Below, in pieces: positions 1-64,000 of a DNA stretch of 64,000 nucleotides. This DNA comes from Sphingosinicella sp. CPCC 101087 (GTDB lineage Bacteria > Pseudomonadota > Alphaproteobacteria > Sphingomonadales > Sphingomonadaceae): contig NZ_SBFF01000014.1 in assembly GCF_004151485.1 (NCBI RefSeq), positions 62,001-126,000 of the forward strand. Reading direction: 5' to 3'. Position numbers and translations under genes: made by a program. Under the pieces are notes generated by a model. It was not told the DNA's origin. It saw nothing but the letters and a program-made list of their open reading frames with translations, and did not search any database. How positions within the stretch are numbered: the first letter of the stretch is position 1; the number at the start of each line of letters is the position of its first letter.

Positions 1-188
1 GCGCCGCGACCGGGCGCCCGCGCCCGCACGTCCGGCGCCACCTGCCCGTCCGGTCCGAGCGCGAGTCGGATCAGCGCGTCCCGCCCGGCCGTCCGACGAG
101 TCAGGATGCAGGTGCGTTCCGGACCGTCGGCGGGGTCGCCATCGACCTCTGACTGATTCGTCAGTTGCTCATTGGGGAGTTTCCGCAA
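1..188 (-). CDS. ylxR: YlxR/DUF448-family nucleic-acid-binding protein (partial, 3' end off the window)
   Basis: The frame immediately after nusA reads ERTCILTRRTAGRDALIRLA and then GPDGQVAPD and a GRG motif. This is the hallmark of the small YlxR (DUF448) RNA-binding family, which usually lies between nusA and infB. No ATG opens this frame. The best candidate start is a TTG at 186-188 inside the nusA 3' end, preceded by the purine-rich stretch GAGGAAGAAGGGGAGGA, so the gene would overlap nusA by 20 bases. A CTG near 164 is the alternative. Family assignment is firm; the start is an inference. The C-terminal part lies beyond base 1, where infB would be expected. Confidence 0.75.
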   Translation of the reverse strand, partial: MRKLPNEQLTNQSEVDGDPADGPERTCILTRRTAGRDALIRLALGPDGQVAPDVRARAPGRG

Positions 189-1773
189 CCGCGTCCTCCC
201 CTTCTTCCTCGAACCAGTGGGCCCGGGCTGCCATGATGATCTCGTTGCCCTGCTCCTCGCTGAGACCATATTCGGCGAGAATCCCGCCCTTGTCCTCGGA
301 ACGATTGCTCTCCGCGCGCCGGCGCGGCTCGACCCGGCGGCGGGCGATCAGCTCGTCCGTGGCAAGATCGGCGAGGTCGTCGAGCGTCTTGATGCCCGCT
401 TTGCCGAGCGTGACCAGCATCTGCTCGGTGAGGTACGGTATTTCCGCAAGATCGTCCTGAACGCCCAGCGCGCGCCGTTCCTCGCGGGCCGCGGCCTCGC
501 GCCGTTCGAGCGCTTCGGTAGCGCGGTTCTGCAGTTCGGCCGCCAGCTCCTCGTCGAAGCCCTCGATCGAGGAGAGTTCCTCCGCCTCCACATAGGCGAC
601 TTCCTCCAGCGCGCCGAAGCCTTCCGCCACCAGGAGCTGGGCCAGCGTTTCGTCCACGTCGAGTTCGTTCATGAACATCTCGGACCGCTCGACGAATTCC
701 CGCTGTCTCTTCTCGCTGGCATCCGCTTCGGTCATGATGTCGATCGCGGAACTGGTGAGCTGGCTCGCCAATCGGACGTTCTGCCCGCGACGGCCGATCG
801 CCAGGCTCAGCTGGTCGTCGGGCACCACCACCTCGATCCGCGATTCTTCCTCGTCGATCACGACGCGGCTGACCGTTGCCGGCTGGAGCGCGTTGACGAC
901 GAAGGTGGCGAGGTCGGGCGACCAGGGAATGATGTCGATCTTCTCGCCCTGCAGCTCCTGGACCACCGCCTGAACGCGGCTGCCCTTCATGCCGACGCAG
1001 GCGCCGACCGGGTCGATCGAGCTGTCATGCGAAAGGACGCCGATCTTGGCGCGGCTGCCGGGATCCCGCGCGGCCGCCTTGATCTCGATGATGCCGTCGT
1101 AGATTTCCGGCACTTCCTGCGCGAACAGCTTCTTCATGAAGTCGGGGTGGGCGCGCGACAGGAAGATCTGCGGCCCCCTGTTTTCGCGGCGGACGTTGAG
1201 GATCAGGCTACGGGTACGGTCGCCGACTCGAAGAACCTCGCGCGGGATCTGCTGGTCGCGACGGATGACGCCCTCGGCGCGGCCGAGGTCGACGACGACA
1301 TGTCCGAACTCGACGCGCTTGACGACGCCGGTGATGATCTCGCCGATCCGATCCTTGAATTCCTCGTGCTGGCGCTCGCGCTCCGCGTCGCGGACCTTCT
1401 GGAAGATGACCTGCTTGGCGGCTTGCGCGGCGATACGGCCGAACTCGATCGGCGGCAGCGGGTCGACGATGAAGTCGCCCAGATCGGCGTCTGCCTGGAG
1501 CTTCTTCGCATCCTCCAGGCTGACCTGCTTGAAATAATCCTCGACCTCCTCGACCACCTCGACGACGCGCCACAGGCGCAGGTCGCCGCTGGTCGGATCG
1601 AGCTTGGCGCGGATGTCGTTTTCAGCGCCGTACCGGGCACGGGCGGCACGCTGGATTGCATCCTCCATCGCCTCGATCACGATCATCCGATCGATCAGCT
1701 TCTCGCGCGCAACCGCATCGGCGATCGCGATCAACTCGGCCTTGTTGGCGGAAACGGCGCTGGCGGTGGCCAT
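169..1773 (-). CDS. nusA: Transcription termination/antitermination factor NusA
   Basis: NusA binds RNA polymerase and nascent RNA and controls pausing, termination and antitermination. The 534-residue product shows the family order: an N-terminal polymerase-binding domain (about 1-125), an S1 domain (about 135-200, with GVVKRVEFGHVVVDLG), then two KH domains (about 230-375, with the second KH loop IGRRGQNVRLA). The acidic C-terminal part contains two helix-hairpin-helix type repeats (LAQLLVAEGFGALEEVA and LVTLGKAGIKTLDDLA), as is usual in proteobacteria. It starts three bases after the rimP stop and is followed by the overlapping ylxR, so all three form one leftward operon. Length and motifs are normal. 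Confidence 0.97.
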   Translation of the reverse strand: MATASAVSANKAELIAIADAVAREKLIDRMIVIEAMEDAIQRAARARYGAENDIRAKLDPTSGDLRLWRVVEVVEEVEDYFKQVSLEDAKKLQADADLGDFIVDPLPPIEFGRIAAQAAKQVIFQKVRDAERERQHEEFKDRIGEIITGVVKRVEFGHVVVDLGRAEGVIRRDQQIPREVLRVGDRTRSLILNVRRENRGPQIFLSRAHPDFMKKLFAQEVPEIYDGIIEIKAAARDPGSRAKIGVLSHDSSIDPVGACVGMKGSRVQAVVQELQGEKIDIIPWSPDLATFVVNALQPATVSRVVIDEEESRIEVVVPDDQLSLAIGRRGQNVRLASQLTSSAIDIMTEADASEKRQREFVERSEMFMNELDVDETLAQLLVAEGFGALEEVAYVEAEELSSIEGFDEELAAELQNRATEALERREAAAREERRALGVQDDLAEIPYLTEQMLVTLGKAGIKTLDDLADLATDELIARRRVEPRRRAESNRSEDKGGILAEYGLSEEQGNEIIMAARAHWFEEEGEDAVAETPQ

Positions 1774-1776
1774 GGT

Positions 1777-2325
1777 TCAGTCCTGTCCTTCCATCTGGAT
1801 ATTCGCGTCTGTCTCGATCTCGTCGGCGCCCTCCGCGGAAAGCGGCGCGGTCGCCTCGATCAGCTTGTCGGTCAAAAGCAGCTTGGCGGCATGCACGCCG
1901 GCGAACGGGAGACGGGTCTCGCCCTGTCCCGGAACGTCGATCAATATCTCGTCGCCCTCGATCCCGAGCAAGGCGCCCTTGAACTCGCGGCGACCGCCGA
2001 TCTTCTCGGCGAGGCTGATCCGGGCCTCGTGCCCCTTCCAATCGTCATAATCCTTGCGGCGGGTCAGCGGCCGGTCGATGCCGGGCGAGCTGACCTCGAG
2101 CCGATAGGCCTCCTCGATCGGGTCGGCCTCGTCCAGCCTGTCCGAGAGGCGCCGCGACAGGCGCTCGCAGTCCTCGAGCGTGAGCTGGCCCGTATCGGGC
2201 CGCTCGGCCATGACCTGCAGGGTCGGATCGTCCTTGCCGCCGATCATCATGACGCGCACGAGCTCGAGCCCCTCGGCTTTCACCTCGGGCTCGATCAATT
2301 CGGCGAGACGGGTGGGATCCGCCAT
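1777..2325 (-). CDS. rimP: Ribosome maturation factor RimP
   Basis: RimP assists late assembly of the 30S ribosomal subunit. The 182-residue product has the typical motif LEVSSPGIDRPLTRRKDY near residues 97-114 and the downstream SH3-like part (GALLGIEGDEILIDV). The acidic tail is common in alphaproteobacteria. It is the first gene of the rimP-nusA-ylxR operon, with nusA starting three bases after its stop. A promoter with good sigma70-like boxes lies about 100 bases upstream. Confidence 0.96.
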   Translation of the reverse strand: MADPTRLAELIEPEVKAEGLELVRVMMIGGKDDPTLQVMAERPDTGQLTLEDCERLSRRLSDRLDEADPIEEAYRLEVSSPGIDRPLTRRKDYDDWKGHEARISLAEKIGGRREFKGALLGIEGDEILIDVPGQGETRLPFAGVHAAKLLLTDKLIEATAPLSAEGADEIETDANIQMEGQD

Positions 2326-2361
2326 GAACCGGAAACCTCTTCCAAGCTAAAACTTGCCCAA

Positions 2362-2387
2362 GCCGGCCCCGAACCCCCGGGGCCAGC
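2362..2387 (-). promoter_or_regulatory. GC-rich hairpin in the rimP-nusA leader
   Basis: Two 10-base arms (2362-2371 and 2378-2387) pair in the leftward transcript with one G-U pair and a 6-base loop. The hairpin sits in the leader between the predicted promoter and rimP. NusA is known to autoregulate its operon in other bacteria, so an attenuator role is possible. That role is inference; only the hairpin is seen. Confidence 0.45.
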
Positions 2388-2423
2388 CCCAACAACGTTA
2401 CCGATGTCGAGAAAGGCATGAGC

Positions 2424-2452
2424 TATATAAGGTCGCCGTCTTTTGCGGGCAA
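2424..2452 (-). promoter_or_regulatory. Predicted sigma70-type promoter of rimP-nusA operon
   Basis: On the minus strand TTGCCC (2452-2447) is followed after exactly 17 bases by TATATA (2429-2424), about 98 bases before the rimP start. The boxes match the housekeeping consensus well. The rest of the roughly 300-base gap between 2326 and 2628 shows no other gene. Confidence 0.6.
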
Positions 2453-2628
2453 GCGAATTAGCGGCTCGGCGACCACGGATCAGGCTGCCGTCCAGGGCGA
2501 CGGCGCTCCGAAGAACGCCCTTCACCCCACGACGGCCGCCCAGTGCAGAAGCCTGCAGGGCCAGATTGGCCCAGTCCTTTGACCCGTATCTCCCAAGCCC
2601 GCGCCGCAGCGGCGGCACGGCGGAACGG

Positions 2629-3216
2629 TCAGCCCGCACTTCCCGGCTCGACCGGCCGCGACAGGTCGAACTCGACGCGGAAGAAACGGCCGGGCCGACG
2701 GAGCTCGTAAGCGAACTTGCGTGCCGGATGAACCTCGACCGCCCAGACATTCTCGATGGAGGCCGGAAGATTCTCACGCGCGAAAAGATCCCGGGAAAAG
2801 GCGTCGGCGGGAAATTCCTGTCGGCTTTCCGTCCCCGGCGCCACGCTCGCGCCGCCATAGCGGCTCAACCGATCCTCGCTGCCGTCGCCATGGCGATGAT
2901 CGTGGCTGAGCCCGAGGACGGCGCTTGCCTCTCCGGGATGGGCTCGACGGCTGATCACCCATGTGCGCGATGCGTCCTCACCCACCCGGAACGGGATGCG
3001 GATCTCGTTCTCGCCGCAATCGCGCACATGCATCGTCAGCCGCTTGCCCGCGAATTCGCGATCGCTCGCCACCGGAGGGCTGACGATCCGTCCCTCGAAG
3101 GCCCGGCCGCACAGCGCGGAAAGGTGCGCGAAGAAGGCGTCGGCCGGAGCCTCCGCTCTCTCCGGGGCCGACATCGCCGAGGCCGCGAGAAGAAGGATGA
3201 GCATGTGAGGCATCAT
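2629..3216 (-). CDS. Hypothetical exported protein
   Basis: The product has about 195 residues. The reading frame extends further upstream, but the ATG at 3214-3216 is preceded by GGGGACC and begins a hydrophobic leader (MLILLLAASAMSAPERA) that fits a Sec signal peptide. The mature part has two cysteines (LCGRAF and RDCGEN) that could form a disulfide in the periplasm. I do not recognise the family. It is divergent from the sugar dehydrogenase gene. Confidence 0.6.
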   Translation of the reverse strand: MMPHMLILLLAASAMSAPERAEAPADAFFAHLSALCGRAFEGRIVSPPVASDREFAGKRLTMHVRDCGENEIRIPFRVGEDASRTWVISRRAHPGEASAVLGLSHDHRHGDGSEDRLSRYGGASVAPGTESRQEFPADAFSRDLFARENLPASIENVWAVEVHPARKFAYELRRPGRFFRVEFDLSRPVEPGSAG

Positions 3217-3476
3217 GGTCGGTCCCCAGTTGTGCGGTGACGAAGGGCAATGCGAGTCGATTCGGCCATGTTCGATCCCTCTTCGGCCTTCCTCGCGGAG
3301 CACGCTCGACCAGTCGAGGCGCCGCGTCTATTCGAACGGCAATCGCCGGCCGCATCGACGGGAGCCGCCGAAGCATATAACCCACTTTCCTCAGAGATCG
3401 ACCGTCGGACCAAAAGAGCCGTTGACGAGCGCGGCCGCCATCGGGAAACGAATCAGATCACCGGAAGGAGTTCTAC

Positions 3477-4640
3477 ATGCGCGCTCTACGTACCGCCCTG
3501 CTCCCCGTCCTCGCCTTGATCGGCTGCACCGCCAATGGCGACGTTGCCGACGGGGCGGCCGCCGAAAACCAGGCCGGCGACGCCTCCGCGCAGGCGCAAG
3601 CTCAGCCCTTCCAGGTGACCCCTATCGCCGAGTTCCAGGAACCCTGGGCGATGACCTTCCTTCCCGGCGGTCGGCAGGCGCTGATCACGGAGAAGGAAGG
3701 CCGGCTGAAGCTATGGACCGTGGGCGGCGGCGCGATCGATGTCTCCGGCACGCCTTCGGTCGCTTATGGCGGGCAGGGCGGCTTCGGCGACGTCATCGTC
3801 CATCCGGATTTCGCGAGCAACAACATCGTCTATCTGAGCTGGGCCGAAGCCGGGGACGGAGAAACCCGCGGCGCCGCGGTCGGTCGTGCGCGGCTGGTCG
3901 TCGAGGGCGAGGCGGCGCGGCTGGAGGATCTCCAGGTGATCTGGCGCCAGCAGCCGAAGGTTACCGGCCAGGGCCACTATGCTCACCGTCTGCTCTTTTC
4001 ACCCGACGGCAGCCACTTGTTCGTCAGCTCCGGCGATCGCCAGAAGTTCGCCCCGGCCCAGGACATGAACGCCAATCTCGGCAAGATATTGCGCCTCAAC
4101 CCGGATGGCAGCGTGCCGGAGGACAACCCCTTCGCCGGGCAGGGCGGAGTCGCGGCCCAGGTCTGGACGCTGGGCCATCGCAACCCGCTCGGCATCGCCT
4201 TCGCCCCGGACGGGCGGTTCTGGGAAATCGAGATGGGCCCCGAAGGCGGCGACGAGTTGAACATCGTCATCCGGGGGCGCAACTACGGTTACCCAATCGT
4301 CTCCAATGGCGACCATTATGACGGCCGGCCGATTCCGGACCACGACACGCGCCCCGACTTCGAGGCGCCGAAGGTCACCTGGACGCCGGTCATCTCGCCA
4401 GGCGACATGATCATCTACACCGGCGAATTGTTCCCTCAGTGGCGCGGAGACGCGCTGGTCGCCGGCTTGTCCAGCGAGGCCTTGGTGCATGTCGACCTCC
4501 AGGGCGACAGCGCTCGCGAAGCCAATCGCTGGCCGATGGGCCGCCGCATCCGCGAAGTCGAGCAGGCGCCGGATGGCTCGATCTACCTGCTCGAGGACGG
4601 CGACGGAGGTCGCCTGCTGCATCTGACGCCGGCCCGATGA
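3477..4640 (+). CDS. PQQ-dependent aldose sugar dehydrogenase-like lipoprotein
   Basis: Members of this six-bladed beta-propeller family (soluble aldose dehydrogenase, YliI type) oxidise aldoses in the periplasm using PQQ. The 387-residue product begins with a leader ending in the lipobox LIGC, so it is probably a lipoprotein. Propeller motifs are clear: EPWAMTFLPGG, GQGGFGDVIVHPDF, HRLLFSPDG, LGKILRLNPDG and VWTLGHRNPLGIAFAPDG. These are followed by EMGPEGGDELN and RNYGYP, which belong to the cofactor/metal region. A strong ribosome site (GGAAGGAG) precedes the ATG. No PQQ biosynthesis genes are in the window, so cofactor use is inferred from the family. Confidence 0.88.
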   Translation: MRALRTALLPVLALIGCTANGDVADGAAAENQAGDASAQAQAQPFQVTPIAEFQEPWAMTFLPGGRQALITEKEGRLKLWTVGGGAIDVSGTPSVAYGGQGGFGDVIVHPDFASNNIVYLSWAEAGDGETRGAAVGRARLVVEGEAARLEDLQVIWRQQPKVTGQGHYAHRLLFSPDGSHLFVSSGDRQKFAPAQDMNANLGKILRLNPDGSVPEDNPFAGQGGVAAQVWTLGHRNPLGIAFAPDGRFWEIEMGPEGGDELNIVIRGRNYGYPIVSNGDHYDGRPIPDHDTRPDFEAPKVTWTPVISPGDMIIYTGELFPQWRGDALVAGLSSEALVHVDLQGDSAREANRWPMGRRIREVEQAPDGSIYLLEDGDGGRLLHLTPAR

Positions 4641-4921
4641 GCGGGGCGGAAGAACCGAATGCGCGATGGCGGCGCTATATTGCCTGACTAGAGGCCGGGA
4701 CCATCTTACCTGACTGGAGTCAGCGAAGATCGACATGCATTTCGGGGCTCCGCGGTCAGCCGATCATCGGGCTGCTCAGGCTCGGAACCAATCGGGCGCT
4801 GGAGGAGGCGCAGGTCGGTACCGCAGCTGCGGCTATGCCGCGTCTCTCCATTCAGTGCCGACGCTTTTGCGCACCACCGATTAGAGAAGCGGCTCTTAGG
4901 CCCGAACGGCCGCTGGCGGCA

Positions 4922-5341
4922 TCAACCAAGCACGAACCCGATCGCCAGTGCGGCGAGCATCAGCGCCGTGAACAGCAGGAAGATCGCTCTGAGAAAGGCC
5001 GGGTGCTGCTGACCGGTGAGTATTTCGTACAGCCCGCCGATCGCTGCACCGAGACCGAAGCCGATCACCAGGGCGAACAGGATCAGGATCATGGTGGCCT
5101 GAGCGGGCGTGCCGTCGAACCGCCAGCCATTCTCCTGCCCGGCCAGCATGGTGGGCGCCGTGTAGAACGTGACCGCAGCCATCAGCACGGTGAGGAACAG
5201 GCCAACGATCAGCAGCACCCAGCCACGCGGCTGGACCTGGCGGGCATGACGGACCGGTCCGCCGCACTTCGGACAATGGGGCAGCCTGCCGTCGACGGTG
5301 ATGCGGCAACCGGCCGCGTCGCAGATGCTGACATGAGCCAT
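4922..5341 (-). CDS. Small membrane protein with N-terminal zinc ribbon
   Basis: The 139-residue product starts with cysteine pairs (CDAAGC and CPKCGG) that look like a zinc ribbon in the first 30 residues. Three hydrophobic segments follow (WVLLIVGLFLTVLMAAVTFY, ATMILILFALVIGFGLGAA and AIFLLFTALMLAALAIGFVL). I do not recognise a function. It ends about 60 bases upstream-side of trmB on the same strand. The 280 bases to its left (4641-4921) hold no convincing gene. Confidence 0.65.
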   Translation of the reverse strand: MAHVSICDAAGCRITVDGRLPHCPKCGGPVRHARQVQPRGWVLLIVGLFLTVLMAAVTFYTAPTMLAGQENGWRFDGTPAQATMILILFALVIGFGLGAAIGGLYEILTGQQHPAFLRAIFLLFTALMLAALAIGFVLG

Positions 5342-5405
5342 CGCTATTCCCCGCGCCGCCTTGCACGCGATCGACGCTACACGGGTGGCTTGCGATGCGG
5401 CAAGG

Positions 5406-6086
5406 TCAGGTTCGCCGGTAGCGGAAGTACCAGACCTCCCGCCCTTCCCGCCGCGCCTTCGCCTCGTAGCGCGTCTCCGGCCAACCGCCGGGACGCACCA
5501 GGAAGTCCTTTGCGCTCTCCGCCAGCCATTCGAAATCGCGGCGGCCGCTCATGATCATGTTTGCCCAGCGGCAATAGACCGGATCGTCTGTGCCGAGCCT
5601 GAACTCGCCGCCGCGTTCGAGCTTCGCCGCAATCAGATCGAGCGGCCCGGGATTCACCATGCGTCGCTTGGCATGGCGCGCCTTCGGCCAGGGATCCGGG
5701 TGAAGCAGATAGACGAACCGCAGCGAGGAATCGGGCAGCCGCTCGAGCACCTCGAGCGCGTCGCCCATGTGCAGCCGGACATTGACCAGATGACGGTCGC
5801 GGATATGGGCCAGAGCGCCGGCGACGCCGTTGAGGAAAGGCTCGGCGCCGATGAAGCCATGGTCGGGGAGCAGGTCGGCCCGAAAGCCGAGATGCTCCCC
5901 GGCGCCGAAGCCGATCTCGAAATGGAGCGGCCGCTCATCCCCGAACAGCCGCCGAGAATCGATCGGCCCCTCGGCCGGAACGGCAACGGCGGGAAGCAAT
6001 TCCTCGACTAGCGCCGTCTGCCCGGAGCGCAGAGGCCGCCCCTTCGAGCGGCCGTAAAGGCGGCGGATCGTGGTCGGGTCGGACAT
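5406..6086 (-). CDS. trmB: tRNA (guanine-N7-)-methyltransferase TrmB
   Basis: TrmB makes m7G46 in the variable loop of tRNAs using SAM. The 226-residue product has the SAM-binding motif EIGFGAGEHL (about 56-65), the conserved HPDPWPKARHAKRR motif (about 129-142) and the GTDDPVYCRW motif. The last two are the family signature for tRNA recognition and catalysis. Length is usual for the family. Confidence 0.95.
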   Translation of the reverse strand: MSDPTTIRRLYGRSKGRPLRSGQTALVEELLPAVAVPAEGPIDSRRLFGDERPLHFEIGFGAGEHLGFRADLLPDHGFIGAEPFLNGVAGALAHIRDRHLVNVRLHMGDALEVLERLPDSSLRFVYLLHPDPWPKARHAKRRMVNPGPLDLIAAKLERGGEFRLGTDDPVYCRWANMIMSGRRDFEWLAESAKDFLVRPGGWPETRYEAKARREGREVWYFRYRRT

Positions 6087-6140
6087 GCGAGCCCTATTGC
6101 CGCAATCGCGGGTTCAGCCAAGCGGCGCTAGCAGCGAAGG

Positions 6141-6518
6141 ATGAGGATACGTCACCTGCTCGCCTTGCCGCTGCTGCTTGCCGCCGCGCCGGCGCTCGCC
6201 ACCGGCGGCTTCGAATGCCGCACCACCGACGGTGCGAACATCACGATCGGCGGCACCGTCGGTCACACGCTCACCTCGCCGCTCGTTGGCGCCCGTCTCC
6301 AGCTCGGCGATCGCCTGCTCGCGACGACCAAGAAGGCGCCGGACCTGGCGATCGGCCGCAGCTGGATCGACGATCGCGAGATCCGAGTCAACCTGGTCGA
6401 TCCGAACGCGACCCGGTTCGAGGCGCAGCTGCGAGCCCGCATCGGCTCGCCCGGGGCGGCGGCTGGAACCTTGGTGCGCCACGGCGCCACCCACCCCGTT
6501 CGGTGCGAGCTGGAATAG
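6141..6518 (+). CDS. Small exported protein of unknown function
   Basis: The 125-residue product has a clear signal peptide (LLALPLLLAAAPALA, cleaved near residue 21). The mature domain of about 105 residues has two cysteines, FECRT near the N-terminus and PVRCELE at the C-terminus, which probably form a disulfide. No known motif was recognised. It stands between trmB and metK, which read the other way, so it is transcribed alone. Confidence 0.65.
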   Translation: MRIRHLLALPLLLAAAPALATGGFECRTTDGANITIGGTVGHTLTSPLVGARLQLGDRLLATTKKAPDLAIGRSWIDDREIRVNLVDPNATRFEAQLRARIGSPGAAAGTLVRHGATHPVRCELE

Positions 6519-6606
6519 CCCGGCGCACCTACGACACCGACGCTGTCGAGAGCCGGAAGCGAGCCCCGCCCCGCCTGCAGCGGGAGATGCGCATCGGCTG
6601 CTGCCG

Positions 6607-7785
<1,179 letters not shown>

Positions 7786-7839
7786 GAGGAGGCTTCGCTT
7801 TCTAGATGCCCTGAGGAGCGGCGGGAAAATGGAATATGC

Positions 7840-7859
7840 GGATATAAAGATATCCTTAT
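7840..7859. promoter_or_regulatory. Candidate methionine-cycle operator upstream of metK
   Basis: Bases 7844-7859 read ATAAAGATATCCTTAT, a 16-base palindrome centred on GATATC with one mismatched pair. It overlaps a second inverted repeat, GGATAT-aaag-ATATCC (7840-7855). It lies 55-75 bases upstream of metK, in a short AT-rich patch inside very GC-rich DNA. The position and symmetry suggest a repressor site. A SahR-type ArsR regulator of the SAM cycle is one possibility, but that name is inference. Confidence 0.5.
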
Positions 7860-7866
7860 GTGCGCC

Positions 7867-9429
7867 CTAGCGCGCTTTGGCCGGCTTCGCAATGCCCGAG
7901 GGGCTCCCACGCGCCGCCTCGCGGCCTCGCAGCGCGAAAACTCCGGCGGCGGCGAGCAAGAAAGCGAAGGCGAACGGCAGGGCGTTGCCGTAGCGGGCGA
8001 ACAGGGTGGGTGGCGCGGGCAAGGGGAGGTCGGCGTCGATCGTGCCGGCAATGCCGAGGGGGATCGAATGGATCAGATCGCCTTGCGCATCGATGATCGC
8101 CGAGATTCCGGTCGGGGTCGCTCGCACGATCGGGATCCCTTCCTCCAGTGCGCGTAGCCGTGCCTGCGCGAGATGCTGCGGCGGTCCCCAGGCGCCGAAC
8201 CAGGCGTCGTTCGAGGGGTTGAAGATGAAGGCGGGACGCCGCTCCGGATCCACGACCTGGCCCGAGAAGATGATCTCGTAGCAAAGCTGGAAGCCGACCC
8301 GGCCGATTCCCGCTACGTCGAGCGTCCGTGGCCCGGGGCCGGGCTGGAAGTCGAGATCGCCGGGCGCGAGGCGGGACAGGCCGATCGCCGACAATATCGG
8401 CCGCATCGGCAGATATTCGCCATATGGGACGAGATGCGCCTTGTCGTAGCGCGCCAGGATCTCTCCGTCGCTCGTCATCGCGAACACGCTGTTGGTGGCG
8501 CGGTCGGCGGTGACACCGTCTTCCGAAAGGAAGGTGATTCCTCCGGTCAACAGCAAGCCGCCGGGCGGGATCGCCTGCGCCACCCGCCGCCGAGTGGCCA
8601 GCGTGTGGAGCTGGTAATCCAGCTGTCGCCGCTCATCCTGCAGCGCCTCGGTAACCGCCGCCTCGGGCCAGATCAGCAGCCTCGGCTCGCCGCTGCTACG
8701 CGACAGGCGTTCCAGCCGCGCCATGTTCTGCTCGGCGAAATCGGGGCTCCATTTGAGATGCTGGCCTATATTGGGCTGGACCACCCGCACCGGCGCGCCG
8801 GTGCCGCCGGCAGGCTCCGGCGCAGCTGCCAAGGCTGCGACCTGGGCCGCCAGCACCAGACCGGCAAGCGCAATAGCGGGGCGACGATCCGGGCCTAGCG
8901 ACGCGATCCGGACGAGGCCGGCGAAAAGGATCACCATGGCCGACAGTCCATAGGTGCCGACCAGAGCCGCCAGCGGCGCGATCGAGCGGTCGAGCAGCAC
9001 GACACCAGCCGGGTTCCAGGCGAAGCCCGTGAACAAAGTGGCTCGCAGCCATTCGGTCACGATCCAGGCGGCGGCGAAGATCAGGGTGAAGGCGAGCGGC
9101 CGAGAGCGGCCCCACCGCCAGGCCAGGCCGGCGGTGACGGCGGGGAAGATTGCGAGATACAGGGAAAGCAGGACGACCGCGATCCAGCCGAGCCAGGCCG
9201 GCATCGCGGCCTGGAAAGTGAAGGCCGTGGCGATCCAGTTGAGGCCTAGGACGAATTGTCCGAGGCCGAACCACCAGCCCCGCGCCAGCGCCGTGCGCAG
9301 CGACGGCGCGCGCTCGATCAGCCACAGCAACATGGCGAAGGCCAGGATGGTCAGAGGCCACCAGCCCAACGGCTGGAAACCGAGCGCCGAGACGAGGCCG
9401 GCGAGGAAAGCGAGCGCGTGGAGCTTCAT
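7867..9429 (-). CDS. lnt: Apolipoprotein N-acyltransferase Lnt
   Basis: Lnt adds the third acyl chain to lipoproteins in the inner membrane. The 520-residue product has an N-terminal set of about six membrane helices and then a nitrilase domain. The catalytic triad is visible: the glutamate in LLIWPEAAVTEAL, the lysine in RYDKAHLVPYGEYLP and the cysteine in GFQLCYEIIFSG. Another membrane segment closes the C-terminus (ALPFAFAFLLAAAGVFALRG). In many alphaproteobacteria lnt and metK are neighbours, as here. Confidence 0.96.
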   Translation of the reverse strand: MKLHALAFLAGLVSALGFQPLGWWPLTILAFAMLLWLIERAPSLRTALARGWWFGLGQFVLGLNWIATAFTFQAAMPAWLGWIAVVLLSLYLAIFPAVTAGLAWRWGRSRPLAFTLIFAAAWIVTEWLRATLFTGFAWNPAGVVLLDRSIAPLAALVGTYGLSAMVILFAGLVRIASLGPDRRPAIALAGLVLAAQVAALAAAPEPAGGTGAPVRVVQPNIGQHLKWSPDFAEQNMARLERLSRSSGEPRLLIWPEAAVTEALQDERRQLDYQLHTLATRRRVAQAIPPGGLLLTGGITFLSEDGVTADRATNSVFAMTSDGEILARYDKAHLVPYGEYLPMRPILSAIGLSRLAPGDLDFQPGPGPRTLDVAGIGRVGFQLCYEIIFSGQVVDPERRPAFIFNPSNDAWFGAWGPPQHLAQARLRALEEGIPIVRATPTGISAIIDAQGDLIHSIPLGIAGTIDADLPLPAPPTLFARYGNALPFAFAFLLAAAGVFALRGREAARGSPSGIAKPAKAR

Positions 9430-9804
9430 GCGTCCCTGCTATGGGGATGGGGGGTCGCGCCCGTCAATGGCGTCGCCGGACGCACTGCGCAGGCACGAGG
9501 CCGATGTCGACGACTCGATGGCCGCGCCGCCTCTGGGCGAAAGAGCAGGTGCGGATCGCGCACGATCAACGGCCGGCAATCGGCTCGTCTGTCGTCGCTT
9601 CGCGTCTTCACGTCGCCGCCGCCGCTGAGCAAGCTGAACGAGGTGCAAGCGGACGTCTCGGATCCGCCCGGGCAGCTCGGCGCACCCCCTGCAGGTCCTG
9701 CAGCCGCATGAGCAGCAACTGCCGCGACGGCATTGACGCCGAAATCCGGATGGACGGGTGGTCAGCCCGTTTGCACGACGCGCTGACCGGTCTATCCGGC
9801 ACGC
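9430..9804. other. Intergenic region between divergent lnt and P-loop gene
   Basis: About 375 bases with no convincing gene, RNA or repeat on either strand. It must hold the divergent promoters for lnt (left) and the P-loop gene (right), but I could not pick out convincing -35/-10 pairs. Confidence 0.4.
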
Positions 9805-10371
9805 ATGAAGCTCATCTTCCTTTTTGGCCCGGCCGCGAGCGGCAAGTTGACGATCGCCCGGCAGATTTCGGCCCGCACCGGCCTGCCCGTCTTCCACAAC
9901 CACCTCGTCGTCGATGCGCTGCTGGCGCTCTTCCCCTTCGGCTCAGATCCGTTCGTGCGGCTGAGGGAGCGCTTCTGGATCGATGCCTTCGACGCTGCGG
10001 CAAAGGAGAAGACGTCGTTCATTTTCACCTTCGCCCCGGAGCCGACGGTCGATCCGGCATTCCCTGAGCAAGTCCGTACACTGGTGGAGGGCGCCGGCGG
10101 GCAAGTGCATTTCGTCAGGCTGACAGTCCCCCCGGAGGAGCAGGAAAGACGCCTCGTCGATCCCAGCCGCCGCGAGTTCGCCAAGCTCAAGTCCGTCGAC
10201 CTGCTGCGCGAACTCCGTGCGAAGTTCGACATCGGTGCCTGCGAGGCGGCCATGCCCCAGCCGGAGCTGATCGTCGACACCACGGCATGGGCGCCCCCGG
10301 AAGCGGCAGGGTTGATCGTGGAGAGGTTGGGCCTGCCAAAGGCGCCGCCCGGCGCGCCACGCTCCGGTTGA
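9805..10371 (+). CDS. P-loop NTPase, small-molecule kinase-like
   Basis: The 188-residue product opens with a Walker A motif, LFGPAASGKLTIARQ (residues 6-20), right after the first beta strand. This is the layout of shikimate/gluconate/chloramphenicol-type kinases. The substrate is not evident. An arginine-rich stretch (PPEEQERRLVDPSRREFAK) could be the lid region. The gene lies upstream of the PfkB kinase, 55 bases apart on the same strand, so co-transcription is possible. Confidence 0.7.
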   Translation: MKLIFLFGPAASGKLTIARQISARTGLPVFHNHLVVDALLALFPFGSDPFVRLRERFWIDAFDAAAKEKTSFIFTFAPEPTVDPAFPEQVRTLVEGAGGQVHFVRLTVPPEEQERRLVDPSRREFAKLKSVDLLRELRAKFDIGACEAAMPQPELIVDTTAWAPPEAAGLIVERLGLPKAPPGAPRSG

Positions 10372-10426
10372 CCGGCGCCGCGCGGCCCGGCTAACGCCTC
10401 CGCTTTCCCCACACCGGAGCCCCCGA

Positions 10427-11422
10427 ATGACCGACACCCGCCTGGACGTGCTTGCGATCGGCAATGCGATCGTCGACGTGCTCGCCGACGCCGACGACGC
10501 TTTCCTCGAGCGCGAGGGCCTGACCAAAGGCTCCATGCGGCTGGTCGATGCCGAAGAGGCGACCCGGCTGTACGATCATATGGGCCCGGGGCGGCAGGTG
10601 AGCGGCGGGTCTGCGGGGAACACCGCCGCCGGTATCGCGGCGCTCGGCGGACGCGCCGGCTTCATCGGCCAGGTCGCCCCCGACCAGCTCGGCGAATTCT
10701 ACATCCACGATCTGCGCGCGGCCGGAGTCGAGCTGACGACCCCGCCCGCCGATTTCGGGGTACCCACCGCCCGCTGCATGATCCTCGTGACTCCCGACGG
10801 CCATCGCACGATGAACACATTCCTGGGTGCGGCGCAGCACCTGCCGGCCGAGGCGCTCGACGAGGCGCAGATCCGCGATTCGGCGATCCTCTACCTCGAA
10901 GGCTACCTCTGGGATCCCGAGACGCCGCGCTACGCGATGGTGCGGGCGATCGAGGTCGCCCGAAGCGCCGGCCGCAAGGTCGCCTTCACCCTCTCCGACA
11001 CGTTCTGCATCGAACGCCACCGTGATGGCTTCAACGCGCTGATCGACGATGGCCGCGTCGATATCTTGTTCGCAAACGAGGCGGAGATCCAGGCGCTCGC
11101 CGGAGTGCCCCATTTCGACTCGGCGGTGCAGGCGTTCCAGGGGAAGGTCGAAACGCTGGTCGTCACCCGAGGCGAAAAGGGCGCCGTCGGAATCTCGCGT
11201 GGCGAGCACGTCGCCGTCCCGGCCGAGCGGGTCGATCGAGTGGTCGACACGACGGGCGCAGGCGACCTGTTCGCCGCCGGCTTCCTCGCCGGGCAAGCCC
11301 AGGGACGCGATCTCGCGACATCGCTCCGGCTCGGCGCCGTCGCCGCCGCCGAAGTGATATCCCATTACGGCGCTCGCCCGGAGGCCGACCTGCGCGCCCT
11401 CGTGGCCGAGCGGGCCGCGTAA
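10427..11422 (+). CDS. Adenosine kinase-like PfkB-family sugar kinase
   Basis: PfkB kinases phosphorylate sugars or nucleosides with ATP. The 331-residue product has the N-terminal nucleoside/sugar-binding region (GNAIVDVLADADDAFL), the glycine-rich GGSAGNTAAGIAALGG motif (about 60-75) and the C-terminal catalytic signature DTTGAGDLFAAGFLAG (about 275-290), with its anion hole and catalytic aspartate. Alphaproteobacterial members of this type are usually annotated as adenosine kinase. Substrate is inferred. Confidence 0.88.
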   Translation: MTDTRLDVLAIGNAIVDVLADADDAFLEREGLTKGSMRLVDAEEATRLYDHMGPGRQVSGGSAGNTAAGIAALGGRAGFIGQVAPDQLGEFYIHDLRAAGVELTTPPADFGVPTARCMILVTPDGHRTMNTFLGAAQHLPAEALDEAQIRDSAILYLEGYLWDPETPRYAMVRAIEVARSAGRKVAFTLSDTFCIERHRDGFNALIDDGRVDILFANEAEIQALAGVPHFDSAVQAFQGKVETLVVTRGEKGAVGISRGEHVAVPAERVDRVVDTTGAGDLFAAGFLAGQAQGRDLATSLRLGAVAAAEVISHYGARPEADLRALVAERAA

Positions 11423-11425
11423 TCT

Positions 11426-11596
11426 TCAGGCCGACGGGGTGCCCGGCTGCGGTCCCGGCGGGAGGTCCGGCGCCGGAGCCGGAACGTCGATGTCCGGTCC
11501 CGGCGGGCTGATTTCGGGCGGTGCCGGCGCCTGACCGGGCTGGGACGGCGGCGGCTGTTCGGGCGGCACGGACGGGGGCGGGGGATCGGTGGCCAT
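11426..11596 (-). CDS. Small proline-rich protein of unknown function
   Basis: A 56-residue product that is about 40% proline (for example PPPPSVPPEQPPPSQPGQ). The ATG at 11594-11596 is chosen over an upstream one because GGAAGGAGAC precedes it at good spacing. It may be a disordered peptide. It is compact between two recognised genes and its stop is three bases from the PfkB stop. Low complexity makes the call uncertain, but the ribosome site is strong. Confidence 0.5.
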   Translation of the reverse strand: MATDPPPPSVPPEQPPPSQPGQAPAPPEISPPGPDIDVPAPAPDLPPGPQPGTPSA

Positions 11597-11669
11597 GATA
11601 GTCTCCTTCCCCCGCTGAACGCGACCGCGGCCCCGGAGTTTCGGCTTCACGCCACAGCCGGTGTCGCAC

Positions 11670-12272
11670 TCAATAACGGCCTAAGTGCTCGGCGATCAGC
11701 GTCGCGACTTGATCTGCGTGGGTTCGGGCGAGATCGTGCCCGCCGCCCCGGATCCGTTGCAGCCGTGCATGCGGCAGCAGGCGGCTCAGCCGCTCTCCCA
11801 CGGCGGGCGGGCTGATCGGATCGCGGTCACCGACCAGGACGAGGGCCGGCGCGGTTATGGCGCCGATCTGGTCGGAAAGATCCATCTTGATCTCGGTGAT
11901 CCAGGGTGCCGCTCCGGGGAACTCACGGCGATAGTCGGCCCGCCAGTCGGTGCCGCCAAGGTCGTCGACCGGAACGCCGCCCGAGGTGGCGCACAGGACG
12001 AGGCTCCGCAGCTGGGCGGGCGCGGTGAGTGCCGCGAGGATGGCGACCAGCGCGCCCATCGACTGGGCCACGAGGTCGCAAGGCCGGTCCATCTGCTCGA
12101 CGACCATCGCGACGAGATCGTCGATCCCGCTGATCTGCGGCTGCGCCGGTTCGTCGCCGAGGCCGGGCCAGGCGAAGAAGTGGGCCGGGTCTCCGCCGGG
12201 AAGGCGTTCGGCTACGGGTTTCCAGAAGTCGGCGCTCGCGCCGGCGCCGGGAAGAAAGAGGAGCTTGCCCAT
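11670..12272 (-). CDS. Alpha/beta hydrolase
   Basis: The 200-residue product has the fold's landmarks: the oxyanion strand LLFLPGAGASADFW at the start, the nucleophile elbow AQSMGALVA (Ser near residue 70), the acid in LVGDRDPISPP and the base in IRGGGHDLARTH. Substrate is unknown. It lies downstream of the transporter region on the same strand, with the remains of a permease gene in between. Confidence 0.85.
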   Translation of the reverse strand: MGKLLFLPGAGASADFWKPVAERLPGGDPAHFFAWPGLGDEPAQPQISGIDDLVAMVVEQMDRPCDLVAQSMGALVAILAALTAPAQLRSLVLCATSGGVPVDDLGGTDWRADYRREFPGAAPWITEIKMDLSDQIGAITAPALVLVGDRDPISPPAVGERLSRLLPHARLQRIRGGGHDLARTHADQVATLIAEHLGRY

Positions 12273-12364
12273 GGCCGCATTATTGCGTCCACGGCCGAGC
12301 CTCGCAACGGCTGAGCCGGCTGAGGTGAAAGCCTCCTGTCAGCTCCGTGGCGGGGTGCGCGGCG

Positions 12365-12478
12365 GAGCGGATCGCGGGTGTCGAGGCCCGGAATGTCCGG
12401 GTCGAGGTCGTGAATCTCCGGCTCGTGTACTTCGACGAGGCCGCGGCCGAGTTGGCTGGTGCGACGGGAGTAGCCGAA
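12365..12478 (-). pseudogene. 3' stump of a second APC-family permease gene
   Basis: Read leftward, these bases encode FGYSRRTSQ followed by LGRGLVEVHEPEIHD and DPDIPGLDTRDPL. This matches the C-terminal tail of the intact permease at 14206-15810 at 24 of 29 residues from LGRG onward, with 15 identical in a row. There is no start codon and no membrane-spanning part, because the AGCS symporter gene ends 64 bases before it. The homologous frame may extend a little further upstream (to about 12500) but becomes unrecognisable. It is best read as what is left of a paralogous permease gene after a deletion or replacement. Confidence 0.75.
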
Positions 12479-12541
12479 AGCGCGAGCAGTCGTCAGCGGC
12501 CAGGCAGCCGCTCGAGCTCGACCGTGCCCCCGGCCTGCCCC

Positions 12542-14089
12542 TCAGCTCTGCGCCGGCTCGTCCACCGGATCGCACAGCTCGGGCGGCGTCTCGCGGCCAT
12601 GGTCGCGACCGGCGTCCCGGCGGCCGCGGGCGAGGGCGAACACGACTGGGGCCAGGAGCAGAAGCGCGACGAGGTTCGGCAGCGCCATCGCCGCGTTCGC
12701 GATATCGCCGAGCCGCCAGACCAGCTCCAGCTCCTGGAACGAGCCGACCCAGATCATGATGCACCACAGGACCCGGAACGGGATGATGGCCCAGTCGCCG
12801 ACCAGGAAGGTGATCGCCCGCTCGCCGTAATAGGACCAGGTCAGCAGCGTCGTGAACACGAACAGCAGCAGCGCAATCGACGCGACCAGCACGCCGATCG
12901 AGAGCCCACCCAGCGAGTAGGGGAAGGCTGCCGCGAACGCACCCGCGGTCATGTCGAAGCCGCGAAGGTCCGAGTTCCAGACATGCTCCTGGATGGTGAT
13001 GGCGCCGGTCACCGGGTCGGTCGCCGTGAAACTGCCTTGGACGGTGAGGATGACGAGCGCGGTCATCGTGCACACGACGATCGTATCGATGAACGTGCCC
13101 ATCATCGCGAAACGGCCCTGCAGCGCCGGATCGTTGGTCCGGGCCACCGCATGCGCCATCGGTGTCGATCCCTGGCCCGCCTCGTTGGAGAAAAGGCCGC
13201 GTGCGACGCCGGCGCGGATCGCGATGATCATCGCGGCGCCCAGGAAGCCGCCGCTCGCTGCCTGCGGATTGAAAGCGCCGTGGAAGATAAGGCCGAAGGT
13301 CTCCGGTATGTCCTCGACATTGATCAGGATCGCGATCAGCGCCATCGCGAGATAGGCGGCTGCCATGGTGGGGACGACCCGCTCCGCCACCGCGCCGATC
13401 GACTTGATGCCGCCGATGATGACGACGAAGGTCAGGGTGGCGACGATCAGACCGCCAATCCAGCCGTCCCAACCGGTCAGCTGCTGGATCGAGGTTCCGG
13501 CCGAATTGGCCTGGATCATGTTGCCGGTGACGAAGGCCGAGAAGACGGTGCCGATCGAGAAGACGATGGCGAGCCATTTCCATTTGGGGCCGAGCCCGAA
13601 GGCGATGTAGCTCATCGGGCCGCCGCGGCGGTGGCCGCCCGGCAGGACCTCGCGATAGCGGATGGCGAGCGCGCCTTCGGCGAAGGCCAGGGCCATGCCG
13701 ATCAAGGCCGTGATCCACATCCAGAAGATGGCACCGGGCCCGCCGAGCGCGATGGCGGTGGCGACGCCGGCGAGGTTGCCGGTCCCGACCTGCCCTGACA
13801 GGGCTGTCGACAGAGCGGCGAAGGGGGAGATTTCGCCGGCCGTCTTGTCGCCGCTTTTCCGGAACAGGCCGGTGAAGGCCGGCCACAGCTGGCGCAGCGG
13901 ATAGAAGCGCAGGCCCACCATCATGTAGAGGCCGGTGCCGAGCAGCATCAGCACCATCGGAGGGAAGGGTATGACCTCGACGCCGTTCCAGCTGCCGCCC
14001 CAGATGAAGTCCGATACGTTGGTGATGTGGTCGATCAGACCGACCACCGCCGGCGCATCCGCTACGGCATCAGCTTGCGCTGCAGACAT
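12542..14089 (-). CDS. AGCS-family sodium:amino-acid (alanine/glycine) symporter
   Basis: These inner-membrane carriers import alanine or glycine with Na+. The 515-residue product has about 10-11 hydrophobic segments and the family signature around VGTGNLAGVATAIALGGPGA with the following WMWITALIGMALAF (about 96-130). EAGQGSTPMAHA (about 275-286) is also typical. The C-terminus is a charged, His/Arg-rich cytoplasmic tail. A short hairpin (CCCTGCC/GGGCAGGG, 14113-14127) lies in its leader. It is flanked by an intact APC permease upstream and an APC stump downstream. Confidence 0.92.
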   Translation of the reverse strand: MSAAQADAVADAPAVVGLIDHITNVSDFIWGGSWNGVEVIPFPPMVLMLLGTGLYMMVGLRFYPLRQLWPAFTGLFRKSGDKTAGEISPFAALSTALSGQVGTGNLAGVATAIALGGPGAIFWMWITALIGMALAFAEGALAIRYREVLPGGHRRGGPMSYIAFGLGPKWKWLAIVFSIGTVFSAFVTGNMIQANSAGTSIQQLTGWDGWIGGLIVATLTFVVIIGGIKSIGAVAERVVPTMAAAYLAMALIAILINVEDIPETFGLIFHGAFNPQAASGGFLGAAMIIAIRAGVARGLFSNEAGQGSTPMAHAVARTNDPALQGRFAMMGTFIDTIVVCTMTALVILTVQGSFTATDPVTGAITIQEHVWNSDLRGFDMTAGAFAAAFPYSLGGLSIGVLVASIALLLFVFTTLLTWSYYGERAITFLVGDWAIIPFRVLWCIMIWVGSFQELELVWRLGDIANAAMALPNLVALLLLAPVVFALARGRRDAGRDHGRETPPELCDPVDEPAQS

Positions 14090-14157
14090 TCTTCATTCCC
14101 CCGAAGCAAATTCCCTGCCGGGCAGGGCTAGCGGATGGTCCCTTGCGGGAAAACCGA

Positions 14158-14183
14158 AAAGGGCGGGGCCCGCCCCACCCTTT
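14158..14183 (-). terminator. Terminator-like hairpin after the APC permease gene
   Basis: Two 12-base arms (14158-14169 and 14172-14183) pair with one mismatch in the leftward direction. The left-hand arm ends in TTT and the downstream sequence is TCGGTTTT. It lies 23 bases after the permease stop and before the AGCS symporter start. Confidence 0.65.
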
Positions 14184-14205
14184 CCGATGCTTATGCCGGC
14201 AGGCT

Positions 14206-15810
14206 TCAGAGGCCCGGCGGATGGCGCGGCGGGTCGAGCGGGTCACGCTCGTCCACGCCCGGAATCGGCGGCTCGATGTCGTGGATCTCGGGCTCGTGCA
14301 CCTCGACCAGACCGCGGCCGAGGTGGCTCTTGCGGTATCCATAGAGAAAATAGACGACCAGCCCGATGGCGCCCCAAGCCGGGAAGACGAGCATCGCCTC
14401 GGTCGGCAGGTTGAGGAACAGGAACAGACAGCCGCCGACGGTCAGCGGACCGACCAGCCAGAGCGCAGGCACCCGGAACTTGCGCGGGCGGTCCGGATCG
14501 CGCCGGCGCATCAGCATCACCGCGACCGCGACCATTAGGAAGGCGTAGAGCGCGCCCGAATTGGCGATGTTGGCGAGCTGGCCGACAGGAAAGAAAGCGG
14601 CCCCGGCCGCGACCGCGATTCCGGTCAGCGCGGTCACGATATAGGGCGTCTTCCATTTCGGATGCACCTTCGAGAGCACATCGGGCAGCAACCCGTCGCG
14701 CGACATGACGAAGAAGATGCGGGTCTGGCCGAACAGCAGGATCAGGATGACCGACGGCAGCGCCAGGAAGGCGGCAATGCCGAGCGCGTTGCCGATGGCG
14801 CTGAACCCGATCTGACGCAGGACATGGGCCAGCGCCTCGTTCGAGCAGACCAGCGCGTCGCGATATTCGGGCAGGGCGCACTGGCGAGCGAGTTCGGCCG
14901 ACCCGGCATCGAGGACCACGCCGTTGACGATGATCGGCTGGCCGCCGATCGTTCCGATCGCCCCGGCGGCGACGAGGATGTAGAAGACCGTGCAGATCAC
15001 CAGCGAGCCGATCAGGCCGATCGGCACGTTGCGCTGTGGATTGCGGGTCTCCTCGGCCGCGGTCGAAACGGCGTCGAAGCCGACATAAGCGAAGAAGATG
15101 GTGGCGGCCGCGCCGACCGCGCCGATCCCGGACCCCCATCCGCCGAAGACCCCGGCCGGCAGGAAGGGATTGAAATGTTCCGCGTCGATCGCCGGCAGCG
15201 TCAGCGCGATGAAGGCCGTCAGCGCAGTGATCTTGATCGCCACCAGCACGGCGTTGACCCGCGCGGATTCGGTGGTGCCGATCATCAGCAGCCAGGTGAT
15301 GAGCAGGGCAATGATCGCCGCGGGCAGGTTGATCAGTCCGCCCGGGGCGCCACCGAGCGCCAGAGGCCCGGCCCTCAGCCAGTCGGGCAAAGCGACCCCG
15401 AAGGTCTCCTGCAGGATAGTGCCGCTAAAATAGCCCGACCAGCCGACCGAGACGGCGGCGGCCGAGATCGCATATTCAAGGATCAGCGCCCACCCCACGG
15501 TCCAGGCGAGCAGCTCGCCCATGACCGAATAGGTGTAGGTGTAAGCGGAGCCGGCGACCGGGATCATTGCGGAGATCTCGGCGTAGCAGAGCGCCGCGAC
15601 GACGCACACCGCCCCGGCGATCAGGAAGGCGAGCATCAGCCCCGGCCCCGCCTTCTGCGCTCCGGCGGAGGTCAGCACGAAGATGCCGGTGCCGATGATG
15701 CAGCCGACCCCGAACAGGATCAGCTGGATCGGGCCGAGCGACCGGTGCAGAGCCTTCTTCTCGGCGGTGGCGAGAATGGCATCGAGAGGCTTTACGCGCC
15801 CAAAAATCAT
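14206..15810 (-). CDS. APC-superfamily amino-acid permease (cationic amino-acid transporter-like)
   Basis: The 534-residue product has about 12-14 membrane segments and the APC signature at the first helix (GVGCIIGTGIFVLTSAGAQ, about 34-52). It also has the conserved loop AEISAMIPVAGSAYTYTY (about 87-104), typical of YfnA/CAT-type permeases. The C-terminal tail LGRGLVEVHEPEIHD is unusual. The same tail is found in a gene stump at 12365-12478, showing that the genome once had a second, related copy here. Substrate is not predictable beyond amino acids. Confidence 0.92.
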   Translation of the reverse strand: MIFGRVKPLDAILATAEKKALHRSLGPIQLILFGVGCIIGTGIFVLTSAGAQKAGPGLMLAFLIAGAVCVVAALCYAEISAMIPVAGSAYTYTYSVMGELLAWTVGWALILEYAISAAAVSVGWSGYFSGTILQETFGVALPDWLRAGPLALGGAPGGLINLPAAIIALLITWLLMIGTTESARVNAVLVAIKITALTAFIALTLPAIDAEHFNPFLPAGVFGGWGSGIGAVGAAATIFFAYVGFDAVSTAAEETRNPQRNVPIGLIGSLVICTVFYILVAAGAIGTIGGQPIIVNGVVLDAGSAELARQCALPEYRDALVCSNEALAHVLRQIGFSAIGNALGIAAFLALPSVILILLFGQTRIFFVMSRDGLLPDVLSKVHPKWKTPYIVTALTGIAVAAGAAFFPVGQLANIANSGALYAFLMVAVAVMLMRRRDPDRPRKFRVPALWLVGPLTVGGCLFLFLNLPTEAMLVFPAWGAIGLVVYFLYGYRKSHLGRGLVEVHEPEIHDIEPPIPGVDERDPLDPPRHPPGL

Positions 15811-15970
15811 ATTCGTTCTTCCCCTTCGCCGCCGGCCTTTGCCGCCGGTCAGCTCCGGACGCGGAGCCTAGTCTCTAATTCGACATGGGCAAGCCCTTGT
15901 TCGGAAGCGGCCGCGAGGAGAAGATTCTTGCTCGGCTCCCATGCCGCGCCTGGCTCCGGAAGGGCGGATC

Positions 15971-16345
15971 TCAGGCCAGCATCGGTCCGAGTTCGCGTCC
16001 GCCGAAGATGTGCACATGGAGATGCGGCACCTCCTGCCCGGCATGGCCGCCGACATTGGCGAGCAGACGGTAACCCGGCGCGACGAGCCCCTGGTCGCGT
16101 GCGATTCGCCCGACGGCGCGGACGAAGGCGGCGATTTCCTCGGGCTGGGCGCGCTCGGAAAAATCGTCCCACGACACATAAGCGCCCTTGGGGATCACCA
16201 GGATATGCACGGGCGCCAGCGGCCGGATGTCGTTGAAGGCCAGGACATGCTCGTCCTCATAGACTTTGCTGCACGGCAGCTCGCCGCGGAGGATCCGCGC
16301 GAAGACATTGCTTTCGTCATAGGGCAAGGTGGCGTCGATCGGCAT
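15971..16345 (-). CDS. HIT-family (HINT-like) nucleotide-binding hydrolase
   Basis: HINT proteins hydrolyse purine nucleoside phosphoramidates. The 124-residue product has the histidine triad HLHVHI near residues 107-112, the upstream FNDIRPLAPVHILVIPK motif and a normal HINT length. The gene is transcribed toward the APC permease stop-side region and away from sspB. Confidence 0.93.
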   Translation of the reverse strand: MPIDATLPYDESNVFARILRGELPCSKVYEDEHVLAFNDIRPLAPVHILVIPKGAYVSWDDFSERAQPEEIAAFVRAVGRIARDQGLVAPGYRLLANVGGHAGQEVPHLHVHIFGGRELGPMLA

Positions 16346-16454
16346 GGCGAGCTCCTGCTGTCACCGACGGGTGGATCTCCCGCCGCGATAGACCCTCGCT
16401 CCCCTGGCTCGCAACACGCTTGACCGGCATCCCCGCCGCGCTACGAGTCGGCCT

Positions 16455-16937
16455 ATGACCGGTTCGCCGCCCGACAGCCTGATTCCTTATGACGAAATCG
16501 TCCAGGAGGCGTTGCGCGCGGTCGTCGGCCGGGTCCTCGGTGAGGTGGAGGCGACCGGGCGGCTGCCCGGCGAGCATCATTTCTACATCACCTTCAAGAC
16601 GGGCGCGACCGGGGTCGACATTCCCCGTCATCTGTCGGAGCGCTTCCCCGACGAGATGACGATCGTCATCCAGAACCGCTTCTGGGACCTCAAGGTGCGC
16701 GAGGATGGGTTCGAAGTCGGCCTGTCGTTCAACCAGGCCCCGGCGCGGCTGTTCATTCCCTTCGCCGCGATTACCGGCTTCCACGATCCTGCCGTGGACT
16801 TCGCCCTGCAGTTCCACGCCCGCGCGGAAGAAGCCAGGGTGGACGAGCATGAGGAGGCGGAGAACGACGCCCCGGTCGCCGAGCCGATCGAGGACGGATC
16901 CAACGTGGTTTCGGTCGACTTCAAGCGGAAGAAGTGA
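16455..16937 (+). CDS. sspB: ClpXP adaptor SspB (alphaproteobacterial type)
   Basis: SspB tethers ssrA-tagged proteins to the ClpXP protease. The 160-residue product has the family's N-terminal helix (YDEIVQEALRAVVGRVL), the beta core (HHFYITFKTGATGVDIP, MTIVIQNRFWDLKV, FEVGLSFNQAPARLFIP) and, after an acidic linker, the short C-terminal ClpX-binding tail SVDFKRKK. The whole layout fits the alphaproteobacterial SspB form. Confidence 0.9.
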   Translation: MTGSPPDSLIPYDEIVQEALRAVVGRVLGEVEATGRLPGEHHFYITFKTGATGVDIPRHLSERFPDEMTIVIQNRFWDLKVREDGFEVGLSFNQAPARLFIPFAAITGFHDPAVDFALQFHARAEEARVDEHEEAENDAPVAEPIEDGSNVVSVDFKRKK

Positions 16938-16963
16938 CGGCCAGGGGCCCGACCGTCCGAGTT

Positions 16964-16984
16964 TCCCGGCGAAAGCCGGGATCC
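16964..16984. repeat. Short extragenic hairpin repeat
   Basis: CCCGGC-gaaa-GCCGGG followed by ATCC: a perfect 6-base stem with a GAAA loop. A sister copy with a GCAG loop and the same GCCGGGATCC end lies at 36688-36709. It sits just after the sspB stop and may also help end transcription. Confidence 0.6.
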
Positions 16985-17060
16985 GTTCCTCGGCAAAGCC
17001 CAAGATTCGGCCCCGGTCCGAACCCTCGACCCGGCCTCCTCCGGACGCGCTGAAAGACGC

Positions 17061-17861
17061 ATGCTGCGCTGGATTGCCGCCTTCGCCGCCGCGCTGACCG
17101 TGTCCGGCCCCGCCTCCGCCGCCGAACCGGCCGAGGCGGACCGCTACCCTTATATCGCCGCCCTCTCTCGTCAGACGAGCGACACCCGCGTCTATTTCTG
17201 CGCGGGCGCTCTCGTCGCGCCGCGCTGGGTGCTGACCGCTGCCCATTGCTTCCACGGCCGCGGCGGTGCGCGCATTCCGGTCGAGGGCCTCTGGGCCACG
17301 GTCGGCCGCAGCCGCCTCGACCGCCCATCGGCCGAGACCGGCCACGTGCCCATCGATCGCCTCCTCGTACATCCGAGCTACGATCCGGCCAGCCAGCGCG
17401 ACGACATCGCGCTGGTCAGGCTGGCGGAGGTTGCGGGGCCGCTGGTCGCCGTACCGGCGGGCATCGCCTTTCCCGAGCCGGCTCGGGCGACGGTGCTCGG
17501 TTTTGGCAGCTTCTACGAGGGGCGGCTCGCCGGTCGGGCGCTTACGGAGACCGGCGCTCCCGCCGCTCAGCTTTCCGACCGGCTCCGCCGGGCAGACGCG
17601 CGGCTGATCGATGCGTCGCATTGCGCGGCGGGCGGAATCGGGACCAGCGACGACGGCAAATTGTGCGGAACTGCGGCGCCGCAGGAGGCCTGTGTCGGCG
17701 ATTCGGGCAGTCCGCTCGTGATCGAGTCGGCGGACGGGGAGGACCGCCTGCTCGGACTCGTCAGCCTCGGCACCGGCTGTGCCGTGCCGCAGCCGCTGGT
17801 CGCCTTCACCCGCGTCTCGACCTATGGCGACTGGATTGCCGAAGTGATCGCCGGAAACTAG
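17061..17861 (+). CDS. Exported trypsin-like (S1) serine protease
   Basis: The 266-residue product has a signal peptide (cleavage near ASA-AE, residue 20). The full chymotrypsin triad is visible: His62 in LTAAHC, Asp115 in RDDIALVRL and Ser215 in GDSGSPL. Cysteine pairs (FCAG...AHC, CGTAAPQEAC) fit the usual disulfides. The residue after the active-site GDSG is Ser rather than the common Gly. The start is followed directly by a hydrophobic leader, supporting it. Role is probably periplasmic or secreted proteolysis. Confidence 0.92.
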   Translation: MLRWIAAFAAALTVSGPASAAEPAEADRYPYIAALSRQTSDTRVYFCAGALVAPRWVLTAAHCFHGRGGARIPVEGLWATVGRSRLDRPSAETGHVPIDRLLVHPSYDPASQRDDIALVRLAEVAGPLVAVPAGIAFPEPARATVLGFGSFYEGRLAGRALTETGAPAAQLSDRLRRADARLIDASHCAAGGIGTSDDGKLCGTAAPQEACVGDSGSPLVIESADGEDRLLGLVSLGTGCAVPQPLVAFTRVSTYGDWIAEVIAGN

Positions 17862-17954
17862 ATCCCGCCTCTCCGGAGGGACCGGACCGACGCCCCCTCT
17901 TCACCCGGCCCGATGTTCGTCCTACCAGCGGCGCGAGCAACGAAGAGGCCAGGA

Positions 17955-19346
17955 ATGACCGACACCCGTACCGAAACCGACAGCTTCGGGCCCATCGAGG
18001 TCCCCGCGGACGCTTATTGGGGCGCGCAGACGCAGCGATCGATCGAGAATTTCCCGTTCGGCCTGCGCGAGCAGATGCCGGTCGAGATCGTCCACGCCCT
18101 CGGTTTCGTCAAGCAGGCGGCGGCGCGGGTGAACGCCAGTGAGGGCGGGCTCGACGCCGGCCTCGCCGAGGCGATCCAGCAGGCGGCCGGCGAAGTCGCT
18201 CAGGGCGATCATGACGACCAGTTCCCGCTCGTCATCTGGCAGACCGGATCGGGCACCCAGTCGAACATGAACGCCAACGAGGTGATTGCCGGCCGGGCCA
18301 ACGAGATTCTCACCGGCCAGCGCGGCGGCAAGAACCCGGTGCATCCCAACGATCATGTGAACAAGGGCCAGTCGTCCAACGACAGTTTCCCGACGGCGAT
18401 GCACGTCGCCGCCGCCCGCGCCGTCCATGACCGGCTGCTTCCGGCGATGCAGCGCATCCACCGCCGTCTCGACGAGCAGGCGACCCAGTGGGACCGGATC
18501 GTCAAGATCGGCCGCACCCATCTCCAGGACGCCACGCCGCTCACGCTCGGGCAGGAATTTTCCGGCTATGCCTGGCAGATCGAGGCCGGGATCGCCCGAG
18601 TCAAAGCGGTCCTGCCGCGCCTCTATCAGCTCGCCCAGGGCGGAACCGCGGTAGGCACCGGTCTCAACGCGCCCAAGGGGTTCGGCGAGAAGTTCGCGGC
18701 GGAGATCGCCAGACTGACCCAGCTGCCGTTCCAGACCGCCCCCAACAAGTTCGAGGCACTGGCGACCCACGATACGCTGGTCGAGCTGTCCGGTGTGCTC
18801 AACACGCTCGCCGTCTCGCTGACCAAGATCGCCAACGATGTCCGGCTGCTGGGCTCCGGCCCTCGCTGCGGCCTGGGCGAGCTGAAGCTGCCCGAAAACG
18901 AGCCGGGCAGCTCGATCATGCCCGGCAAGGTCAATCCCACCCAGGCCGAGAGCCTGACGATGGTTGCCGCCCAGGTGATGGGCAACCATGTCGCCGTCAC
19001 CGTCGGCGGCCTCCAGGGCCATATGGAGCTGAACGTCTTCAAGCCGCTGATCGGCGCCAACGTGCTGCGTTCGATCGACCTGCTGTCCACCGGCATGGAG
19101 AGCTTCACCGCACGTTGCCTGGACGGAATGGAGCCGGACGAACGCCGCATCTCCGATCTCATGAATCGCTCGCTGATGCTGGTCACCGCGCTCGCGCCCG
19201 AAATCGGCTACGACAATGCCGCCAAGATCGCCAAGAACGCGCACGAGAAGGGCCTGACCCTCAAGGAATCCGGCCTCGATTTGGGCCTCGTCGACGAAGC
19301 GACCTTCGACCGAGTGGTGAAGCCGGAGAACATGCTGGGGCGGTAG
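17955..19346 (+). CDS. fumC: Fumarate hydratase class II
   Basis: FumC interconverts fumarate and malate in the TCA cycle. The 463-residue product has [14 protein letters not shown] (about 97-110), [14 protein letters not shown] and the superfamily signature [13 protein letters not shown] (about 316-328). The ATG at 17955 is preferred to an upstream one because GAGGCCAGGA precedes it and homologues start near [17 protein letters not shown]. Length is normal. Confidence 0.97.
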
Positions 19347-19393
19347 ATCGCGGCGTCGTGGCGGCGAAAGCCGGAAGACGACCCCGGATCCTC

Positions 19394-20809
19394 CTAGACT
19401 TCCTTTTCCGTCACTCGCGCCGCGGGGCGGAGGGGCTGGCGTTCCTCGGCCAAGAACGCGCGCGCCAGCGGCCGGCTGAAGAGAAGGACGAGGACGGCGC
19501 CGGCTGCGCCGATGGCGGCATGGAGGAGCCAGAACATCGGCGCCCCGAATGTTTCGTAGAATCCGCCGATCCAGCCGATCAGATTGTTCGCGACGAACAA
19601 GGTGAGGAAGGCGACGCCCATCAGGGTGGCGTTGACGCCGGCCGGCGCTGCGCGCGAGACCAAGGCGAGCAGGGTCGGCCAGTACCAGAGGAAGGCGACG
19701 CCCAGGATTCCCGCATAGAGAAACGGCCAGACCGGATGCACCGGCGCTTCCCCGTAGAGCAGGGCGACGGCGGCCAGCAGCAGGTTGGCCGCGGCCGACA
19801 AAGCGGCGCCGATGCCGATCTTGGCGAGGTCGCCGGGCTCGCCGCCGCGTGCGGCTTGCCAGCGCCACAGAGCGAACAGCAGTGGCACGGCGAGGATGCT
19901 GAACAGCGGATCCACCGACGCATACCAGGGCACCGGGATGGTGAAGGCGCCGAGGCTCAGATCGACCTGCGACTGGATCCAGACCAGCCCGACATTGTAG
20001 ATCTGGTAGTAAGCGATCGATTGGAAGACCGTGATCAGCATCACCGCCATCAGGGCGGCGATCACCTTCCAGTCGCCGCCGGAGAGGCGTGTCCCCTCCC
20101 CCCGCCGTCGCTCGACGCGGGCCGGAAGGTGCCGATAGCCGGCAAGATAGGTGGCGAGGCCGGCCAGCATGAACAAGGCGGCCGCGCCGAAGCCCGCGTG
20201 CCAGCCGTAGAGTTGCGCCAGAAGGCCGCACAGGATCGGGCCGGCGACGGCGCCGAAGTTGATCGCCATGCTGAAGATGGCGAAGCCGCGGGTGCGGGCG
20301 GCCTCGTCCTCCTTCGGGTAAAGCGCACCGACCTGGGCCGAGATATTGCCCTTGAGCAGTCCCGAGCCGAGCACGAGGAGCAGCAAGGCGAGCAGGAAAG
20401 TGGCGTCGAACGCCATGGCGACATGCCCGCCGCTCATGGCCAGCGCGCCGAGCACGACGGCGTTGCGCTGGCCGATCCACCGGTCCGCGACGATTCCGCC
20501 GAGCACGGGCGTGAAATAGACGAAGCCCGCATAGAGGCCGAAGATCTGAGAGGCGAAGGCCTGCGGCGAGAGAGGGCCGACCACCCCTTCGATCACCCCC
20601 CGGAAGCCGGCAAGCCCGGCGACATTCTCGACATGGCCGGGCAGCAGGAGCTGGTTGACCATATAGAGGACCAGCAAGGCGCTCATGCCGTAATAGGAGA
20701 AGCGCTCCCAGGCCTCGGTGAAGGCGAGGAAAGCGAGACCCTTGGGGTGGCCGAAGAACGAGCGGTCGGACGAGAGGCCCCGATCGAGCGTTGCTGCCGT
20801 GTCCGTCAT
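19394..20809 (-). CDS. POT-family proton-dependent di/tripeptide transporter
   Basis: POT carriers import short peptides with protons. The 471-residue product has about 12-14 membrane segments. It carries the proton-coupling motif family ExxER in FTEAWERFSYYGMS (about 30-43), FVYFTPVLGGIVADRWIGQR (about 96-115) and GLLKGNISAQVG. It ends 47 bases from the fumC stop in the opposite direction. Confidence 0.93.
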   Translation of the reverse strand: MTDTAATLDRGLSSDRSFFGHPKGLAFLAFTEAWERFSYYGMSALLVLYMVNQLLLPGHVENVAGLAGFRGVIEGVVGPLSPQAFASQIFGLYAGFVYFTPVLGGIVADRWIGQRNAVVLGALAMSGGHVAMAFDATFLLALLLLVLGSGLLKGNISAQVGALYPKEDEAARTRGFAIFSMAINFGAVAGPILCGLLAQLYGWHAGFGAAALFMLAGLATYLAGYRHLPARVERRRGEGTRLSGGDWKVIAALMAVMLITVFQSIAYYQIYNVGLVWIQSQVDLSLGAFTIPVPWYASVDPLFSILAVPLLFALWRWQAARGGEPGDLAKIGIGAALSAAANLLLAAVALLYGEAPVHPVWPFLYAGILGVAFLWYWPTLLALVSRAAPAGVNATLMGVAFLTLFVANNLIGWIGGFYETFGAPMFWLLHAAIGAAGAVLVLLFSRPLARAFLAEERQPLRPAARVTEKEV

Positions 20810-20965
20810 GCCATTCCCTCCCCGGTGCGGGCGGGAACTTAGCGGGGCGAGGACGGGGCGCCAGGCCGTTTTCGACGAAGCGTAATGTCTGGCGATGCGA
20901 GCGAGGCGAACGTCAGGACCGTCGCCGCCGCGTCCCCGCGCGTCCGTTACGGAAGGGGCGCAGGC

Positions 20966-21175
20966 TCAGTCGGCCAAAGTGAAGCCGATGCGCAGCGTCA
21001 CCTGGTAGTGACCGATCTTCCCGTCCTCGACGTGGCCGCGCGTGTCGGCCACTTCGAACCAGCGAATCTCCCTGACCGTTTTCGAGGCGCGGGCGATCGC
21101 GGTCTCGATCGCGCCTTCGATGCTGTCGGGCGAACTGCCGACGATCTCGACGACCTTGTAGACATGGTTGCTCAT
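20966..21175 (-). CDS. Dodecin family flavin-binding protein
   Basis: Dodecins are 12-subunit hollow spheres that bind flavins. The 69-residue product begins [15 protein letters not shown] and contains the conserved aromatic of the flavin site in [19 protein letters not shown], then [12 protein letters not shown]. The ATG at 21173-21175 follows an AGGAGG ribosome site, so the longer frame upstream is not used. Confidence 0.93.
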
Positions 21176-21196
21176 GCGGCCTCCTCCTGCGCTCCC

Positions 21197-21221
21197 AACA
21201 ACGCTTGCGCGGAGCCGTTCC
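21197..21221 (-). promoter_or_regulatory. Candidate EcfG-type (general stress) promoter of dodecin
   Basis: On the minus strand GGAAC (21221-21217) is followed after 16 bases by TGTT (21200-21197), about 25 bases before the dodecin ATG. Alphaproteobacterial EcfG promoters are GGAAC-N16/17-CGTT, so one base of the -10 differs. The link to stress control is inferred. Confidence 0.35.
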
Positions 21222-21279
21222 CTCGATAGGCTTGCCGCCTCTCCGTCCCCGAAGGGCGGAAAGGTTCTGGGAGACACCT

Positions 21280-23040
21280 ATGCGCCCTGCTCGCCTTCTG
21301 CTCACCGCGGCCGCCTTGGCCTTCGCGGCTCCGGTCATGGCCGCGCCGGCCGATGATCTGCGCGTCCTGCTCGACGAGCATTATCAATGGCTTCTGCGCG
21401 AAAATCCGATTCAGGCGACGACTCTGGGGGTACGCGACCATGACGCGCGCATCGACGACCTTTCGCCCGAGGCACGCGAGCGGCGCGTGCGCGAGGCGCA
21501 GGCGTTTCTCGAACGCGTCGACAGCATCCCTGCCGCCGAGCTCGGCGCCGAGGACCGCGTCACCCATGCGATATTGCGGCGCACGCTTGCCGAGACGGTC
21601 GAGGAGAGTCGCTTCGGCCAGCGCGACATGCTCTTCTCGACCTATGGCGGCTGGCACCAGGCCTTTGCCGGCCTGGCGCGCATCCTCCCCCTGCGCACCC
21701 GCGCCGACTTCGAATCCTATCTCGCCCGGATCGCCCAGTATCCTCGGCTCAACGACCAGGCGCTGGCGATCACGGCCGATGCCGTGCGCGGCGGCTACGT
21801 GCTCCCCTGCTCGGTGCTCGAAGGTCATGAGCGCTCGATCGAAGGGGTGATCGCCGAGGACCCGACGCAGTCGCGCTTCTACGAGCCCTTCGCCCGGGAG
21901 CGACCGTCGACGATAAGCGAGGCGGACTGGACGGCGATGCAGGCGCGGGCGCGCCGGATCGTCACCGAGGCGATCAACCCGGCCTACGCCAAGCATCTCG
22001 AATTCTACACGCGGGAATATAAGCCCCATTGCGCGCGGACCGACAGCGTTTCGGCGCAGCCGCAGGGCGAGGAATTCTATGCCTTCCGAGCGCGCAGCAG
22101 CACGACGACCGATCTCAGCGCGCAGCAGATCCACGATATCGGCCTTCGCGAGGTGGCGCGGATCCGCGCCGAGATGGAGGAAGTGGCGCGCGAGGCCGGC
22201 CATCCCAGCCGCGAGGCCTTCATCCAGGCGCTGCGCACCGACCCGCGCTATTATGCGACCGAGCCCGAGCAGCTGATGCGCGAGACGGCGCGGGTCACCA
22301 AGACGATCGACGGCCATCTCCCCGCTTTGTTCGGAACGCTGCCGCGGCTGCCCTACGGCATCAGGGAAATACCGGCCGAGATCGCCGAAGGGACGACCAC
22401 CGCCTATTACATGCCGGGATCGGCGGAGAGCGGCATCGCCGGCACCTATTACGTCAACACCTCCAAGCTCGATCAGCGGCCGCTCTGGGAGGTGCCGGCG
22501 CTCAGCCTGCACGAAGCGGTGCCCGGCCATCATCTCCAGATCGCGCTCCAGCAGGAGATGGACCTCGCGCCGTTCCGGCGGAACTTCGCCTTCTTCACCG
22601 CCTTCACCGAAGGCTGGGGACTCTATGCCGAAAGCCTGGGCGAGGAGATGAACCTCTACGACACGCCGGAACGGCGGATGGGCCAGCTTTCCTACCAGAT
22701 GTGGCGGGCGGCGCGGCTGGTGGTCGACACCGGAATCCACGCCTTCGGCTGGGACAAGGCCCGGGCGATCGCGTTCATGCGCGACAATACGGCGTTGAGC
22801 GAGGCGAATATCGAGGCCGAGGTCAACCGCTACATCAGCTGGCCGGGCCAGGCCCTGGGCTACATGATCGGCCGGCTGAAAATCATCGAGCTTCGCCAGC
22901 GCGCCGAGCGGGCGCTAGGCGACCGGTTCGACCTGCGCCGGTTCCACGACGCGGTGCTGCGCAACGGATCGGTGCCGCTGGACGTGCTCGAGGCCGAGAT
23001 CGACGGGTGGATCGCGGCGGAGCGGGCGCGGGCCGCGTAA
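21280..23040 (+). CDS. DUF885-family exported protein (putative metallopeptidase)
   Basis: The 586-residue product starts with a signal peptide (LLLTAAALAFAAPVMA). It contains the family motif HEAVPGHHLQ (from residue 411), which resembles a zinc-binding HExxH variant, followed by TEGWGLYAESLGEEM; the downstream glutamates could be ligands. These features suggest a metal-dependent peptidase in the periplasm, but activity is not proven for most members. The ATG at 21280 is chosen because GGGAGA precedes it and a leader follows. A second, related gene is at 55603-57432. Confidence 0.85.
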   Translation: MRPARLLLTAAALAFAAPVMAAPADDLRVLLDEHYQWLLRENPIQATTLGVRDHDARIDDLSPEARERRVREAQAFLERVDSIPAAELGAEDRVTHAILRRTLAETVEESRFGQRDMLFSTYGGWHQAFAGLARILPLRTRADFESYLARIAQYPRLNDQALAITADAVRGGYVLPCSVLEGHERSIEGVIAEDPTQSRFYEPFARERPSTISEADWTAMQARARRIVTEAINPAYAKHLEFYTREYKPHCARTDSVSAQPQGEEFYAFRARSSTTTDLSAQQIHDIGLREVARIRAEMEEVAREAGHPSREAFIQALRTDPRYYATEPEQLMRETARVTKTIDGHLPALFGTLPRLPYGIREIPAEIAEGTTTAYYMPGSAESGIAGTYYVNTSKLDQRPLWEVPALSLHEAVPGHHLQIALQQEMDLAPFRRNFAFFTAFTEGWGLYAESLGEEMNLYDTPERRMGQLSYQMWRAARLVVDTGIHAFGWDKARAIAFMRDNTALSEANIEAEVNRYISWPGQALGYMIGRLKIIELRQRAERALGDRFDLRRFHDAVLRNGSVPLDVLEAEIDGWIAAERARAA

Positions 23041-23167
23041 GGCGATCCGCGACGAATTCGAACACGGCACCGTTCGGGCTGAGCCCCACAGGAGAGTCCC
23101 TCCCGCGCATGCCGGCGCGCAACTCTCCGCCTGCGCCTTCGTTGCGTTGGCGAAAGGGAGTGCGCTC

Positions 23168-23962
23168 ATGTTCACGGTCGGTCGGTTGGAGGCGATGGCG
23201 CGGCTCGGGTTCGCGGCGCGCGGTCTGATGTATCTGCTGATCGGCTATCTCGCCCTGCGCCTCGGCCGCACCGAGGACGGCGCCGGCGCGCTCGCCATCC
23301 TGTCCAGCACCGGCGGACGGGTGGTCCTTGCCGGAATGGTGGTGGGCTTCGTCGGCTACGGGCTCTGGCGGCTGACCGACGCGGCGATCGACAGCGAAGG
23401 TCATGGCGACGGGCTTTCGGGAGCACTGGTCCGGGCGGGCGGGGCGATGTCGGGACTCATCCATCTCGGCCTCGCCTGGGCGGCGGCCAAGCTGGCGCTG
23501 CGGGATGCGGGCGGCGGCGGCGGCGACGGCGACCGGATCGAGCAGGGCGCCTCGACCGCGCTCGACTGGCCGGGCGGCGAGATCGCGCTGCTAGCCGGCG
23601 CCGCGATCCTGCTGGGCGTGGGCGCCTTCCAGCTGGTGCGGGCGGTCAAGCTGTCCTTCCTCAAGCATCTCGACGGGCGCGTCGCCCACCGGCCCTGGGT
23701 CGCCTGGCTCGGGCGTGCCGGCTATGCGGCGCGCGGCATCGTCTTCCTGGTGATGGCCTGGTTCCTGTGGCGAACCTTTCAAAGCGCGGACGCCGAGGAG
23801 GCCGGGGGAATGGGGCAGGCACTCGAGGCGCTGCCGTCGGACCTGCAATTCCTCGTCGCCGGCGGGCTGGCTCTGTTCGGGCTGTTCAGCCTGGTCGAGG
23901 CCCGTCACCGCCGGATCAACGACCCCCATATCGTCGCGCGGCTGCAGCGGTCGTGGGGATGA
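23168..23962 (+). CDS. DUF1206 membrane protein
   Basis: The 264-residue product has about six membrane segments arranged as three similar two-helix units (ARLGFAARGLMYLLIGYLAL, RAGGAMSGLIHLGLAWAAAK and GRAGYAARGIVFLVMAWFLW). This internal repetition is the mark of DUF1206. Function is unknown. GGGAG lies seven to eight bases before the chosen ATG. Confidence 0.85.
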   Translation: MFTVGRLEAMARLGFAARGLMYLLIGYLALRLGRTEDGAGALAILSSTGGRVVLAGMVVGFVGYGLWRLTDAAIDSEGHGDGLSGALVRAGGAMSGLIHLGLAWAAAKLALRDAGGGGGDGDRIEQGASTALDWPGGEIALLAGAAILLGVGAFQLVRAVKLSFLKHLDGRVAHRPWVAWLGRAGYAARGIVFLVMAWFLWRTFQSADAEEAGGMGQALEALPSDLQFLVAGGLALFGLFSLVEARHRRINDPHIVARLQRSWG

Positions 23963-24021
23963 GCCCCCTTGGCGGGGGCGCCGACCAGAGCGGGCGGCGC
24001 AAGATCGGAGTCACCGAGCCC

Positions 24022-24151
24022 GCTCCAGGTATTTGTTGTCGCATCGTGTTTGCGGAAAACCGGTTCCCACTTTTCCGCACGTGCTCTAGGTATTTGTTGT
24101 TGCATCGTGTTTGCGGAAAACCGGTTCCCGCTTTTCCGCACGATGCTCTAG
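24022..24151. repeat. Tandem 61-base hairpin repeat
   Basis: Two copies of a 61-base unit (24022-24082 and 24083-24143) differ at only a few bases. The first seven bases of a third copy follow (24145-24151). Each unit contains TGCGGAAAA and TTTTCCGCA arms around an 11-base loop that includes ACCGGT. The repeat lies between the convergent DUF1206 and PilZ genes, so it may end transcription from both sides. Sequences of this kind are scattered in alphaproteobacterial genomes. Confidence 0.85.
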
Positions 24152-24154
24152 CCG

Positions 24155-24487
24155 TCAATCGGCCGGGGTCGGCGGCAGCGCTCCACCCTGGCGGGCGATC
24201 TGCTCCATCCGCTCGTCGGGAAGGGGTTGCTCGAACTCGAGGCCGAAGCGCGGGCCATCGTTCCACCGGACCAGCGCGGGCCTGAGCTGGCCGGCGCAGT
24301 CGAGCTCGACCCGTGAGCCGGGCGCGGGCGGGGAAGCGGCGTGGCCGAGGACGCCGGTGCGCGAGACGTCGAGCAGGTGGACGCGCAGCCTTCCGTCCGC
24401 TCCGAGCAGGGTGGCGGGCTGAAAGACCTTCAGCCTCCGGCTCGCCCGCAGAGCCTCATAGCCTTTTGCATTCGTTGGACTGTTCAT
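24155..24487 (-). CDS. PilZ-domain protein
   Basis: PilZ domains commonly bind cyclic di-GMP. The 110-residue product is a single PilZ-like domain: an N-terminal RxxRR-type motif (RASRRLKVFQPATL), then DVSRTGVLGHA (matching the D/NxSxxG motif) and VRWNDGPRFGLEFEQPL. The match to the c-di-GMP motifs is fair but not perfect, so binding is inferred. Confidence 0.8.
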   Translation of the reverse strand: MNSPTNAKGYEALRASRRLKVFQPATLLGADGRLRVHLLDVSRTGVLGHAASPPAPGSRVELDCAGQLRPALVRWNDGPRFGLEFEQPLPDERMEQIARQGGALPPTPAD

Positions 24488-24600
24488 CGAGCCCCGCCTG
24501 GCCTGCCCATGCTGCGCAAAGCGGGTCGCGGGCCGCGAAGTTCCGGGGAATCGACGTCAACGCGGCGTTAACCGTTTCCGTCCGACGCCGGGGGGCCTGA

Positions 24601-24837
24601 CTATCTGAACGTCCAGCCGGAGGTGCGGGTGCCGGCAGCGGTGGGCTGCTTTTCGGGCCGGATCTTCGGCGCCGGCCGCGTTGCGGCGCGCTCGGCGGCC
24701 TCGGCGCCGTGGGTGGCGAGCTTGAGATAGGCGCCGTGGGCGCGCTTCAGCCGTGTCCGTTCCGCTTCCGTCTTCGCCTCGGCGAGTTCGGCGAGCGCCT
24801 TGTCCGCCTTCGCCTGATATTCCTCGGGCGTCGTCAT
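24601..24837 (-). CDS. Small charged helical protein of unknown function
   Basis: A 78-residue product. The ATG at 24835-24837 is chosen because AGGAAGGACA precedes it; the open frame runs much further up but without a sensible leader. Residues 5-50 are rich in Ala, Glu and Lys with a heptad-like pattern (ALAELAEAKTEAERTRLKRA), suggesting a coiled coil. The C-terminal 28 residues are basic and proline-rich. No family recognised. Confidence 0.55.
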   Translation of the reverse strand: MTTPEEYQAKADKALAELAEAKTEAERTRLKRAHGAYLKLATHGAEAAERAATRPAPKIRPEKQPTAAGTRTSGWTFR

Positions 24838-25264
24838 GATGCTGTCCTTCCTGTCCCTATGCCCGGGACTCGGATGTGGGGGTCGCCGACCGGCGTGGGC
24901 CCTTTGAGACTTCATGGCAAATGAATTCGGCCCGTCCGGACCGGAGCCCCCGGCCGCATCCGGACGGCGAGCAGACGGCCGGTGGAAGGTAACAAACTTT
25001 CCATCGAAAAAGGAATTTTTTCGCCATGGCCTTCGGCGCCCCCAGCAGACCAGCCCCCGGACGGGGACCTGGGGGTGGAGGCAACTCACGATGTCAAAGA
25101 GCCCTTTTTCGTCTTTCCCGAGCATAACACGGTCAAGGAAGGTTTTTTGTATCCTGGCGCAGGCCGCGGTCGGCTGGTTGCGCCCGCGACGCCCCTTGCC
25201 GATCCCCCGCGACCTGAACGCAATTTTGGGGTAAGAAGGGAATGGGTGGGATCGGAGGGCCAGG
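24838..25264. other. Intergenic region with two hairpins, possible small RNA
   Basis: About 427 bases without a convincing gene. Two adjacent structures stand out: GGAAGGT-aacaa-ACTTTCC (about 24985-25003), directly followed by CGAAAAA-ggaat-TTTTTCG (about 25005-25023), which has an A/T-rich terminator-like shape. A run of six or more T also occurs near 25142-25148. This could mark the end of a small RNA, but no promoter was identified. Confidence 0.35.
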
Positions 25265-25762
25265 ATGCCGGTCCGTGTCGACGAGACGCTGCTCGAGGCG
25301 AAGGATCGCCCTGCCGTCATCGTGCTCGCCATGTACACGCTGCGCGCGATGCTCGGCTGGCGGAGCCTTGTCCCCAGCTATGACTGCGCGATGATTATGG
25401 TTGCGGTCGTCGCGATCACCGCCGAACGCCTGCTGAGGACCGACATCGCCCCCGAGCAGCAGCGGCTCGACGTCCCGATCGACCCGGCCTCGTTGCAGAA
25501 GTGCAACGTGGCCTCGATCGCCCATGCGACCGGGCTCAACCGTGAATCGACGCGCCGCAAGGTGAACGAAATGATCGCGAAAGGCCTGCTCACGCGGCTG
25601 GAGGACGGCTCGGTCTTTTTCGCCGAGGATCTGACGCGCCGGCTGGGCGTGAGGAAGCTCGTCCGCCAGCAGCTCGGCGACCTGGCGGGCGCCACGAACC
25701 GCCTGCTCAAGATCGGCGTGCTGACCGAGGACGAGGGACAGAAAGCTCGCGGCACAGGTTGA
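25265..25762 (+). CDS. Winged-helix (MarR/HTH-like) regulatory protein
   Basis: The 165-residue product has a helix-turn-helix-like segment in its middle (NVASIAHATGLNRESTRRKV, about 80-99), followed by NEMIAKGLLTRLEDGSVFFA. This reads as the recognition helix and wing of a MarR- or IclR-like DNA-binding domain. The first 60 residues are more hydrophobic and not recognised. It lies alone; nearby small stress and membrane genes may be targets, but that is a guess. Confidence 0.65.
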   Translation: MPVRVDETLLEAKDRPAVIVLAMYTLRAMLGWRSLVPSYDCAMIMVAVVAITAERLLRTDIAPEQQRLDVPIDPASLQKCNVASIAHATGLNRESTRRKVNEMIAKGLLTRLEDGSVFFAEDLTRRLGVRKLVRQQLGDLAGATNRLLKIGVLTEDEGQKARGTG

Positions 25763-25925
25763 GCGTCGATCGTCTTGCCGGCTTGGCGGCCGGGATCCAC
25801 AGGCGGCGCTCCGCCGATCGCGATTCCCCGAGGCCGCAGGCGACCCCGGCAGGCGCGAGCCCTTCGCGCGCAGCACCCCGGCGGATCGTCTCGCCGGGGT
25901 TCATTTCGTCAGAAGTTCGAAGCCC

Positions 25926-26108
25926 TTGCCGCACTATCGATATCGCGCAGAGACCTGGACCGGCCCATGGCGGACGACGCGCCTGGAGGCCGAGACCGAC
26001 GCCGTGGCTGCAGGCCACGCCGTGGTGGACTGGCGCCGTCCGGGCCTGATCGTGTGGCGCGTGCAAGGCGAGATCGAGACCAGGGACGAGGCGTCCGCTC
26101 CCCGGTGA
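25926..26108 (+). CDS. Small protein of unknown function, TTG start
   Basis: A 60-residue frame beginning at TTG with MPHYRYRAETWTGPW and continuing with alternating hydrophobic and charged residues (VVDWRRPGLIVWRVQGEIE), a pattern that fits a small beta-rich protein. AGAAG lies about 10 bases upstream. There is no ATG alternative and no recognised family. Confidence 0.4.
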   Translation: MPHYRYRAETWTGPWRTTRLEAETDAVAAGHAVVDWRRPGLIVWRVQGEIETRDEASAPR

Positions 26109-26225
26109 TGCGCGGGCCCCCTGCCCTTCGCATCCTCGAGGGTCGGGAGCCGGGATGATGTCGGAGAAAGTAATGGGTGTGTGGCGCGACGGGTCGGGCA
26201 GGCCGGGCGCGCGCCGCCGGATCTT

Positions 26226-26711
26226 TCAGGGGATGGGCGCGAACCGGCGGACGGCGAGGGCGATGACCAGGCCGACACCGAGGACGTGGACGGCGAATTC
26301 GAGCGCGCCGAAGGTCCTGAGGTCTCCGGGAAAGCCCGAGAGCGGCACGATCACCCAGCGCATCGCGAAGTAGATGAGGCCGCCATAGACCAGTCCCGCG
26401 AGGAGCATGTGCTGGCGCAGCGGCGGCAGCGCGCGAACCGCCGCGAGGAAGATGGCCGCCATGGCGACGGTCATCGCGAAGTGAAGGACCAGGCCGAGTG
26501 CGGCGGCCGCGGCACCGCCCTGGAACGCGTCCCGGCCGATCAGTCCGCTCGCGACCGCCTGGAGGACCCGGGTCGGCGACATGCCGCTCTGGAGATAGTT
26601 GGCGGCGAACGCATAAGCGATATCGATCGCCCCTGCCACGAGACCGCCGGCAAGTATGGCCGTGGCCGTTCCATTCTGCACGGCGCCGGAACCGGCGGTC
26701 TGCTCGATCAT
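26226..26711 (-). CDS. Hypothetical four-helix inner-membrane protein
   Basis: The 161-residue product has four hydrophobic segments (TAILAGGLVAGAIDIAYAFA, AAAAALGLVLHFAMTVAMAA, HMLLAGLVYGGLIYFAMRWV and ALEFAVHVLGVGLVIALAV). It resembles small YagU-like membrane proteins, but the match is from memory and uncertain. It is read away from the two PNPOx-fold genes. Confidence 0.6.
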   Translation of the reverse strand: MIEQTAGSGAVQNGTATAILAGGLVAGAIDIAYAFAANYLQSGMSPTRVLQAVASGLIGRDAFQGGAAAAALGLVLHFAMTVAMAAIFLAAVRALPPLRQHMLLAGLVYGGLIYFAMRWVIVPLSGFPGDLRTFGALEFAVHVLGVGLVIALAVRRFAPIP

Positions 26712-26883
26712 GTCTGCTCCTCTCTCAAAGGTCCGGCGACCTCGTTGGGAGCCCGCCGCGGGGGAGGGGAAGCAGGATTGCGGGCGAACGTCGGTTCTGC
26801 GCGGGCGAATGTCGCGCCGGCGAGAGATGCGCGTCTGGACAGGCCGGAAGGCGCGCCCCTCGTCGTGGGCCCCGGCGCTCCCG

Positions 26884-27372
26884 TCAGCCGGAAGCCATGT
26901 CCACCTTCTCGTTCCTGCCCATCGCCGGGCGCGTATCGGAGACGGCGGCGGCGGCCATGCGGATGTAGGCGCGCAGCGTGCCGGGGCTGTCCCAATATTG
27001 CGCCTCGACCGGAGTCACCTTGAGGACGCGGATGGAGGGATCGTCGGGGCTGTCCCACCAGGCCTTGGCCGGCGTGCCGAACAGGTCCCTGATCTTCTCG
27101 CGGTCGTTCGACACGGCCGCCCGGCCGACGAGCGAGACATAATTCTGGCCGGACGGGTCGGCGAAGGCGAGATTGACCTGCGGCCGCGCCGCGATCTCGT
27201 CATCCTTGGCGCTCTCGGCATCGGTGAGGAAGTAGATGAGATTCTCCTCGGGCCGGACATAAGCGGCCATCGGGCGCGATCGTATCTCCTCGCCGTCATG
27301 GCTGGAGAGCATGCAGAAGGTGATCTTCTCCATCAGCTCCCAGACGTGGGCGGTGTCGTTGGTGTCGGGCAT
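26884..27372 (-). CDS. PNPOx-fold flavin-binding protein (general stress protein 26-like)
   Basis: The 162-residue product starts at the ATG at 27370-27372, which follows AGGAGG. It has the split-barrel pattern of the pyridoxamine 5'-phosphate oxidase superfamily: MLSSHDGEEIRSRPMAAYV, IYFLTDAESAKDDEIAARP and VNLAFADPSGQNYVSLVGRA. Members bind flavins and are often stress-induced. The neighbouring gene at 27566 is a divergent relative. Confidence 0.85.
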   Translation of the reverse strand: MPDTNDTAHVWELMEKITFCMLSSHDGEEIRSRPMAAYVRPEENLIYFLTDAESAKDDEIAARPQVNLAFADPSGQNYVSLVGRAAVSNDREKIRDLFGTPAKAWWDSPDDPSIRVLKVTPVEAQYWDSPGTLRAYIRMAAAAVSDTRPAMGRNEKVDMASG

Positions 27373-27565
27373 GGGTGGGCCTCCTTGGTGGGGTTCGATG
27401 GACCAAGGTCCGGGAGGGGGGAGAGGTTCCCGGTCCGGCGGCGGCTCGCCGAACGGCAGGGCCGGGCCGAGCGCATCACCGCACTCGGTCGTCGGGCGAC
27501 GCATCGAGCCCCGGAACTTCGGCCTCGCATCCGGGGTTGGGCGGCCCGACAGGAAGGATGAAGCG

Positions 27566-28063
27566 ATGCCGAACGAAGCCGCGCTCGAAGCCCGATTCTG
27601 GAGGGCCATCGCCGACGACATGACGGTGATGTTGGGCCTCGCCGACCGCGCCGAGCGCCGCGCGCAGCCGATGACGGCGCAGCTCGGCGGCCGCGAGGGG
27701 CGTGGGCCGATCTGGTTCTTCACCTCGACCGAGGCCGACCTGGTGCGCGATCTCGGCCCCGGCGCGCCGGCCTTGCTCCACTTCGCGGCGAAGGGGCACG
27801 AGCTGTTCGCGTCGATCGAGGGCCGGCTGGTGCCGGACGACGATCCGGCGACGATCGACCGGCTGTGGAATCGCTTCGTCGCGGCGTGGTTCGAAGAGGG
27901 GCGCGACGATCCCAAGCTCAAGTTGCTCCGCTTCGATCCCGAAAGCGCTCAGATCTGGCTCAACGAGAACAGCCTGTTCGCGGGCGTGAAGATGCTGCTC
28001 GGCGCGGATCCGAAGAAGGATTATGCGGACAAAGTGGCCGAGGTGGAGATGGACGGCCGCTGA
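27566..28063 (+). CDS. PNPOx-fold protein (general stress protein 26-like)
   Basis: The 165-residue product has the same split-barrel layout as the divergent gene at 26884-27372: MTVMLGLADRAERRAQPMTA, GPIWFFTSTEADLVRDL, ALLHFAAKGHELFASIEGRL and a C-terminal WLNENSLFAGVKMLLG region as in Gsp26-like proteins. AGGAAGGATGAAGCG precedes the chosen ATG. Confidence 0.82.
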   Translation: MPNEAALEARFWRAIADDMTVMLGLADRAERRAQPMTAQLGGREGRGPIWFFTSTEADLVRDLGPGAPALLHFAAKGHELFASIEGRLVPDDDPATIDRLWNRFVAAWFEEGRDDPKLKLLRFDPESAQIWLNENSLFAGVKMLLGADPKKDYADKVAEVEMDGR

Positions 28064-28090
28064 CGCCCCAGCCCCGCCGATCGCCGGGCC

Positions 28091-28540
28091 TCAAGCCGCG
28101 GCGACGGCCTCGATCTCGAGCAGCCACGCCTCGTCATAGATGCCGGTCAGCACGATCGTGACGGCGGGATCGTGCGCCCGCAATATCTCCTGGCGAAGGC
28201 CGGCGCTCTGGGCGATCAGCGCACGATCGGAGAGGAAGATCGTCACCTTGACGAGATTGTCGTAGGTCATTCCGGCCGCGTTCAATTGCCGTTCGACATT
28301 CGCCCAGGCGAGGCGATATTGGCTCGGATAATCGGGAGGGACGCTGCCGTCCGGATGGGCCGGGACCTGGCCGCTGACGAAGAGGAGTCGCGTGAAGCTC
28401 GAGACCTCGCAGGCATCGGCGAAGGCGTTGCCGCTCGGATTGATCGGTCTGATCGACATGGGGTTGCTCCGCTCCGGGCCGGAGAGGCTCGATCCGATGC
28501 CGCCCGCCAGCGCCAATCCCAGCACATCGCGTCGCTTCAT
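28091..28540 (-). CDS. RidA/YjgF-family protein with Tat-like leader
   Basis: RidA proteins deaminate reactive enamine/imine intermediates. The 149-residue product has the family core (FVSGQVPAHPDGSVPPDYPS, NLVKVTIFLSDRALIAQ, DPAVTIVLTGIYDEAWLLEI). Unusually it begins MKRRDVLGLALAGGIGSSL, a twin-arginine-like leader, which suggests export. The conserved arginine that normally precedes the second acidic residue in the active site is not evident (it reads VTIVLTGIYDEAWLLEIEA). A start at the internal MSIRPINPSGN would give a cytosolic form. Confidence 0.82.
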   Translation of the reverse strand: MKRRDVLGLALAGGIGSSLSGPERSNPMSIRPINPSGNAFADACEVSSFTRLLFVSGQVPAHPDGSVPPDYPSQYRLAWANVERQLNAAGMTYDNLVKVTIFLSDRALIAQSAGLRQEILRAHDPAVTIVLTGIYDEAWLLEIEAVAAA

Positions 28541-28602
28541 CGGTCCCTCTCCTTCAGCCGCCTTCCTCCTGCCCCGGCCGCGCCGGCGGCGCAGCCGTTC
28601 GA

Positions 28603-28634
28603 TTTTCGGTTGGGCCCGTTCTTTTTTTCGGTTG
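28603..28634. promoter_or_regulatory. Direct repeat in the ridA-lrp divergent promoter region
   Basis: TTTTCGGTTG occurs at 28603-28612 and again at 28625-28634, 22 bases apart (about two helical turns), ending two bases before the lrp-type ATG. Lrp-type dimers often bind such repeats, so it may be an autoregulatory operator. Function is inferred. Confidence 0.4.
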
Positions 28635-28636
28635 CC

Positions 28637-29107
28637 ATGGACGCGATTGACCGCCGGCTGATCGCGCTGCTTCGGGAGGATGCCAGCCGCCCGCTCAAGG
28701 CGCTGGCCGGGGCGGTGTCGCTCTCGGCCAGCAGCGTGCGCGAGCGGATCCAGCGGCTGGTGGCGCGCGGCGAAATCGTCCGCTTCACCATCGAGACCCC
28801 GCCGCCGCCCAATGGCTGCGCGGCGATCCTCCTCGTCCGCCTGAACAGGACGCCCGACCCGGAGGTGGTCCGCGCGATCGGCGCCCGCGGCGACGTGCGG
28901 CGCTGCTACTCGCTGAGCGGGCCGATCGACCTGATGGTGGAGGTGGGCGCCGGGAGCGTGGCGGAGATCAACCGGGCGCGGGACGAGATTTCGGGGCTGG
29001 CCGGCGTGACGGCGGTGGAGACGTCGTTCGTGCTGAAGGAAGACAAGGTTGAGGGGGTGGGGCCTACGGCGAACTCACTGGCGGCTTCGCAGGCTGCTAC
29101 TGGCTGA
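28637..29107 (+). CDS. Lrp/AsnC-family transcriptional regulator
   Basis: The 156-residue product begins MDAIDRRLIALLREDASRPL and has the Lrp helix-turn-helix (AGAVSLSASSVRERIQRLVARG, split here over residues 24-45), then the RAM domain (GPIDLMVEVGAG and VTAVETSFVLKED). Members sense amino acids and often control the neighbouring gene, here a divergent ridA. The last 15 residues after VLKEDKVEG look unlike the family and may derive from the inserted DNA that follows. Confidence 0.88.
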   Translation: MDAIDRRLIALLREDASRPLKALAGAVSLSASSVRERIQRLVARGEIVRFTIETPPPPNGCAAILLVRLNRTPDPEVVRAIGARGDVRRCYSLSGPIDLMVEVGAGSVAEINRARDEISGLAGVTAVETSFVLKEDKVEGVGPTANSLAASQAATG

Positions 29108-29407
29108 ATGCCGAAGAACGCGTAGAGTTGCGGCGTAAGTCGTGCGCGTCGAGTGGCCGGCGCCGTGAATTCAGTGTTGTGTCCCCGGAATTCCGGGCGA
29201 TTTGAGTAGGATGTGCCCAGAATTCCAATTGTTGCGAGGCGTAGATTTCTCGCCGCCATCTTCGACGTGGTGCAAGCGCCTCGGTGTCGCGTTCGAGACC
29301 CACCCCGTTGGCACGGTTTGAGGCCGCAACGAACACGTTCCATACTTGTTCTAGTTGGTGTATGGGCCGTCGCAGGATAGGGGCGCCAGGAGAATGACGA
29401 GATTGCG
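29108..29407. other. Left flank of the low-GC insert
   Basis: About 300 bases without a gene. GC drops here relative to the left side. A perfect 14-base palindrome, CCCGGAATTCCGGG, lies at 29184-29197. No direct repeat matching the right end (31480-31643) was found by eye, and no tRNA is present. Confidence 0.45.
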
Positions 29408-30190
29408 ATGTCAGAGTCGCAGATAGAATGGACGGATGCCACGTGGAATCCGGTGGTCGGCTGCTCGATTACGAGCGCTGGCTGCACACATTGCTATGCA
29501 ATGGACATGGCCCGTCGACTGGAGGCAATGGGTGCCGCCAAATATGCCGGCCTGACCCGCCGCAGCGGCGGCCGCACGATCTGGAACGGGAAGGTCCGGG
29601 AGGATTCGAGCGCGCTCGCCAACCCACATCGTTGGCGAAAGCCGCGCAAGATCTTCGTCAACTCGATGAGTGATCTATTCCACGAAGGCGTGAGCGACAT
29701 GTTCATCCTCGCTGTCTGGAAGGTCATGCGCGAGACGCCCCGTCACCACTATCAAATCCTCACTAAGCGGCCTGAGCGGATGGCAACGGTGGTTTCGACC
29801 TTGATCGGCGACGTGCTGCCCAACGTCTGGCTCGGAACGAGTGTCGAGAATGCCGATGTCGCTGAGCGCATCGGCCACCTGCGCGCTGTGCCCGCAGCGA
29901 TCCGTTTCCTATCGTTTGAGCCGCTGATCGGCTCAGTTGGCGAGGTTGATCTTTCCGGCATCGACTGGGCAATCGTTGGCGGCGAAAGCGGGCGCTCGGC
30001 GCGTCCTATCCGCGAGGCGTGGATCGATGAGATCCATGCGCAATGTCTTACCTACGGCACGGCTTTTTTCTTTAAGCAATGGGGAACGTGGGGTAAAGAC
30101 AACAAACGCCGGTCTAAAAAGGCGAACGGTCGCGAATATCGCGGGAGAACCTGGAACGATATGCCGGCGGCCTTTTCCGCCAGCCTCTAG
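29408..30190 (+). CDS. Three-Cys-motif phage Gp37/Gp68-family (DUF5131) protein
   Basis: The 260-residue product has the family start IEWTDATWNPVVGCSITSAG and then CTHCYA, so three cysteines are spaced C-x6-C-x2-C near residues 19-29. It continues with IFVNSMSDLFHEGVSD, HHYQILTKRPERM, NVWLGTSVENADVAERI, RFLSFEPLIGSV and WAIVGGESG, all typical of Gp37/Gp68 proteins. The compact cysteines suggest a metal or Fe-S site; the biochemical function is not established. It lies 31 bases before tcmP in a low-GC insert. Members of this family and TcmP are known neighbours in many bacteria. Confidence 0.9.
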   Translation: MSESQIEWTDATWNPVVGCSITSAGCTHCYAMDMARRLEAMGAAKYAGLTRRSGGRTIWNGKVREDSSALANPHRWRKPRKIFVNSMSDLFHEGVSDMFILAVWKVMRETPRHHYQILTKRPERMATVVSTLIGDVLPNVWLGTSVENADVAERIGHLRAVPAAIRFLSFEPLIGSVGEVDLSGIDWAIVGGESGRSARPIREAWIDEIHAQCLTYGTAFFFKQWGTWGKDNKRRSKKANGREYRGRTWNDMPAAFSASL

Positions 30191-30221
30191 TGCGGGACTG
30201 GCGTCAGCGGCGGGGGACTAG

Positions 30222-31479
30222 ATGGCCGAGAAGCCGTATGAGTGGGCTGAGGGCGCGACGCTAGAGGATCATTCGCGGCGCAAGCATAAAATTCTGAGGG
30301 AATATTTTGCGGAGTATTTGGCAGTGCGCTGCCAGCATCCTCAACAGGAGCGGTTCCGGCTCGCCATTGTCGAAGGATTCGCTGGCGGCGGCCGTTACAA
30401 GTGCGGCACGGCCGGCTCTCCGGTCATCTTCATTGAGGAGCTGAAGCGAGCGATCGAGGGTGCCAACATGCAACGCGCCGTGAACGGCTTCGCACTCATC
30501 GAGATGGAGTGCCTGTTGATCCTCAACGACTTGAGCCGTGACGCGATCGAGGGCCTCAAAGGCCACATGGCACCGCTGCAGGCTGAGATTGCCGAGAGTG
30601 TACCCCGGCTTCATCTTCGGGTTGAGTATTTGAACCACACCTTCGAGGGCGCCTATCCCCGCGTCAAAGAGTTCATTAGCGCGGGCCGCTATCGCAACGT
30701 CCTGTTCAATCTGGACCAATGCGGACACAGCCGTGTCGAACATAGAACGCTGCTCGACATTATGCGTTCGACGCAGCATCCCTCCGTGGAGGTATTCTAT
30801 ACCTTCGCGATAGAGGCGTTGTTGTCATTTCTCGAGAAATCGGATCCCGATCGCCTCAAGGCGCAACTTCGTCCCTTTGGCATCAACTCGATTGAGCTTG
30901 GCGCTTGATGGGTTGATGGGTAAGAACACTTGGCTCGGGGCGGCCGAGCGCTTGGTGTTTGGAACGTTCGAGCGATGCGCGCCGTTTGTTAGCCCCTTCT
31001 CCATCAACAATCCCACCGGCTGGCGATATTGGCTGATTCACTTCGCTAACAGCTATCGCGCGCGGCAGGTCTATAACAATGTGCTGCACCGGAACAGCAG
31101 CGACCAGGCCCATTTCGGCCGTTCGGGCCTAAACATGCTTTCCTATAACCCCGATCAAGAGGATGGGTCGCTCTACCTATTCGATGCCTCCGGTCGGGAG
31201 GATGCCCGGACCCAGCTCATATCCGACATTCCACGCCTTATCTCGCATTCAGGGGACGCGCTCGGAGTGAGCGAATTCTACGAAAGCATCTACAATGCGA
31301 CGCCGGCGCACACTGATGACATTCACGAGGCGATCATCGAGAATCCGGACGTGGAGGTACTAACACCCGCGGGTGGAGAACGACGCAACGCTCATACAAT
31401 CGGGATTGGCGACATCCTAAAACTCAAGCGCCAGAAGAGTTTCTTTCCGATGTTTCTGGATGCGACAAGGCGTCCCTGA
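30222..31479 (+). pseudogene. tcmP: Three-Cys-motif partner protein TcmP, frameshifted
   Basis: TcmP is the regular partner of the three-Cys Gp37/Gp68 family. The first frame (30222-30908) encodes 228 residues (AIVEGFAGGGRYKCG, NVLFNLDQCGHSRV). It then stops at a TGA. The rest of the family pattern resumes in the next frame at about 30885-30916: LMGKNTWLGAAERLVFG, CAPFVSPFSINNPTGW, QAHFGRSGLNMLSYNP, and runs to 31479. The shift is one base forward, so one base was gained or two lost. Both halves look well kept, so the break is recent or a sequence error. No classical slippery site was seen. Confidence 0.8.
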
Positions 31480-31643
31480 AGTTAGCATAACGCGCGCATC
31501 TCTGATCCGCGTATTCTGAGCACATCGGTTGATGATCCGTAGTCAGCCTGCGCTCGTAACTTCGCTCCGTTCCACTATGTCGCATCCACAACACAGTGGT
31601 GATCGCCCTTTAGCTCGCTAGGATGGGAACGTAAAAGCCCGCG

Positions 31644-33464
<1,821 letters not shown>

Positions 33465-33815
33465 TGCGGGCGGGCCCTAGCACCGGCGGTGAAGGAGGCA
33501 AAGGGCGCCGACCGACCGTCGTCCGCACCTTTCGCGGCCGGGCCATTCCCTTGGCTCGCATGGGTAGCGCGGAGGCGAACCTACGCCGGACCCGCGACCG
33601 GTCCTCGTCAACCGGGCGGCGCTGATCGAGGCGCTCCCCGAGGGGCGGGATCCATCCCGGCTTCCCCGGCGGACTTGGCCGGCCGTGCCTGAAGCTCGCA
33701 TCGCCTCCTCAGGGTCTGGGCGCCCGAGCGGGCGCACCGGCCGTCCGGGAAGGCGTCGCCTTTCCTCCGGAGCCCCGAGCCGTTGCGGATGCCCTCCGGA
33801 AGGGGAGCCGGCAAA
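33465..33815. other. Intergenic region upstream of lepA
   Basis: About 350 bases with no convincing gene. Near 33747-33770 GGAAGGCG and CGCCTTTCC can form a hairpin. Promoters for lepA are expected on the left side but not identified. Confidence 0.35.
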
Positions 33816-34448
33816 CTAGACGATGCGGGTGCAGGGGCTGGTGGCGCCGCTGCCGTCGGGCCCCCACTTGCGATAGCCGCGCGAATCGACGTGGAAGCGC
33901 ACGCCGCTATAGAAGCCGAGGCCGGCCTCATAGGCCTGGCCCTGCTTCGCATGGGCGGTGCAGACCCCGCGGATCAACGAGTCGCGCGTGACGTCGGCCG
34001 CGATCGGCACCAGGTCGAGCGCGAAGAACATGCGGTGCGCGCTGGCCGGCGCGCCGTTCGAGCAGGCGTTCAGCCCCTCGTTGCGATAGCCGGACAGGGC
34101 CTCTACCGCGCCGATCGACGGAACGACCTGATCCCGGACGAACCTCAGCGTCGTCACGATATGGTCCCAATTGCGGGCCGGCGCGACTTCGAAGGGAGTC
34201 GCGGCGCACTGGCGCCAGCTGTGGGAGGTGCGGACGAGCTGCCAGACCGGAACGACCGATTCGACCCCTTCATCGGCCAGCCGGTCGCGAAAGGATATCA
34301 CCTCGTTTCGATGCTCGGGAGCACGGGCGAGCCAGGCGTAATAATCGGCGCGGGACTGGCCGGGCGCGGCCTCGCTCTGCGCCTGGGCCGCGCCGGGAGC
34401 GAATGCGAGCGATGCCGCAATTGCGGCTCCGGAAATAAAGTTGCGCAT
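33816..34448 (-). CDS. Exported M15-like peptidase (D-Ala-D-Ala carboxypeptidase-like)
   Basis: The 210-residue product has a signal peptide (AAIAASLAFAPGAAQAQ). The mature part contains the M15 metal-site pattern: LSGYRNEGLN, then SAHRMFFALDLVP (the His and Asp ligands) and RFHVDSRGYRKWG (the second His). This points to a zinc peptidase acting on peptidoglycan peptides. The gene next to it (34637-35407) is a paralogue with the same motifs in the same order, indicating tandem duplication. Substrate is not proven. Confidence 0.78.
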   Translation of the reverse strand: MRNFISGAAIAASLAFAPGAAQAQSEAAPGQSRADYYAWLARAPEHRNEVISFRDRLADEGVESVVPVWQLVRTSHSWRQCAATPFEVAPARNWDHIVTTLRFVRDQVVPSIGAVEALSGYRNEGLNACSNGAPASAHRMFFALDLVPIAADVTRDSLIRGVCTAHAKQGQAYEAGLGFYSGVRFHVDSRGYRKWGPDGSGATSPCTRIV

Positions 34449-34636
34449 ATCAATAAGATAGCAGATAAAACCGATTTTTCAACCCGGCGGGAACCTTTAC
34501 CGTCAAAGCGTGTTGCGGGGGTGGACGGTCTGCCTGGAGCCCCTGCCGCCGTTTCCGCGCACGCCCGTCTGCGCTTGCAGCTACAGCTACAGCCGGTCTC
34601 CCCCTTCCCGCGTTACGCGCGACGAGGCCACAAGCG

Positions 34637-35407
34637 TCAGGGTAGGTCCGGGCGCGGGGCGTCGGGCGCGGCCTGGACGGGCTCGAGGCGCGGCGGGCCG
34701 GGAGTCGGCGGCCGGACGGCGGGGAATCCGGCGGCCGGGGGCGGCGGCATCGTGACGGGCGGCGGCGCGGCAAGTGGATCGCCGCCGCGCTCGATCACGG
34801 CGCAAGGGGATTCGTTGCCCCGCGGCCCGGCCGAGCCCCAGCGCCGGAAACCGCGCGAATCGACGTGGAAGCGCTGGAACGAATAGAAGCCGAGCCCGGC
34901 CTCGGCGGAGCGGCCGTGGCGCGCGTGCATGGCGCACAGCCGCCGGAACAGTTCGCCGCGCTCGATCGGCGTCTCCGGCACCAGGTCCAGCGCGAAGAAG
35001 TCGAGATGGGCGCTTCGCGCCGAACCGCGTGCGCAGTGATTGAGCGCAGGATTGCGGTATCCGGAGACGGCCTGGACCGGCCCGAGAGCCGCCCGGACAT
35101 GGTCGCGGATGAAGCGCAGGGTGCGGACCATGTCGGGCCAGAAGCTGTGCGGCGGGACCTCGAACGGCTGGCCGCCGCACTCGCGCCACATGCTGGCCGT
35201 GCGCAGCATCTGCCAGGTCGGCAGCACGCCGCGAACGCCGGCGGCCTCCTGCCATGCCTCGAACGAAAGCACCTGTCCGCGTACCCCCGGGCTCGAAGCG
35301 AGCCAGGCCTGATATTCGGCCTCGCCCTGGCCTTCGGGAAGCTCCTGGGCGGCGCTGGGGACGGAACAAGCGAGGAGGGCGACGGCGAGGAACAGGCGCT
35401 GAAGCAT
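34637..35407 (-). CDS. Exported M15-like peptidase with proline-rich tail
   Basis: The 256-residue product begins with a signal peptide (LFLAVALLACSVPSAAQ); the ATG at 35405-35407 is the only sensible start in a long open frame. It shares with its neighbour VSGYRNPALN, SAHLDFFALDLVP and RFHVDSRGFRRWG. It adds a C-terminal tail of about 60 residues rich in proline (PPPVTMPPPPAAGFP), absent from the neighbour. The tail may anchor it in the cell wall or be a linker. Function as in the neighbouring paralogue. Confidence 0.78.
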   Translation of the reverse strand: MLQRLFLAVALLACSVPSAAQELPEGQGEAEYQAWLASSPGVRGQVLSFEAWQEAAGVRGVLPTWQMLRTASMWRECGGQPFEVPPHSFWPDMVRTLRFIRDHVRAALGPVQAVSGYRNPALNHCARGSARSAHLDFFALDLVPETPIERGELFRRLCAMHARHGRSAEAGLGFYSFQRFHVDSRGFRRWGSAGPRGNESPCAVIERGGDPLAAPPPVTMPPPPAAGFPAVRPPTPGPPRLEPVQAAPDAPRPDLP

Positions 35408-35577
35408 GGCCGGACTATAGCAGGCGAAACCGCGGATGCACGCGACGTTGTTCCGCCTCGTGCAGGCCGTTCGTCGCGGGGGCGATAGGCGAATTTCCCT
35501 GGATGCGGGGCATGGGAAGGCGCTAGTCGCGGCCGGAGCGGCGGGATACGACCGCTCGAGCTGCAAGGGAGGACGGG

Positions 35578-36573
35578 ATGAAGCTTCTGATCGCGTTGGC
35601 CGCCATGGCCGCGTTCGTGGCCGCGCCGGCGGCGGCGCAGGAGAATCGGAGCGCGGCGCCCGAAGCAGCGGCTCGCGGAACACTGCTGATCGGCAACAAG
35701 GGCGAGGACAGCTTGAGCTTCGTCGACCTCGCCACCGGCCGCGAGCTCGGCCGCGCCGAGACGGGCCGGATGCCGCACGAGATCGCCATCTCGCCCGACG
35801 GGCGCCAGGCCGCCGTGGTCGCTTATGGCGGGCACACGATCGACATATTCGACGTGGCGGGCCGGACCCGGCTGCGTGCGATCGACCTGTCGCCGAACCA
35901 GGGACCGCACGGGATCGCCTGGCTGCCGGATGGGCGGATCGTCGCCACCACCGAGCGCAGCCAGTCCGTGACGGTCGTCGACACGACGGCGGGCGACGCC
36001 GTGACGACGATCGCGACCGGGCAGGAGGGGACGCATATGGTCGCGGTCACGCCCGACCGGCGCCGCGCCTTCACCGCCAATATCGCCGCCGGCACGGTGA
36101 GCGTCATCGATCTCGCCGCCGGAACCAAGCTGCGCGACATCGCCGTCGGCGGCCGTCCCGAAGGAATCGCGCTCACTCCGGACGGGCGCGAACTCTGGGT
36201 CGGCGACCTGGAAGGCGCACGGGTCCAGGCGTTCGACGCGGCGACCTTCGAGCGGATCGACGAAGTGCGCACCGGCGAGGTGCCGATCCGCGTCGCCGCC
36301 AGCCCCGACGGGCGCTGGATCGTCACCTCCAACATGGGCGCGGGCAGCCTCACCGTCATCGACGCGCGCACGCGCGCGCCCGTCCGTGACATCGAAGTGA
36401 GCGGCGAGCGCGAGGCGGGCCAGGTCACGATCCTCTTCTCCGCCGACGGCAAGCGTATCTATGCCGCCGAGACCGGCCGAAACCAGGTGGCGGAGGTCGA
36501 CCTCGCCAGCGGACGGGTGCTGCGGCGCCTGCCCGCCGGTGCGCAGGGAGACGGGCTCGCGATCGCCCCCTGA
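35578..36573 (+). CDS. Exported YVTN-type beta-propeller protein
   Basis: The 331-residue product has a signal peptide (LIALAAMAAFVAAPAAAQ). Repeats of about 42-45 residues of the YVTN/cytochrome-d1 type follow, each with a DG or ADG turn (ISPDGRQAAV, WLPDGRIVAT, VTPDRRRAFT, LTPDGRELWV, ASPDGRWIVT, FSADGKRIYA). About seven blades make a closed propeller. No catalytic residues were identified, so binding or scaffold functions are likely. It is divergent from the M15-like pair. Confidence 0.85.
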   Translation: MKLLIALAAMAAFVAAPAAAQENRSAAPEAAARGTLLIGNKGEDSLSFVDLATGRELGRAETGRMPHEIAISPDGRQAAVVAYGGHTIDIFDVAGRTRLRAIDLSPNQGPHGIAWLPDGRIVATTERSQSVTVVDTTAGDAVTTIATGQEGTHMVAVTPDRRRAFTANIAAGTVSVIDLAAGTKLRDIAVGGRPEGIALTPDGRELWVGDLEGARVQAFDAATFERIDEVRTGEVPIRVAASPDGRWIVTSNMGAGSLTVIDARTRAPVRDIEVSGEREAGQVTILFSADGKRIYAAETGRNQVAEVDLASGRVLRRLPAGAQGDGLAIAP

Positions 36574-36687
36574 GGCGCGAGTGCCGGGGGGCCGCGGCTG
36601 CGACGTCAGACGGGGGCACGCCTGCACACCGAACGCGAGGTCTGGCAACGCGTTCGACCTGATGCGAGGCCGCAGAGGAACCTTTTC

Positions 36688-36709
36688 GTCGTCCGGCGCA
36701 GGCCGGGAT
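36688..36709. repeat. Short extragenic hairpin repeat, second copy
   Basis: CCGGC-gcag-GCCGG followed by GATCC, the same family as the repeat at 16964-16984 (loop GCAG instead of GAAA). It is in a gene-free stretch. Confidence 0.55.
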
Positions 36710-36892
36710 CCAAGCTGAGTCCGGTGTTTCCGCCATAGTTCGGCCTGTCGCGACGCGCAGGCGGCGCCCAGGAACCGGGACGGCGCATTGCCTTTCACAA
36801 TGCCCTCGGCTTCTCGCAACTTCGCGCGAACCCATTCCGCCACCCTGATGGGCGACACGGCGGCCGTGATCGCCCCGTCGCCGATTTGCGGC

Positions 36893-36946
36893 TTCCCCGG
36901 GGAACAAGGTCAAGCCCTTGGTAACCACGATATTTCAAGGGACCTT
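36893..36946 (+). promoter_or_regulatory. Palindrome and long hairpin in the tadG leader
   Basis: TTCCCCGGGGAA (36893-36904) is a perfect 12-base palindrome. Directly after it, AAGGTC...CCTTG (36906-36920) can pair with CAAGG-GACCTT (36936-36946), leaving a 4-base bulge. The pair lies 63 bases before the tadG-like start. It may be a regulatory RNA element or an operator with a hairpin; there is no direct evidence. Confidence 0.4.
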
Positions 36947-37008
36947 AGCTCTAATCTTGCAGAAGGCGCGGCATCGTTGAGCCTGGATGGGCCTTGGAAG
37001 GGACCACG

Positions 37009-38526
37009 ATGCCTATCAGAAGCCGCGGGACCGGCGAAACCGCGAAAAAGAAAAGAGGATTTCTGGCGCGCCTCGCCCGCGACAATCAGGGCAATGTGCT
37101 TGCGATTATGGCCGCGGCCCTGGTGCCGCTGGCGGGGATGGTCGGCTCCGGCCTTGATATCGGCCGCGCCTACATGACCAAAGCGAAGCTGCAGACCGCC
37201 TGCGACGCCGCAGCGCTGGCCGCGCGCCGGAACATGGCCAACCTGAACCTTAACCAAGCATCGATCGACGAAGGCACCCGATTCTTCAACTTCAACTTTC
37301 CGGCCGGGACGATGGACACGCTTCCGGTCGACCTCGATATTACCGCGAGCGCCGCCGACGCCTCCGTGGTCCAGGTCAGCGCTTCCACCGAAATGCCAAC
37401 CACGATCATGCGGATGTTCGGCCAGACCTCAATCGCTCTGAGTGTTCAGTGCAGCGCGGACAAGGATTATGTGCACAACGACATCATGCTGGTGCTCGAC
37501 GTCACCGGCTCGATGAACTGCCGGGCCGGTGGAACCGGCACCTTTTGCGCGACCGAGCAAACGGGTTCGCGCCTTTCCCGCCTTCGGCTCGCCGCCGCCG
37601 CCTTATACCGGGCGCTCGAGGACGCAGAAGGCGTGCGGACACGCTACGGCTTCATGCCCTATTCGATGACGGTAAATGTCGGCCGCGATGTCCGGGCCGA
37701 AAATGCCGCCTGGATCCGCAGCCCCGCCACCTACCATGTCAGGAACTGCAACTCGTACGGCTGCAGTTGGGGCACCACTTCGCTAACCCGCTCAACGGAT
37801 TGGTTCAACAATACGTGGAGCGGCTGTCTCGAGGAACGCTCGACCGTCTCTCAGAACCATCAGTCGAACATCCGCATCTCTTCCGACGTCGCGCAGGCGG
37901 ACATAGACAGTGTTTCCACGACCGATGATCGGCTCAAGTGGCAGCCTTATGACGAGGATACGACCACGGGCGAGAGTGACGGCACTCACGCGACTCTTGC
38001 GCGCTTCTGTCCGACGCCGGCATTAAGGCTCGCAGAATACGAATCGGAAGACGACTTCCAGGACCAGGTGGATGCAAGCCTAGCCAGGGTCGGCGGCTAT
38101 ACCAACCACGATCTCGGGATGATGTGGGGCATGCGCTACCTGTCCTCCACGGGCATGTTTTCAGCCGACAATCCGACCGAAATAGATGACATTCGGGTCG
38201 ACAAGCACATCATCTTTTTGACCGACGGCGACATGACTGCTTCTAGCAGCAACTACAGTGCCTACGGCATCCCCAACGCCAGCAATCGAATGACGGGATC
38301 GGGTAACCTGGAGACCAAGCACAGGAACCGATTCTTCAACGCCTGCAACCGGGCGCGCCAGATGGGCATGACGGTGTGGGTGATCGCGATCGACATCCGC
38401 ACCCCCCAGGACGTTGAGCCATGCGCCTCCGGAGACGACCGCTTCTTCGTCTCCGACGGTTCCGACCTGGAAGAGGTGTTCCAACTGATCGGCCGGGGCA
38501 TCGGCCGGCTGAGACTGACCAATTGA
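37009..38526 (+). CDS. TadG-like pilus-assembly protein with von Willebrand A domain
   Basis: The 505-residue product starts with a charged segment, then the TadE/TadG-type membrane helix (NVLAIMAAALVPLAGMVGSG, about 28-47), which anchors it in the inner membrane. The periplasmic part contains a vWA domain with the metal site DVTGS in DIMLVLDVTGSMN (about 160-172) and the later HIIFLTDGDMTAS. A long Cys-containing insert lies between. GGAAGGGA precedes the ATG. It forms an overlapping operon with two TadE-like genes. No other Tad genes are in the window. Confidence 0.87.
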   Translation: MPIRSRGTGETAKKKRGFLARLARDNQGNVLAIMAAALVPLAGMVGSGLDIGRAYMTKAKLQTACDAAALAARRNMANLNLNQASIDEGTRFFNFNFPAGTMDTLPVDLDITASAADASVVQVSASTEMPTTIMRMFGQTSIALSVQCSADKDYVHNDIMLVLDVTGSMNCRAGGTGTFCATEQTGSRLSRLRLAAAALYRALEDAEGVRTRYGFMPYSMTVNVGRDVRAENAAWIRSPATYHVRNCNSYGCSWGTTSLTRSTDWFNNTWSGCLEERSTVSQNHQSNIRISSDVAQADIDSVSTTDDRLKWQPYDEDTTTGESDGTHATLARFCPTPALRLAEYESEDDFQDQVDASLARVGGYTNHDLGMMWGMRYLSSTGMFSADNPTEIDDIRVDKHIIFLTDGDMTASSSNYSAYGIPNASNRMTGSGNLETKHRNRFFNACNRARQMGMTVWVIAIDIRTPQDVEPCASGDDRFFVSDGSDLEEVFQLIGRGIGRLRLTN

Positions 38527-39128
38527 CCGGGCGCCGTGCCAAGGCTCTGGCGAGGAATGAATCCGGCGCGACCCTGGTCGAGTTCGGGCTCATCCTGCTG
38601 CCGCTGTGCGTCCTGCTGATGGGCTTCCTGGACCTCGGCTATCAAAGCTACGTGCGGTCCACGCTGCAGGGCACACTCAACGACGTGGCGCGCGCGGCGA
38701 GTGTCGAGGATCCGGACCTTCGCGCCAGCGGCGACTCGATCGAGGAGCAGATCGAGAATGCCATCATTGAGCGCATGGCCACGTTGGCCTCAGGCGCAAG
38801 CTACGAGGTGGAGACAAGCAACTATTTCCGCTTCTCGGGTGTCGGAAGGCCGGAGCGGCTGACCAAGGACGTCAACAAGAACGGTCGCTATGACGACGGC
38901 GATTGCTGGCTCGACACCAATCCCAACGAGGAATTCGATGAAGATGGCGGACGCGACGGAATCGGGGGGGCCGACGACGTCGTCTTCTACACGGTCACCC
39001 TCACGATGCCGCGGCTCCTGCCGATGGCCGGCTTGGTCGGTGTAGCGCCCGATTATTCAATCACCGTGCGCACCGCGATGAAGAGCCAGCCTTATGCCAA
39101 CCAGGCCGCGCCGTCGGAGGCATGCTGA
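38523..39128 (+). CDS. TadE-like pseudopilin
   Basis: The 201-residue product starts at a TTG that overlaps the tadG-like stop (TTGA), so translation is probably coupled. Its N-terminus has the TadE motif GATLVEFGLILLPLCVLLMG, in which the glutamate follows the pilin-like cleavage context, then LDLGYQSYVRSTLQGTLND. The C-terminal 150 residues are periplasmic, with an acidic stretch. The TTG start is inferred from the overlap; the frame is otherwise open upstream. Confidence 0.82.
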   Translation: MTGRRAKALARNESGATLVEFGLILLPLCVLLMGFLDLGYQSYVRSTLQGTLNDVARAASVEDPDLRASGDSIEEQIENAIIERMATLASGASYEVETSNYFRFSGVGRPERLTKDVNKNGRYDDGDCWLDTNPNEEFDEDGGRDGIGGADDVVFYTVTLTMPRLLPMAGLVGVAPDYSITVRTAMKSQPYANQAAPSEAC

Positions 39129-39760
39129 TGCCCCTTCCCCGCCGCCTCGCCTCGCTCAGCCGCGACGATCGCGCCGTCGTGATGATTGAGTTCGCCTATG
39201 CGCTGCCGGTCGTCGTCGCACTGGCGCTCGGCGCTCTCGAGGCCACGAACCTGGCGCTGGCGCATCTCAGGGTCAGCCAAGTCGCGATGACTACGGCAGA
39301 CAATGCCGCGCGCGTCGTCGCACAGATCGACGAATCGGACATAGATGAGATCTTCGCCGGGGCGGAACTGGTCGGTCGGTCGCTGGACTTCGAAGCGAAC
39401 GGGCGGATCATCCTCTCATCGCTGCAGGAGAATGGGGAGACCGACGAGGCCGATGCCGGACAGACGATCCGGTGGCAGCGCTGCTTCGGCGACCTGGACG
39501 TCGATTCACTCTACGGGGTGGAAGGGGACGGCGCGGATGACGATTCGCTCGAGGACGGAATGGGACCCGAGGGAAAGAAGATCACCGCCCAAGCCGGAAC
39601 GGCGATCATGTTCGTCGAAGTGGTCTACGACTATCAGCCGCTGGTCACCGAGAACATATTGGGGCCGATGCAGATACGCTACGAAAGCGCCTTCAACGTG
39701 CGCGAACGTACGGAACTCGGCATCACCAATGTCCAGACGCGGCCAGTCAACGGTTGCTGA
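39128..39760 (+). CDS. TadE-like pseudopilin
   Basis: The 210-residue product shares the TadE N-terminus (RAVVMIEFAYALPVVVALALGA) and a large soluble part. Its ATG at 39128 overlaps the previous stop (TGATG) and has a GGAGG about eight bases before it. An ATG six bases upstream (39122) is too close to that site. It is the last gene of the operon. Confidence 0.82.
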   Translation: MPLPRRLASLSRDDRAVVMIEFAYALPVVVALALGALEATNLALAHLRVSQVAMTTADNAARVVAQIDESDIDEIFAGAELVGRSLDFEANGRIILSSLQENGETDEADAGQTIRWQRCFGDLDVDSLYGVEGDGADDDSLEDGMGPEGKKITAQAGTAIMFVEVVYDYQPLVTENILGPMQIRYESAFNVRERTELGITNVQTRPVNGC

Positions 39761-39798
39761 CGCTTGGTAGGGGCGTGCTGCCGGGCTAAGCAGGCCGC

Positions 39799-40125
39799 AT
39801 GACCAGCCCCATCCAGGTCGATCTCCCGCACCGGCTCGGCGCCGAGGAAGCGAAGCGCCGGATCGACGAGGGCACCGGCCGGCTCAAGGATTTCATTCCA
39901 GGCGGAGCCGAGGTGCGATCGGCATGGACCGGCGACCGGCTTGGCCTTCAGGTGTCGGCCATGGGGCAGGAAGTGAACGCCCAGATCGACGTCCGCGACA
40001 CGTTCGTACGGGTCGAACTGCTTCTGCCGCCCGGCCTCGCCTTTTTCGAGCGGGCGATCGAGGCGGCGCTGCGCCGCAAGGGCACCGACCTGCTGGAGGA
40101 CCGGTCCGGCGAGCCGGGGCCCTAG
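39799..40125 (+). CDS. Polyhydroxyalkanoic acid system family protein
   Basis: The 108-residue product matches the small PHA-granule-associated family (PF09650): IQVDLPHRLGAEEAKRRIDE at the N-terminus, then the beta stretch ALSAMGQEVNAQIDV-like core (LQVSAMGQEVNAQIDVRDTF) and LLLPPGLAFFERAIEAALRR. Members accompany PHA metabolism genes, but none is near here, so its role is not confirmed. Confidence 0.8.
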   Translation: MTSPIQVDLPHRLGAEEAKRRIDEGTGRLKDFIPGGAEVRSAWTGDRLGLQVSAMGQEVNAQIDVRDTFVRVELLLPPGLAFFERAIEAALRRKGTDLLEDRSGEPGP

Positions 40126-40204
40126 CGCCCTTGCCTGGGCCGGCGGCTCCGCTAGCATCGAGGTGCGACCGGACGCGAGAGCCCGGCGCCCAGCGGGAGG
40201 CGGA

Positions 40205-41497
40205 ATGCGGCACATAGCGATAATCGGCTCCGGCCCGGCGGGCTATTACAGCGCCGAGGCGCTTCAGAAGCAGGACGACGGGATCCGCATCGACATCATC
40301 GACCGGATGCCGGTGCCCTACGGCCTGATCCGTTTCGGAGTCGCGCCCGACCACCAGTCGATCAAGGCCGTCTACAAACGCTACGAGAAAGTGGCGCTGT
40401 CGGACGAGGTCCGCTTCGTGGGCAACGTACTGGTGGGCCGCGACGTCTCGATGGCCGAGCTGCTCGACCTGTACGACGCGATCATTCTCGCCACCGGGGC
40501 GCCCGAGGACCGGCCGCTCGACATACCGGGGGGCGACCTTCCCGGAGTCATCGGATCGGCCGCCTTCGTCGGCTGGTATAACGGCCACCCCGACTTTGCC
40601 GCGCTGGACCCGCCGCTCGACGTCTCGGCGGCGGCGGTGATCGGCAACGGCAACGTCGCGCTGGACGTCGCCCGAATCCTTTCCAAGACTCCGGCCGAGT
40701 TCGTGGGATCGGACATCGTCGCTCATGCCTTCGAGGCGCTCGGCAATTCGGCGATTCGCAATATCCATGTTCTCGGCCGGCGCGGTCCGCACCAGATCGC
40801 GATGACGCCCAAGGAGCTCGGCGAGCTCGGCCACCTCGAGGATGCGGTGCCGAAGGTCGACCCGGCCGATTTCCCGCCCCCGGACGGGGATGCGGCCCTC
40901 GAGCCAGGCCTTCGAAAGTCGGTCGCCCATTTGCGCGACTTTGCCGGCCTGCAGCCCGGAGAGCGCCGCAAGACCATCCTTTTCGATTTCTTCGCCCGGC
41001 CCGTGCGGATCGAGGGCGAGGGCAAGGCCGAGCGGATGATCGTCGAGCGCACCCGGCTGGACGAGGGCAAGGCGGCGGTCGGCACGGGCGAGACCTACGA
41101 AATCGACTGCGGCCTGGTGGTGACCTGCATCGGCTATCGCACGCCGCCCATCGAGGGTGTGCCCTACGAGGCCGATCTCGGCCGCTTCGCCAACGAGAAC
41201 GGCCTGATCTCCCCCGGTCTCTATTGCGTGGGCTGGGCGCGGCGCGGCCCGACCGGCACGATCGGCACGAACCGGCCCGACGGCTACGAGGTGGCCGAGA
41301 AGATCGCCGCGGAAGTCCGCGGGGGCGACAAGCCCGGCGGCGCGGGGCTCGACCGGCTGCTGGGCGCACGCAAGGTCCGGGTGGTCACGTTCAGCGACTG
41401 GCAGCGGATCGAGGCCGCCGAAGCGGCACGGGCGCGTCAGGGGAGCCCGCGCGAGAAGTTCGTCGACATAGACGAGATGCTCGGCCTGTGCCGCTGA
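40205..41497 (+). CDS. FprA-like ferredoxin/adrenodoxin-NADP reductase
   Basis: These flavoenzymes pass electrons between NADPH and ferredoxins. The 430-residue product has the FAD fold at the start (IAIIGSGPAGYYSAEALQ, about 4-21), RMPVPYGLIRFGVAPDH, then the NADP fold VIGNGNVALDVARIL (about 150-164) and GLYCVGWARRGPTGTIGTNR. These match the adrenodoxin-reductase/FprA type, not the plant type. GGGAGG precedes the ATG at 40205. Confidence 0.93.
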   Translation: MRHIAIIGSGPAGYYSAEALQKQDDGIRIDIIDRMPVPYGLIRFGVAPDHQSIKAVYKRYEKVALSDEVRFVGNVLVGRDVSMAELLDLYDAIILATGAPEDRPLDIPGGDLPGVIGSAAFVGWYNGHPDFAALDPPLDVSAAAVIGNGNVALDVARILSKTPAEFVGSDIVAHAFEALGNSAIRNIHVLGRRGPHQIAMTPKELGELGHLEDAVPKVDPADFPPPDGDAALEPGLRKSVAHLRDFAGLQPGERRKTILFDFFARPVRIEGEGKAERMIVERTRLDEGKAAVGTGETYEIDCGLVVTCIGYRTPPIEGVPYEADLGRFANENGLISPGLYCVGWARRGPTGTIGTNRPDGYEVAEKIAAEVRGGDKPGGAGLDRLLGARKVRVVTFSDWQRIEAAEAARARQGSPREKFVDIDEMLGLCR

Positions 41498-41571
41498 CCG
41501 GCGACGGAAGCGGCGCATTGCCAATCTCCGGGAGATGGGCATAGCCTTCGCTGTCCAGGAGTGGGGGTGAC

Positions 41572-42081
41572 ATGACGGGGAAAGTCGCGCCGGCAGAGGA
41601 AGAGAGACAGCGGGCCGCCATCGGCCGCAATGCCGAATATTATCTCGGGCGCTGGCGGGAGATGGAAGCCAAAAGCTCCGCCATCAGCTGGAACTGGCCG
41701 GCCTGCCTCGTCAACCTGTTCTGGTTCGCCTATCGCAAGATGTGGCTGCCGATGGCCGCCACCCTCCTCGCGCTCGTCGCACTCAGCCTCGTCGGAGCGG
41801 CCGTCGGCTCCGGCCAGATCGCCTTCCTGCTCACCATCGGCCTCTCCTTCGTCACCGGCGGCTTCGGCAACTTCCTTTACCGCAGGCGGATCTCCCGGCT
41901 GGTGGCGGACACCTCGGCTCTCCCCATCGCGGCGCAGCTCGAAGCCCTGAGATCGCGCGGCGGAGTCTCGATCACGGCGGCGGCAATCCTGCTGCTCCTG
42001 TTCGGCAGCCTCGCGCTCATGGCCGTCGCCAGCGCGGTGAGCGAGCAAAGCCGTCTCGAGAAGACGAACGAGCCTGCCTAG
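41572..42081 (+). CDS. DUF2628 membrane protein
   Basis: The 169-residue product has the DUF2628 hallmarks: an amphipathic N-terminus (YYLGRWREMEAKSSAISWNW), then the aromatic entry PACLVNLFWFAYRKMW and three or four membrane segments (MAATLLALVALSLVGAAVG, IAFLLTIGLSFVTGGFGNF, ITAAAILLLLFGSLALMAVA). Function is unknown. It is the last gene before the tRNA. Confidence 0.82.
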   Translation: MTGKVAPAEEERQRAAIGRNAEYYLGRWREMEAKSSAISWNWPACLVNLFWFAYRKMWLPMAATLLALVALSLVGAAVGSGQIAFLLTIGLSFVTGGFGNFLYRRRISRLVADTSALPIAAQLEALRSRGGVSITAAAILLLLFGSLALMAVASAVSEQSRLEKTNEPA

Positions 42082-42180
42082 CAAGCGGTGCCGAAGCCGG
42101 CGCCCACGGGCCGGGCGAAGGCGATTGTCGAAATATCGACCGGAATCGCGCCGTGCGGCTCCGGATCGGCCGCGGCGCGC

Positions 42181-42209
42181 TTGAACTCCCCAAATCCGGT
42201 GCCTATAGA
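42181..42209 (+). promoter_or_regulatory. Predicted promoter of tRNA-Pro
   Basis: TTGAAC (42181-42186) and TATAGA (42204-42209) are separated by exactly 17 bases and end 38 bases before the tRNA. They fit the housekeeping sigma70 consensus. Confidence 0.65.
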
Positions 42210-42247
42210 CGCCGGGCCCCGCCGGCCCCTGGGCCGCGCGTATCGGT

Positions 42248-42324
42248 CGGGGAGTAGCTCAGCCTGGTAGAGCACTGTCTTCGGGAGGCAGGGGCCGGAG
42301 GTTCGAATCCTCTCTCCCCGACCA
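42248..42324 (+). tRNA. tRNA-Pro (anticodon CGG)
   Basis: The 77-base sequence folds into a full cloverleaf: acceptor CGGGGAG/CTCCCCG, D arm GCTC/GAGC, anticodon stem CTGTC/GGCAG with loop TTCGGGA (anticodon CGG, reading CCG), T arm GGAGG/CCTCT with TTCGAAT, discriminator A and encoded CCA. Confidence 0.97.
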
Positions 42325-42339
42325 ATAGCGCTAGTGCCC

Positions 42340-42359
42340 TGAAAACGCTCCGGTTTTCA
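42340..42359 (+). terminator. tRNA-Pro terminator
   Basis: TGAAAAC (42340-42346) and GTTTTCA (42353-42359) form a perfect 7-base stem with a GC-rich loop and a T-rich arm, 15 bases after the tRNA end. Confidence 0.75.
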
Positions 42360-42759
42360 TGGGCGAGCAGGGTCCGCACCCCCAGGCCGTAGCTGGCATT
42401 GTGCACGGAGGCGTTCGGGGCGTTGCGCCGAGCACGCTTCGCGGCGGGAATATGAGTCAGCGGCTGGGTTGGCGGCGAGCCATCCAGTAATCGCCTTCGG
42501 ACCATCGACGCGTCGGGTTGTGCGGACGCGCTCGCGTCCTGGAGCTCGGGATCTCAAGCTGTCGAACACATTGAAGGGCTGGGCCAGCAAGGGGCCCGGA
42601 GCTCAAAACCGACGGGAGACGATGGGGTCACGCCAGGCGCGGCCCCGCCATCCCTCGGGGAGATTGATAGCTATCCGCCGCCAACGCTCCAACGGACCGG
42701 CTGAATCCCGCGGCCCATTGGTGAGCGAAGTCACAAGCAAGATTTCCGCTACGACAGCG
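42360..42759. other. Region between tRNA-Pro and S41-like gene
   Basis: About 400 bases without a convincing gene. Open frames here are short and of arbitrary composition. No integrase motif was found. It lies directly after a tRNA and has a somewhat lower GC, so it may be part of a decayed insert. Confidence 0.4.
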
Positions 42760-44022
42760 CTATGACGGGCCCGCCAGATGTCCTGCAGCCTGTGCGTAGG
42801 CGAGCGCGGCCTCGACCGCATTGTCCCGTTTGTGCATGAGCGACGGCCAGTCCGGTGGCGCGTGCAGATCAGGGTAGATCGCATCGCGGCCTGCGCTGTC
42901 GAAACGGTAATGCCTGATCGAGCACGCGACCCGTATTTGCGAGTGTGGCAGCCTGAAGGTGTGAAGTTCTTGATAGCCGTTCGGTCGAGCGCCGGTCGGT
43001 TCGCCAACGAGCAGGGCCTCGGTCTCCCTTCGAAAATCCGAGGCGTTTGTCATCGCTGCAGAGAAGGTATGACGGCCGATCAGCACATGAAGCCGACCCT
43101 TGCGGTTAAGGGCGGGCATGTTCTGCAGCGGTTCGATGATGTGTTCGCGAGGAAGCGTATAATTGCCTCCGCGGTTGTCGCGCAGGTCGATCAGGAGCAC
43201 GCGCGGTGGTGCAGCCCGCAAATCATCGAACAGCGCGGCGGCCTTGCGTGCCAGATCGTCATATCTGCGAAACTGAAGATGTACCGCCTCTCCGTTGCCA
43301 AGCCTTGCCCATCCGAACGAAGGATCAGGCGTTGCGGGCTTTGTTGGACCGAGCGCGATCTCCAGCTGCCCATCGGGCAGACCTGCCGGCAAGGGCGTGA
43401 CGTCGAACGACGCCGGTCGACCAGCGATGTCATCGCCTTGAATTCGCACATGATCAGGCGAATCTATCACACCGAGCGCTGCCAGGAGTTCTGCGCGCCG
43501 CAGTCGCTCCGGACGTTGCGACAATAGATACCAGGCATTTTCGGCCTGCGGTATGACGCTATCCAGACGCCCGCTTATTTCCGCGATGGGCCGGCCATCG
43601 ATGCTCTTGATCTGCATGCCGAGAAGGTGCTGCATTTCAGGGGTTGTTCGGACCACCCTTACGCCATCGTCGAACCAAGCTGTTTCGAATGGAAAGGATC
43701 GGTACAGATCGCCCGCTGACAAGAATGTGTGCCCGTCGCCGGCCAGGGCGACGATGGACTGGAAGCCAGCGACAATCTCGAGCGGACGCAGCCGAGGAAT
43801 TCTTCGATGCAGGTCTGAAATAGCTGAACGAAACCTGCCTTCCGGGGTGTGGTGGAATAGATCCCGGTGATTTTCCTGCAGCTCTGCATATAAAAAGGCC
43901 AGGTCCTGCTGCCAATGCCGACCTGTCATTTGAGAGAATGTGGACGGGTGCGCGCGATAAAGTGGAGCGCCGATACCGAGGGCGGCCGCAGCAACCAACA
44001 ATTCACGTCGGGTCGGACTCAT
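42760..44022 (-). CDS. S41-like (tail-specific) peptidase with Tat-type leader
   Basis: The 420-residue product starts MSPTRRELLVAAAALGIGAP, a twin-arginine-like leader, suggesting folded export. The C-terminal half has S41 traits: VLLIDLRDNRGGNYTL, then VLIGRHTFSAAMTNASDF (catalytic Ser candidate in TFSAAM) and EALLVGEPTGARPNGY. The lysine general base is not obvious. The DNA is less GC-rich than its neighbours and the gene lies between the tRNA and pncB, which supports acquisition. Family call is moderate. Confidence 0.7.
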   Translation of the reverse strand: MSPTRRELLVAAAALGIGAPLYRAHPSTFSQMTGRHWQQDLAFLYAELQENHRDLFHHTPEGRFRSAISDLHRRIPRLRPLEIVAGFQSIVALAGDGHTFLSAGDLYRSFPFETAWFDDGVRVVRTTPEMQHLLGMQIKSIDGRPIAEISGRLDSVIPQAENAWYLLSQRPERLRRAELLAALGVIDSPDHVRIQGDDIAGRPASFDVTPLPAGLPDGQLEIALGPTKPATPDPSFGWARLGNGEAVHLQFRRYDDLARKAAALFDDLRAAPPRVLLIDLRDNRGGNYTLPREHIIEPLQNMPALNRKGRLHVLIGRHTFSAAMTNASDFRRETEALLVGEPTGARPNGYQELHTFRLPHSQIRVACSIRHYRFDSAGRDAIYPDLHAPPDWPSLMHKRDNAVEAALAYAQAAGHLAGPS

Positions 44023-44222
44023 GCCGTTTTCCAGAAGCAGCTTCTCTTTGAGCTGGATGCATAGAGGTCAACGACCGTTTCCAGCAAGCTGCACGCAGCC
44101 TCCTCCGGTCCTCTCTCTCCCCCACCCATCGGCGTGTGAGGCGGATCAGCCCCGCCTTTCACGATCCGGAACAGCTTCGACGGTGACGCGCTTCTGGATG
44201 CGTGGAGATCGGAACGCGCGCC

Positions 44223-45573
44223 ATGGACTTCGCGACCCGCGCCTATAATCACAGCTTCCCGTTCGACCCGATCGTCCGGTCGCTGCTCGACAATGATTTC
44301 TACAAGCTGCTCATGCAGCAGTTCATCTGGGAGCATTATCCCAACACGCGCGTCGGCTGGGCTGACCAACCGGACACGGGAGGTAGCGCTCGGACGCGAG
44401 CTGGACCTCGGCGAAGTGCGCGAGCAGCTCGACCATGTGCGCACCCTGCGCTTCACGCCGTCGGAGATCATCCACCTGCGCGGCCAGACCTTCTACGGCC
44501 AGAGCGGAATCTTTAAGGAAGGCTATCTCGAGACGCTGCGCGCCTTTCGCATGCCGGATTACGAGCTCGACGTCGCCCGGGACGGCCAACTCGATCTGCA
44601 TTTCGATGGGCTGTGGTGGCAAACGACAATGTGGGAGATTCCGGCGCTGGCGATCGTCAGCGAGCTTCGCGCCCGCAAGATCATGCGCGGCATGTCGCGG
44701 CCCGAGCTCGACATTCTCTACGCGCGCGCGAAGGTGAAGCTCTACGCCAAGCTGGAGCGCCTCCGAACGCTGGCCGAGCTCAACCTCAGCGACTTCGGCA
44801 CACGGCGCCGCCACGCTTTCCTGTGGCAGGAGCATTGCATCCTGACCGCCCGCGAGCTGCTTGGCGAGCGATTCACCGGCACGTCCAACGTCCATCTGGC
44901 CATGAAGCATGGGATGGAGGCGAAGGGGACCAACGGGCATGAGCTGCCGATGGTGCTTGCGGCGCTCGCGCGGCAAGCGCAGCCCGGCGACGCCCAGGCC
45001 CTCAGGCAGACGCAGTACAAGGTGCTGCAGCAATGGCAGACGGAGTATCGCGGCAATCTGCTGGTCTTCCTGCCCGACACCTTCGGAACGACACAGTTTC
45101 TGGAGGGCGCGCCGCAATGGGTCAGCTTCTGGACCGGCGCCAGGCCGGATTCCAAACCGCCGGTCGAAGCGGGCGAGGAGTTGATGGCCTTCTGGAAGCG
45201 GATGGGGCTCGGCGACCAGAGCATCGCTTCGGGCAAGCTGATCATCTTTGCCGATGCACTCGACGTCGGAATCGATGGCCACCCTCCCCGAGGCCATGAC
45301 ATCGTCGCGCTCGCCCGCCATTTCCAACGGCGCGTGCAGATCGCGTTCGGCTGGGGCACGCACTTCACGAACGACTTCGAAGGCAGCCATCCGCGCGGCG
45401 CGGACATCCTTCGGCCGATCTCGCTGGTGTGCAAGATCAGCTCCGTGAACGGCCATCCGGCGATCAAGCTCAGCGACAATGCGGCGAAGGCGATCGGACC
45501 GGCGGAGGAGGTGAAGGCCTATCGCGAGATCTTCGGCGCCGCAGGCGTGACGAGCCGCCCGTTGAACGCCTGA
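44223..45573 (+). pseudogene. pncB: Nicotinate phosphoribosyltransferase PncB, frameshifted
   Basis: PncB makes nicotinate mononucleotide from nicotinate in NAD salvage. The first frame (from ATG 44223) encodes the normal start ([20 protein letters not shown], then [21 protein letters not shown]). After the TGG at 44358-44360 the family sequence continues only in the next frame: [74 protein letters not shown], to 45573. Alignment with family members from memory (VTFSLINRT) fits two bases missing after TGG-G. Both halves are well kept, so the break is recent or an error. Confidence 0.85.
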
Positions 45574-45585
45574 ACGGCCGAAGGC

Positions 45586-45861
45586 CTAGACCAGAGCCAA
45601 AGCGAGCAGATAGGCGATCAGACCGGCACCGAGCACGGCCTGAGTCCACAGGGCCGAATCCATCGCCAGCTCGGCGAGGCCGAGCGGCCGGACGGGCGGG
45701 AACTGGAGATAGTCCCCCGCCGTGAGGCCGACACCCGCCAGCGCCGCATAGAGAAGGAGCTCGACGACGCTCAGATGCAGGAAGCCGATGTAGAAAGGCA
45801 GGAACACGATCACGATCATCGCCCCGATCGCCTCCGCCCAGACATCCCATGCCTGCGGCAT
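45586..45861 (-). CDS. Small membrane protein, last gene of the six-gene operon
   Basis: The 91-residue product has three hydrophobic segments (IGAMIVIVFLPFYIGFL, VVELLLYAALAGVGLTAGD and LWTQAVLGAGLIAYLLALAL). Its ATG overlaps the previous stop (TGATG at 45859-45863), so translation is coupled. It is unknown, and its company with an envelope-related two-component system suggests a membrane role. Confidence 0.65.
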   Translation of the reverse strand: MPQAWDVWAEAIGAMIVIVFLPFYIGFLHLSVVELLLYAALAGVGLTAGDYLQFPPVRPLGLAELAMDSALWTQAVLGAGLIAYLLALALV

Positions 45862-46097
45862 CAGGAGGGGTCCGATCCAGGTCCGCCGAAGGCGGCTTCG
45901 GGCGTGCCGAATTCGGTGAGGTTGAGCGGATCTGCCACGGCATCGAACTCACCGGCCCAGTAGAGCAAGGCGACGAGCAGCGCCGCGACCGCCAGCAGGG
46001 CAAGCACGATCCCGGCCACCAGCACGGCGCCGCCCTGGGGCGCATCCGCCAGCATCCTCGCCTCGCCCCGAGGTCCCGATCCGCTCCGGCCGCTCAT
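45861..46097 (-). CDS. Small single-helix membrane protein
   Basis: The 78-residue product has one hydrophobic segment (AVLVAGIVLALLAVAALLVALLYW, here residues about 24-47, quoted in part). The ATG at 46095-46097 overlaps the previous stop by ATGA. A Ser/Gly-rich head and an acidic tail flank the helix. No family recognised. Confidence 0.65.
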   Translation of the reverse strand: MSGRSGSGPRGEARMLADAPQGGAVLVAGIVLALLAVAALLVALLYWAGEFDAVADPLNLTEFGTPEAAFGGPGSDPS

Positions 46098-46414
46098 AGG
46101 AACGGATCCTGGCGGCGCACGCGGCTGCGATAGGCAGTAAAGCTGCGCCACACCGATCGCGCCGCCGCGACCTGCGCTTCGGGAAGGCCGGCCGTCTGAA
46201 GATAGGCTTCCAGTTCGCGCCACGACCTCGCGTCCGGAAGGTTTCGATCGCCCCGCGCGAGCGCGATGAAGTTCCAGGCGGCAGCGCTCCCGCGGCCGAA
46301 ATCATATTTGCGGGCGTCGACATATTCCCGGAAGCTCGCGCCGGCGCGTGCCGGCCGCAGGAGCGTGTCCGTCCGGGCGCCGCACGCGAGGTTCCGGTCC
46401 AGCAGGCTATGCAT
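46094..46414 (-). CDS. YozE SAM-like fold protein
   Basis: The 106-residue product contains ASFREYVDARKYDFGRGSAA and ARSWRELEAYLQTAG, which recall the YozE SAM-like family (an aromatic/charged four-helix fold). The ATG at 46412-46414 overlaps the kdpE-like stop (ATGCATAG), so it is translated by coupling. Function of the family is unknown. Nothing else in it is recognised. Confidence 0.7.
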   Translation of the reverse strand: MHSLLDRNLACGARTDTLLRPARAGASFREYVDARKYDFGRGSAAAWNFIALARGDRNLPDARSWRELEAYLQTAGLPEAQVAAARSVWRSFTAYRSRVRRQDPFL

Positions 46415-47084
46415 TGAGCCGGTATCCGACACCGGGTTCGGTCAGGATCAGTCGGGGCTCCGAAGGATCCTCCTCCAGCTTCTGTCGAAGCAAGGCGACA
46501 TAGGTGCGCAGATATTGGGGATCGGCGCTCGGATCGCCCCACCCGGCGAGCAACAGGCGCCGCTGGGTGACGACCTGGCCGGCATGCTCGCCGAGCGCTC
46601 GAAGCAGATCGAACTCCTTGGGGGAAAGCTTCACCTCTTCACCCATGACCGCGACTCGGCGCCTGCCGAGGTCGATCGCCAGCTCTCCGACGTGAAGCTC
46701 GCCGCCGGCCCCGGCGATGCCGCGGCGGCGCTGGGCGGCGCGAATACGCGCCATCAGCTCCTCGATGCTGAACGGCTTGTCGACATAGTCGTCGGCGCCC
46801 GCATCGAGTGCCGCGACCTTCTCGCTCTCCTGGTGCCGCGCGGACAGAATGATGATCGCGACGTTTCCGAGCCCGAGCAGGCCGGGGATCAGATCCTTGC
46901 CGTCGCCATCGGGCAATCCGAGGTCGAGCAGGACCAGGTCGACCGCCTCGGCGGCGGCGGTGCGAAGGCCTTCGAGGCCTCGCGCCGCCGTGAACACGGT
47001 CCAGCCCATCGCCGCGAGCACGGGCTGGAGCACCCGCGCGATCGCCGGCTCGTCATCGACGATCAGGATCCGCATGCCCGTCAC
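46407..47084 (-). CDS. KdpE-like OmpR-family response regulator
   Basis: The 225-residue product has a receiver domain (MRILIVDDEPAIARVLQ; phospho-acceptor Asp in VLLDLGLPDGDG, about 54; Lys in DKPFSIEEL) and a C-terminal winged helix (KLSPKEFDLLRALGEHAGQ and LRTYVALLRQKLE). It is closest to KdpE. The ATG overlaps the kinase stop (ATGA). No kdpFABC genes are in the window, so the target is open. Confidence 0.9.
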   Translation of the reverse strand: MTGMRILIVDDEPAIARVLQPVLAAMGWTVFTAARGLEGLRTAAAEAVDLVLLDLGLPDGDGKDLIPGLLGLGNVAIIILSARHQESEKVAALDAGADDYVDKPFSIEELMARIRAAQRRRGIAGAGGELHVGELAIDLGRRRVAVMGEEVKLSPKEFDLLRALGEHAGQVVTQRRLLLAGWGDPSADPQYLRTYVALLRQKLEEDPSEPRLILTEPGVGYRLNA

Positions 47085-48640
47085 GAGCCCTCCCCTGCGC
47101 CGGCGAGCGGCAGTTCGATGGTGACGATCGTGCCGCCGGCCGGGTCATCGGGCACGCCGGCCCAGATCCGCCCGCCAAAGGCCTCGGCGAAGCCCCTGGC
47201 GATGGCGAGCCCGAGTCCGCTTCCTTCTCCCGCCGACGATTGCCCCGCCCGGTAGAAGCGCTCGAAAATCCGTGAGAACTCGCCCGGCGGAATGCCCGGA
47301 CCCACGTCCCTGATCGACACGAGGATGCGCGATCGCCTCGTGACGGCCGAAACCGTGATCGGCGATTCCGGGCCGCTATATCGGACGGAATTTTCGAGGA
47401 CGTTGTAGAATACCTGCTCGAGCATGACCGGATCGGCCTTCACCAGGGCCTGGGACGGCGCGATGTTCTTGACGATCATGTGCCCGCTGCCGAGGCCGCG
47501 GACCATCGCGATCGCGGAGCCGAGAGCTTCCAGGGCATCGCAGGGCGTGAAGTGGTTGCGATCGAGCCCCGCCTGCAGGCGGCCGAGGTTGAGCAGGTTG
47601 GTCGTGTAGCGATTGAGGCGCGCGCATTGCTCACGGATCGTGCCGAGCATGTCCGCCTTGGCGGCCTCGTCCAGATCGCCGCCATATTGGGCAAGGCTGC
47701 TGGCCGATGCCGAAATGGCGCTGAGCGGGGTCCGCATGTCATGCGAGACCGACGAGAGCAGAGCTGTCTTGAACTCCTCGGATTTCCTGACGAGATCGGC
47801 CTCCGCAAGCCGTTCGAGCAGCAGGCAGCGCTCGGTGGCGATGCTGACGAGATTGACGAGGGCGCCCAGATCCTCCTCCTGGACTTCATGCTCGTTCCCC
47901 TCAGCCCATTCGAGAACGAGGATTCCGAGCGCCGCATCGGCGCTGGAGAGCAAGGAGGCCAGGCGGCTTCCATCGCGAAGCGCGGGCAGGCACTGCGTGA
48001 AGGCCTTCTCGGCCAGGCTCGAATGCTTCGGCTTCCGTCCCACGGATGCCAGGGCCTCCCCGCAAGCCACATGTAGCTCCACCTGCGCGCCGCCGCCGAC
48101 ATAGGCCTGAACCGCGTCGGCCACGCTGGGCAGGTTCACCGCCGCCTGAAGCATCTTGCTGAGATCCAGCAGCGACGAGACTCGCCGGGTCGCCCGCTCC
48201 GCCGCCCGCGCACGATCCCGAAGGCGTCCGGTCACGATCCCAGAGGCGACGGCGATGGCGTTGAACGCGATGATCGGAACATAGTCTTCGAGGCTGGCGA
48301 GGCTGAACCGAAAGGTCGGCTCGATCAGGAAGAAGTTGTAGGCAAGCGACGCGGCCAGCGCCGCTATCAGGCCGCCCCAGACTCCTTCGAGGGCGCCGGC
48401 AACGGTGACGCCGAGGAGGAATACGATCGCCGCGGTGATCGGCCGGCCGGAATTCTGGGCAATGGCCGAGCCGGCGGCAGCGGCCATGAACGCCGCGACG
48501 GCGGCGAAATGGACAAGCGGCGACCGCGCCGCCAGCGCGAGCCGCAAGGCGCGCGGCAACCCCGAGCGGCGGAGGAGAAGGGGGCGCAACGGTCTCGACA
48601 TGGGAAGATCCAACGACCGGGCTGGGGAAGCGGACGTCAT
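47081..48640 (-). CDS. KdpD-like sensor histidine kinase lacking the N-terminal KdpD sensor
   Basis: The 519-residue product begins with about 45 basic residues and four membrane helices of the DUF4118 type (FAAVAAFMAAAAGSAIA, ITAAIVFLLGVTVAGALEGV, AASLAYNFFLIEPTF, YVPIIAFNAIAVASGIVTG). It then has a GAF-like linker, the phospho-acceptor His in SSVSHDMRTPLSAI, and ATPase boxes NVLENSVRYSG, RDVGPGIPPGEF and GSGLGLAIARGF. Full KdpD has an extra N-terminal sensor/UspA part of nearly 400 residues, absent here. Start: ATG 48638-48640, overlapping the previous stop (ATGA). Confidence 0.9.
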   Translation of the reverse strand: MTSASPARSLDLPMSRPLRPLLLRRSGLPRALRLALAARSPLVHFAAVAAFMAAAAGSAIAQNSGRPITAAIVFLLGVTVAGALEGVWGGLIAALAASLAYNFFLIEPTFRFSLASLEDYVPIIAFNAIAVASGIVTGRLRDRARAAERATRRVSSLLDLSKMLQAAVNLPSVADAVQAYVGGGAQVELHVACGEALASVGRKPKHSSLAEKAFTQCLPALRDGSRLASLLSSADAALGILVLEWAEGNEHEVQEEDLGALVNLVSIATERCLLLERLAEADLVRKSEEFKTALLSSVSHDMRTPLSAISASASSLAQYGGDLDEAAKADMLGTIREQCARLNRYTTNLLNLGRLQAGLDRNHFTPCDALEALGSAIAMVRGLGSGHMIVKNIAPSQALVKADPVMLEQVFYNVLENSVRYSGPESPITVSAVTRRSRILVSIRDVGPGIPPGEFSRIFERFYRAGQSSAGEGSGLGLAIARGFAEAFGGRIWAGVPDDPAGGTIVTIELPLAGAGEGS

Positions 48641-49011
48641 CGCCGCCTCTTTGCCGGCTGGACTCCGGTTAGCACCCGCTCCGCTTCCCGGCACGCTCTG
48701 AACGGGCCGCCCGGAAGGCCGTTGAGCGCCGCCATGTCGTGATCGTGGATGAAGGTGGCCCGGCCGGACTGGAACTTGCGGCCGACCGACGAAGGCCGCG
48801 TCCCGAGCACCCAGCTTCCGTCGGACGTGCTGATGCGCGCGCGATCCCGGAAATATCTGACGGAAAAGCCGACTCCGCCTTCGCACACGAAGGCCACGGG
48901 TCTCGACGCGGCCGCCGGCCGAGAAGCGGCCAGCTCTGGTACGGACACGGCGACCGCGGCGAGCAGGAGAGGCACGGCGATGAGTCGCGCCGGGCGGATA
49001 TCGGAAAACAC
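48637..49011 (-). CDS. MliC-like lysozyme-inhibitor protein, first gene of the operon
   Basis: MliC proteins bind c-type lysozyme in the periplasm. The 124-residue product has a signal peptide (LIAVPLLLAAVAVSVPELAA). It then shows the MliC pattern: FVCEGGVGFSVRYFRDRARI near the start of the mature domain, SSVGRKFQSGRATFIHDHD, and a C-terminal Cys in FRACREAERVL (probable disulfide with the first Cys). There is no lipobox. It opens the six-gene overlapping operon and ends in ATGA with the kinase gene. Confidence 0.78.
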   Translation of the reverse strand: MFSDIRPARLIAVPLLLAAVAVSVPELAASRPAAASRPVAFVCEGGVGFSVRYFRDRARISTSDGSWVLGTRPSSVGRKFQSGRATFIHDHDMAALNGLPGGPFRACREAERVLTGVQPAKRRR

Positions 49012-49158
49012 GGCCTCAGCCTAGGGCAGACCAGGCTCGCGCGGTAACATGGAATTTATATGCGCGTGCCGATCCCTTCTGCAGGGGGCTCGCGGCCGAA
49101 GGGCAAGAAAGCGGAAAGTTCTCGCCGCTAGAGCGGCCGATCAGGGAGACGATTCGCA

Positions 49159-50211
49159 ATGCTGGCCAATCTTGCCGGTCCGACGGTCCGGATAGCCGAT
49201 CTCGCCGATCCCGCGGAGCGTCGGCGGATCGACGATTTCGTGCGTGGCCAGGCGGAATGCGGGCCCTTTCATCGTCCCGGCTGGAGCCGCGGAGTCGAGG
49301 CGGGAACGGGGCAGCCGGCGCATTACCTCGTCGCCGAGCGGGGCGATGGAACGATCAGCGGTGTGCTTCCGCTGAGTCGCATCGGATCGCCCATCTTCGG
49401 AACCGCACTCGTTTCCGCCGGCTTCGGCGTCGGCGGCGGCATCGCGGCGATGGACGAGGAGGCGATCCAGGCGCTCGCCGATGCAGCCTGGGCGGCGGCA
49501 CAGGCCCAGGGATGCGCTTCGGTCGAGCTTCGCGGCGGACCGGTCCCGTCCCGGTGGCAAAAAGAGGAAGGCGTCTATGCCGGGTTCGCGCGCGCCCTTC
49601 CGAAGGGTGACGAGGCGATCCTCAAGGCCATTCCCCGCAAGCAACGCGCCGAAGTCCGGCGGGCCATGGGCCTGGGCCTGGAAGTCCGGAGCGGACGAAG
49701 CCCCGAATTGGTGGACCTTCATTACCGCGTCTACGCCGAAAGCGTGCGCAATCTCGGGACGCCGGTCTTTCCCAGATCCCTGTTCCGGGCGATGCTGGAG
49801 GAATTTGGCGAAGATGCCGACATCCTTGTCGTGCTTGGCCAGGGTCGGCCCACGGCCGCCGTGCTCAGCTTCTACGACAAGGGGACCGTCTTTCCCTACT
49901 GGGGCGGCGGGACACGCGATGCGCGGCGGCTGAGGGCCAACGATCTCATGTATTTCGCGCTGATGCGCCAGGCCTCCGAACGGGGCTGCGCCCGCTTCGA
50001 CTTCGGCCGGTCGAAAGTCGGCACGGGTGCCTTCGCCTTCAAGAAGAATTGGGGCTTCACGCCCGAGCCGCTGACCTATGCGCGCCAAGGCGCGCATCGC
50101 GACATCAACCCGCTCAGCCCGAAGCACCGGATGGTGACGAGCTTGTGGCAGCGGCTCCCGCTGGGAGTGGCCAATCGCCTGGGACCGTTCATCGCGAAAG
50201 GCCTTGGCTGA
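49159..50211 (+). CDS. FemAB-family, PEP-CTERM system-associated acyltransferase-like protein
   Basis: The 350-residue product has the two GNAT-like halves of FemAB proteins. It shows VELRGGPVPSRWQKEEGVYA and later VLSFYDKGTVFPYWGGGTRD, NDLMYFALMRQASERGC and FDFGRSKVGTGAFAFKKNWG, which are typical of the subfamily found in exosortase (PEP-CTERM) exopolysaccharide loci. No exosortase or PEP-CTERM genes are in the window, so it is an orphan here. It is divergent from the operon on its left. Confidence 0.83.
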   Translation: MLANLAGPTVRIADLADPAERRRIDDFVRGQAECGPFHRPGWSRGVEAGTGQPAHYLVAERGDGTISGVLPLSRIGSPIFGTALVSAGFGVGGGIAAMDEEAIQALADAAWAAAQAQGCASVELRGGPVPSRWQKEEGVYAGFARALPKGDEAILKAIPRKQRAEVRRAMGLGLEVRSGRSPELVDLHYRVYAESVRNLGTPVFPRSLFRAMLEEFGEDADILVVLGQGRPTAAVLSFYDKGTVFPYWGGGTRDARRLRANDLMYFALMRQASERGCARFDFGRSKVGTGAFAFKKNWGFTPEPLTYARQGAHRDINPLSPKHRMVTSLWQRLPLGVANRLGPFIAKGLG

Positions 50212-50223
50212 TCGGGCGCTCGG

Positions 50224-51042
50224 CTAATCGGCGAGCGGCCCGAATTTGGGCTCGGTCTTGCCCAGCCGTGCCTTGACCGCTTCCTCGAGATCGGCGCTGA
50301 CCAGTGCGGCCGCGTTCCACAAGGCGACATCGCGAAGGCCGTCTTCGATCGGGCGGCCGCGGCTGTGGTTGAGGCTGCGCTTGGCGCCGGCCACGGCGAG
50401 CGGCGATTTGGCGGCGATGGTCTCCGCCAGTCCGCGCGCAGCGGCCATCGCAGCTTCGCGACTCGCCTCGAGCCGGTTGATGAGGCCGTAGCGCGCGGCT
50501 TCCTCGGCGCCCATTCGGCGGCCGGTGAAAGCGAGCTCGCGGACGACCCCGTGCGGTAGAAGGTAGCCGAGCCGCTGGAGCGTGCCGAGATCGGCGGTGA
50601 TCGCGACATCGACCTCTGCGACCTGAAAGAAGGCGTCGGCCGAGGCGACGCGAAGATCGCAGGCGCTGACAAGATCGACACCCGCGCCGATGCAGCCGCC
50701 GTGGATGGCGGCGATCACCGGCGGCCGCGCCGCTTCAGCCGCGCCGAAAGCCTGCTGCAGCCATTCGATGTGGCGCAATCGCGCTTCGGCGGCCCGCCCT
50801 GGATCCTGCGACGGCGGGAATTGCCGCGACGCATATTCGAGATCGAGGCCGGCGCTGAAATGCCGGCCACGACCGCTGAGCAGAATGGCGCGCACCGCAG
50901 GATCCCGGCCGACCGCGCGGAGCGCCTCGCCGATCGCGGCGAACATCTCGCCGTCCATCGCGTTCAGCCGATCCGGCCGGGCCAGCTCGACATGTGCCAC
51001 CCCGCCGGCAATCGCCACCTCGACGCGCTTCGCTTCCGTCAT
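50224..51042 (-). CDS. Crotonase-family enzyme, delta3,5-delta2,4-dienoyl-CoA isomerase-like
   Basis: The 272-residue product has the crotonase oxyanion segments SGRGRHFSAGLDLE and IHGGCIGAGVDLVSACDL. The sequence ADAFFQVAEVDVAITADLGT, with its acidic residues, matches the dienoyl-CoA isomerase branch (EVDxGxAADxGTLQRL type). This enzyme moves double bonds in unsaturated fatty-acid beta-oxidation. The ATG at 51040-51042 follows AGGAGATGG. No other beta-oxidation genes are adjacent. Confidence 0.87.
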   Translation of the reverse strand: MTEAKRVEVAIAGGVAHVELARPDRLNAMDGEMFAAIGEALRAVGRDPAVRAILLSGRGRHFSAGLDLEYASRQFPPSQDPGRAAEARLRHIEWLQQAFGAAEAARPPVIAAIHGGCIGAGVDLVSACDLRVASADAFFQVAEVDVAITADLGTLQRLGYLLPHGVVRELAFTGRRMGAEEAARYGLINRLEASREAAMAAARGLAETIAAKSPLAVAGAKRSLNHSRGRPIEDGLRDVALWNAAALVSADLEEAVKARLGKTEPKFGPLAD

Positions 51043-51262
51043 CTTCCATCTCCTCGGCTGCCGCCTATCGCCCGGCGCGGCCGTCGGACCAAGCGGCGTC
51101 TTCGCCATTCACGTCACTGCAACCGACGCCGCCTATCGAGGCGGCAGGAAGTGAATTTTTCAACCGGGCTGGACCCGGGCCCGGCGAGACCCCAATTATT
51201 GCTGCGCTGCAGCAGCGATGCAGGGATAATGACGCCGACGGCCCATCGGGAAAAGGAAAGAA

Positions 51263-51673
51263 GTGACCGAACGACCTACTCTCAGTGCACGCTTGCCGAG
51301 CAAGACGATGCCTGCCGACGAACTGCTCGGCACGGCGATCCGGACGAGGACATGCGTCCGCGCGGTGTACAACCGGACGGCGATCCGCATGGCGCCGCAT
51401 GCGCTCTATCGCCGGAATGACGACCTGTTCGTCGACGGCGTCGTCCTGGAGCGGGACGGCCAACCGCCGCGCGAGCTGAAGCTTGGCACCTTCAAGCTGG
51501 ACGGCCTCAAGGATCTCGCCTCGGCGCTGCTGCGCTTCGATCCCCAGCCGGTGTTCGATCCGCAGGCGGCCAAATATACCAGCGAGGTGGAGCTGATCGC
51601 GCGCGTCGCCGACACAACCGGCGCTGCAACCGGCGAACGAACCCGGCGGCGGCCGGCAAGCCGGGCTGGCTGA
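51263..51673 (+). CDS. Unknown protein, weakly WYL-like
   Basis: The 136-residue product begins at GTG after AAAAGGAAAG. The central part (RMAPHALYRRNDDLFVDGVV, then KLGTFKLDGLKDL) resembles the strand-rich half of a WYL domain, which binds nucleic acids or nucleotides, but the WYL triad is missing. Function is unknown. It is followed by the [2Fe-2S] protein gene 53 bases later. Confidence 0.5.
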   Translation: MTERPTLSARLPSKTMPADELLGTAIRTRTCVRAVYNRTAIRMAPHALYRRNDDLFVDGVVLERDGQPPRELKLGTFKLDGLKDLASALLRFDPQPVFDPQAAKYTSEVELIARVADTTGAATGERTRRRPASRAG

Positions 51674-51726
51674 AGACCGGCGCCGGTCCTTCCCTTCTCC
51701 CCCGAAATGCCGGTAGGAACCCGGCC

Positions 51727-52281
51727 ATGACCCGCTTCACCGTGAATGGTCAGCCGGTTCATTACCGGATGGACCCGGATACGCCCTTGCTGTGGGCGCT
51801 GCGTGACGCGTCCAACCTGACCGGCACCAAGTTCGGATGCGGCACCGGCCATTGCGGCGCCTGCACCGTTCACGTCGACGGCAATGCCGTGCGCAGCTGC
51901 CGGGTGCGGATCGCCGACCTGGAAGGCACGTTCGTCACGACGATCGAAGGCTTGTCGCGCGACCGTTCGCATCCGGTTCAGCAGGCCTTCGCGGCCGACA
52001 TGGTGCCGCAATGCGGCTATTGCATACCCGGCATGATCATGGCGGTGGCGGCTTTGATCGATCGCAACGACACCCCGACCGACGGCGAGATCGACGCGGC
52101 GATCACCAATATCTGCCGCTGTGGGATCTATCCCCGGCTGCGCCAGTCGATCCGGAGGGCGCTGCGAATCAAGAGCGGCCGCGAAAGGGCCGCCGGGGCG
52201 CCGCCGCCCGGCATCGCGCCGGAAGACGCGGTGCGCGAAGTGCCGGCGCTGCGCGAGCCGCCGGCGGCCGAGCGGCCCTAG
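51727..52281 (+). CDS. [2Fe-2S] subunit of a molybdenum hydroxylase (IorA-like), orphan
   Basis: The 184-residue product has the plant-type [2Fe-2S] motif CGTGHCGACTV (Cys about 37, 42, 45 and 57) and the second cluster motif CGYCIPGM with CRCG downstream, as in isoquinoline 1-oxidoreductase alpha subunits. Its C-terminal tail of about 30 residues is proline-rich. The large molybdenum subunit normally lies next to this gene, but no such gene is in the window. The partner must be elsewhere or lost. Confidence 0.88.
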   Translation: MTRFTVNGQPVHYRMDPDTPLLWALRDASNLTGTKFGCGTGHCGACTVHVDGNAVRSCRVRIADLEGTFVTTIEGLSRDRSHPVQQAFAADMVPQCGYCIPGMIMAVAALIDRNDTPTDGEIDAAITNICRCGIYPRLRQSIRRALRIKSGRERAAGAPPPGIAPEDAVREVPALREPPAAERP

Positions 52282-52429
52282 GCCGCGCGCGCGACTGTCC
52301 CCGTCTGGAGCGGCCGCGAGAAGTCAATCCTTGCATTGGGATGACCGGCCGGTTCAGGGTCCGCTCATCGACTCTCTGCCACAGGTTATCCCAAGAGGCG
52401 GGATCGCCGCCGACAGTAGGAGTATCTCG

Positions 52430-53302
52430 ATGCGTAGAGCATTGCTCAGTTTGATCATGGCGGCGACGGTGTTGAGCCCGATAGCCGCTCAGGCACAGGA
52501 TCGCGGCCAACGCCTGGACCGCGGCCGGGCGACGTCCGAACAGAGGCAGGCGGTCTCGGAACGGCGCGCCCAGCGCGTCGAGAATCGTGCTCAGCGCCAA
52601 CAGGCGCGTCAAGCGGCACGGGCCGACAATCGTGAGGCGCGTCAGCAGGTCCGGCAATCGAACCGCCAGGCGCAGCGGAGCGCCGTGGCCCAGCGCCAGC
52701 GTGGGGAACGAGGCAATCGCGCCGGCCGTCCCGGCAGCGTCTATCCGCAGGCGTGGCAGGGTAACCCGAACGACCCGGCACTTCGGCGCTATCAGCAGCT
52801 CGAGCGCCAGAACCAGTATCGCTACGGCACCCGCGAGCAGCGCCGCGAGATCCGCCGGGAGCAGCGCGGGGATCGGCGCGACTGGCGGCAGGACCGCCGC
52901 GAGGATCGCCGCGACTGGCGGCGGGACCGTCGGGACGACCGGCGCGATTGGCGCCAGGACCGCCGGGCGGACCGGCGTGACTGGCGGCGCGACTGGGATC
53001 GTCGGAGCTGGCGCAACGACCGGCGCTACGACTGGCAGGGCTGGCGCTATCGCAATCGCCACATCTATCGGCAGTCGCCTTATTACGCACCCTACCGGAA
53101 CCACCGCTATTCGCGCTTTTCGGTCGGCCTCTTCCTGCAGCCCATGTTCTACAACGATCGCTACTGGATCGGCGATCCGTGGCAGTACCGGCTGCCGGCG
53201 GCTCCGGCCGGGACGCGGTGGGTGCGCTACTATGACGACGTGATCCTGGTCGACGTCTACAATGGCGAGGTGATCGACGTGATCTACGACTTCTTCTGGT
53301 AG
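52430..53302 (+). CDS. RcnB-family exported protein with arginine-rich repeats
   Basis: The 290-residue product has a signal peptide (LLSLIMAATVLSPIAAQAQ). A very basic middle (residues about 25-195) is followed by the RcnB domain (SVGLFLQPMFYNDRYWIGDP, then GTRWVRYYDDVILVDVYNGE and VIDVIYDFFW). RcnB is a periplasmic protein linked to Ni/Co balance in E. coli. The middle contains the 11-residue repeat RDWRxDRRxDR (three and a half copies). The start is supported by TAGGAG upstream. Confidence 0.85.
   Translation: MRRALLSLIMAATVLSPIAAQAQDRGQRLDRGRATSEQRQAVSERRAQRVENRAQRQQARQAARADNREARQQVRQSNRQAQRSAVAQRQRGERGNRAGRPGSVYPQAWQGNPNDPALRRYQQLERQNQYRYGTREQRREIRREQRGDRRDWRQDRREDRRDWRRDRRDDRRDWRQDRRADRRDWRRDWDRRSWRNDRRYDWQGWRYRNRHIYRQSPYYAPYRNHRYSRFSVGLFLQPMFYNDRYWIGDPWQYRLPAAPAGTRWVRYYDDVILVDVYNGEVIDVIYDFFW
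52877..52990 (+). repeat. 33-base tandem repeat inside the RcnB gene
   Basis: Three full 33-base units (starting at 52877, 52910, 52943) and the start of a fourth (52976), each coding RDWR-x-DRR-x-DR. The base sequences differ more than the residues, so the protein repeat is maintained. Confidence 0.8.
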
Positions 53303-53363
53303 GTGTCGCGAAGGCGGGCATGCGCGCCATGTCCGCACGAACCTCCGGAGAAGAATGAAACGG

Positions 53364-53394
53364 GCGCCCCGCCGACTTCGTGTCGGCGGGGCGC
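53364..53394 (+). terminator. Terminator-like perfect hairpin after the RcnB gene
   Basis: Two perfect 13-base GC-rich arms (53364-53376 and 53382-53394) with loop TTCGT. There is no T run, so it may be an intergenic hairpin that still stops or protects RNA. Confidence 0.55.
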
Positions 53395-53485
53395 TCCGCG
53401 TTCCGGCGGTGAAACCAGGGGTTGCCAGCCGAGGCCGACGTGCCGCATTGAACGCGGCTCTGCCGGTATCCAGGGGGACCCGCCG

Positions 53486-54790
53486 ATGATCATACGCCTG
53501 CTCGCCGCCTTCGCCTTGCTCCTTGCCGCCCCGGCGGCTGCCCAGACAGCGGCGGCGCCCGGCGAGGGGGCCGAGAGCCGGACCATCGTCGTCCATGCGG
53601 GACGGCTGATCGCCGATCCTTCCGAGCCGGCGCGCGGGCCTTCGACGATCCTGATCGCCGACGGCCGGATCCAGAGCGTCGCCGAGGGTCTGCAGCCGCC
53701 GCCGCCCGGCGCGCGGCTGGTCGACCTCTCGGCCCTCACCGTCCTGCCCGGCCTCATCGATTCCCACGTCCATCTGTCCGGCAATCCCGGCGGCGAATTC
53801 TGGCGCGAGGCGGTTGACCCGGACGAATATGCCGTCGTGCTGGGGGTCGAAAATGCGCTTCGCACCGCGCGGGCCGGCTTCACGACGGTGCGCGATCTCG
53901 GATCGCCGCCACAGGTCGGTCACGTGCTCCGGCGCGGCACCGCCGAAGGCCGCTTCCCCGGCCCGCGGATTCTCTCCTCGGGGCCCGGCCTTTCGATCAT
54001 CGGCGGCCATGGCGACGTCAGCGGCTTCCGCCCGGAGGTGGTCGAGGCGCTGTCTGCGGGCAATGTCTGCACCGGCCCGGAGCAATGCGCCGCGCGGGTC
54101 CGCGAGGCTTCGCGCGCCGGCGCGGACGTCATCAAGTTCACGGCGACGGGCGGGGTGCTGTCGCAGCAGGCGCGCGGTCTTGAAGCGCATTTCACCGACG
54201 CCGAGATGCGAGCGATCGTCGAGACCGCCCACTCGCTCGGCCTCAAGGTCGCGGCCCACGCCCATGGCGCGCGCGGCATCGAAGCCGCGGCACGGGTCGG
54301 AGTCGATTCCATCGAACACGGCACCTTCGCCGACGCGGCCGCCATCGAAGCGATGGGTCGGTCGGGCACCGCGCTCGTGCCGACCCTGATGGCATACACG
54401 GGAATCCGCGAGGGGCTCGAGCAGAATCGCTACACGCCGCCCGTCGCTGCCAAGGTGCGCGAGACTCTCGAACTGGTCGGAAGGGCGGCCCGGGCGGCGC
54501 GTGCCGCCGACGTGCCGGTGGTGTTCGGCACGGACGCCGGCGTATTCGAGCATGGCCGAAACGCCGAGGAGTTCGCGCTGCTGGTCGAACGGGTCGGCAT
54601 GAGCCCGGCGGAGGCGATCGCATCGGCGACGACGGCGGCGGCGCGGCTGCTGGGGCTCGAGACCGAGGTCGGCCGGATCGCACCCGGCTACTCCGCCGAC
54701 CTTATCGCCGTCTCCGGCGATCCGCTCGAGAATGTACGGGCGCTGGAGGATGTGGAATATGTGATGGTGCGCGGCCGCACCGTGGAGTGA
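53486..54790 (+). CDS. Exported amidohydrolase (imidazolonepropionase-like)
   Basis: The 434-residue product has a signal peptide (IIRLLAAFALLLAAPAAAQ). The amidohydrolase metal site is clear: GLIDSHVHLSG, the Lys in ADVIKFTATGGV, AAHAHGARGIEAA, DSIEHGTFAD and the last Asp in VVFGTDAGVFEHG. It resembles Xaa-Pro dipeptidase/imidazolonepropionase-like enzymes. Substrate is unknown. It is followed 11 bases later by a prolyl-hydroxylase-like gene. Confidence 0.88.
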   Translation: MIIRLLAAFALLLAAPAAAQTAAAPGEGAESRTIVVHAGRLIADPSEPARGPSTILIADGRIQSVAEGLQPPPPGARLVDLSALTVLPGLIDSHVHLSGNPGGEFWREAVDPDEYAVVLGVENALRTARAGFTTVRDLGSPPQVGHVLRRGTAEGRFPGPRILSSGPGLSIIGGHGDVSGFRPEVVEALSAGNVCTGPEQCAARVREASRAGADVIKFTATGGVLSQQARGLEAHFTDAEMRAIVETAHSLGLKVAAHAHGARGIEAAARVGVDSIEHGTFADAAAIEAMGRSGTALVPTLMAYTGIREGLEQNRYTPPVAAKVRETLELVGRAARAARAADVPVVFGTDAGVFEHGRNAEEFALLVERVGMSPAEAIASATTAAARLLGLETEVGRIAPGYSADLIAVSGDPLENVRALEDVEYVMVRGRTVE

Positions 54791-54801
54791 GAGAGAGGCG
54801 A

Positions 54802-55479
54802 ATGAGCTCGAACGTCGTCGATTACAAGGTCGCGATCGGCCGGTGGGTGAAGGACCGGCTGTCTCGCAATCCGACCGTGTTCAAGATCCCTTCCAAGGAT
54901 ATAGACATTTTCGTCGCTCGCGATTTCCTCACGCGCACCGAATGCGAGGGGTTGATGCGGCGGATCGACGTCGAGCGAATCCCGTCTCAATTGCTGTCGC
55001 CGACCGAGGATCCCGAGTTCCGGACCAGCGAGAGCTGCAACATGAATCCGGCCGATCCGCTGGTGCGGCAGATCGAGGACAAGATCACCGGGCTGATGGG
55101 AATCCAGCCGGAACATGGCGAGACGATCCAGGGCCAGCGCTATGCGGTAGGCCAGCAGTTCAAGGCACATTACGACTTCTTCAGTCCGAGCGAGCCTTAC
55201 TGGCCGACGATGGAGCGCTGCGGCGGCCAGCGGACCTGGACGGCAATGGTATTCCTGAACGCACCGGAGGAGGGTGGCCAGACCGCCTTTCCCGACGCCG
55301 GGCTGAAGATCGCGCCGCGGGCCGGCAACCTGCTGACCTGGAACAATATGGACGCGGAGGGACGGCCGAACAATTTCACCCTGCATCAGGGGTGTCCGGT
55401 GCTCGCCGGCTGCAAATATGTGATCACCAAATGGTATCGCGAGCGCCCGTGGAGCTACATGGACGTCCAGACCTACTGA
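54802..55479 (+). CDS. 2-oxoglutarate/Fe(II)-dependent prolyl 4-hydroxylase-like protein
   Basis: The 225-residue product ends in a P4Hc domain with iron ligands His123 and Asp125 in KAHYDFF and His195 in NFTLHQGCPV. Lys205 in GCKYVITKWYRERPW would hold 2-oxoglutarate. There is no signal peptide, so it acts in the cytoplasm. The start at 54802 follows GAGAGAGGCG. It may be co-transcribed with the amidohydrolase, but a shared pathway is not known. Confidence 0.88.
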   Translation: MSSNVVDYKVAIGRWVKDRLSRNPTVFKIPSKDIDIFVARDFLTRTECEGLMRRIDVERIPSQLLSPTEDPEFRTSESCNMNPADPLVRQIEDKITGLMGIQPEHGETIQGQRYAVGQQFKAHYDFFSPSEPYWPTMERCGGQRTWTAMVFLNAPEEGGQTAFPDAGLKIAPRAGNLLTWNNMDAEGRPNNFTLHQGCPVLAGCKYVITKWYRERPWSYMDVQTY

Positions 55480-55602
55480 GGGCGGCCCGATAAGGGATCG
55501 CCCGGATCCCCGCCTCCGCCCAAGACGCCCGCCGACGGATTGCCGCCGCCCCGTCGCTGTATTATGCACATCCCACACCTAGTCCGACGGGAAAAATCTA
55601 TC

Positions 55603-57432
55603 ATGACAAGTTGCCGCGCCGCCTTGCTTGCCGCCACCATCCTGCTCGCTTCCGCCGGGTTTCCGGCTACCGCGCAGCAGCCGCCTGCGGGACCGTCCGC
55701 GGCCTCGGGGCAGGAGAGTGCGAGCGAGCGGCTGCACCGGCTGTTTCGGGAAAGCGACGAGGCGAGTCTCCGTCGCAATCCGATCTCGGCGATGTTCCGC
55801 GGCGATTTCCGTTATGCGGATCGGCTCGGCGACTATGTCAGCGACGAATATTATGCCGCCGAGCGGGCTGCCGCCGAGCAGGAGCTGGCGGCGCTGGCGG
55901 CGATCGATCGCGAAGCGCTGAACCCGACCGACCGGCTCGCCTATGACGTGTTCAAATATCAGCGCGAGGACGACCTCGCTGACCTGCAGCCCGAGATACT
56001 GGCATTGACCGCGGTGCGGCCGCTCAACCATTTCAGCGGCTTCCACACCTTTTATCCGGTATTTGCTTCGGGCCGGAACACGGCGCCGTTCCGCAACGTC
56101 GAGGATTATGAGAATAATCTTAAGCGCCACCGCGAGTTCGTGCTGCTGATCGACAAGGCGATCGAGCGCTTCCGCCAAGGCATGGCGAGCGGCGTGGTCG
56201 AGACCAGGCTCACGATCCAGAACGTGATCGACCAGCTCGACACCCAGCTCGCCGCGGCGCCCGAAGAATCGCCTTACTTCGGACCGGTGGAGAATTTTCC
56301 GGACGCGGTGCCCGAGGGTGAACGCGCCCGCCTGCGCCAGGCCCATCTCGAGACCATCCGCGACGGCATCTACCCGGCCTACCGGCGGCTGCGCGATTTC
56401 CTTCGGGACGAGTATCTGCCGGTCGCCCGCGAGCAGGCCGGCCTGGTCCATATGCGGGGCGGCGAAACGCTCTACCGTCGGCTGATTCAGGAGAACACGA
56501 CCCTTCCCCTCACCGCCGATCATGTCCACGATCTCGGCCTGCGCGAGGTGGCGCGGATCCGAAGCGAAATGGAGGCGATCAAGGACCGGGTCGGTTTCAC
56601 CGGGACACTGGGCGAATTCTTCGAGCATCTGCGCACCAGCAAGGAGTTCGAGCCGGAGAGCCGCGAATGGATGCGTGAGACCTATTATGCGATCGGCCGC
56701 CGCGTCGACGCACGGATTGCGGAGATCTTCTCGACCATCCCGCGCACTCCGCTGGAGGTCCGCGAGGTCGAGGCCTTCCGCGAACGCAACGAGGCCGGCG
56801 GCTCCTACCAGGACGGCACGCCGGACGGATCGCGCCCCGGCGTGTTCTATTACAATGCCTACGACCTGCCCTCGCGGCGGACCTACGGCATGGAGACGCT
56901 CTACCTGCACGAAGGCGCGCCCGGCCACCACTTCCAGATAAGCCTGGCCAATGAGAATGAGGCGCTGCCCGCCTTCATGCGGTTCGGCGGCAATACGGCT
57001 TTCGTCGAGGGTTGGGCGCTCTATGCCGAGACCCTGTGGGACGAGCTCGGCATGGAGACCGATCCGTACCAGCGGTTCGGGGGCCTCAACGACGAGATGC
57101 TGCGGGCGATGCGGCTGGTGGTCGATACCGGCATCCATGCCAAGGGTTGGACGCGCGAGCAGGCGATCCGCTACATGCTCGACAATAGCGGCATGAGCGA
57201 GACCGAAGTGGTCTCCGAAGTGGAGCGTTACATTGCCATTCCCGGCCAGGCGCTCGCCTACAAGCTCGGGCAGCTGAAGATCCTCGAGCTGCGCGCCCGC
57301 GCCGAGCAGGCGCTCGGCGACCGGTTCGACCTCAAGAACTTCCACGCGCAGATACTGATGACCGGCGCGCTGCCGCTTACCGTGCTCGAAAGCAAGATCG
57401 ATGGCTGGATCGCCGCCCGGCGGACGAGCTGA
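55603..57432 (+). CDS. DUF885-family exported protein (putative metallopeptidase), second copy
   Basis: The 609-residue product has a signal peptide (ALLAATILLASAGFPATA) and the same motifs as the gene at 21280-23040: LHEGAPGHHFQ (from residue 436) and FVEGWALYAETLWDELG. The C-terminal parts are especially alike (IPGQALAYKLGQLKILELRA against WPGQALGYMIGRLKIIELRQ). The two genes are paralogues. Substrate is unknown. Confidence 0.85.
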   Translation: MTSCRAALLAATILLASAGFPATAQQPPAGPSAASGQESASERLHRLFRESDEASLRRNPISAMFRGDFRYADRLGDYVSDEYYAAERAAAEQELAALAAIDREALNPTDRLAYDVFKYQREDDLADLQPEILALTAVRPLNHFSGFHTFYPVFASGRNTAPFRNVEDYENNLKRHREFVLLIDKAIERFRQGMASGVVETRLTIQNVIDQLDTQLAAAPEESPYFGPVENFPDAVPEGERARLRQAHLETIRDGIYPAYRRLRDFLRDEYLPVAREQAGLVHMRGGETLYRRLIQENTTLPLTADHVHDLGLREVARIRSEMEAIKDRVGFTGTLGEFFEHLRTSKEFEPESREWMRETYYAIGRRVDARIAEIFSTIPRTPLEVREVEAFRERNEAGGSYQDGTPDGSRPGVFYYNAYDLPSRRTYGMETLYLHEGAPGHHFQISLANENEALPAFMRFGGNTAFVEGWALYAETLWDELGMETDPYQRFGGLNDEMLRAMRLVVDTGIHAKGWTREQAIRYMLDNSGMSETEVVSEVERYIAIPGQALAYKLGQLKILELRARAEQALGDRFDLKNFHAQILMTGALPLTVLESKIDGWIAARRTS

Positions 57433-57455
57433 AGGCGCTCTTCGCCCCGGCGGCT

Positions 57456-58562
57456 CTAGGCCGCCTTCAACTCGTACTTTCGCATCTTCTCGATCAGGGT
57501 GGTTCGCTGGAGCGAAAGCATTCGGGCGGCATCGGCAACCACGCCGCTCGAATGATCGAGCGCCTGCTCGATGTAGCGCCGCTCGATCTCGGCGAGCACG
57601 GAGCGAAGATCGACGCCGTGCGCGGGATCGATGATGAGGGGATCGGCCTCGATGCCGGGCGCGGCCGCCGTGCTTGGCGAAGTTTCGACTTCCCGGACGG
57701 GCGGTTCGCTCGCCTCCCACAAGGCGACGCGTTCGGCAATGCTGATGCGGCCGCGGCGCACGAGCAGCAGCTCGACCTGCTCCGCGCCGATGGTCTGGTC
57801 GGGATAGAGGATATTGGCGCGGTCCACGACATTGCGCAGTTCGCGCACATTGCCGGGCCAGCTATGGCCGGCGAGCCTGTCGAGCGCCTGATCGGAGAAG
57901 CGCGCGCAGGGCCGCTCTGTCTCGCGACTGGTGAAATGCCGAACCAGCAGCGGCACGTCTTCGGCGCGGTCCGCGAGCGAAGGCAGCTCGATCGGGAAGA
58001 CGGCGAGGCGGTAGAACAGGTCCTCACGAAAGCGACCGGCTTCGATCGACTGCTCGATATCGCGGTGGGTGGCGGAAACGATCCGTGCGTCCACCGCGAT
58101 CTGGCCGCGGCCACCGACCCGCTGAACGGCCTTCTCCTCGAGCACCCGCAGCAGCTTCACCTGCATGTCGTGCGGCATGTCGCCGATCTCGTCCAGGAAC
58201 AAGGTCCCGCCATCGGCCTCCTCGAACCGTCCACGATGCTGGGCATGGGCGCCGGTGAAGCTGCCCTTTTCATGCCCGAACAGCTCGGATTCGAGCAATT
58301 CTCGGGGGATCGCCCCGCAATTGACGGGCACGTAGGCGCCGGCGCCGCGCGCGCTGACGGCGTGGATCGCGCGCGCCACGACTTCCTTGCCGCTGCCGGA
58401 AGGACCATTGACGAAGACCGAAGCCTGGCTGGGGGCGACCTGCCGGATGAGGCGCCTCAGCTCCGCCATCGCGGCGCTTTCGCCGACCAGCACGTCCTCG
58501 AGCACGACCCCCTTGCCGCGAATGTCCACTGTTGTCGTCAAGCCGCTTCGACAGCGTGCCAC
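57456..58562 (-). CDS. Sigma54-dependent flagellar-type activator without receiver domain (FlbD/FleQ-like)
   Basis: The 368-residue product is an AAA+ activator: Walker A GPSGSGKE (53-60), the sigma54-contact loop GSFTGA (100-105, a variant of GAFTGA), Walker B LFLDEIGD (121-128) and a Fis-type helix-turn-helix at the end ([20 protein letters not shown]). The start codon is GTG. It lacks a receiver domain, so another protein must control it or it is always active. It lies after fliS in the flagellar cluster and probably activates class II/III flagellar genes. Confidence 0.88.
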
Positions 58563-58690
58563 GCTACGTCCACCGACTGCCCCCTGATCTATAGTGTCGC
58601 CCGGAGCCTCATTGGGGGAGAAGCGTTAATGCGCCGTAAAGGCTGCTGCCCAGGTGTACGGCCCGGAGGCCGGTCGCACGCGGGACCATC

Positions 58691-59101
58691 TCACATCGGC
58701 GGTGTGGCGCGCCCAATCTGCGACCAGGCACTGGCGATTTCGTGCAGCATCGCGCGCGCGCGGAGGATCTGGTCGAGATCGTTCTCGCGGCTGCCGCGCA
58801 TGACCAGCCTGCGCGCCTCGCGGTATATGTCGGAGAGGCCTTCGGCGATGTCCCCGCCCTTGCGGAAGTCGAGGCTCCCCTCCAGCCCGTGCAGGATCGA
58901 CATCGCCCGCGACTGGCGCTGTATGCGTTGGCTGTAATCGCCGCGCCTGGCGGCGACTGCCATCGCATCGAGCGCCTTGAGCAGCTCCTCGAACATGATC
59001 ACGACCAGTTCGTGCGGCGTGGCGCCCTCGATCCGGCTCTCCAGATCGACGCTCCGATAGTGCGCATGCGCAACCTTGAATTGCCCTCTTGGCACAAACA
59101 T
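58691..59101 (-). CDS. fliS: Flagellar secretion chaperone FliS
   Basis: FliS holds flagellin monomers before export. The 136-residue product has the helical family pattern, including HELVVIMFEELLKALDAMAV, then LHGLEGSLDFRKGGDIAEGL and the tail helix ILRARAMLHEIASAW. The ATG at 59099-59101 follows CAGGAG, unlike the GTG-type start six codons upstream. Confidence 0.9.
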   Translation of the reverse strand: MFVPRGQFKVAHAHYRSVDLESRIEGATPHELVVIMFEELLKALDAMAVAARRGDYSQRIQRQSRAMSILHGLEGSLDFRKGGDIAEGLSDIYREARRLVMRGSRENDLDQILRARAMLHEIASAWSQIGRATPPM

Positions 59102-59137
59102 TCGAAACTCCTGAACCAAATTGTCACAACGGCCGGA

Positions 59138-60754
59138 TCAGCCCTGGTCGTTCGTCCACATCTTGATCTGCTGATCGAGATAGCTCTGCGTCGCCTTGAA
59201 CGACGAAACCTGGCGCTCCATCGCCGTGAAGGTGTTGAGCAGCTGGTTGTAATATTTCTCGGAGCGCGTCTCCAAGGCGATGCGGTCGTCGGCGATGTCG
59301 TCGGCCTCATCGGACAGCCGTTCCTTGGCCGAGGCAAACGGGCCGCCGGACCCGAGCAGCGTGTCGCGGACCGCCTTGAGCGCACCGGCGAGGCCAGCTT
59401 CGACGGTGATCGTGACGCTGGAGACCGCGGCATTGACGCCGAGGATGAGGCCGATCGCGTTCGAGCCGGACGAAGCGACGATGTTGCCGCCGATCCCGGT
59501 CGCCGCAACGCCGTCGATCTTGCCCGAGGCCGGGGTGCCGTCGGAAGCGGGGACGAGGTCGGTGATCGTATAGACGCCCGGCTTGACCCGGCCCATCGCG
59601 CTCTTGATGACGATGTCGGGATGGCTGCTATACTGGGTGGGGTTGAACAGGGCTTCGACCCCTTCCGGATCGCTGGCCAGCACCGCCTCGAGCTTCCCCG
59701 CATCGACGCTGAGCGTGCCGTCGCGATTGGTGCGGACACCGATCTCGGCAAGGGTCTTAGGACCAGTGCCCTGATTGACCAGCGCCTTGGAGGGAAGCTC
59801 GCGAAGCTGACGCTGCATCTCCCGCACGCCGAGATCGCCGCGCAGCGGCCCGCCCTCGCCGTTGACGCCGAACGCCGTCGCCTCGGCGATCATGCTCATC
59901 ACCTCGTTATAGGCGGCGACGAAGTCGTTGACGCCCTGGGTGATTTCGGCGCTCGGGCGCGTCACGCCCATCGACACGATGGTGCCCGGCATGGCCTTCT
60001 TGAGATCGATCTGGACGCCCTCTATCAGGTCGCTGAAGCTGTTGGTGCTGCGGCTGACCTCGACGCCGTCGAGGCGGACGATCGCATTCTGGGCCGCCTG
60101 AGCGAGGCTCATGCCGCCGACGACCGACGGGCCGTAGGCGAAGCGCTCGAGCCCGCTGGTCGTGCCCTCCGCGGCCGACAGGGTGAAGGCCTCGGCCGCG
60201 CCGCTCCCCCCCTTCAGCACGAGCCGCGCGCCATTGGTGTCCACGACGACGCTGGCCTTCACGCCCGATTCCTGGGCATTGATTGCCTGGGCGAGCCCGT
60301 CGAGGCTGTCGTTGGACGCATCCACGGTGATGGCGAAGCTGCCGGCCGAGGTGGTGAGCGTGAGCTCGCCCTGGCCGATGGGATCGCTGCGGCTCGCTAC
60401 CGCGGCCGATTGGATCGTCTGGGCCTTGGCGAGCTGAACGACCTCCAGCTCGGCGGAGAGCGAGCCGAGACGCTTGCCGGCAATGGCCGAGGCTGACAGG
60501 ATCGAACCGTCGGACACGCTCGGCTGAGCATGGAGGGTGCCGCCCGAGATCAGGTTCGACAGCGCCTTCGAGAAGCTGTCGATCGCGCTGCTCATCTCGC
60601 CCAGGGCCGACAGCTTCGCCGCATTGGCTTCCTCGCGCCGGGTGATGAGGGCCTCGCGGGGCGCCTTCGCCGCCGATGCGAGATCGTTCACCAGGGTCCT
60701 GATGTCGAGCCCCGAGCCGATGCCGAGCGCGTATCCGATCGAAGTGGTGGTCAT
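59138..60754 (-). CDS. fliD: Flagellar hook-associated protein 2 (filament cap) FliD
   Basis: FliD caps the filament tip. The 538-residue product has the N-terminal FliD domain (GIGSGLDIRTLVNDLASAAK, about 11-30), the middle hook-IN type part, and the C-terminal domain with the long coiled helix (NTFTAMERQVSSFKATQSYL, then DQQIKMW). Flanking GxxxG-rich and beta-rich sequence is usual. It lies 36 bases before fliS on the same strand. Confidence 0.93.
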   Translation of the reverse strand: MTTTSIGYALGIGSGLDIRTLVNDLASAAKAPREALITRREEANAAKLSALGEMSSAIDSFSKALSNLISGGTLHAQPSVSDGSILSASAIAGKRLGSLSAELEVVQLAKAQTIQSAAVASRSDPIGQGELTLTTSAGSFAITVDASNDSLDGLAQAINAQESGVKASVVVDTNGARLVLKGGSGAAEAFTLSAAEGTTSGLERFAYGPSVVGGMSLAQAAQNAIVRLDGVEVSRSTNSFSDLIEGVQIDLKKAMPGTIVSMGVTRPSAEITQGVNDFVAAYNEVMSMIAEATAFGVNGEGGPLRGDLGVREMQRQLRELPSKALVNQGTGPKTLAEIGVRTNRDGTLSVDAGKLEAVLASDPEGVEALFNPTQYSSHPDIVIKSAMGRVKPGVYTITDLVPASDGTPASGKIDGVAATGIGGNIVASSGSNAIGLILGVNAAVSSVTITVEAGLAGALKAVRDTLLGSGGPFASAKERLSDEADDIADDRIALETRSEKYYNQLLNTFTAMERQVSSFKATQSYLDQQIKMWTNDQG

Positions 60755-60873
60755 GTGCGTCCCTTCCGTCCTCCCTAAGAACGGCAGGCGCGGGGGAAGC
60801 TTAAGTGGGATGTCGACGAATTCGCGCGCGCACGCGAATCCGCCCCGGCCGGGGCTCGCCCGGACGGAGACGG

Positions 60874-60892
60874 CGCGCGCCTGAAGCGCGCG
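60874..60892 (-). terminator. GC hairpin between the unknown small gene and fliD
   Basis: CGCGCGC (60874-60880) and GCGCGCG (60886-60892) pair around the loop CTGAA. It is 10 bases after the small gene's stop. No T run, so function is uncertain. Confidence 0.35.
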
Positions 60893-60901
60893 GATCCGAG
60901 G

Positions 60902-61159
60902 TCAGCGCTTCAGCGCGACCAGCGACGCCATGTCGAGACGGCTCTGGGCGTCCATCGACAGCCGAGGCTCCGCCAAAATTCGATGCGCGATCCTCGCCGC
61001 GGCCTCCGGCTCGAGCTCGGGCACCGCGGTGCACAGCTCCGACGCCATCTGTTCGACCCAGCCTTCGGCCTTCGCGCCATCGCCGCCCCGCGCGGAGAGC
61101 AAGCGCTGAATCTCGTGCAGCGCCACCCGCACCACCGCTTCTTCCCGCTCCTTCGTCAC
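60902..61159 (-). CDS. Unknown small protein inside the flagellar cluster
   Basis: The 85-residue product starts at GTG (61157-61159), with GAAGGACGG at good spacing; the longer open frame has no sensible start. It is helical and acidic (KEREEAVVRVALHEIQRLLS, then AEGWVEQMASELCTAVPELE). It lies between flhB and fliD, so it may be a chaperone or regulator (FlgN/FliT-like helical size), but the family is not recognised. Confidence 0.5.
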   Translation of the reverse strand: MTKEREEAVVRVALHEIQRLLSARGGDGAKAEGWVEQMASELCTAVPELEPEAAARIAHRILAEPRLSMDAQSRLDMASLVALKR

Positions 61160-61365
61160 GGCGCCGTCCTTCGATGAACGTGCTTCCGGCGCCGCCCCGA
61201 AGGCGCGGTCGCCGGAAGCGCGTTCCGGTTCACGTTCCGGCACCTCCCGGCCGCAGGCCGACAACCGGACCTTCCGCTGTCGCGGGGTGGTCCGGCGCCC
61301 CGCCTGCACGGGAAGCGCTCCTGATAAGGAAGTAACGGCGGCCGCACCCGCGGCTTAAGCTCGCC

Positions 61366-62502
61366 TCAAGTTTCGGGGCGTCCGCGCGCGTCGAAGCGGG
61401 CGCCGGGCGGGACTTCGACCGGCGGGCTCGAGGCGGCGGCGAGCGTCGTCTCCAGATTAAAGACGAAGGCGAGCACCGTCGCCACTGCCATGTAGAGATC
61501 CTCGCGAACGACCTGTCCGGTACGCGCGGTAAAGTAGATGGCGCGGGTCAGCTGCGGATAGCTCAGCATCGGCACCTTATGCTCGGCGGCGATCTCGCGG
61601 ATGGCATCGGCGGTCGCGCCGCGGCCGCGGGCGACGACGATCGGCGCCGGATCGATACCGGGCCGATAGCGCAAGGCCACGGCGAAATGGGTCGGGTTGG
61701 TGAGCACCACGGTCGCGTCGGCGACTGCCGCGCGGGCGGAGCCGCGGAGTATTTCATGCTGGCGCCGCCGGATGCCGGCCTTGAGCTCGGGCGAGCCTTC
61801 GGTCTGCTTGTGCTCGTCCTTCACCTCCTGCTTGGTCATGCGCAGGCGCTTCATGCGCTGGGCGATCTGGGCGGGCACGTCGATTCCGGCGATGATCGCC
61901 AGCGCCACGCTCATCACCAGGATGGCGAGGACGAAGGTCGTGCCGACCGAGGCGAGCGCGGGGCCGATCTCCTGCGAGGTGAGGCCGATCAGCAGGCGCG
62001 ACTGGTCGAGCAACAGCCAGATCCCGACCGCGCCGAGCAGCAGCACCTTGGCAAGCGATTTGCCCAGCTCGATCATGCCTTGCATGCCGAACATGCGCTT
62101 GAGCCCGTTGATTGGGTTCAGTTTCGAGCCCTTGAAGGCGAAGGCCCCACTGCGGAACCCGAGCGAACCGAGCAGGGCCGGCGTACCGATCGCCGCCACT
62201 AGAGTGAGGGCGAAGAGCGATAGGAGGGGCAGCGCGATGATCCCGATCAGCCGCAGCGCTGCACTTCCCGGATCGAAATTCCTCAGGTCGCTCGCATCGA
62301 AGGTCAGGCCGTCCATGACCATGATCCTCAGCGCGCCGACCATCATCGGGCCGGCGAAAGCTATCCATGCCGCGCCGCCGAGGATCACCAAAGCGATGCC
62401 TAGTTCGCGGGACTGGAGGACGTCGCCTTTCTCCGCCGCTTCCCTTCGCTTCTTCGGCGAAGGGGCTTCGGTCTTCTGGTCCTGGTCCGGATTTTCCGAC
62501 AT
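61366..62502 (-). CDS. flhB: Flagellar type III export protein FlhB
   Basis: FlhB switches substrate specificity of the flagellar export gate. The 378-residue product has the N-terminal charged region (DQKTEAPSPKKRREAAEKGD), four membrane segments and the cytoplasmic domain with the self-cleavage motif NPTH (269-272), followed by FAVALRYRPGIDPAPIVVA. Its ATG lies three bases after the fliR stop, so they are co-translated. Confidence 0.96.
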   Translation of the reverse strand: MSENPDQDQKTEAPSPKKRREAAEKGDVLQSRELGIALVILGGAAWIAFAGPMMVGALRIMVMDGLTFDASDLRNFDPGSAALRLIGIIALPLLSLFALTLVAAIGTPALLGSLGFRSGAFAFKGSKLNPINGLKRMFGMQGMIELGKSLAKVLLLGAVGIWLLLDQSRLLIGLTSQEIGPALASVGTTFVLAILVMSVALAIIAGIDVPAQIAQRMKRLRMTKQEVKDEHKQTEGSPELKAGIRRRQHEILRGSARAAVADATVVLTNPTHFAVALRYRPGIDPAPIVVARGRGATADAIREIAAEHKVPMLSYPQLTRAIYFTARTGQVVREDLYMAVATVLAFVFNLETTLAAASSPPVEVPPGARFDARGRPET

Positions 62503-62505
62503 GGA

Positions 62506-63288
62506 TCAGCCCCCGATCGCGATCCGCCGCGACTCCTCGAGCCCGGCCTGGATAGCGGCGATGATTCCGTCTCCCATGATCGGCGCGGCGATGGCGAGCA
62601 GCACCATTCCGGCGAGCAGGGCGGCGGGAAAGCCCACTGCGAACAAGTTGAGCGCCGGCGCGGTTCGCGACAGCATGCCCATCACCAGCTGGACGAGGAC
62701 GATCGAGAATCCGACCGGCAGCGCGATGGACAGGCCGGCGGCGAACAGGATGCCGCCGAAATGGACGAGGCCCCGGATGCTCTCCGCGCTTATCCAGGCA
62801 TCGCCGGGCGGCAGCGCGCGATAGCTTTCCACGATGGTCGCGGCGAGCGCGAGATGCCCGCCGATCGACAGGAACAGGAAAGTGCCGAGGATCGACAGGA
62901 ATTGCGACAGGGCGGGATTCTGCTGGCCGGTCGCCGGGTCCACCATCGCCGCGAAGCCGAGCCCCATCGCGTTGCCGATCAGTTCGCCGGCGATGAGCGC
63001 GGCGGAGAAGCCGATTTGCACGGCAAAGCCGATCGCGAGTCCCGCCATGACCTCGCCGGCGACGAGCATGAAACCATCGATGGTCGCGAGTCCGCCGTCG
63101 GGAAGAGTCACATCGGTGACGCCCAGCGCAGGAATTCCGATCGCCAGAGCGAGGATGAGCCGGAGCTGGACCGGCACGAAGGTGGCGCCGAAGATCGGCG
63201 CTGCGAGAAAGGCGGCGCCGGGGCGGATCATCGCGAAGAGCCAGAGCCAGAGCTGCGCCTCGACGCCGGCAAACCCGGCCGGAATCAT
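62506..63288 (-). CDS. fliR: Flagellar export protein FliR
   Basis: FliR is part of the export gate. The 260-residue product has about six membrane segments (WLWLFAMIRPGAAFLAAPI and so on) and the family glycine-rich segments (LIAGELIGNAMGLGFAAMVD, then PATGQQNPALSQF). Its ATG overlaps the fliQ stop (ATGA). Confidence 0.95.
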   Translation of the reverse strand: MIPAGFAGVEAQLWLWLFAMIRPGAAFLAAPIFGATFVPVQLRLILALAIGIPALGVTDVTLPDGGLATIDGFMLVAGEVMAGLAIGFAVQIGFSAALIAGELIGNAMGLGFAAMVDPATGQQNPALSQFLSILGTFLFLSIGGHLALAATIVESYRALPPGDAWISAESIRGLVHFGGILFAAGLSIALPVGFSIVLVQLVMGMLSRTAPALNLFAVGFPAALLAGMVLLAIAAPIMGDGIIAAIQAGLEESRRIAIGG

Positions 63289-63557
63289 TGCACCAGCTCG
63301 GGGATGCGCGCGAAGATGTCCTGGGTGAAATCCACCAGAAGCATGAGGATGGCGCTGCCGAAAAGAGCGAGGCAGAGGCCGACGACGATGAGCTTCGGGA
63401 CGAAGGTGAGGGTCATTTCGTTGATCGACGTCGCCGCCTGGAACATGCCGAGCAGCAGGCCGACGATCAGCGCCGGGATCAGGATCGGCGCGCTGGCAAG
63501 CGCCAGGATCCACAGCGCCTGCTGGGCAACGCCGACGAAATAGTCCGCGCTTTCCAT
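63285..63557 (-). CDS. fliQ: Flagellar export protein FliQ
   Basis: FliQ is a two-helix gate subunit. The 90-residue product has two membrane hairpins (ALWILALASAPILIPALIVG and KLIVVGLCLALFGSAILML) with the conserved ATSINEMTLTFVPK between. It lies nine bases after fliP. Confidence 0.95.
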   Translation of the reverse strand: MESADYFVGVAQQALWILALASAPILIPALIVGLLLGMFQAATSINEMTLTFVPKLIVVGLCLALFGSAILMLLVDFTQDIFARIPELVQ

Positions 63558-63566
63558 CTCGGTCCC

Positions 63567-64000
63567 CTACCCTCCTGCGAACGACGCGGCGAGCGAGCCC
63601 ATGGTCAGGGCCCAGCCGTCGACCAGCACGAACAGGAGCAGTTTGAACGGCATCGACACGATCGTCGGCGAAAGCATCATCATGCCGAGCGCCATCAGGG
63701 TCGACGAGACGACCAGATCGATGATCAGGAAGGGCAGGAAGATCAGGAAGCCGATCTGGAAGGCGGTCTTTAGCTCGCTGGTGACGAAGGCGGGAAGCAG
63801 GATCGAGAAAGGCACGTCCTGCGGAGAGGCGAACGGCTCGACGTCGGCCAGGTCGGCGAACAGCCTGAGGTCGGTCTGGCGGGTCTGGCGCATCATGAAG
63901 CCGTGCAGGACGGTTCCCGAGCGGGAGACCGCTTCCTCGATGGTGATCGAGCCGTCCCCATAAGGCGTGTAGGCGATCTCGTTGATCTGATCGACCACCG
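63567..64000 (-). CDS. fliP: Flagellar export protein FliP (partial, 5' end off the window)
   Basis: Only the C-terminal part (about 143 residues) is visible. It has the FliP signature [20 protein letters not shown] and then [20 protein letters not shown] and [20 protein letters not shown]. The start lies beyond base 64000. Confidence 0.95.

Follow-up and report, generated by a model that had tools for sequence, protein, structure and literature searches.

The low-GC segment between an Lrp-type gene and lepA raises the question of where its two genes came from, whether they still work together, and what such a pair does. The window was the whole stretch of DNA that was analysed (64,000 nucleotides). 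Our tentative answer, held at a little under an even chance, is that the segment is a horizontally moved two-gene cassette, which would encode a nucleic-acid-modification pair acting in phage or mobile-element conflict, and that tcmP has decayed here through a break that looks recent. The features of the locus were as follows:

28634..29107, + strand: Lrp/AsnC-type regulator, left neighbour on the host side (PF13404 and PF01037 over cut-off; GC3 0.911)
29108..29407, no strand: low-GC non-coding leader of the insert, holding TGTTGTGTCCCCGGAATT at 29175-29192
29408..30190, + strand: intact DUF5131 / Gp37-Gp68 gene (PF07505), 260 aa, radical-SAM-like
29462..29494, + strand: codons of the three cysteines C19, C26 and C29 (Cx6Cx2C), from the DUF5131 alignment
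30222..30908, + strand: 5' piece of tcmP, 228 aa, methyltransferase core (TIGR04474 1-185 of 263, 147.2 bits), ending at TGA 30906-30908
30372-30398, + strand: glycine-rich motif EGFAGGGRY in the 5' piece of tcmP
30708-30725, + strand: motif NLDQCG in the 5' piece of tcmP
30907..31479, + strand: 3' piece of tcmP in another frame, end of the core and C-terminal wHTH (its ORF begins at 30877 and overlaps the 5' piece)
31480..31643, no strand: low-GC non-coding tail, ending at the lepA stop codon
31644..33464, - strand: lepA, right neighbour, named by translation alone (DNA matches in 20/25 congeners)

The GC content of 29108-31643 was 0.580, compared with a mean of 0.673 (SD 0.019, lowest 0.616) in 2.5-kb stretches outside it, which bore out the drop described in an earlier sequence-only reading of this DNA. 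GC3 was about 0.70 in the segment genes and 0.83-0.91 in four adjoining genes. That reading had set the segment between an Lrp gene and lepA; both flanks were identified. The 5' limit, set at the Lrp stop (29108), was approximate: across 29000-29200, GC in 100-base steps went down from 0.66 to 0.55. The last 16 bases of TGTTGTGTCCCCGGAATT (29177-29192) occurred once in the whole genome. No direct repeats of at least 14 bases flanked the segment, no tRNA was found at it, and no Rfam family was found at the insertion site. A search for a second lepA end within the window gave nothing convincing (best further match 20 bases, 61135-61154, E 0.007). The contig of the window had no match to PF00589, which covers the tyrosine integrase type only, at E<=1e-8, and no tyrosine integrase was found near lepA in 19 genomes (E<=1e-8, by-eye comparison). 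Neither the attachment repeats nor an integrase of the tyrosine type, as expected of a site-specific integrative element at lepA, were thus seen. Remnants of neighbour genes in the flanks were not detected at the protein level (best match E 0.032); one DNA match in the leader to such genes covered 25 bases (92%, E 0.006).

The DUF5131 product matched PF07505 over its full length (338.2 bits, E 3.6e-101, 1-243 of 243; gathering cut-off 28.9 bits). All three cysteines were present with the same spacing in 43/43 aligned rows; the usual radical-SAM cysteine spacing is Cx3Cx2C. The TIGR04471 model (radical SAM mobile pair protein A) scored 77 bits against a cut-off of 355. A search of solved structures by sequence gave no match at E<=1 for either the DUF5131 or the TcmP family. 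In the predicted DUF5131 model (pLDDT 90.6), radical-SAM proteins topped the fold list, none at E<=0.001, and the six best PDB matches were spore photoproduct lyase (E 1.6e-3 to 5.6e-3). These results suggested that DUF5131 may be a radical-SAM-like enzyme, with spore photoproduct lyase as its nearest relative by predicted fold.

The sequence-only reading had described a three-Cys protein followed by its TcmP partner. An intact DUF5131/Gp37-Gp68 gene was found, with a member of the TcmP family (TIGR04474) behind it, and this tcmP was split in two. The 5' piece scored over the curated TIGR04474 cut-off of 53 bits and the 3' piece under it (202-262, 44.8 bits); the GMT-wHTH family PF22560 scored 30.2 bits on the 3' piece, placing the wHTH at about 31144-31374. 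Together, the two pieces aligned head to tail along five intact homologues (403-419 aa). Comparison by hhalign of a deep TcmP profile with RlmJ gave 96.8% (E 2.5e-10) against 0.3% and 0.1% for two unrelated controls; a shallow profile gave only 1.9%, and the kinship held only with the deeper alignment. RlmJ is a 23S rRNA m6A methyltransferase, and the TcmP core aligned with it across motifs I to IV. The TcmP family thus has the homologous methyltransferase core of RlmJ and lacks its catalytic DPxY. NLDQCG was present in the window and in 52/59 close relatives, and D[PQ]xG in 34/36 rows of the deep set. Motif I of the window protein opened with E, at a position taken by D in at least 90% of 59 relatives. 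At E<=0.001, the TcmP model (pLDDT 74.9) matched six PDB chains, and every one was a SAM methyltransferase; the best fold matches were small-molecule enzymes (histamine, theobromine and xanthosine methyltransferases), with low whole-length TM. What appears to be new is an RlmJ-like TcmP core with a changed motif IV, together with a placement of DUF5131 near spore photoproduct lyase and the finding that DUF5131 accompanies TcmP in every sampled TcmP genome, yet itself often has no recognised TcmP, most of all on viral contigs. Since the catalytic motif of RlmJ is altered in TcmP, the chemistry of RlmJ need not hold.

Two questions about the locus itself had to be weighed. If the two genes were long-standing low-GC residents of the lineage and no insertion had occurred, this would agree with ends unmarked by repeats and with the lack of an identified donor. 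The comparison of relatives that the sequence-only reading had proposed spoke the other way: the pair stood at lepA in 0/18 fetched congeneric lepA neighbourhoods, so that a shared position in all relatives, which would have told against that reading, was not seen, and TcmP was present in 3/25 other congeners, away from lepA in the two in which lepA was placed. Full-length relatives came from bins named Rhodothermales, Thermoanaerobaculia, Bryobacterales and Binatota, in addition to alphaproteobacteria, and the low GC3 also argued against residence, which we consider highly improbable. An empty site was sought in the 20 congeners in which lepA had been placed, and none had an Lrp match beside it (by-eye comparison); the exact insertion ends were thus not fixed by comparison. 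Composition and distribution support the view that the segment is horizontally acquired, foreign-looking DNA next to lepA.

The frame of tcmP broke near 30905-30908. The break might stem from an error in sequencing or assembly; alternatively, frameshifting might read through it, or tcmP might be expressed as two coupled fragments. In any of these cases, the pair would be active here. In both pieces, pN was 0.13-0.19 against a near-saturated pS of 0.66-0.76, so the break looks recent or else is a sequence error; it also fell where the alignments are poorly conserved, and 79/80 retained homologues had a single open frame, in a search biased to unbroken genes. On the other side, an equivalent break was seen in 0/7 relatives aligned across it, and eight bases repeated in tandem at the break (30905-30912 and 30913-30920, by eye) fitted a real slippage event. 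The genome was 99.96% complete with 0.75% contamination, a weak guide to single bases. An error or a readable tcmP seemed rather doubtful to us. Because tcmP is broken, the pair, which the sequence-only reading had taken as a working unit, probably no longer works as a pair in this genome and is probably decayed; DUF5131 could still act alone.

In other genomes, the two genes were closely associated. DUF5131 lay beside TcmP in 80/80 genome loci and was co-directional in 79. TcmP genes over the cut-off had DUF5131 within 3 kb in 29/30 cases (class sample) and 27/27 cases (phylum sample), and the sole exception among these 57 places was at a contig start. All 50 genomes with an over-cut-off TcmP in the two samples held DUF5131, and no such TcmP was found at 29/58 and 24/48 DUF5131 places; the TIGR04474 cut-off misses divergent partners, and a wider profile found one at 25/29 best class loci. 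The distance matrices of the two families correlated (n=69), with r 0.665, and none of 1000 permutations exceeded 0.259. Of the DUF5131 genes at the 80 TcmP loci, 76 were complete and the other 4 ran off a contig end. Four loci, the one in the window among them, had an intact DUF5131 and a tcmP that was broken or had been lost: in Sphingomonas sp. NIC1, an IS3 lay behind the first codons of tcmP; in Mesorhizobium helmanticense (L225), the frame broke near the 3' end; and at G217, no tcmP was found within the 1.5 kb examined, tcmP being intact in its sister G085. Selective loss of tcmP alone was considered on these four cases and set aside, as it is weakened by the plasmid loci L336 and L337, where DUF5131 itself is damaged and TcmP is truncated or missing. 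On viral contigs, 32/47 DUF5131 copies had no recognised TcmP-like neighbour; after exclusion of identical rows, short matches and cases at contig edges, 26 stood alone and 14 were paired. In the DUF5131 tree, 17/24 solitary viral copies fell into one group, within which paired copies were nested.

DUF5131 was over cut-off in 54/385 and 40/398 sampled genomes; it was found in 159/50,697 phage records and in 407/72,556 plasmid records, and pairs were found on conjugative plasmids. The recurrence in mobile settings that had been claimed for the pair was thus seen on plasmids, on viral contigs and in bins of other phyla. Genes near the pairs included CBASS, AbiE, R-M, HamA/HamB, a Mrr-type endonuclease, a PIN toxin and DarT, as well as an ArdC-like anti-restriction gene and conjugation proteins (TrbI). 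On the suggested check for defence enrichment, defence genes were among the neighbours, and the sole control comparison counted models, not genes.

How might such a pair act? In the reading that we tentatively prefer, it was acquired from outside and then parked downstream of lepA. DUF5131, as a radical-SAM-like protein with Cx6Cx2C, would modify a DNA or RNA base, first or independently, and TcmP, with its RlmJ-like S-adenosylmethionine methyltransferase core, would modify a base in dependence on DUF5131. The C-terminal winged helix of TcmP may pick the target, and the modification would play its part in conflicts with phages or with other mobile DNA. That many relatives of DUF5131 reside in phages counts against this reading, as do the altered RlmJ motif and the small-molecule enzymes among the best TcmP fold matches. 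By sequence and predicted model, the kinship of the two proteins fits the RNA or DNA modification that the sequence-only reading had considered beside phage interaction; the role itself stays putative.

Other roles were weighed on the same evidence. The pair might instead serve the mobile element, marking plasmid or phage DNA against host restriction or other defences, with its nearness to defence genes reflecting common mobile real estate. The phage and plasmid records, the conjugative plasmids that carry pairs, the many solitary viral copies, and ArdC and TrbI among the neighbours agree with such anti-restriction; in our judgement, however, being tightly clustered with toxin pairs and defence operons, or occurring once on a chromosome as in the window, is more typical of defence cargo, and we regard this role as rather unlikely. 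Slightly less probable is an effector with its guard, in which active TcmP would be harmful (e.g., by modifying tRNA, rRNA or DNA), DUF5131 would undo or prevent the harm, and solitary phage DUF5131 would be a counter-defence. TcmP hardly ever occurring without DUF5131, the four loci in which only tcmP was hit, and the full-length DUF5131 genes point to it. The same asymmetry would be expected if TcmP simply needs the product of DUF5131, the cut-off overlooks divergent partners, and each search is biased towards unbroken copies of the gene it started from; the damaged L336 and L337 also argue against a guard, as do the solitary viral copies, which are not captures from the clade of the window. 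A more elaborate proposal is two-step base-modifying immunity, in which a radical-SAM DUF5131 akin to spore photoproduct lyase and an RlmJ-derived new-site methyltransferase would jointly hypermodify a base in the nucleic acid of phage or host, with solitary phage DUF5131 genes as captured or co-evolved pre-emptive counter-measures; we consider it distinctly improbable. We retain, with the reservation stated at the outset, the less specific modification pair.

The interest of the pair lies in a common DUF5131, in its place beside known defence operons and in a chemistry absent from the literature found. With the kinship to RlmJ and spore photoproduct lyase and the constant presence of DUF5131 in TcmP genomes, a concrete and testable modification hypothesis is available for an unnamed pair. 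The copy in the window carries little weight of its own because it is broken: the two-gene set is of a known, still unexplained kind, and its copy here is an ordinary and probably disabled one. The available portions of the literature found (including PMC12445080, PMC12429752, PMC10855318, PMC11878078, PMC10853773 and PMC12988326) held no function or chemistry for DUF5131/TcmP, in agreement with the earlier view that neither family has a proven function, and PMC12839542 contained no mention of terms for the pair or its families.

Among known systems, the nearest structural matches of the DUF5131 model were to spore photoproduct lyase, a radical-SAM DNA repair enzyme, from which DUF5131 differs by its Cx6Cx2C and an identity of 10-11%. 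TcmP resembles RlmJ (PF04378) in KH (26/36 deep rows) and GSP (27/36). It differs in motif IV, where DPxY (DPSY in 6/6 RlmJ) becomes D[PQ]xG, in its additional C-terminal wHTH, and in being mobile rather than housekeeping. The order and strand of the window genes were those of 79/80 TIGR04474 TcmP and PF07505 DUF5131 loci, from which the window pair differs by a split tcmP and a motif I that opens with E instead of D. Sinorhizobium meliloti 1021 pSymA carries DUF5131 and two TcmP-family genes. At its Hna locus, DUF5131 and the long TcmP adjoin hna, and the second, short TcmP-family gene adjoins an 845-aa helicase on the same strand, whereas the window pair has no adjacent helicase. In the part available, a paper on S. 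meliloti pSymA Hna places the SMa2243 TcmP under Hna; as far as the available part of PMC12445080 goes, hna alone restores complete resistance after pSymA loss, so the pair would not be needed against those phages although pSymA carries it.

The closest likeness was to PDC-M30/M41, unvalidated PADLOC candidate systems based on guilt-by-embedding, for which the accessible portions of the literature searched gave no validation against phage. PDC-M30 occurred in 32/100 P. aeruginosa strains, 68.8% of those 32 being resistant, a correlation only (PMC10855318, available part). DUF5131 matched the B models (PDC-M41B 331 bits, E 7.8e-100; PDC-M30B 311 bits, E 1.5e-93) and the 5' piece of tcmP the A models (PDC-M30A E 7e-17); the 3' piece matched no PADLOC model at E<=0.1. 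Because of these matches, the poorly described two-protein system anticipated by the sequence-only reading is of a kind already listed, with its function still unexplained in the literature found. As in PDC-M30/M41, the genes are adjacent and co-directional, 31 bases apart. They differ in that the A-protein of the window is in two pieces, and B fits M41B slightly better and A fits M30A. The B component is thus present, and A does not stand beside it as one intact gene. Judged from these sequence matches, the window pair is a decayed member of PDC-M30/M41 rather than an intact one.

The segment at 29108-31643 had a GC content of 0.580, and 2.5-kb stretches outside it averaged 0.673 (SD 0.019, minimum 0.616). 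GC3 was 0.71 in the DUF5131 gene and 0.70 and 0.68 in the two pieces of tcmP, compared with 0.91, 0.90, 0.87 and 0.83 in lrp, lepA and two further neighbouring genes. These results confirmed the low GC noted in the sequence-only reading. Two more dips to about 0.60 were observed at 37000-38500 and 43000-44500, the latter lying just past tRNA-Pro (42248-42324). The pair was present in one copy in the 4.7-Mb genome, and its genes were as follows.

29408-30190: DUF5131, intact, 260 aa; PF07505 at 338 bits, entire model covered
30222-30908: first piece of tcmP; TIGR04474 positions 1-185, then the frame ends
30877-31479: second piece of tcmP, an ORF in another frame overlapping the first; TIGR04474 positions 202-262, then GMT-wHTH

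The two-protein pair proposed earlier thus stood in part: both families were matched and DUF5131 was intact, but tcmP was split between two frames. Five unbroken homologues, 403-419 aa long, could be aligned along the two pieces placed one after the other. In comparisons with five relatives, the first piece had a pN of 0.14-0.19 and the second 0.13-0.15, at a pS of 0.66-0.76; the corresponding values for DUF5131 were 0.11-0.14 and 0.62-0.69. Since pS was near saturation, pN/pS shows only that most divergence arose under constraint. The low pN in both pieces suggested that the break is probably recent, or an error. An 8-base tandem repeat was found by eye at the break. In motif I of the window TcmP (30372-30398), the first residue was E, and D occupied this position in at least 90% of 59 relatives. 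The tcmP of Mesorhizobium helmanticense (locus L225, 2891-4128) was likewise frame-broken near its 3' end, next to an intact DUF5131.

Eight intact TcmP proteins were aligned and used to search a genome collection, which confirmed 134 relatives. In the best 80 of these, DUF5131 adjoined TcmP in every case (same strand in 79) and was full length in 76 and clipped by a contig end in four. TcmP was a single open frame in all but the M. helmanticense locus, in a search that favours intact TcmP. The hosts were mostly alphaproteobacteria, including sphingomonads, together with bins named Rhodothermales, Thermoanaerobaculia, Bryobacterales and Binatota; lepA lay beside the pair in none of the 80 loci. 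In two partly overlapping spread samples (385 and 398 genomes), TcmP exceeded the cut-off at 30 and 27 places, 29 and 27 of which had DUF5131 no more than 3 kb away, the sole exception being at a contig start. All 50 TcmP genomes of the two samples together held DUF5131. Conversely, TcmP above the cut-off, which overlooks divergent partners, accompanied 29/58 and 24/48 DUF5131 places, fragments included. With a wider profile, a TcmP-like neighbour was found in 25 of 29 loci of the class (best matches besides the window's own) versus 15 of 47 viral contigs, where some DUF5131 copies sit at contig ends; after removal of contig-end cases, short matches and identical rows, 26 viral copies were alone and 14 paired. 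DUF5131 and TcmP distances were correlated (r 0.665, n=69; maximum over 1000 permutations 0.259). Collectively, the families recur as a pair, as had been claimed.

A quick tree was built from 137 DUF5131 rows thinned from 189, with six contig-end-cut rows excluded and phage row L143 carrying a cellular label. The paired or solitary state required 12 changes, with 63 of 134 inner branches weak. The supported set that contains the window numbered 48 rows: 42 cellular pairs, four viral pairs and two solitary cellular rows. One of the latter was Sphingomonas sp. NIC1, in which an IS3 followed the first codons of tcmP; the other, G217, showed no TcmP in the 1.5 kb covered, and its sister G085 has TcmP. 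A different supported set (31 rows) held 17 of 24 solitary viral copies, along with 14 paired rows.

Among 25 congeners compared, three carried TcmP, and in the two of these where lepA could be placed it lay away from lepA. lepA DNA was detected in 20 of the 25, and neighbourhoods were fetched for 18, one of which (G003) had only about 2.3 kb behind lepA on its contig. At E≤1e-15, neither DUF5131 nor TcmP was matched in any of the 18, so the suggested comparison of close relatives found the pair absent at lepA throughout. Judging from these comparisons, the cassette side of lepA is variable within the genus, because window genes to the left of the cassette were matched only in G006 (26884-27921 and an overlapping ORF, about 2 kb behind lepA). 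No Lrp match was found beside lepA in any of the 20 congeners. The gene at 33816-34448, on lepA's other side, was matched in 5 of the 18 neighbourhoods, several of which include little of that side.

A 16-base string at 29177-29192 occurred once in the genome, which hints that the foreign DNA starts upstream of it. TGTTGTGTCCCCGGAATT (29175-29204) resembles REP-type repeats, and its last 16 bases were unique in the genome. G018 has a similar string close to its lepA copies, and locus L292 matched 29180-29204 at 92%. Further lepA 3'-end copies were observed in G005 (L041 2595-2680; 84 bp, 91%, about 142 bp downstream of lepA) and, as two short ones shortly downstream, in G018 (L060 849-887 and 927-963); they look as if lepA's end once served as an integration site. 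No tyrosine integrase was found beside lepA at E≤1e-8.

The DUF5131 model (window protein, 43 aligned rows) reached a pLDDT of 90.6. Foldseek returned 780 PDB matches, none at E≤0.001; spore photoproduct lyase occupied the first six places (E 1.6e-3 to 5.6e-3, TM 0.46-0.51), and lipoyl synthase, MiaB, DesII and viperin followed further down, interspersed with unrelated barrels. TIGR04471 (radical SAM mobile pair A) scored 77 bits, under its cut-off of 355, and Cx6Cx2C was kept by 43/43 rows. For TcmP, the model of an intact Sphingomonas glacialis relative (L235, 59 rows; pLDDT 74.9) matched six PDB chains with E no higher than 0.001; every one was a small-molecule SAM methyltransferase, with whole-length TM ≤0.29. 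Sub-cut-off TcmP matches elsewhere included RlmJ-type proteins, six of which were aligned; the one tested belonged to PF04378 and matched solved RlmJ. A TcmP profile built from 36 diverse rows matched the six RlmJ at 96.8% (E 2.5e-10), compared with 1.9% for a shallow TcmP profile and, in control profiles, 0.3% for TcmP against DUF5131 and 0.1% for DUF5131 against RlmJ. RlmJ has DPSY (6/6), whereas TcmP has NLDQCG in 52 of 59 close relatives and D[PQ]xG in 34 of the 36 diverse rows.

The pairing, the mobility, the frame break and, at the Foldseek and profile level given, the folds were thus observed. RlmJ acts on rRNA and spore photoproduct lyase on DNA. Both proteins of the pair would use S-adenosylmethionine and may act on nucleic acid, because these two enzymes do so and the C-terminal part of TcmP is a winged helix. 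TcmP may need DUF5131, either for substrate or for protection; TcmP was never seen without DUF5131, which fits such an order and is compatible with both versions. The interest lies in the kinship and this pairing asymmetry rather than in the window locus. Both families had been described as lacking proven function, and our literature search turned up no study of their chemistry.

An anti-restriction role is favoured by the abundance in phages and plasmids, and a defence role by the neighbours. Of 407 plasmid records that carry DUF5131, we examined 19 high-ranking loci. The pair was adjacent in 15 (nine co-directional, six on opposite strands), DUF5131 was alone in two (NIC1 and Bartonella apihabitans), and in two it was damaged, with TcmP truncated or missing. 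Defence genes near the pairs included CBASS, RloB with an AAA ATPase, AbiE, a type ISP enzyme, a restriction endonuclease, and a helicase with a DNA methyltransferase and a GIY-YIG nuclease. Among the 80 genome loci, neighbour clusters, uncorrected for redundancy and each named from one to three members, included an upstream PIN-type gene in 17, a serine recombinase in 10, a HamB-like helicase in nine and HamA in five. In the suggested test for defence-gene enrichment, 127 PADLOC models were matched (E≤1e-15) by 121 near proteins versus 33 by 130 proteins at least 7.5 kb off (of 192 and 161 de-duplicated proteins), but these are counts of redundant models, with longer proteins on the near side, and give an indication, no rate. 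In 12 of the 80 loci an Mrr-type endonuclease gene started within 22 nt behind tcmP (e.g., L241 11263-12213), an arrangement that would make a modify-and-cut operon; in L225 it overlapped the frame-broken tcmP.

PADLOC already lists this kind as PDC-M30/M41, of which the window copy is probably a decayed member. PDC-M30/M41 are predicted by embedding (PMC10855318, PMC11878078), and most such candidates still await validation (PMC12988326). On Sinorhizobium meliloti pSymA, a second TcmP-family gene came after the pair; it is short (PDC-M41A, E 1.8e-61) and lies next to a helicase of 845 aa (PDC-S28). In PMC12445080, the entry for Hna (SMa2245) includes the TcmP SMa2243, the two being given as a putative transcriptional unit, and resistance is said to return with hna alone. 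The 845-aa helicase is probably Hna, and its short TcmP-family neighbour would be SMa2243. Two further rhizobial plasmids showed a similar layout, in which a DEAD/DEAH helicase accompanied two TcmP genes. Such a shorter additional TcmP-family gene lay adjacent to a DEAD/DEAH helicase, or close by, in three rhizobial loci.

L138, 10081-13623: shorter TcmP-family gene and helicase
L346, 7478-8759: shorter TcmP-family gene and helicase
L347, 6078-9912: shorter TcmP-family gene and helicase

The shorter gene of L138 carried the motif FLDPFG. Compared with the window's pair, which has no helicase beside it, the pSymA Hna locus differs in that its pair is joined by an extra short TcmP gene and a helicase.
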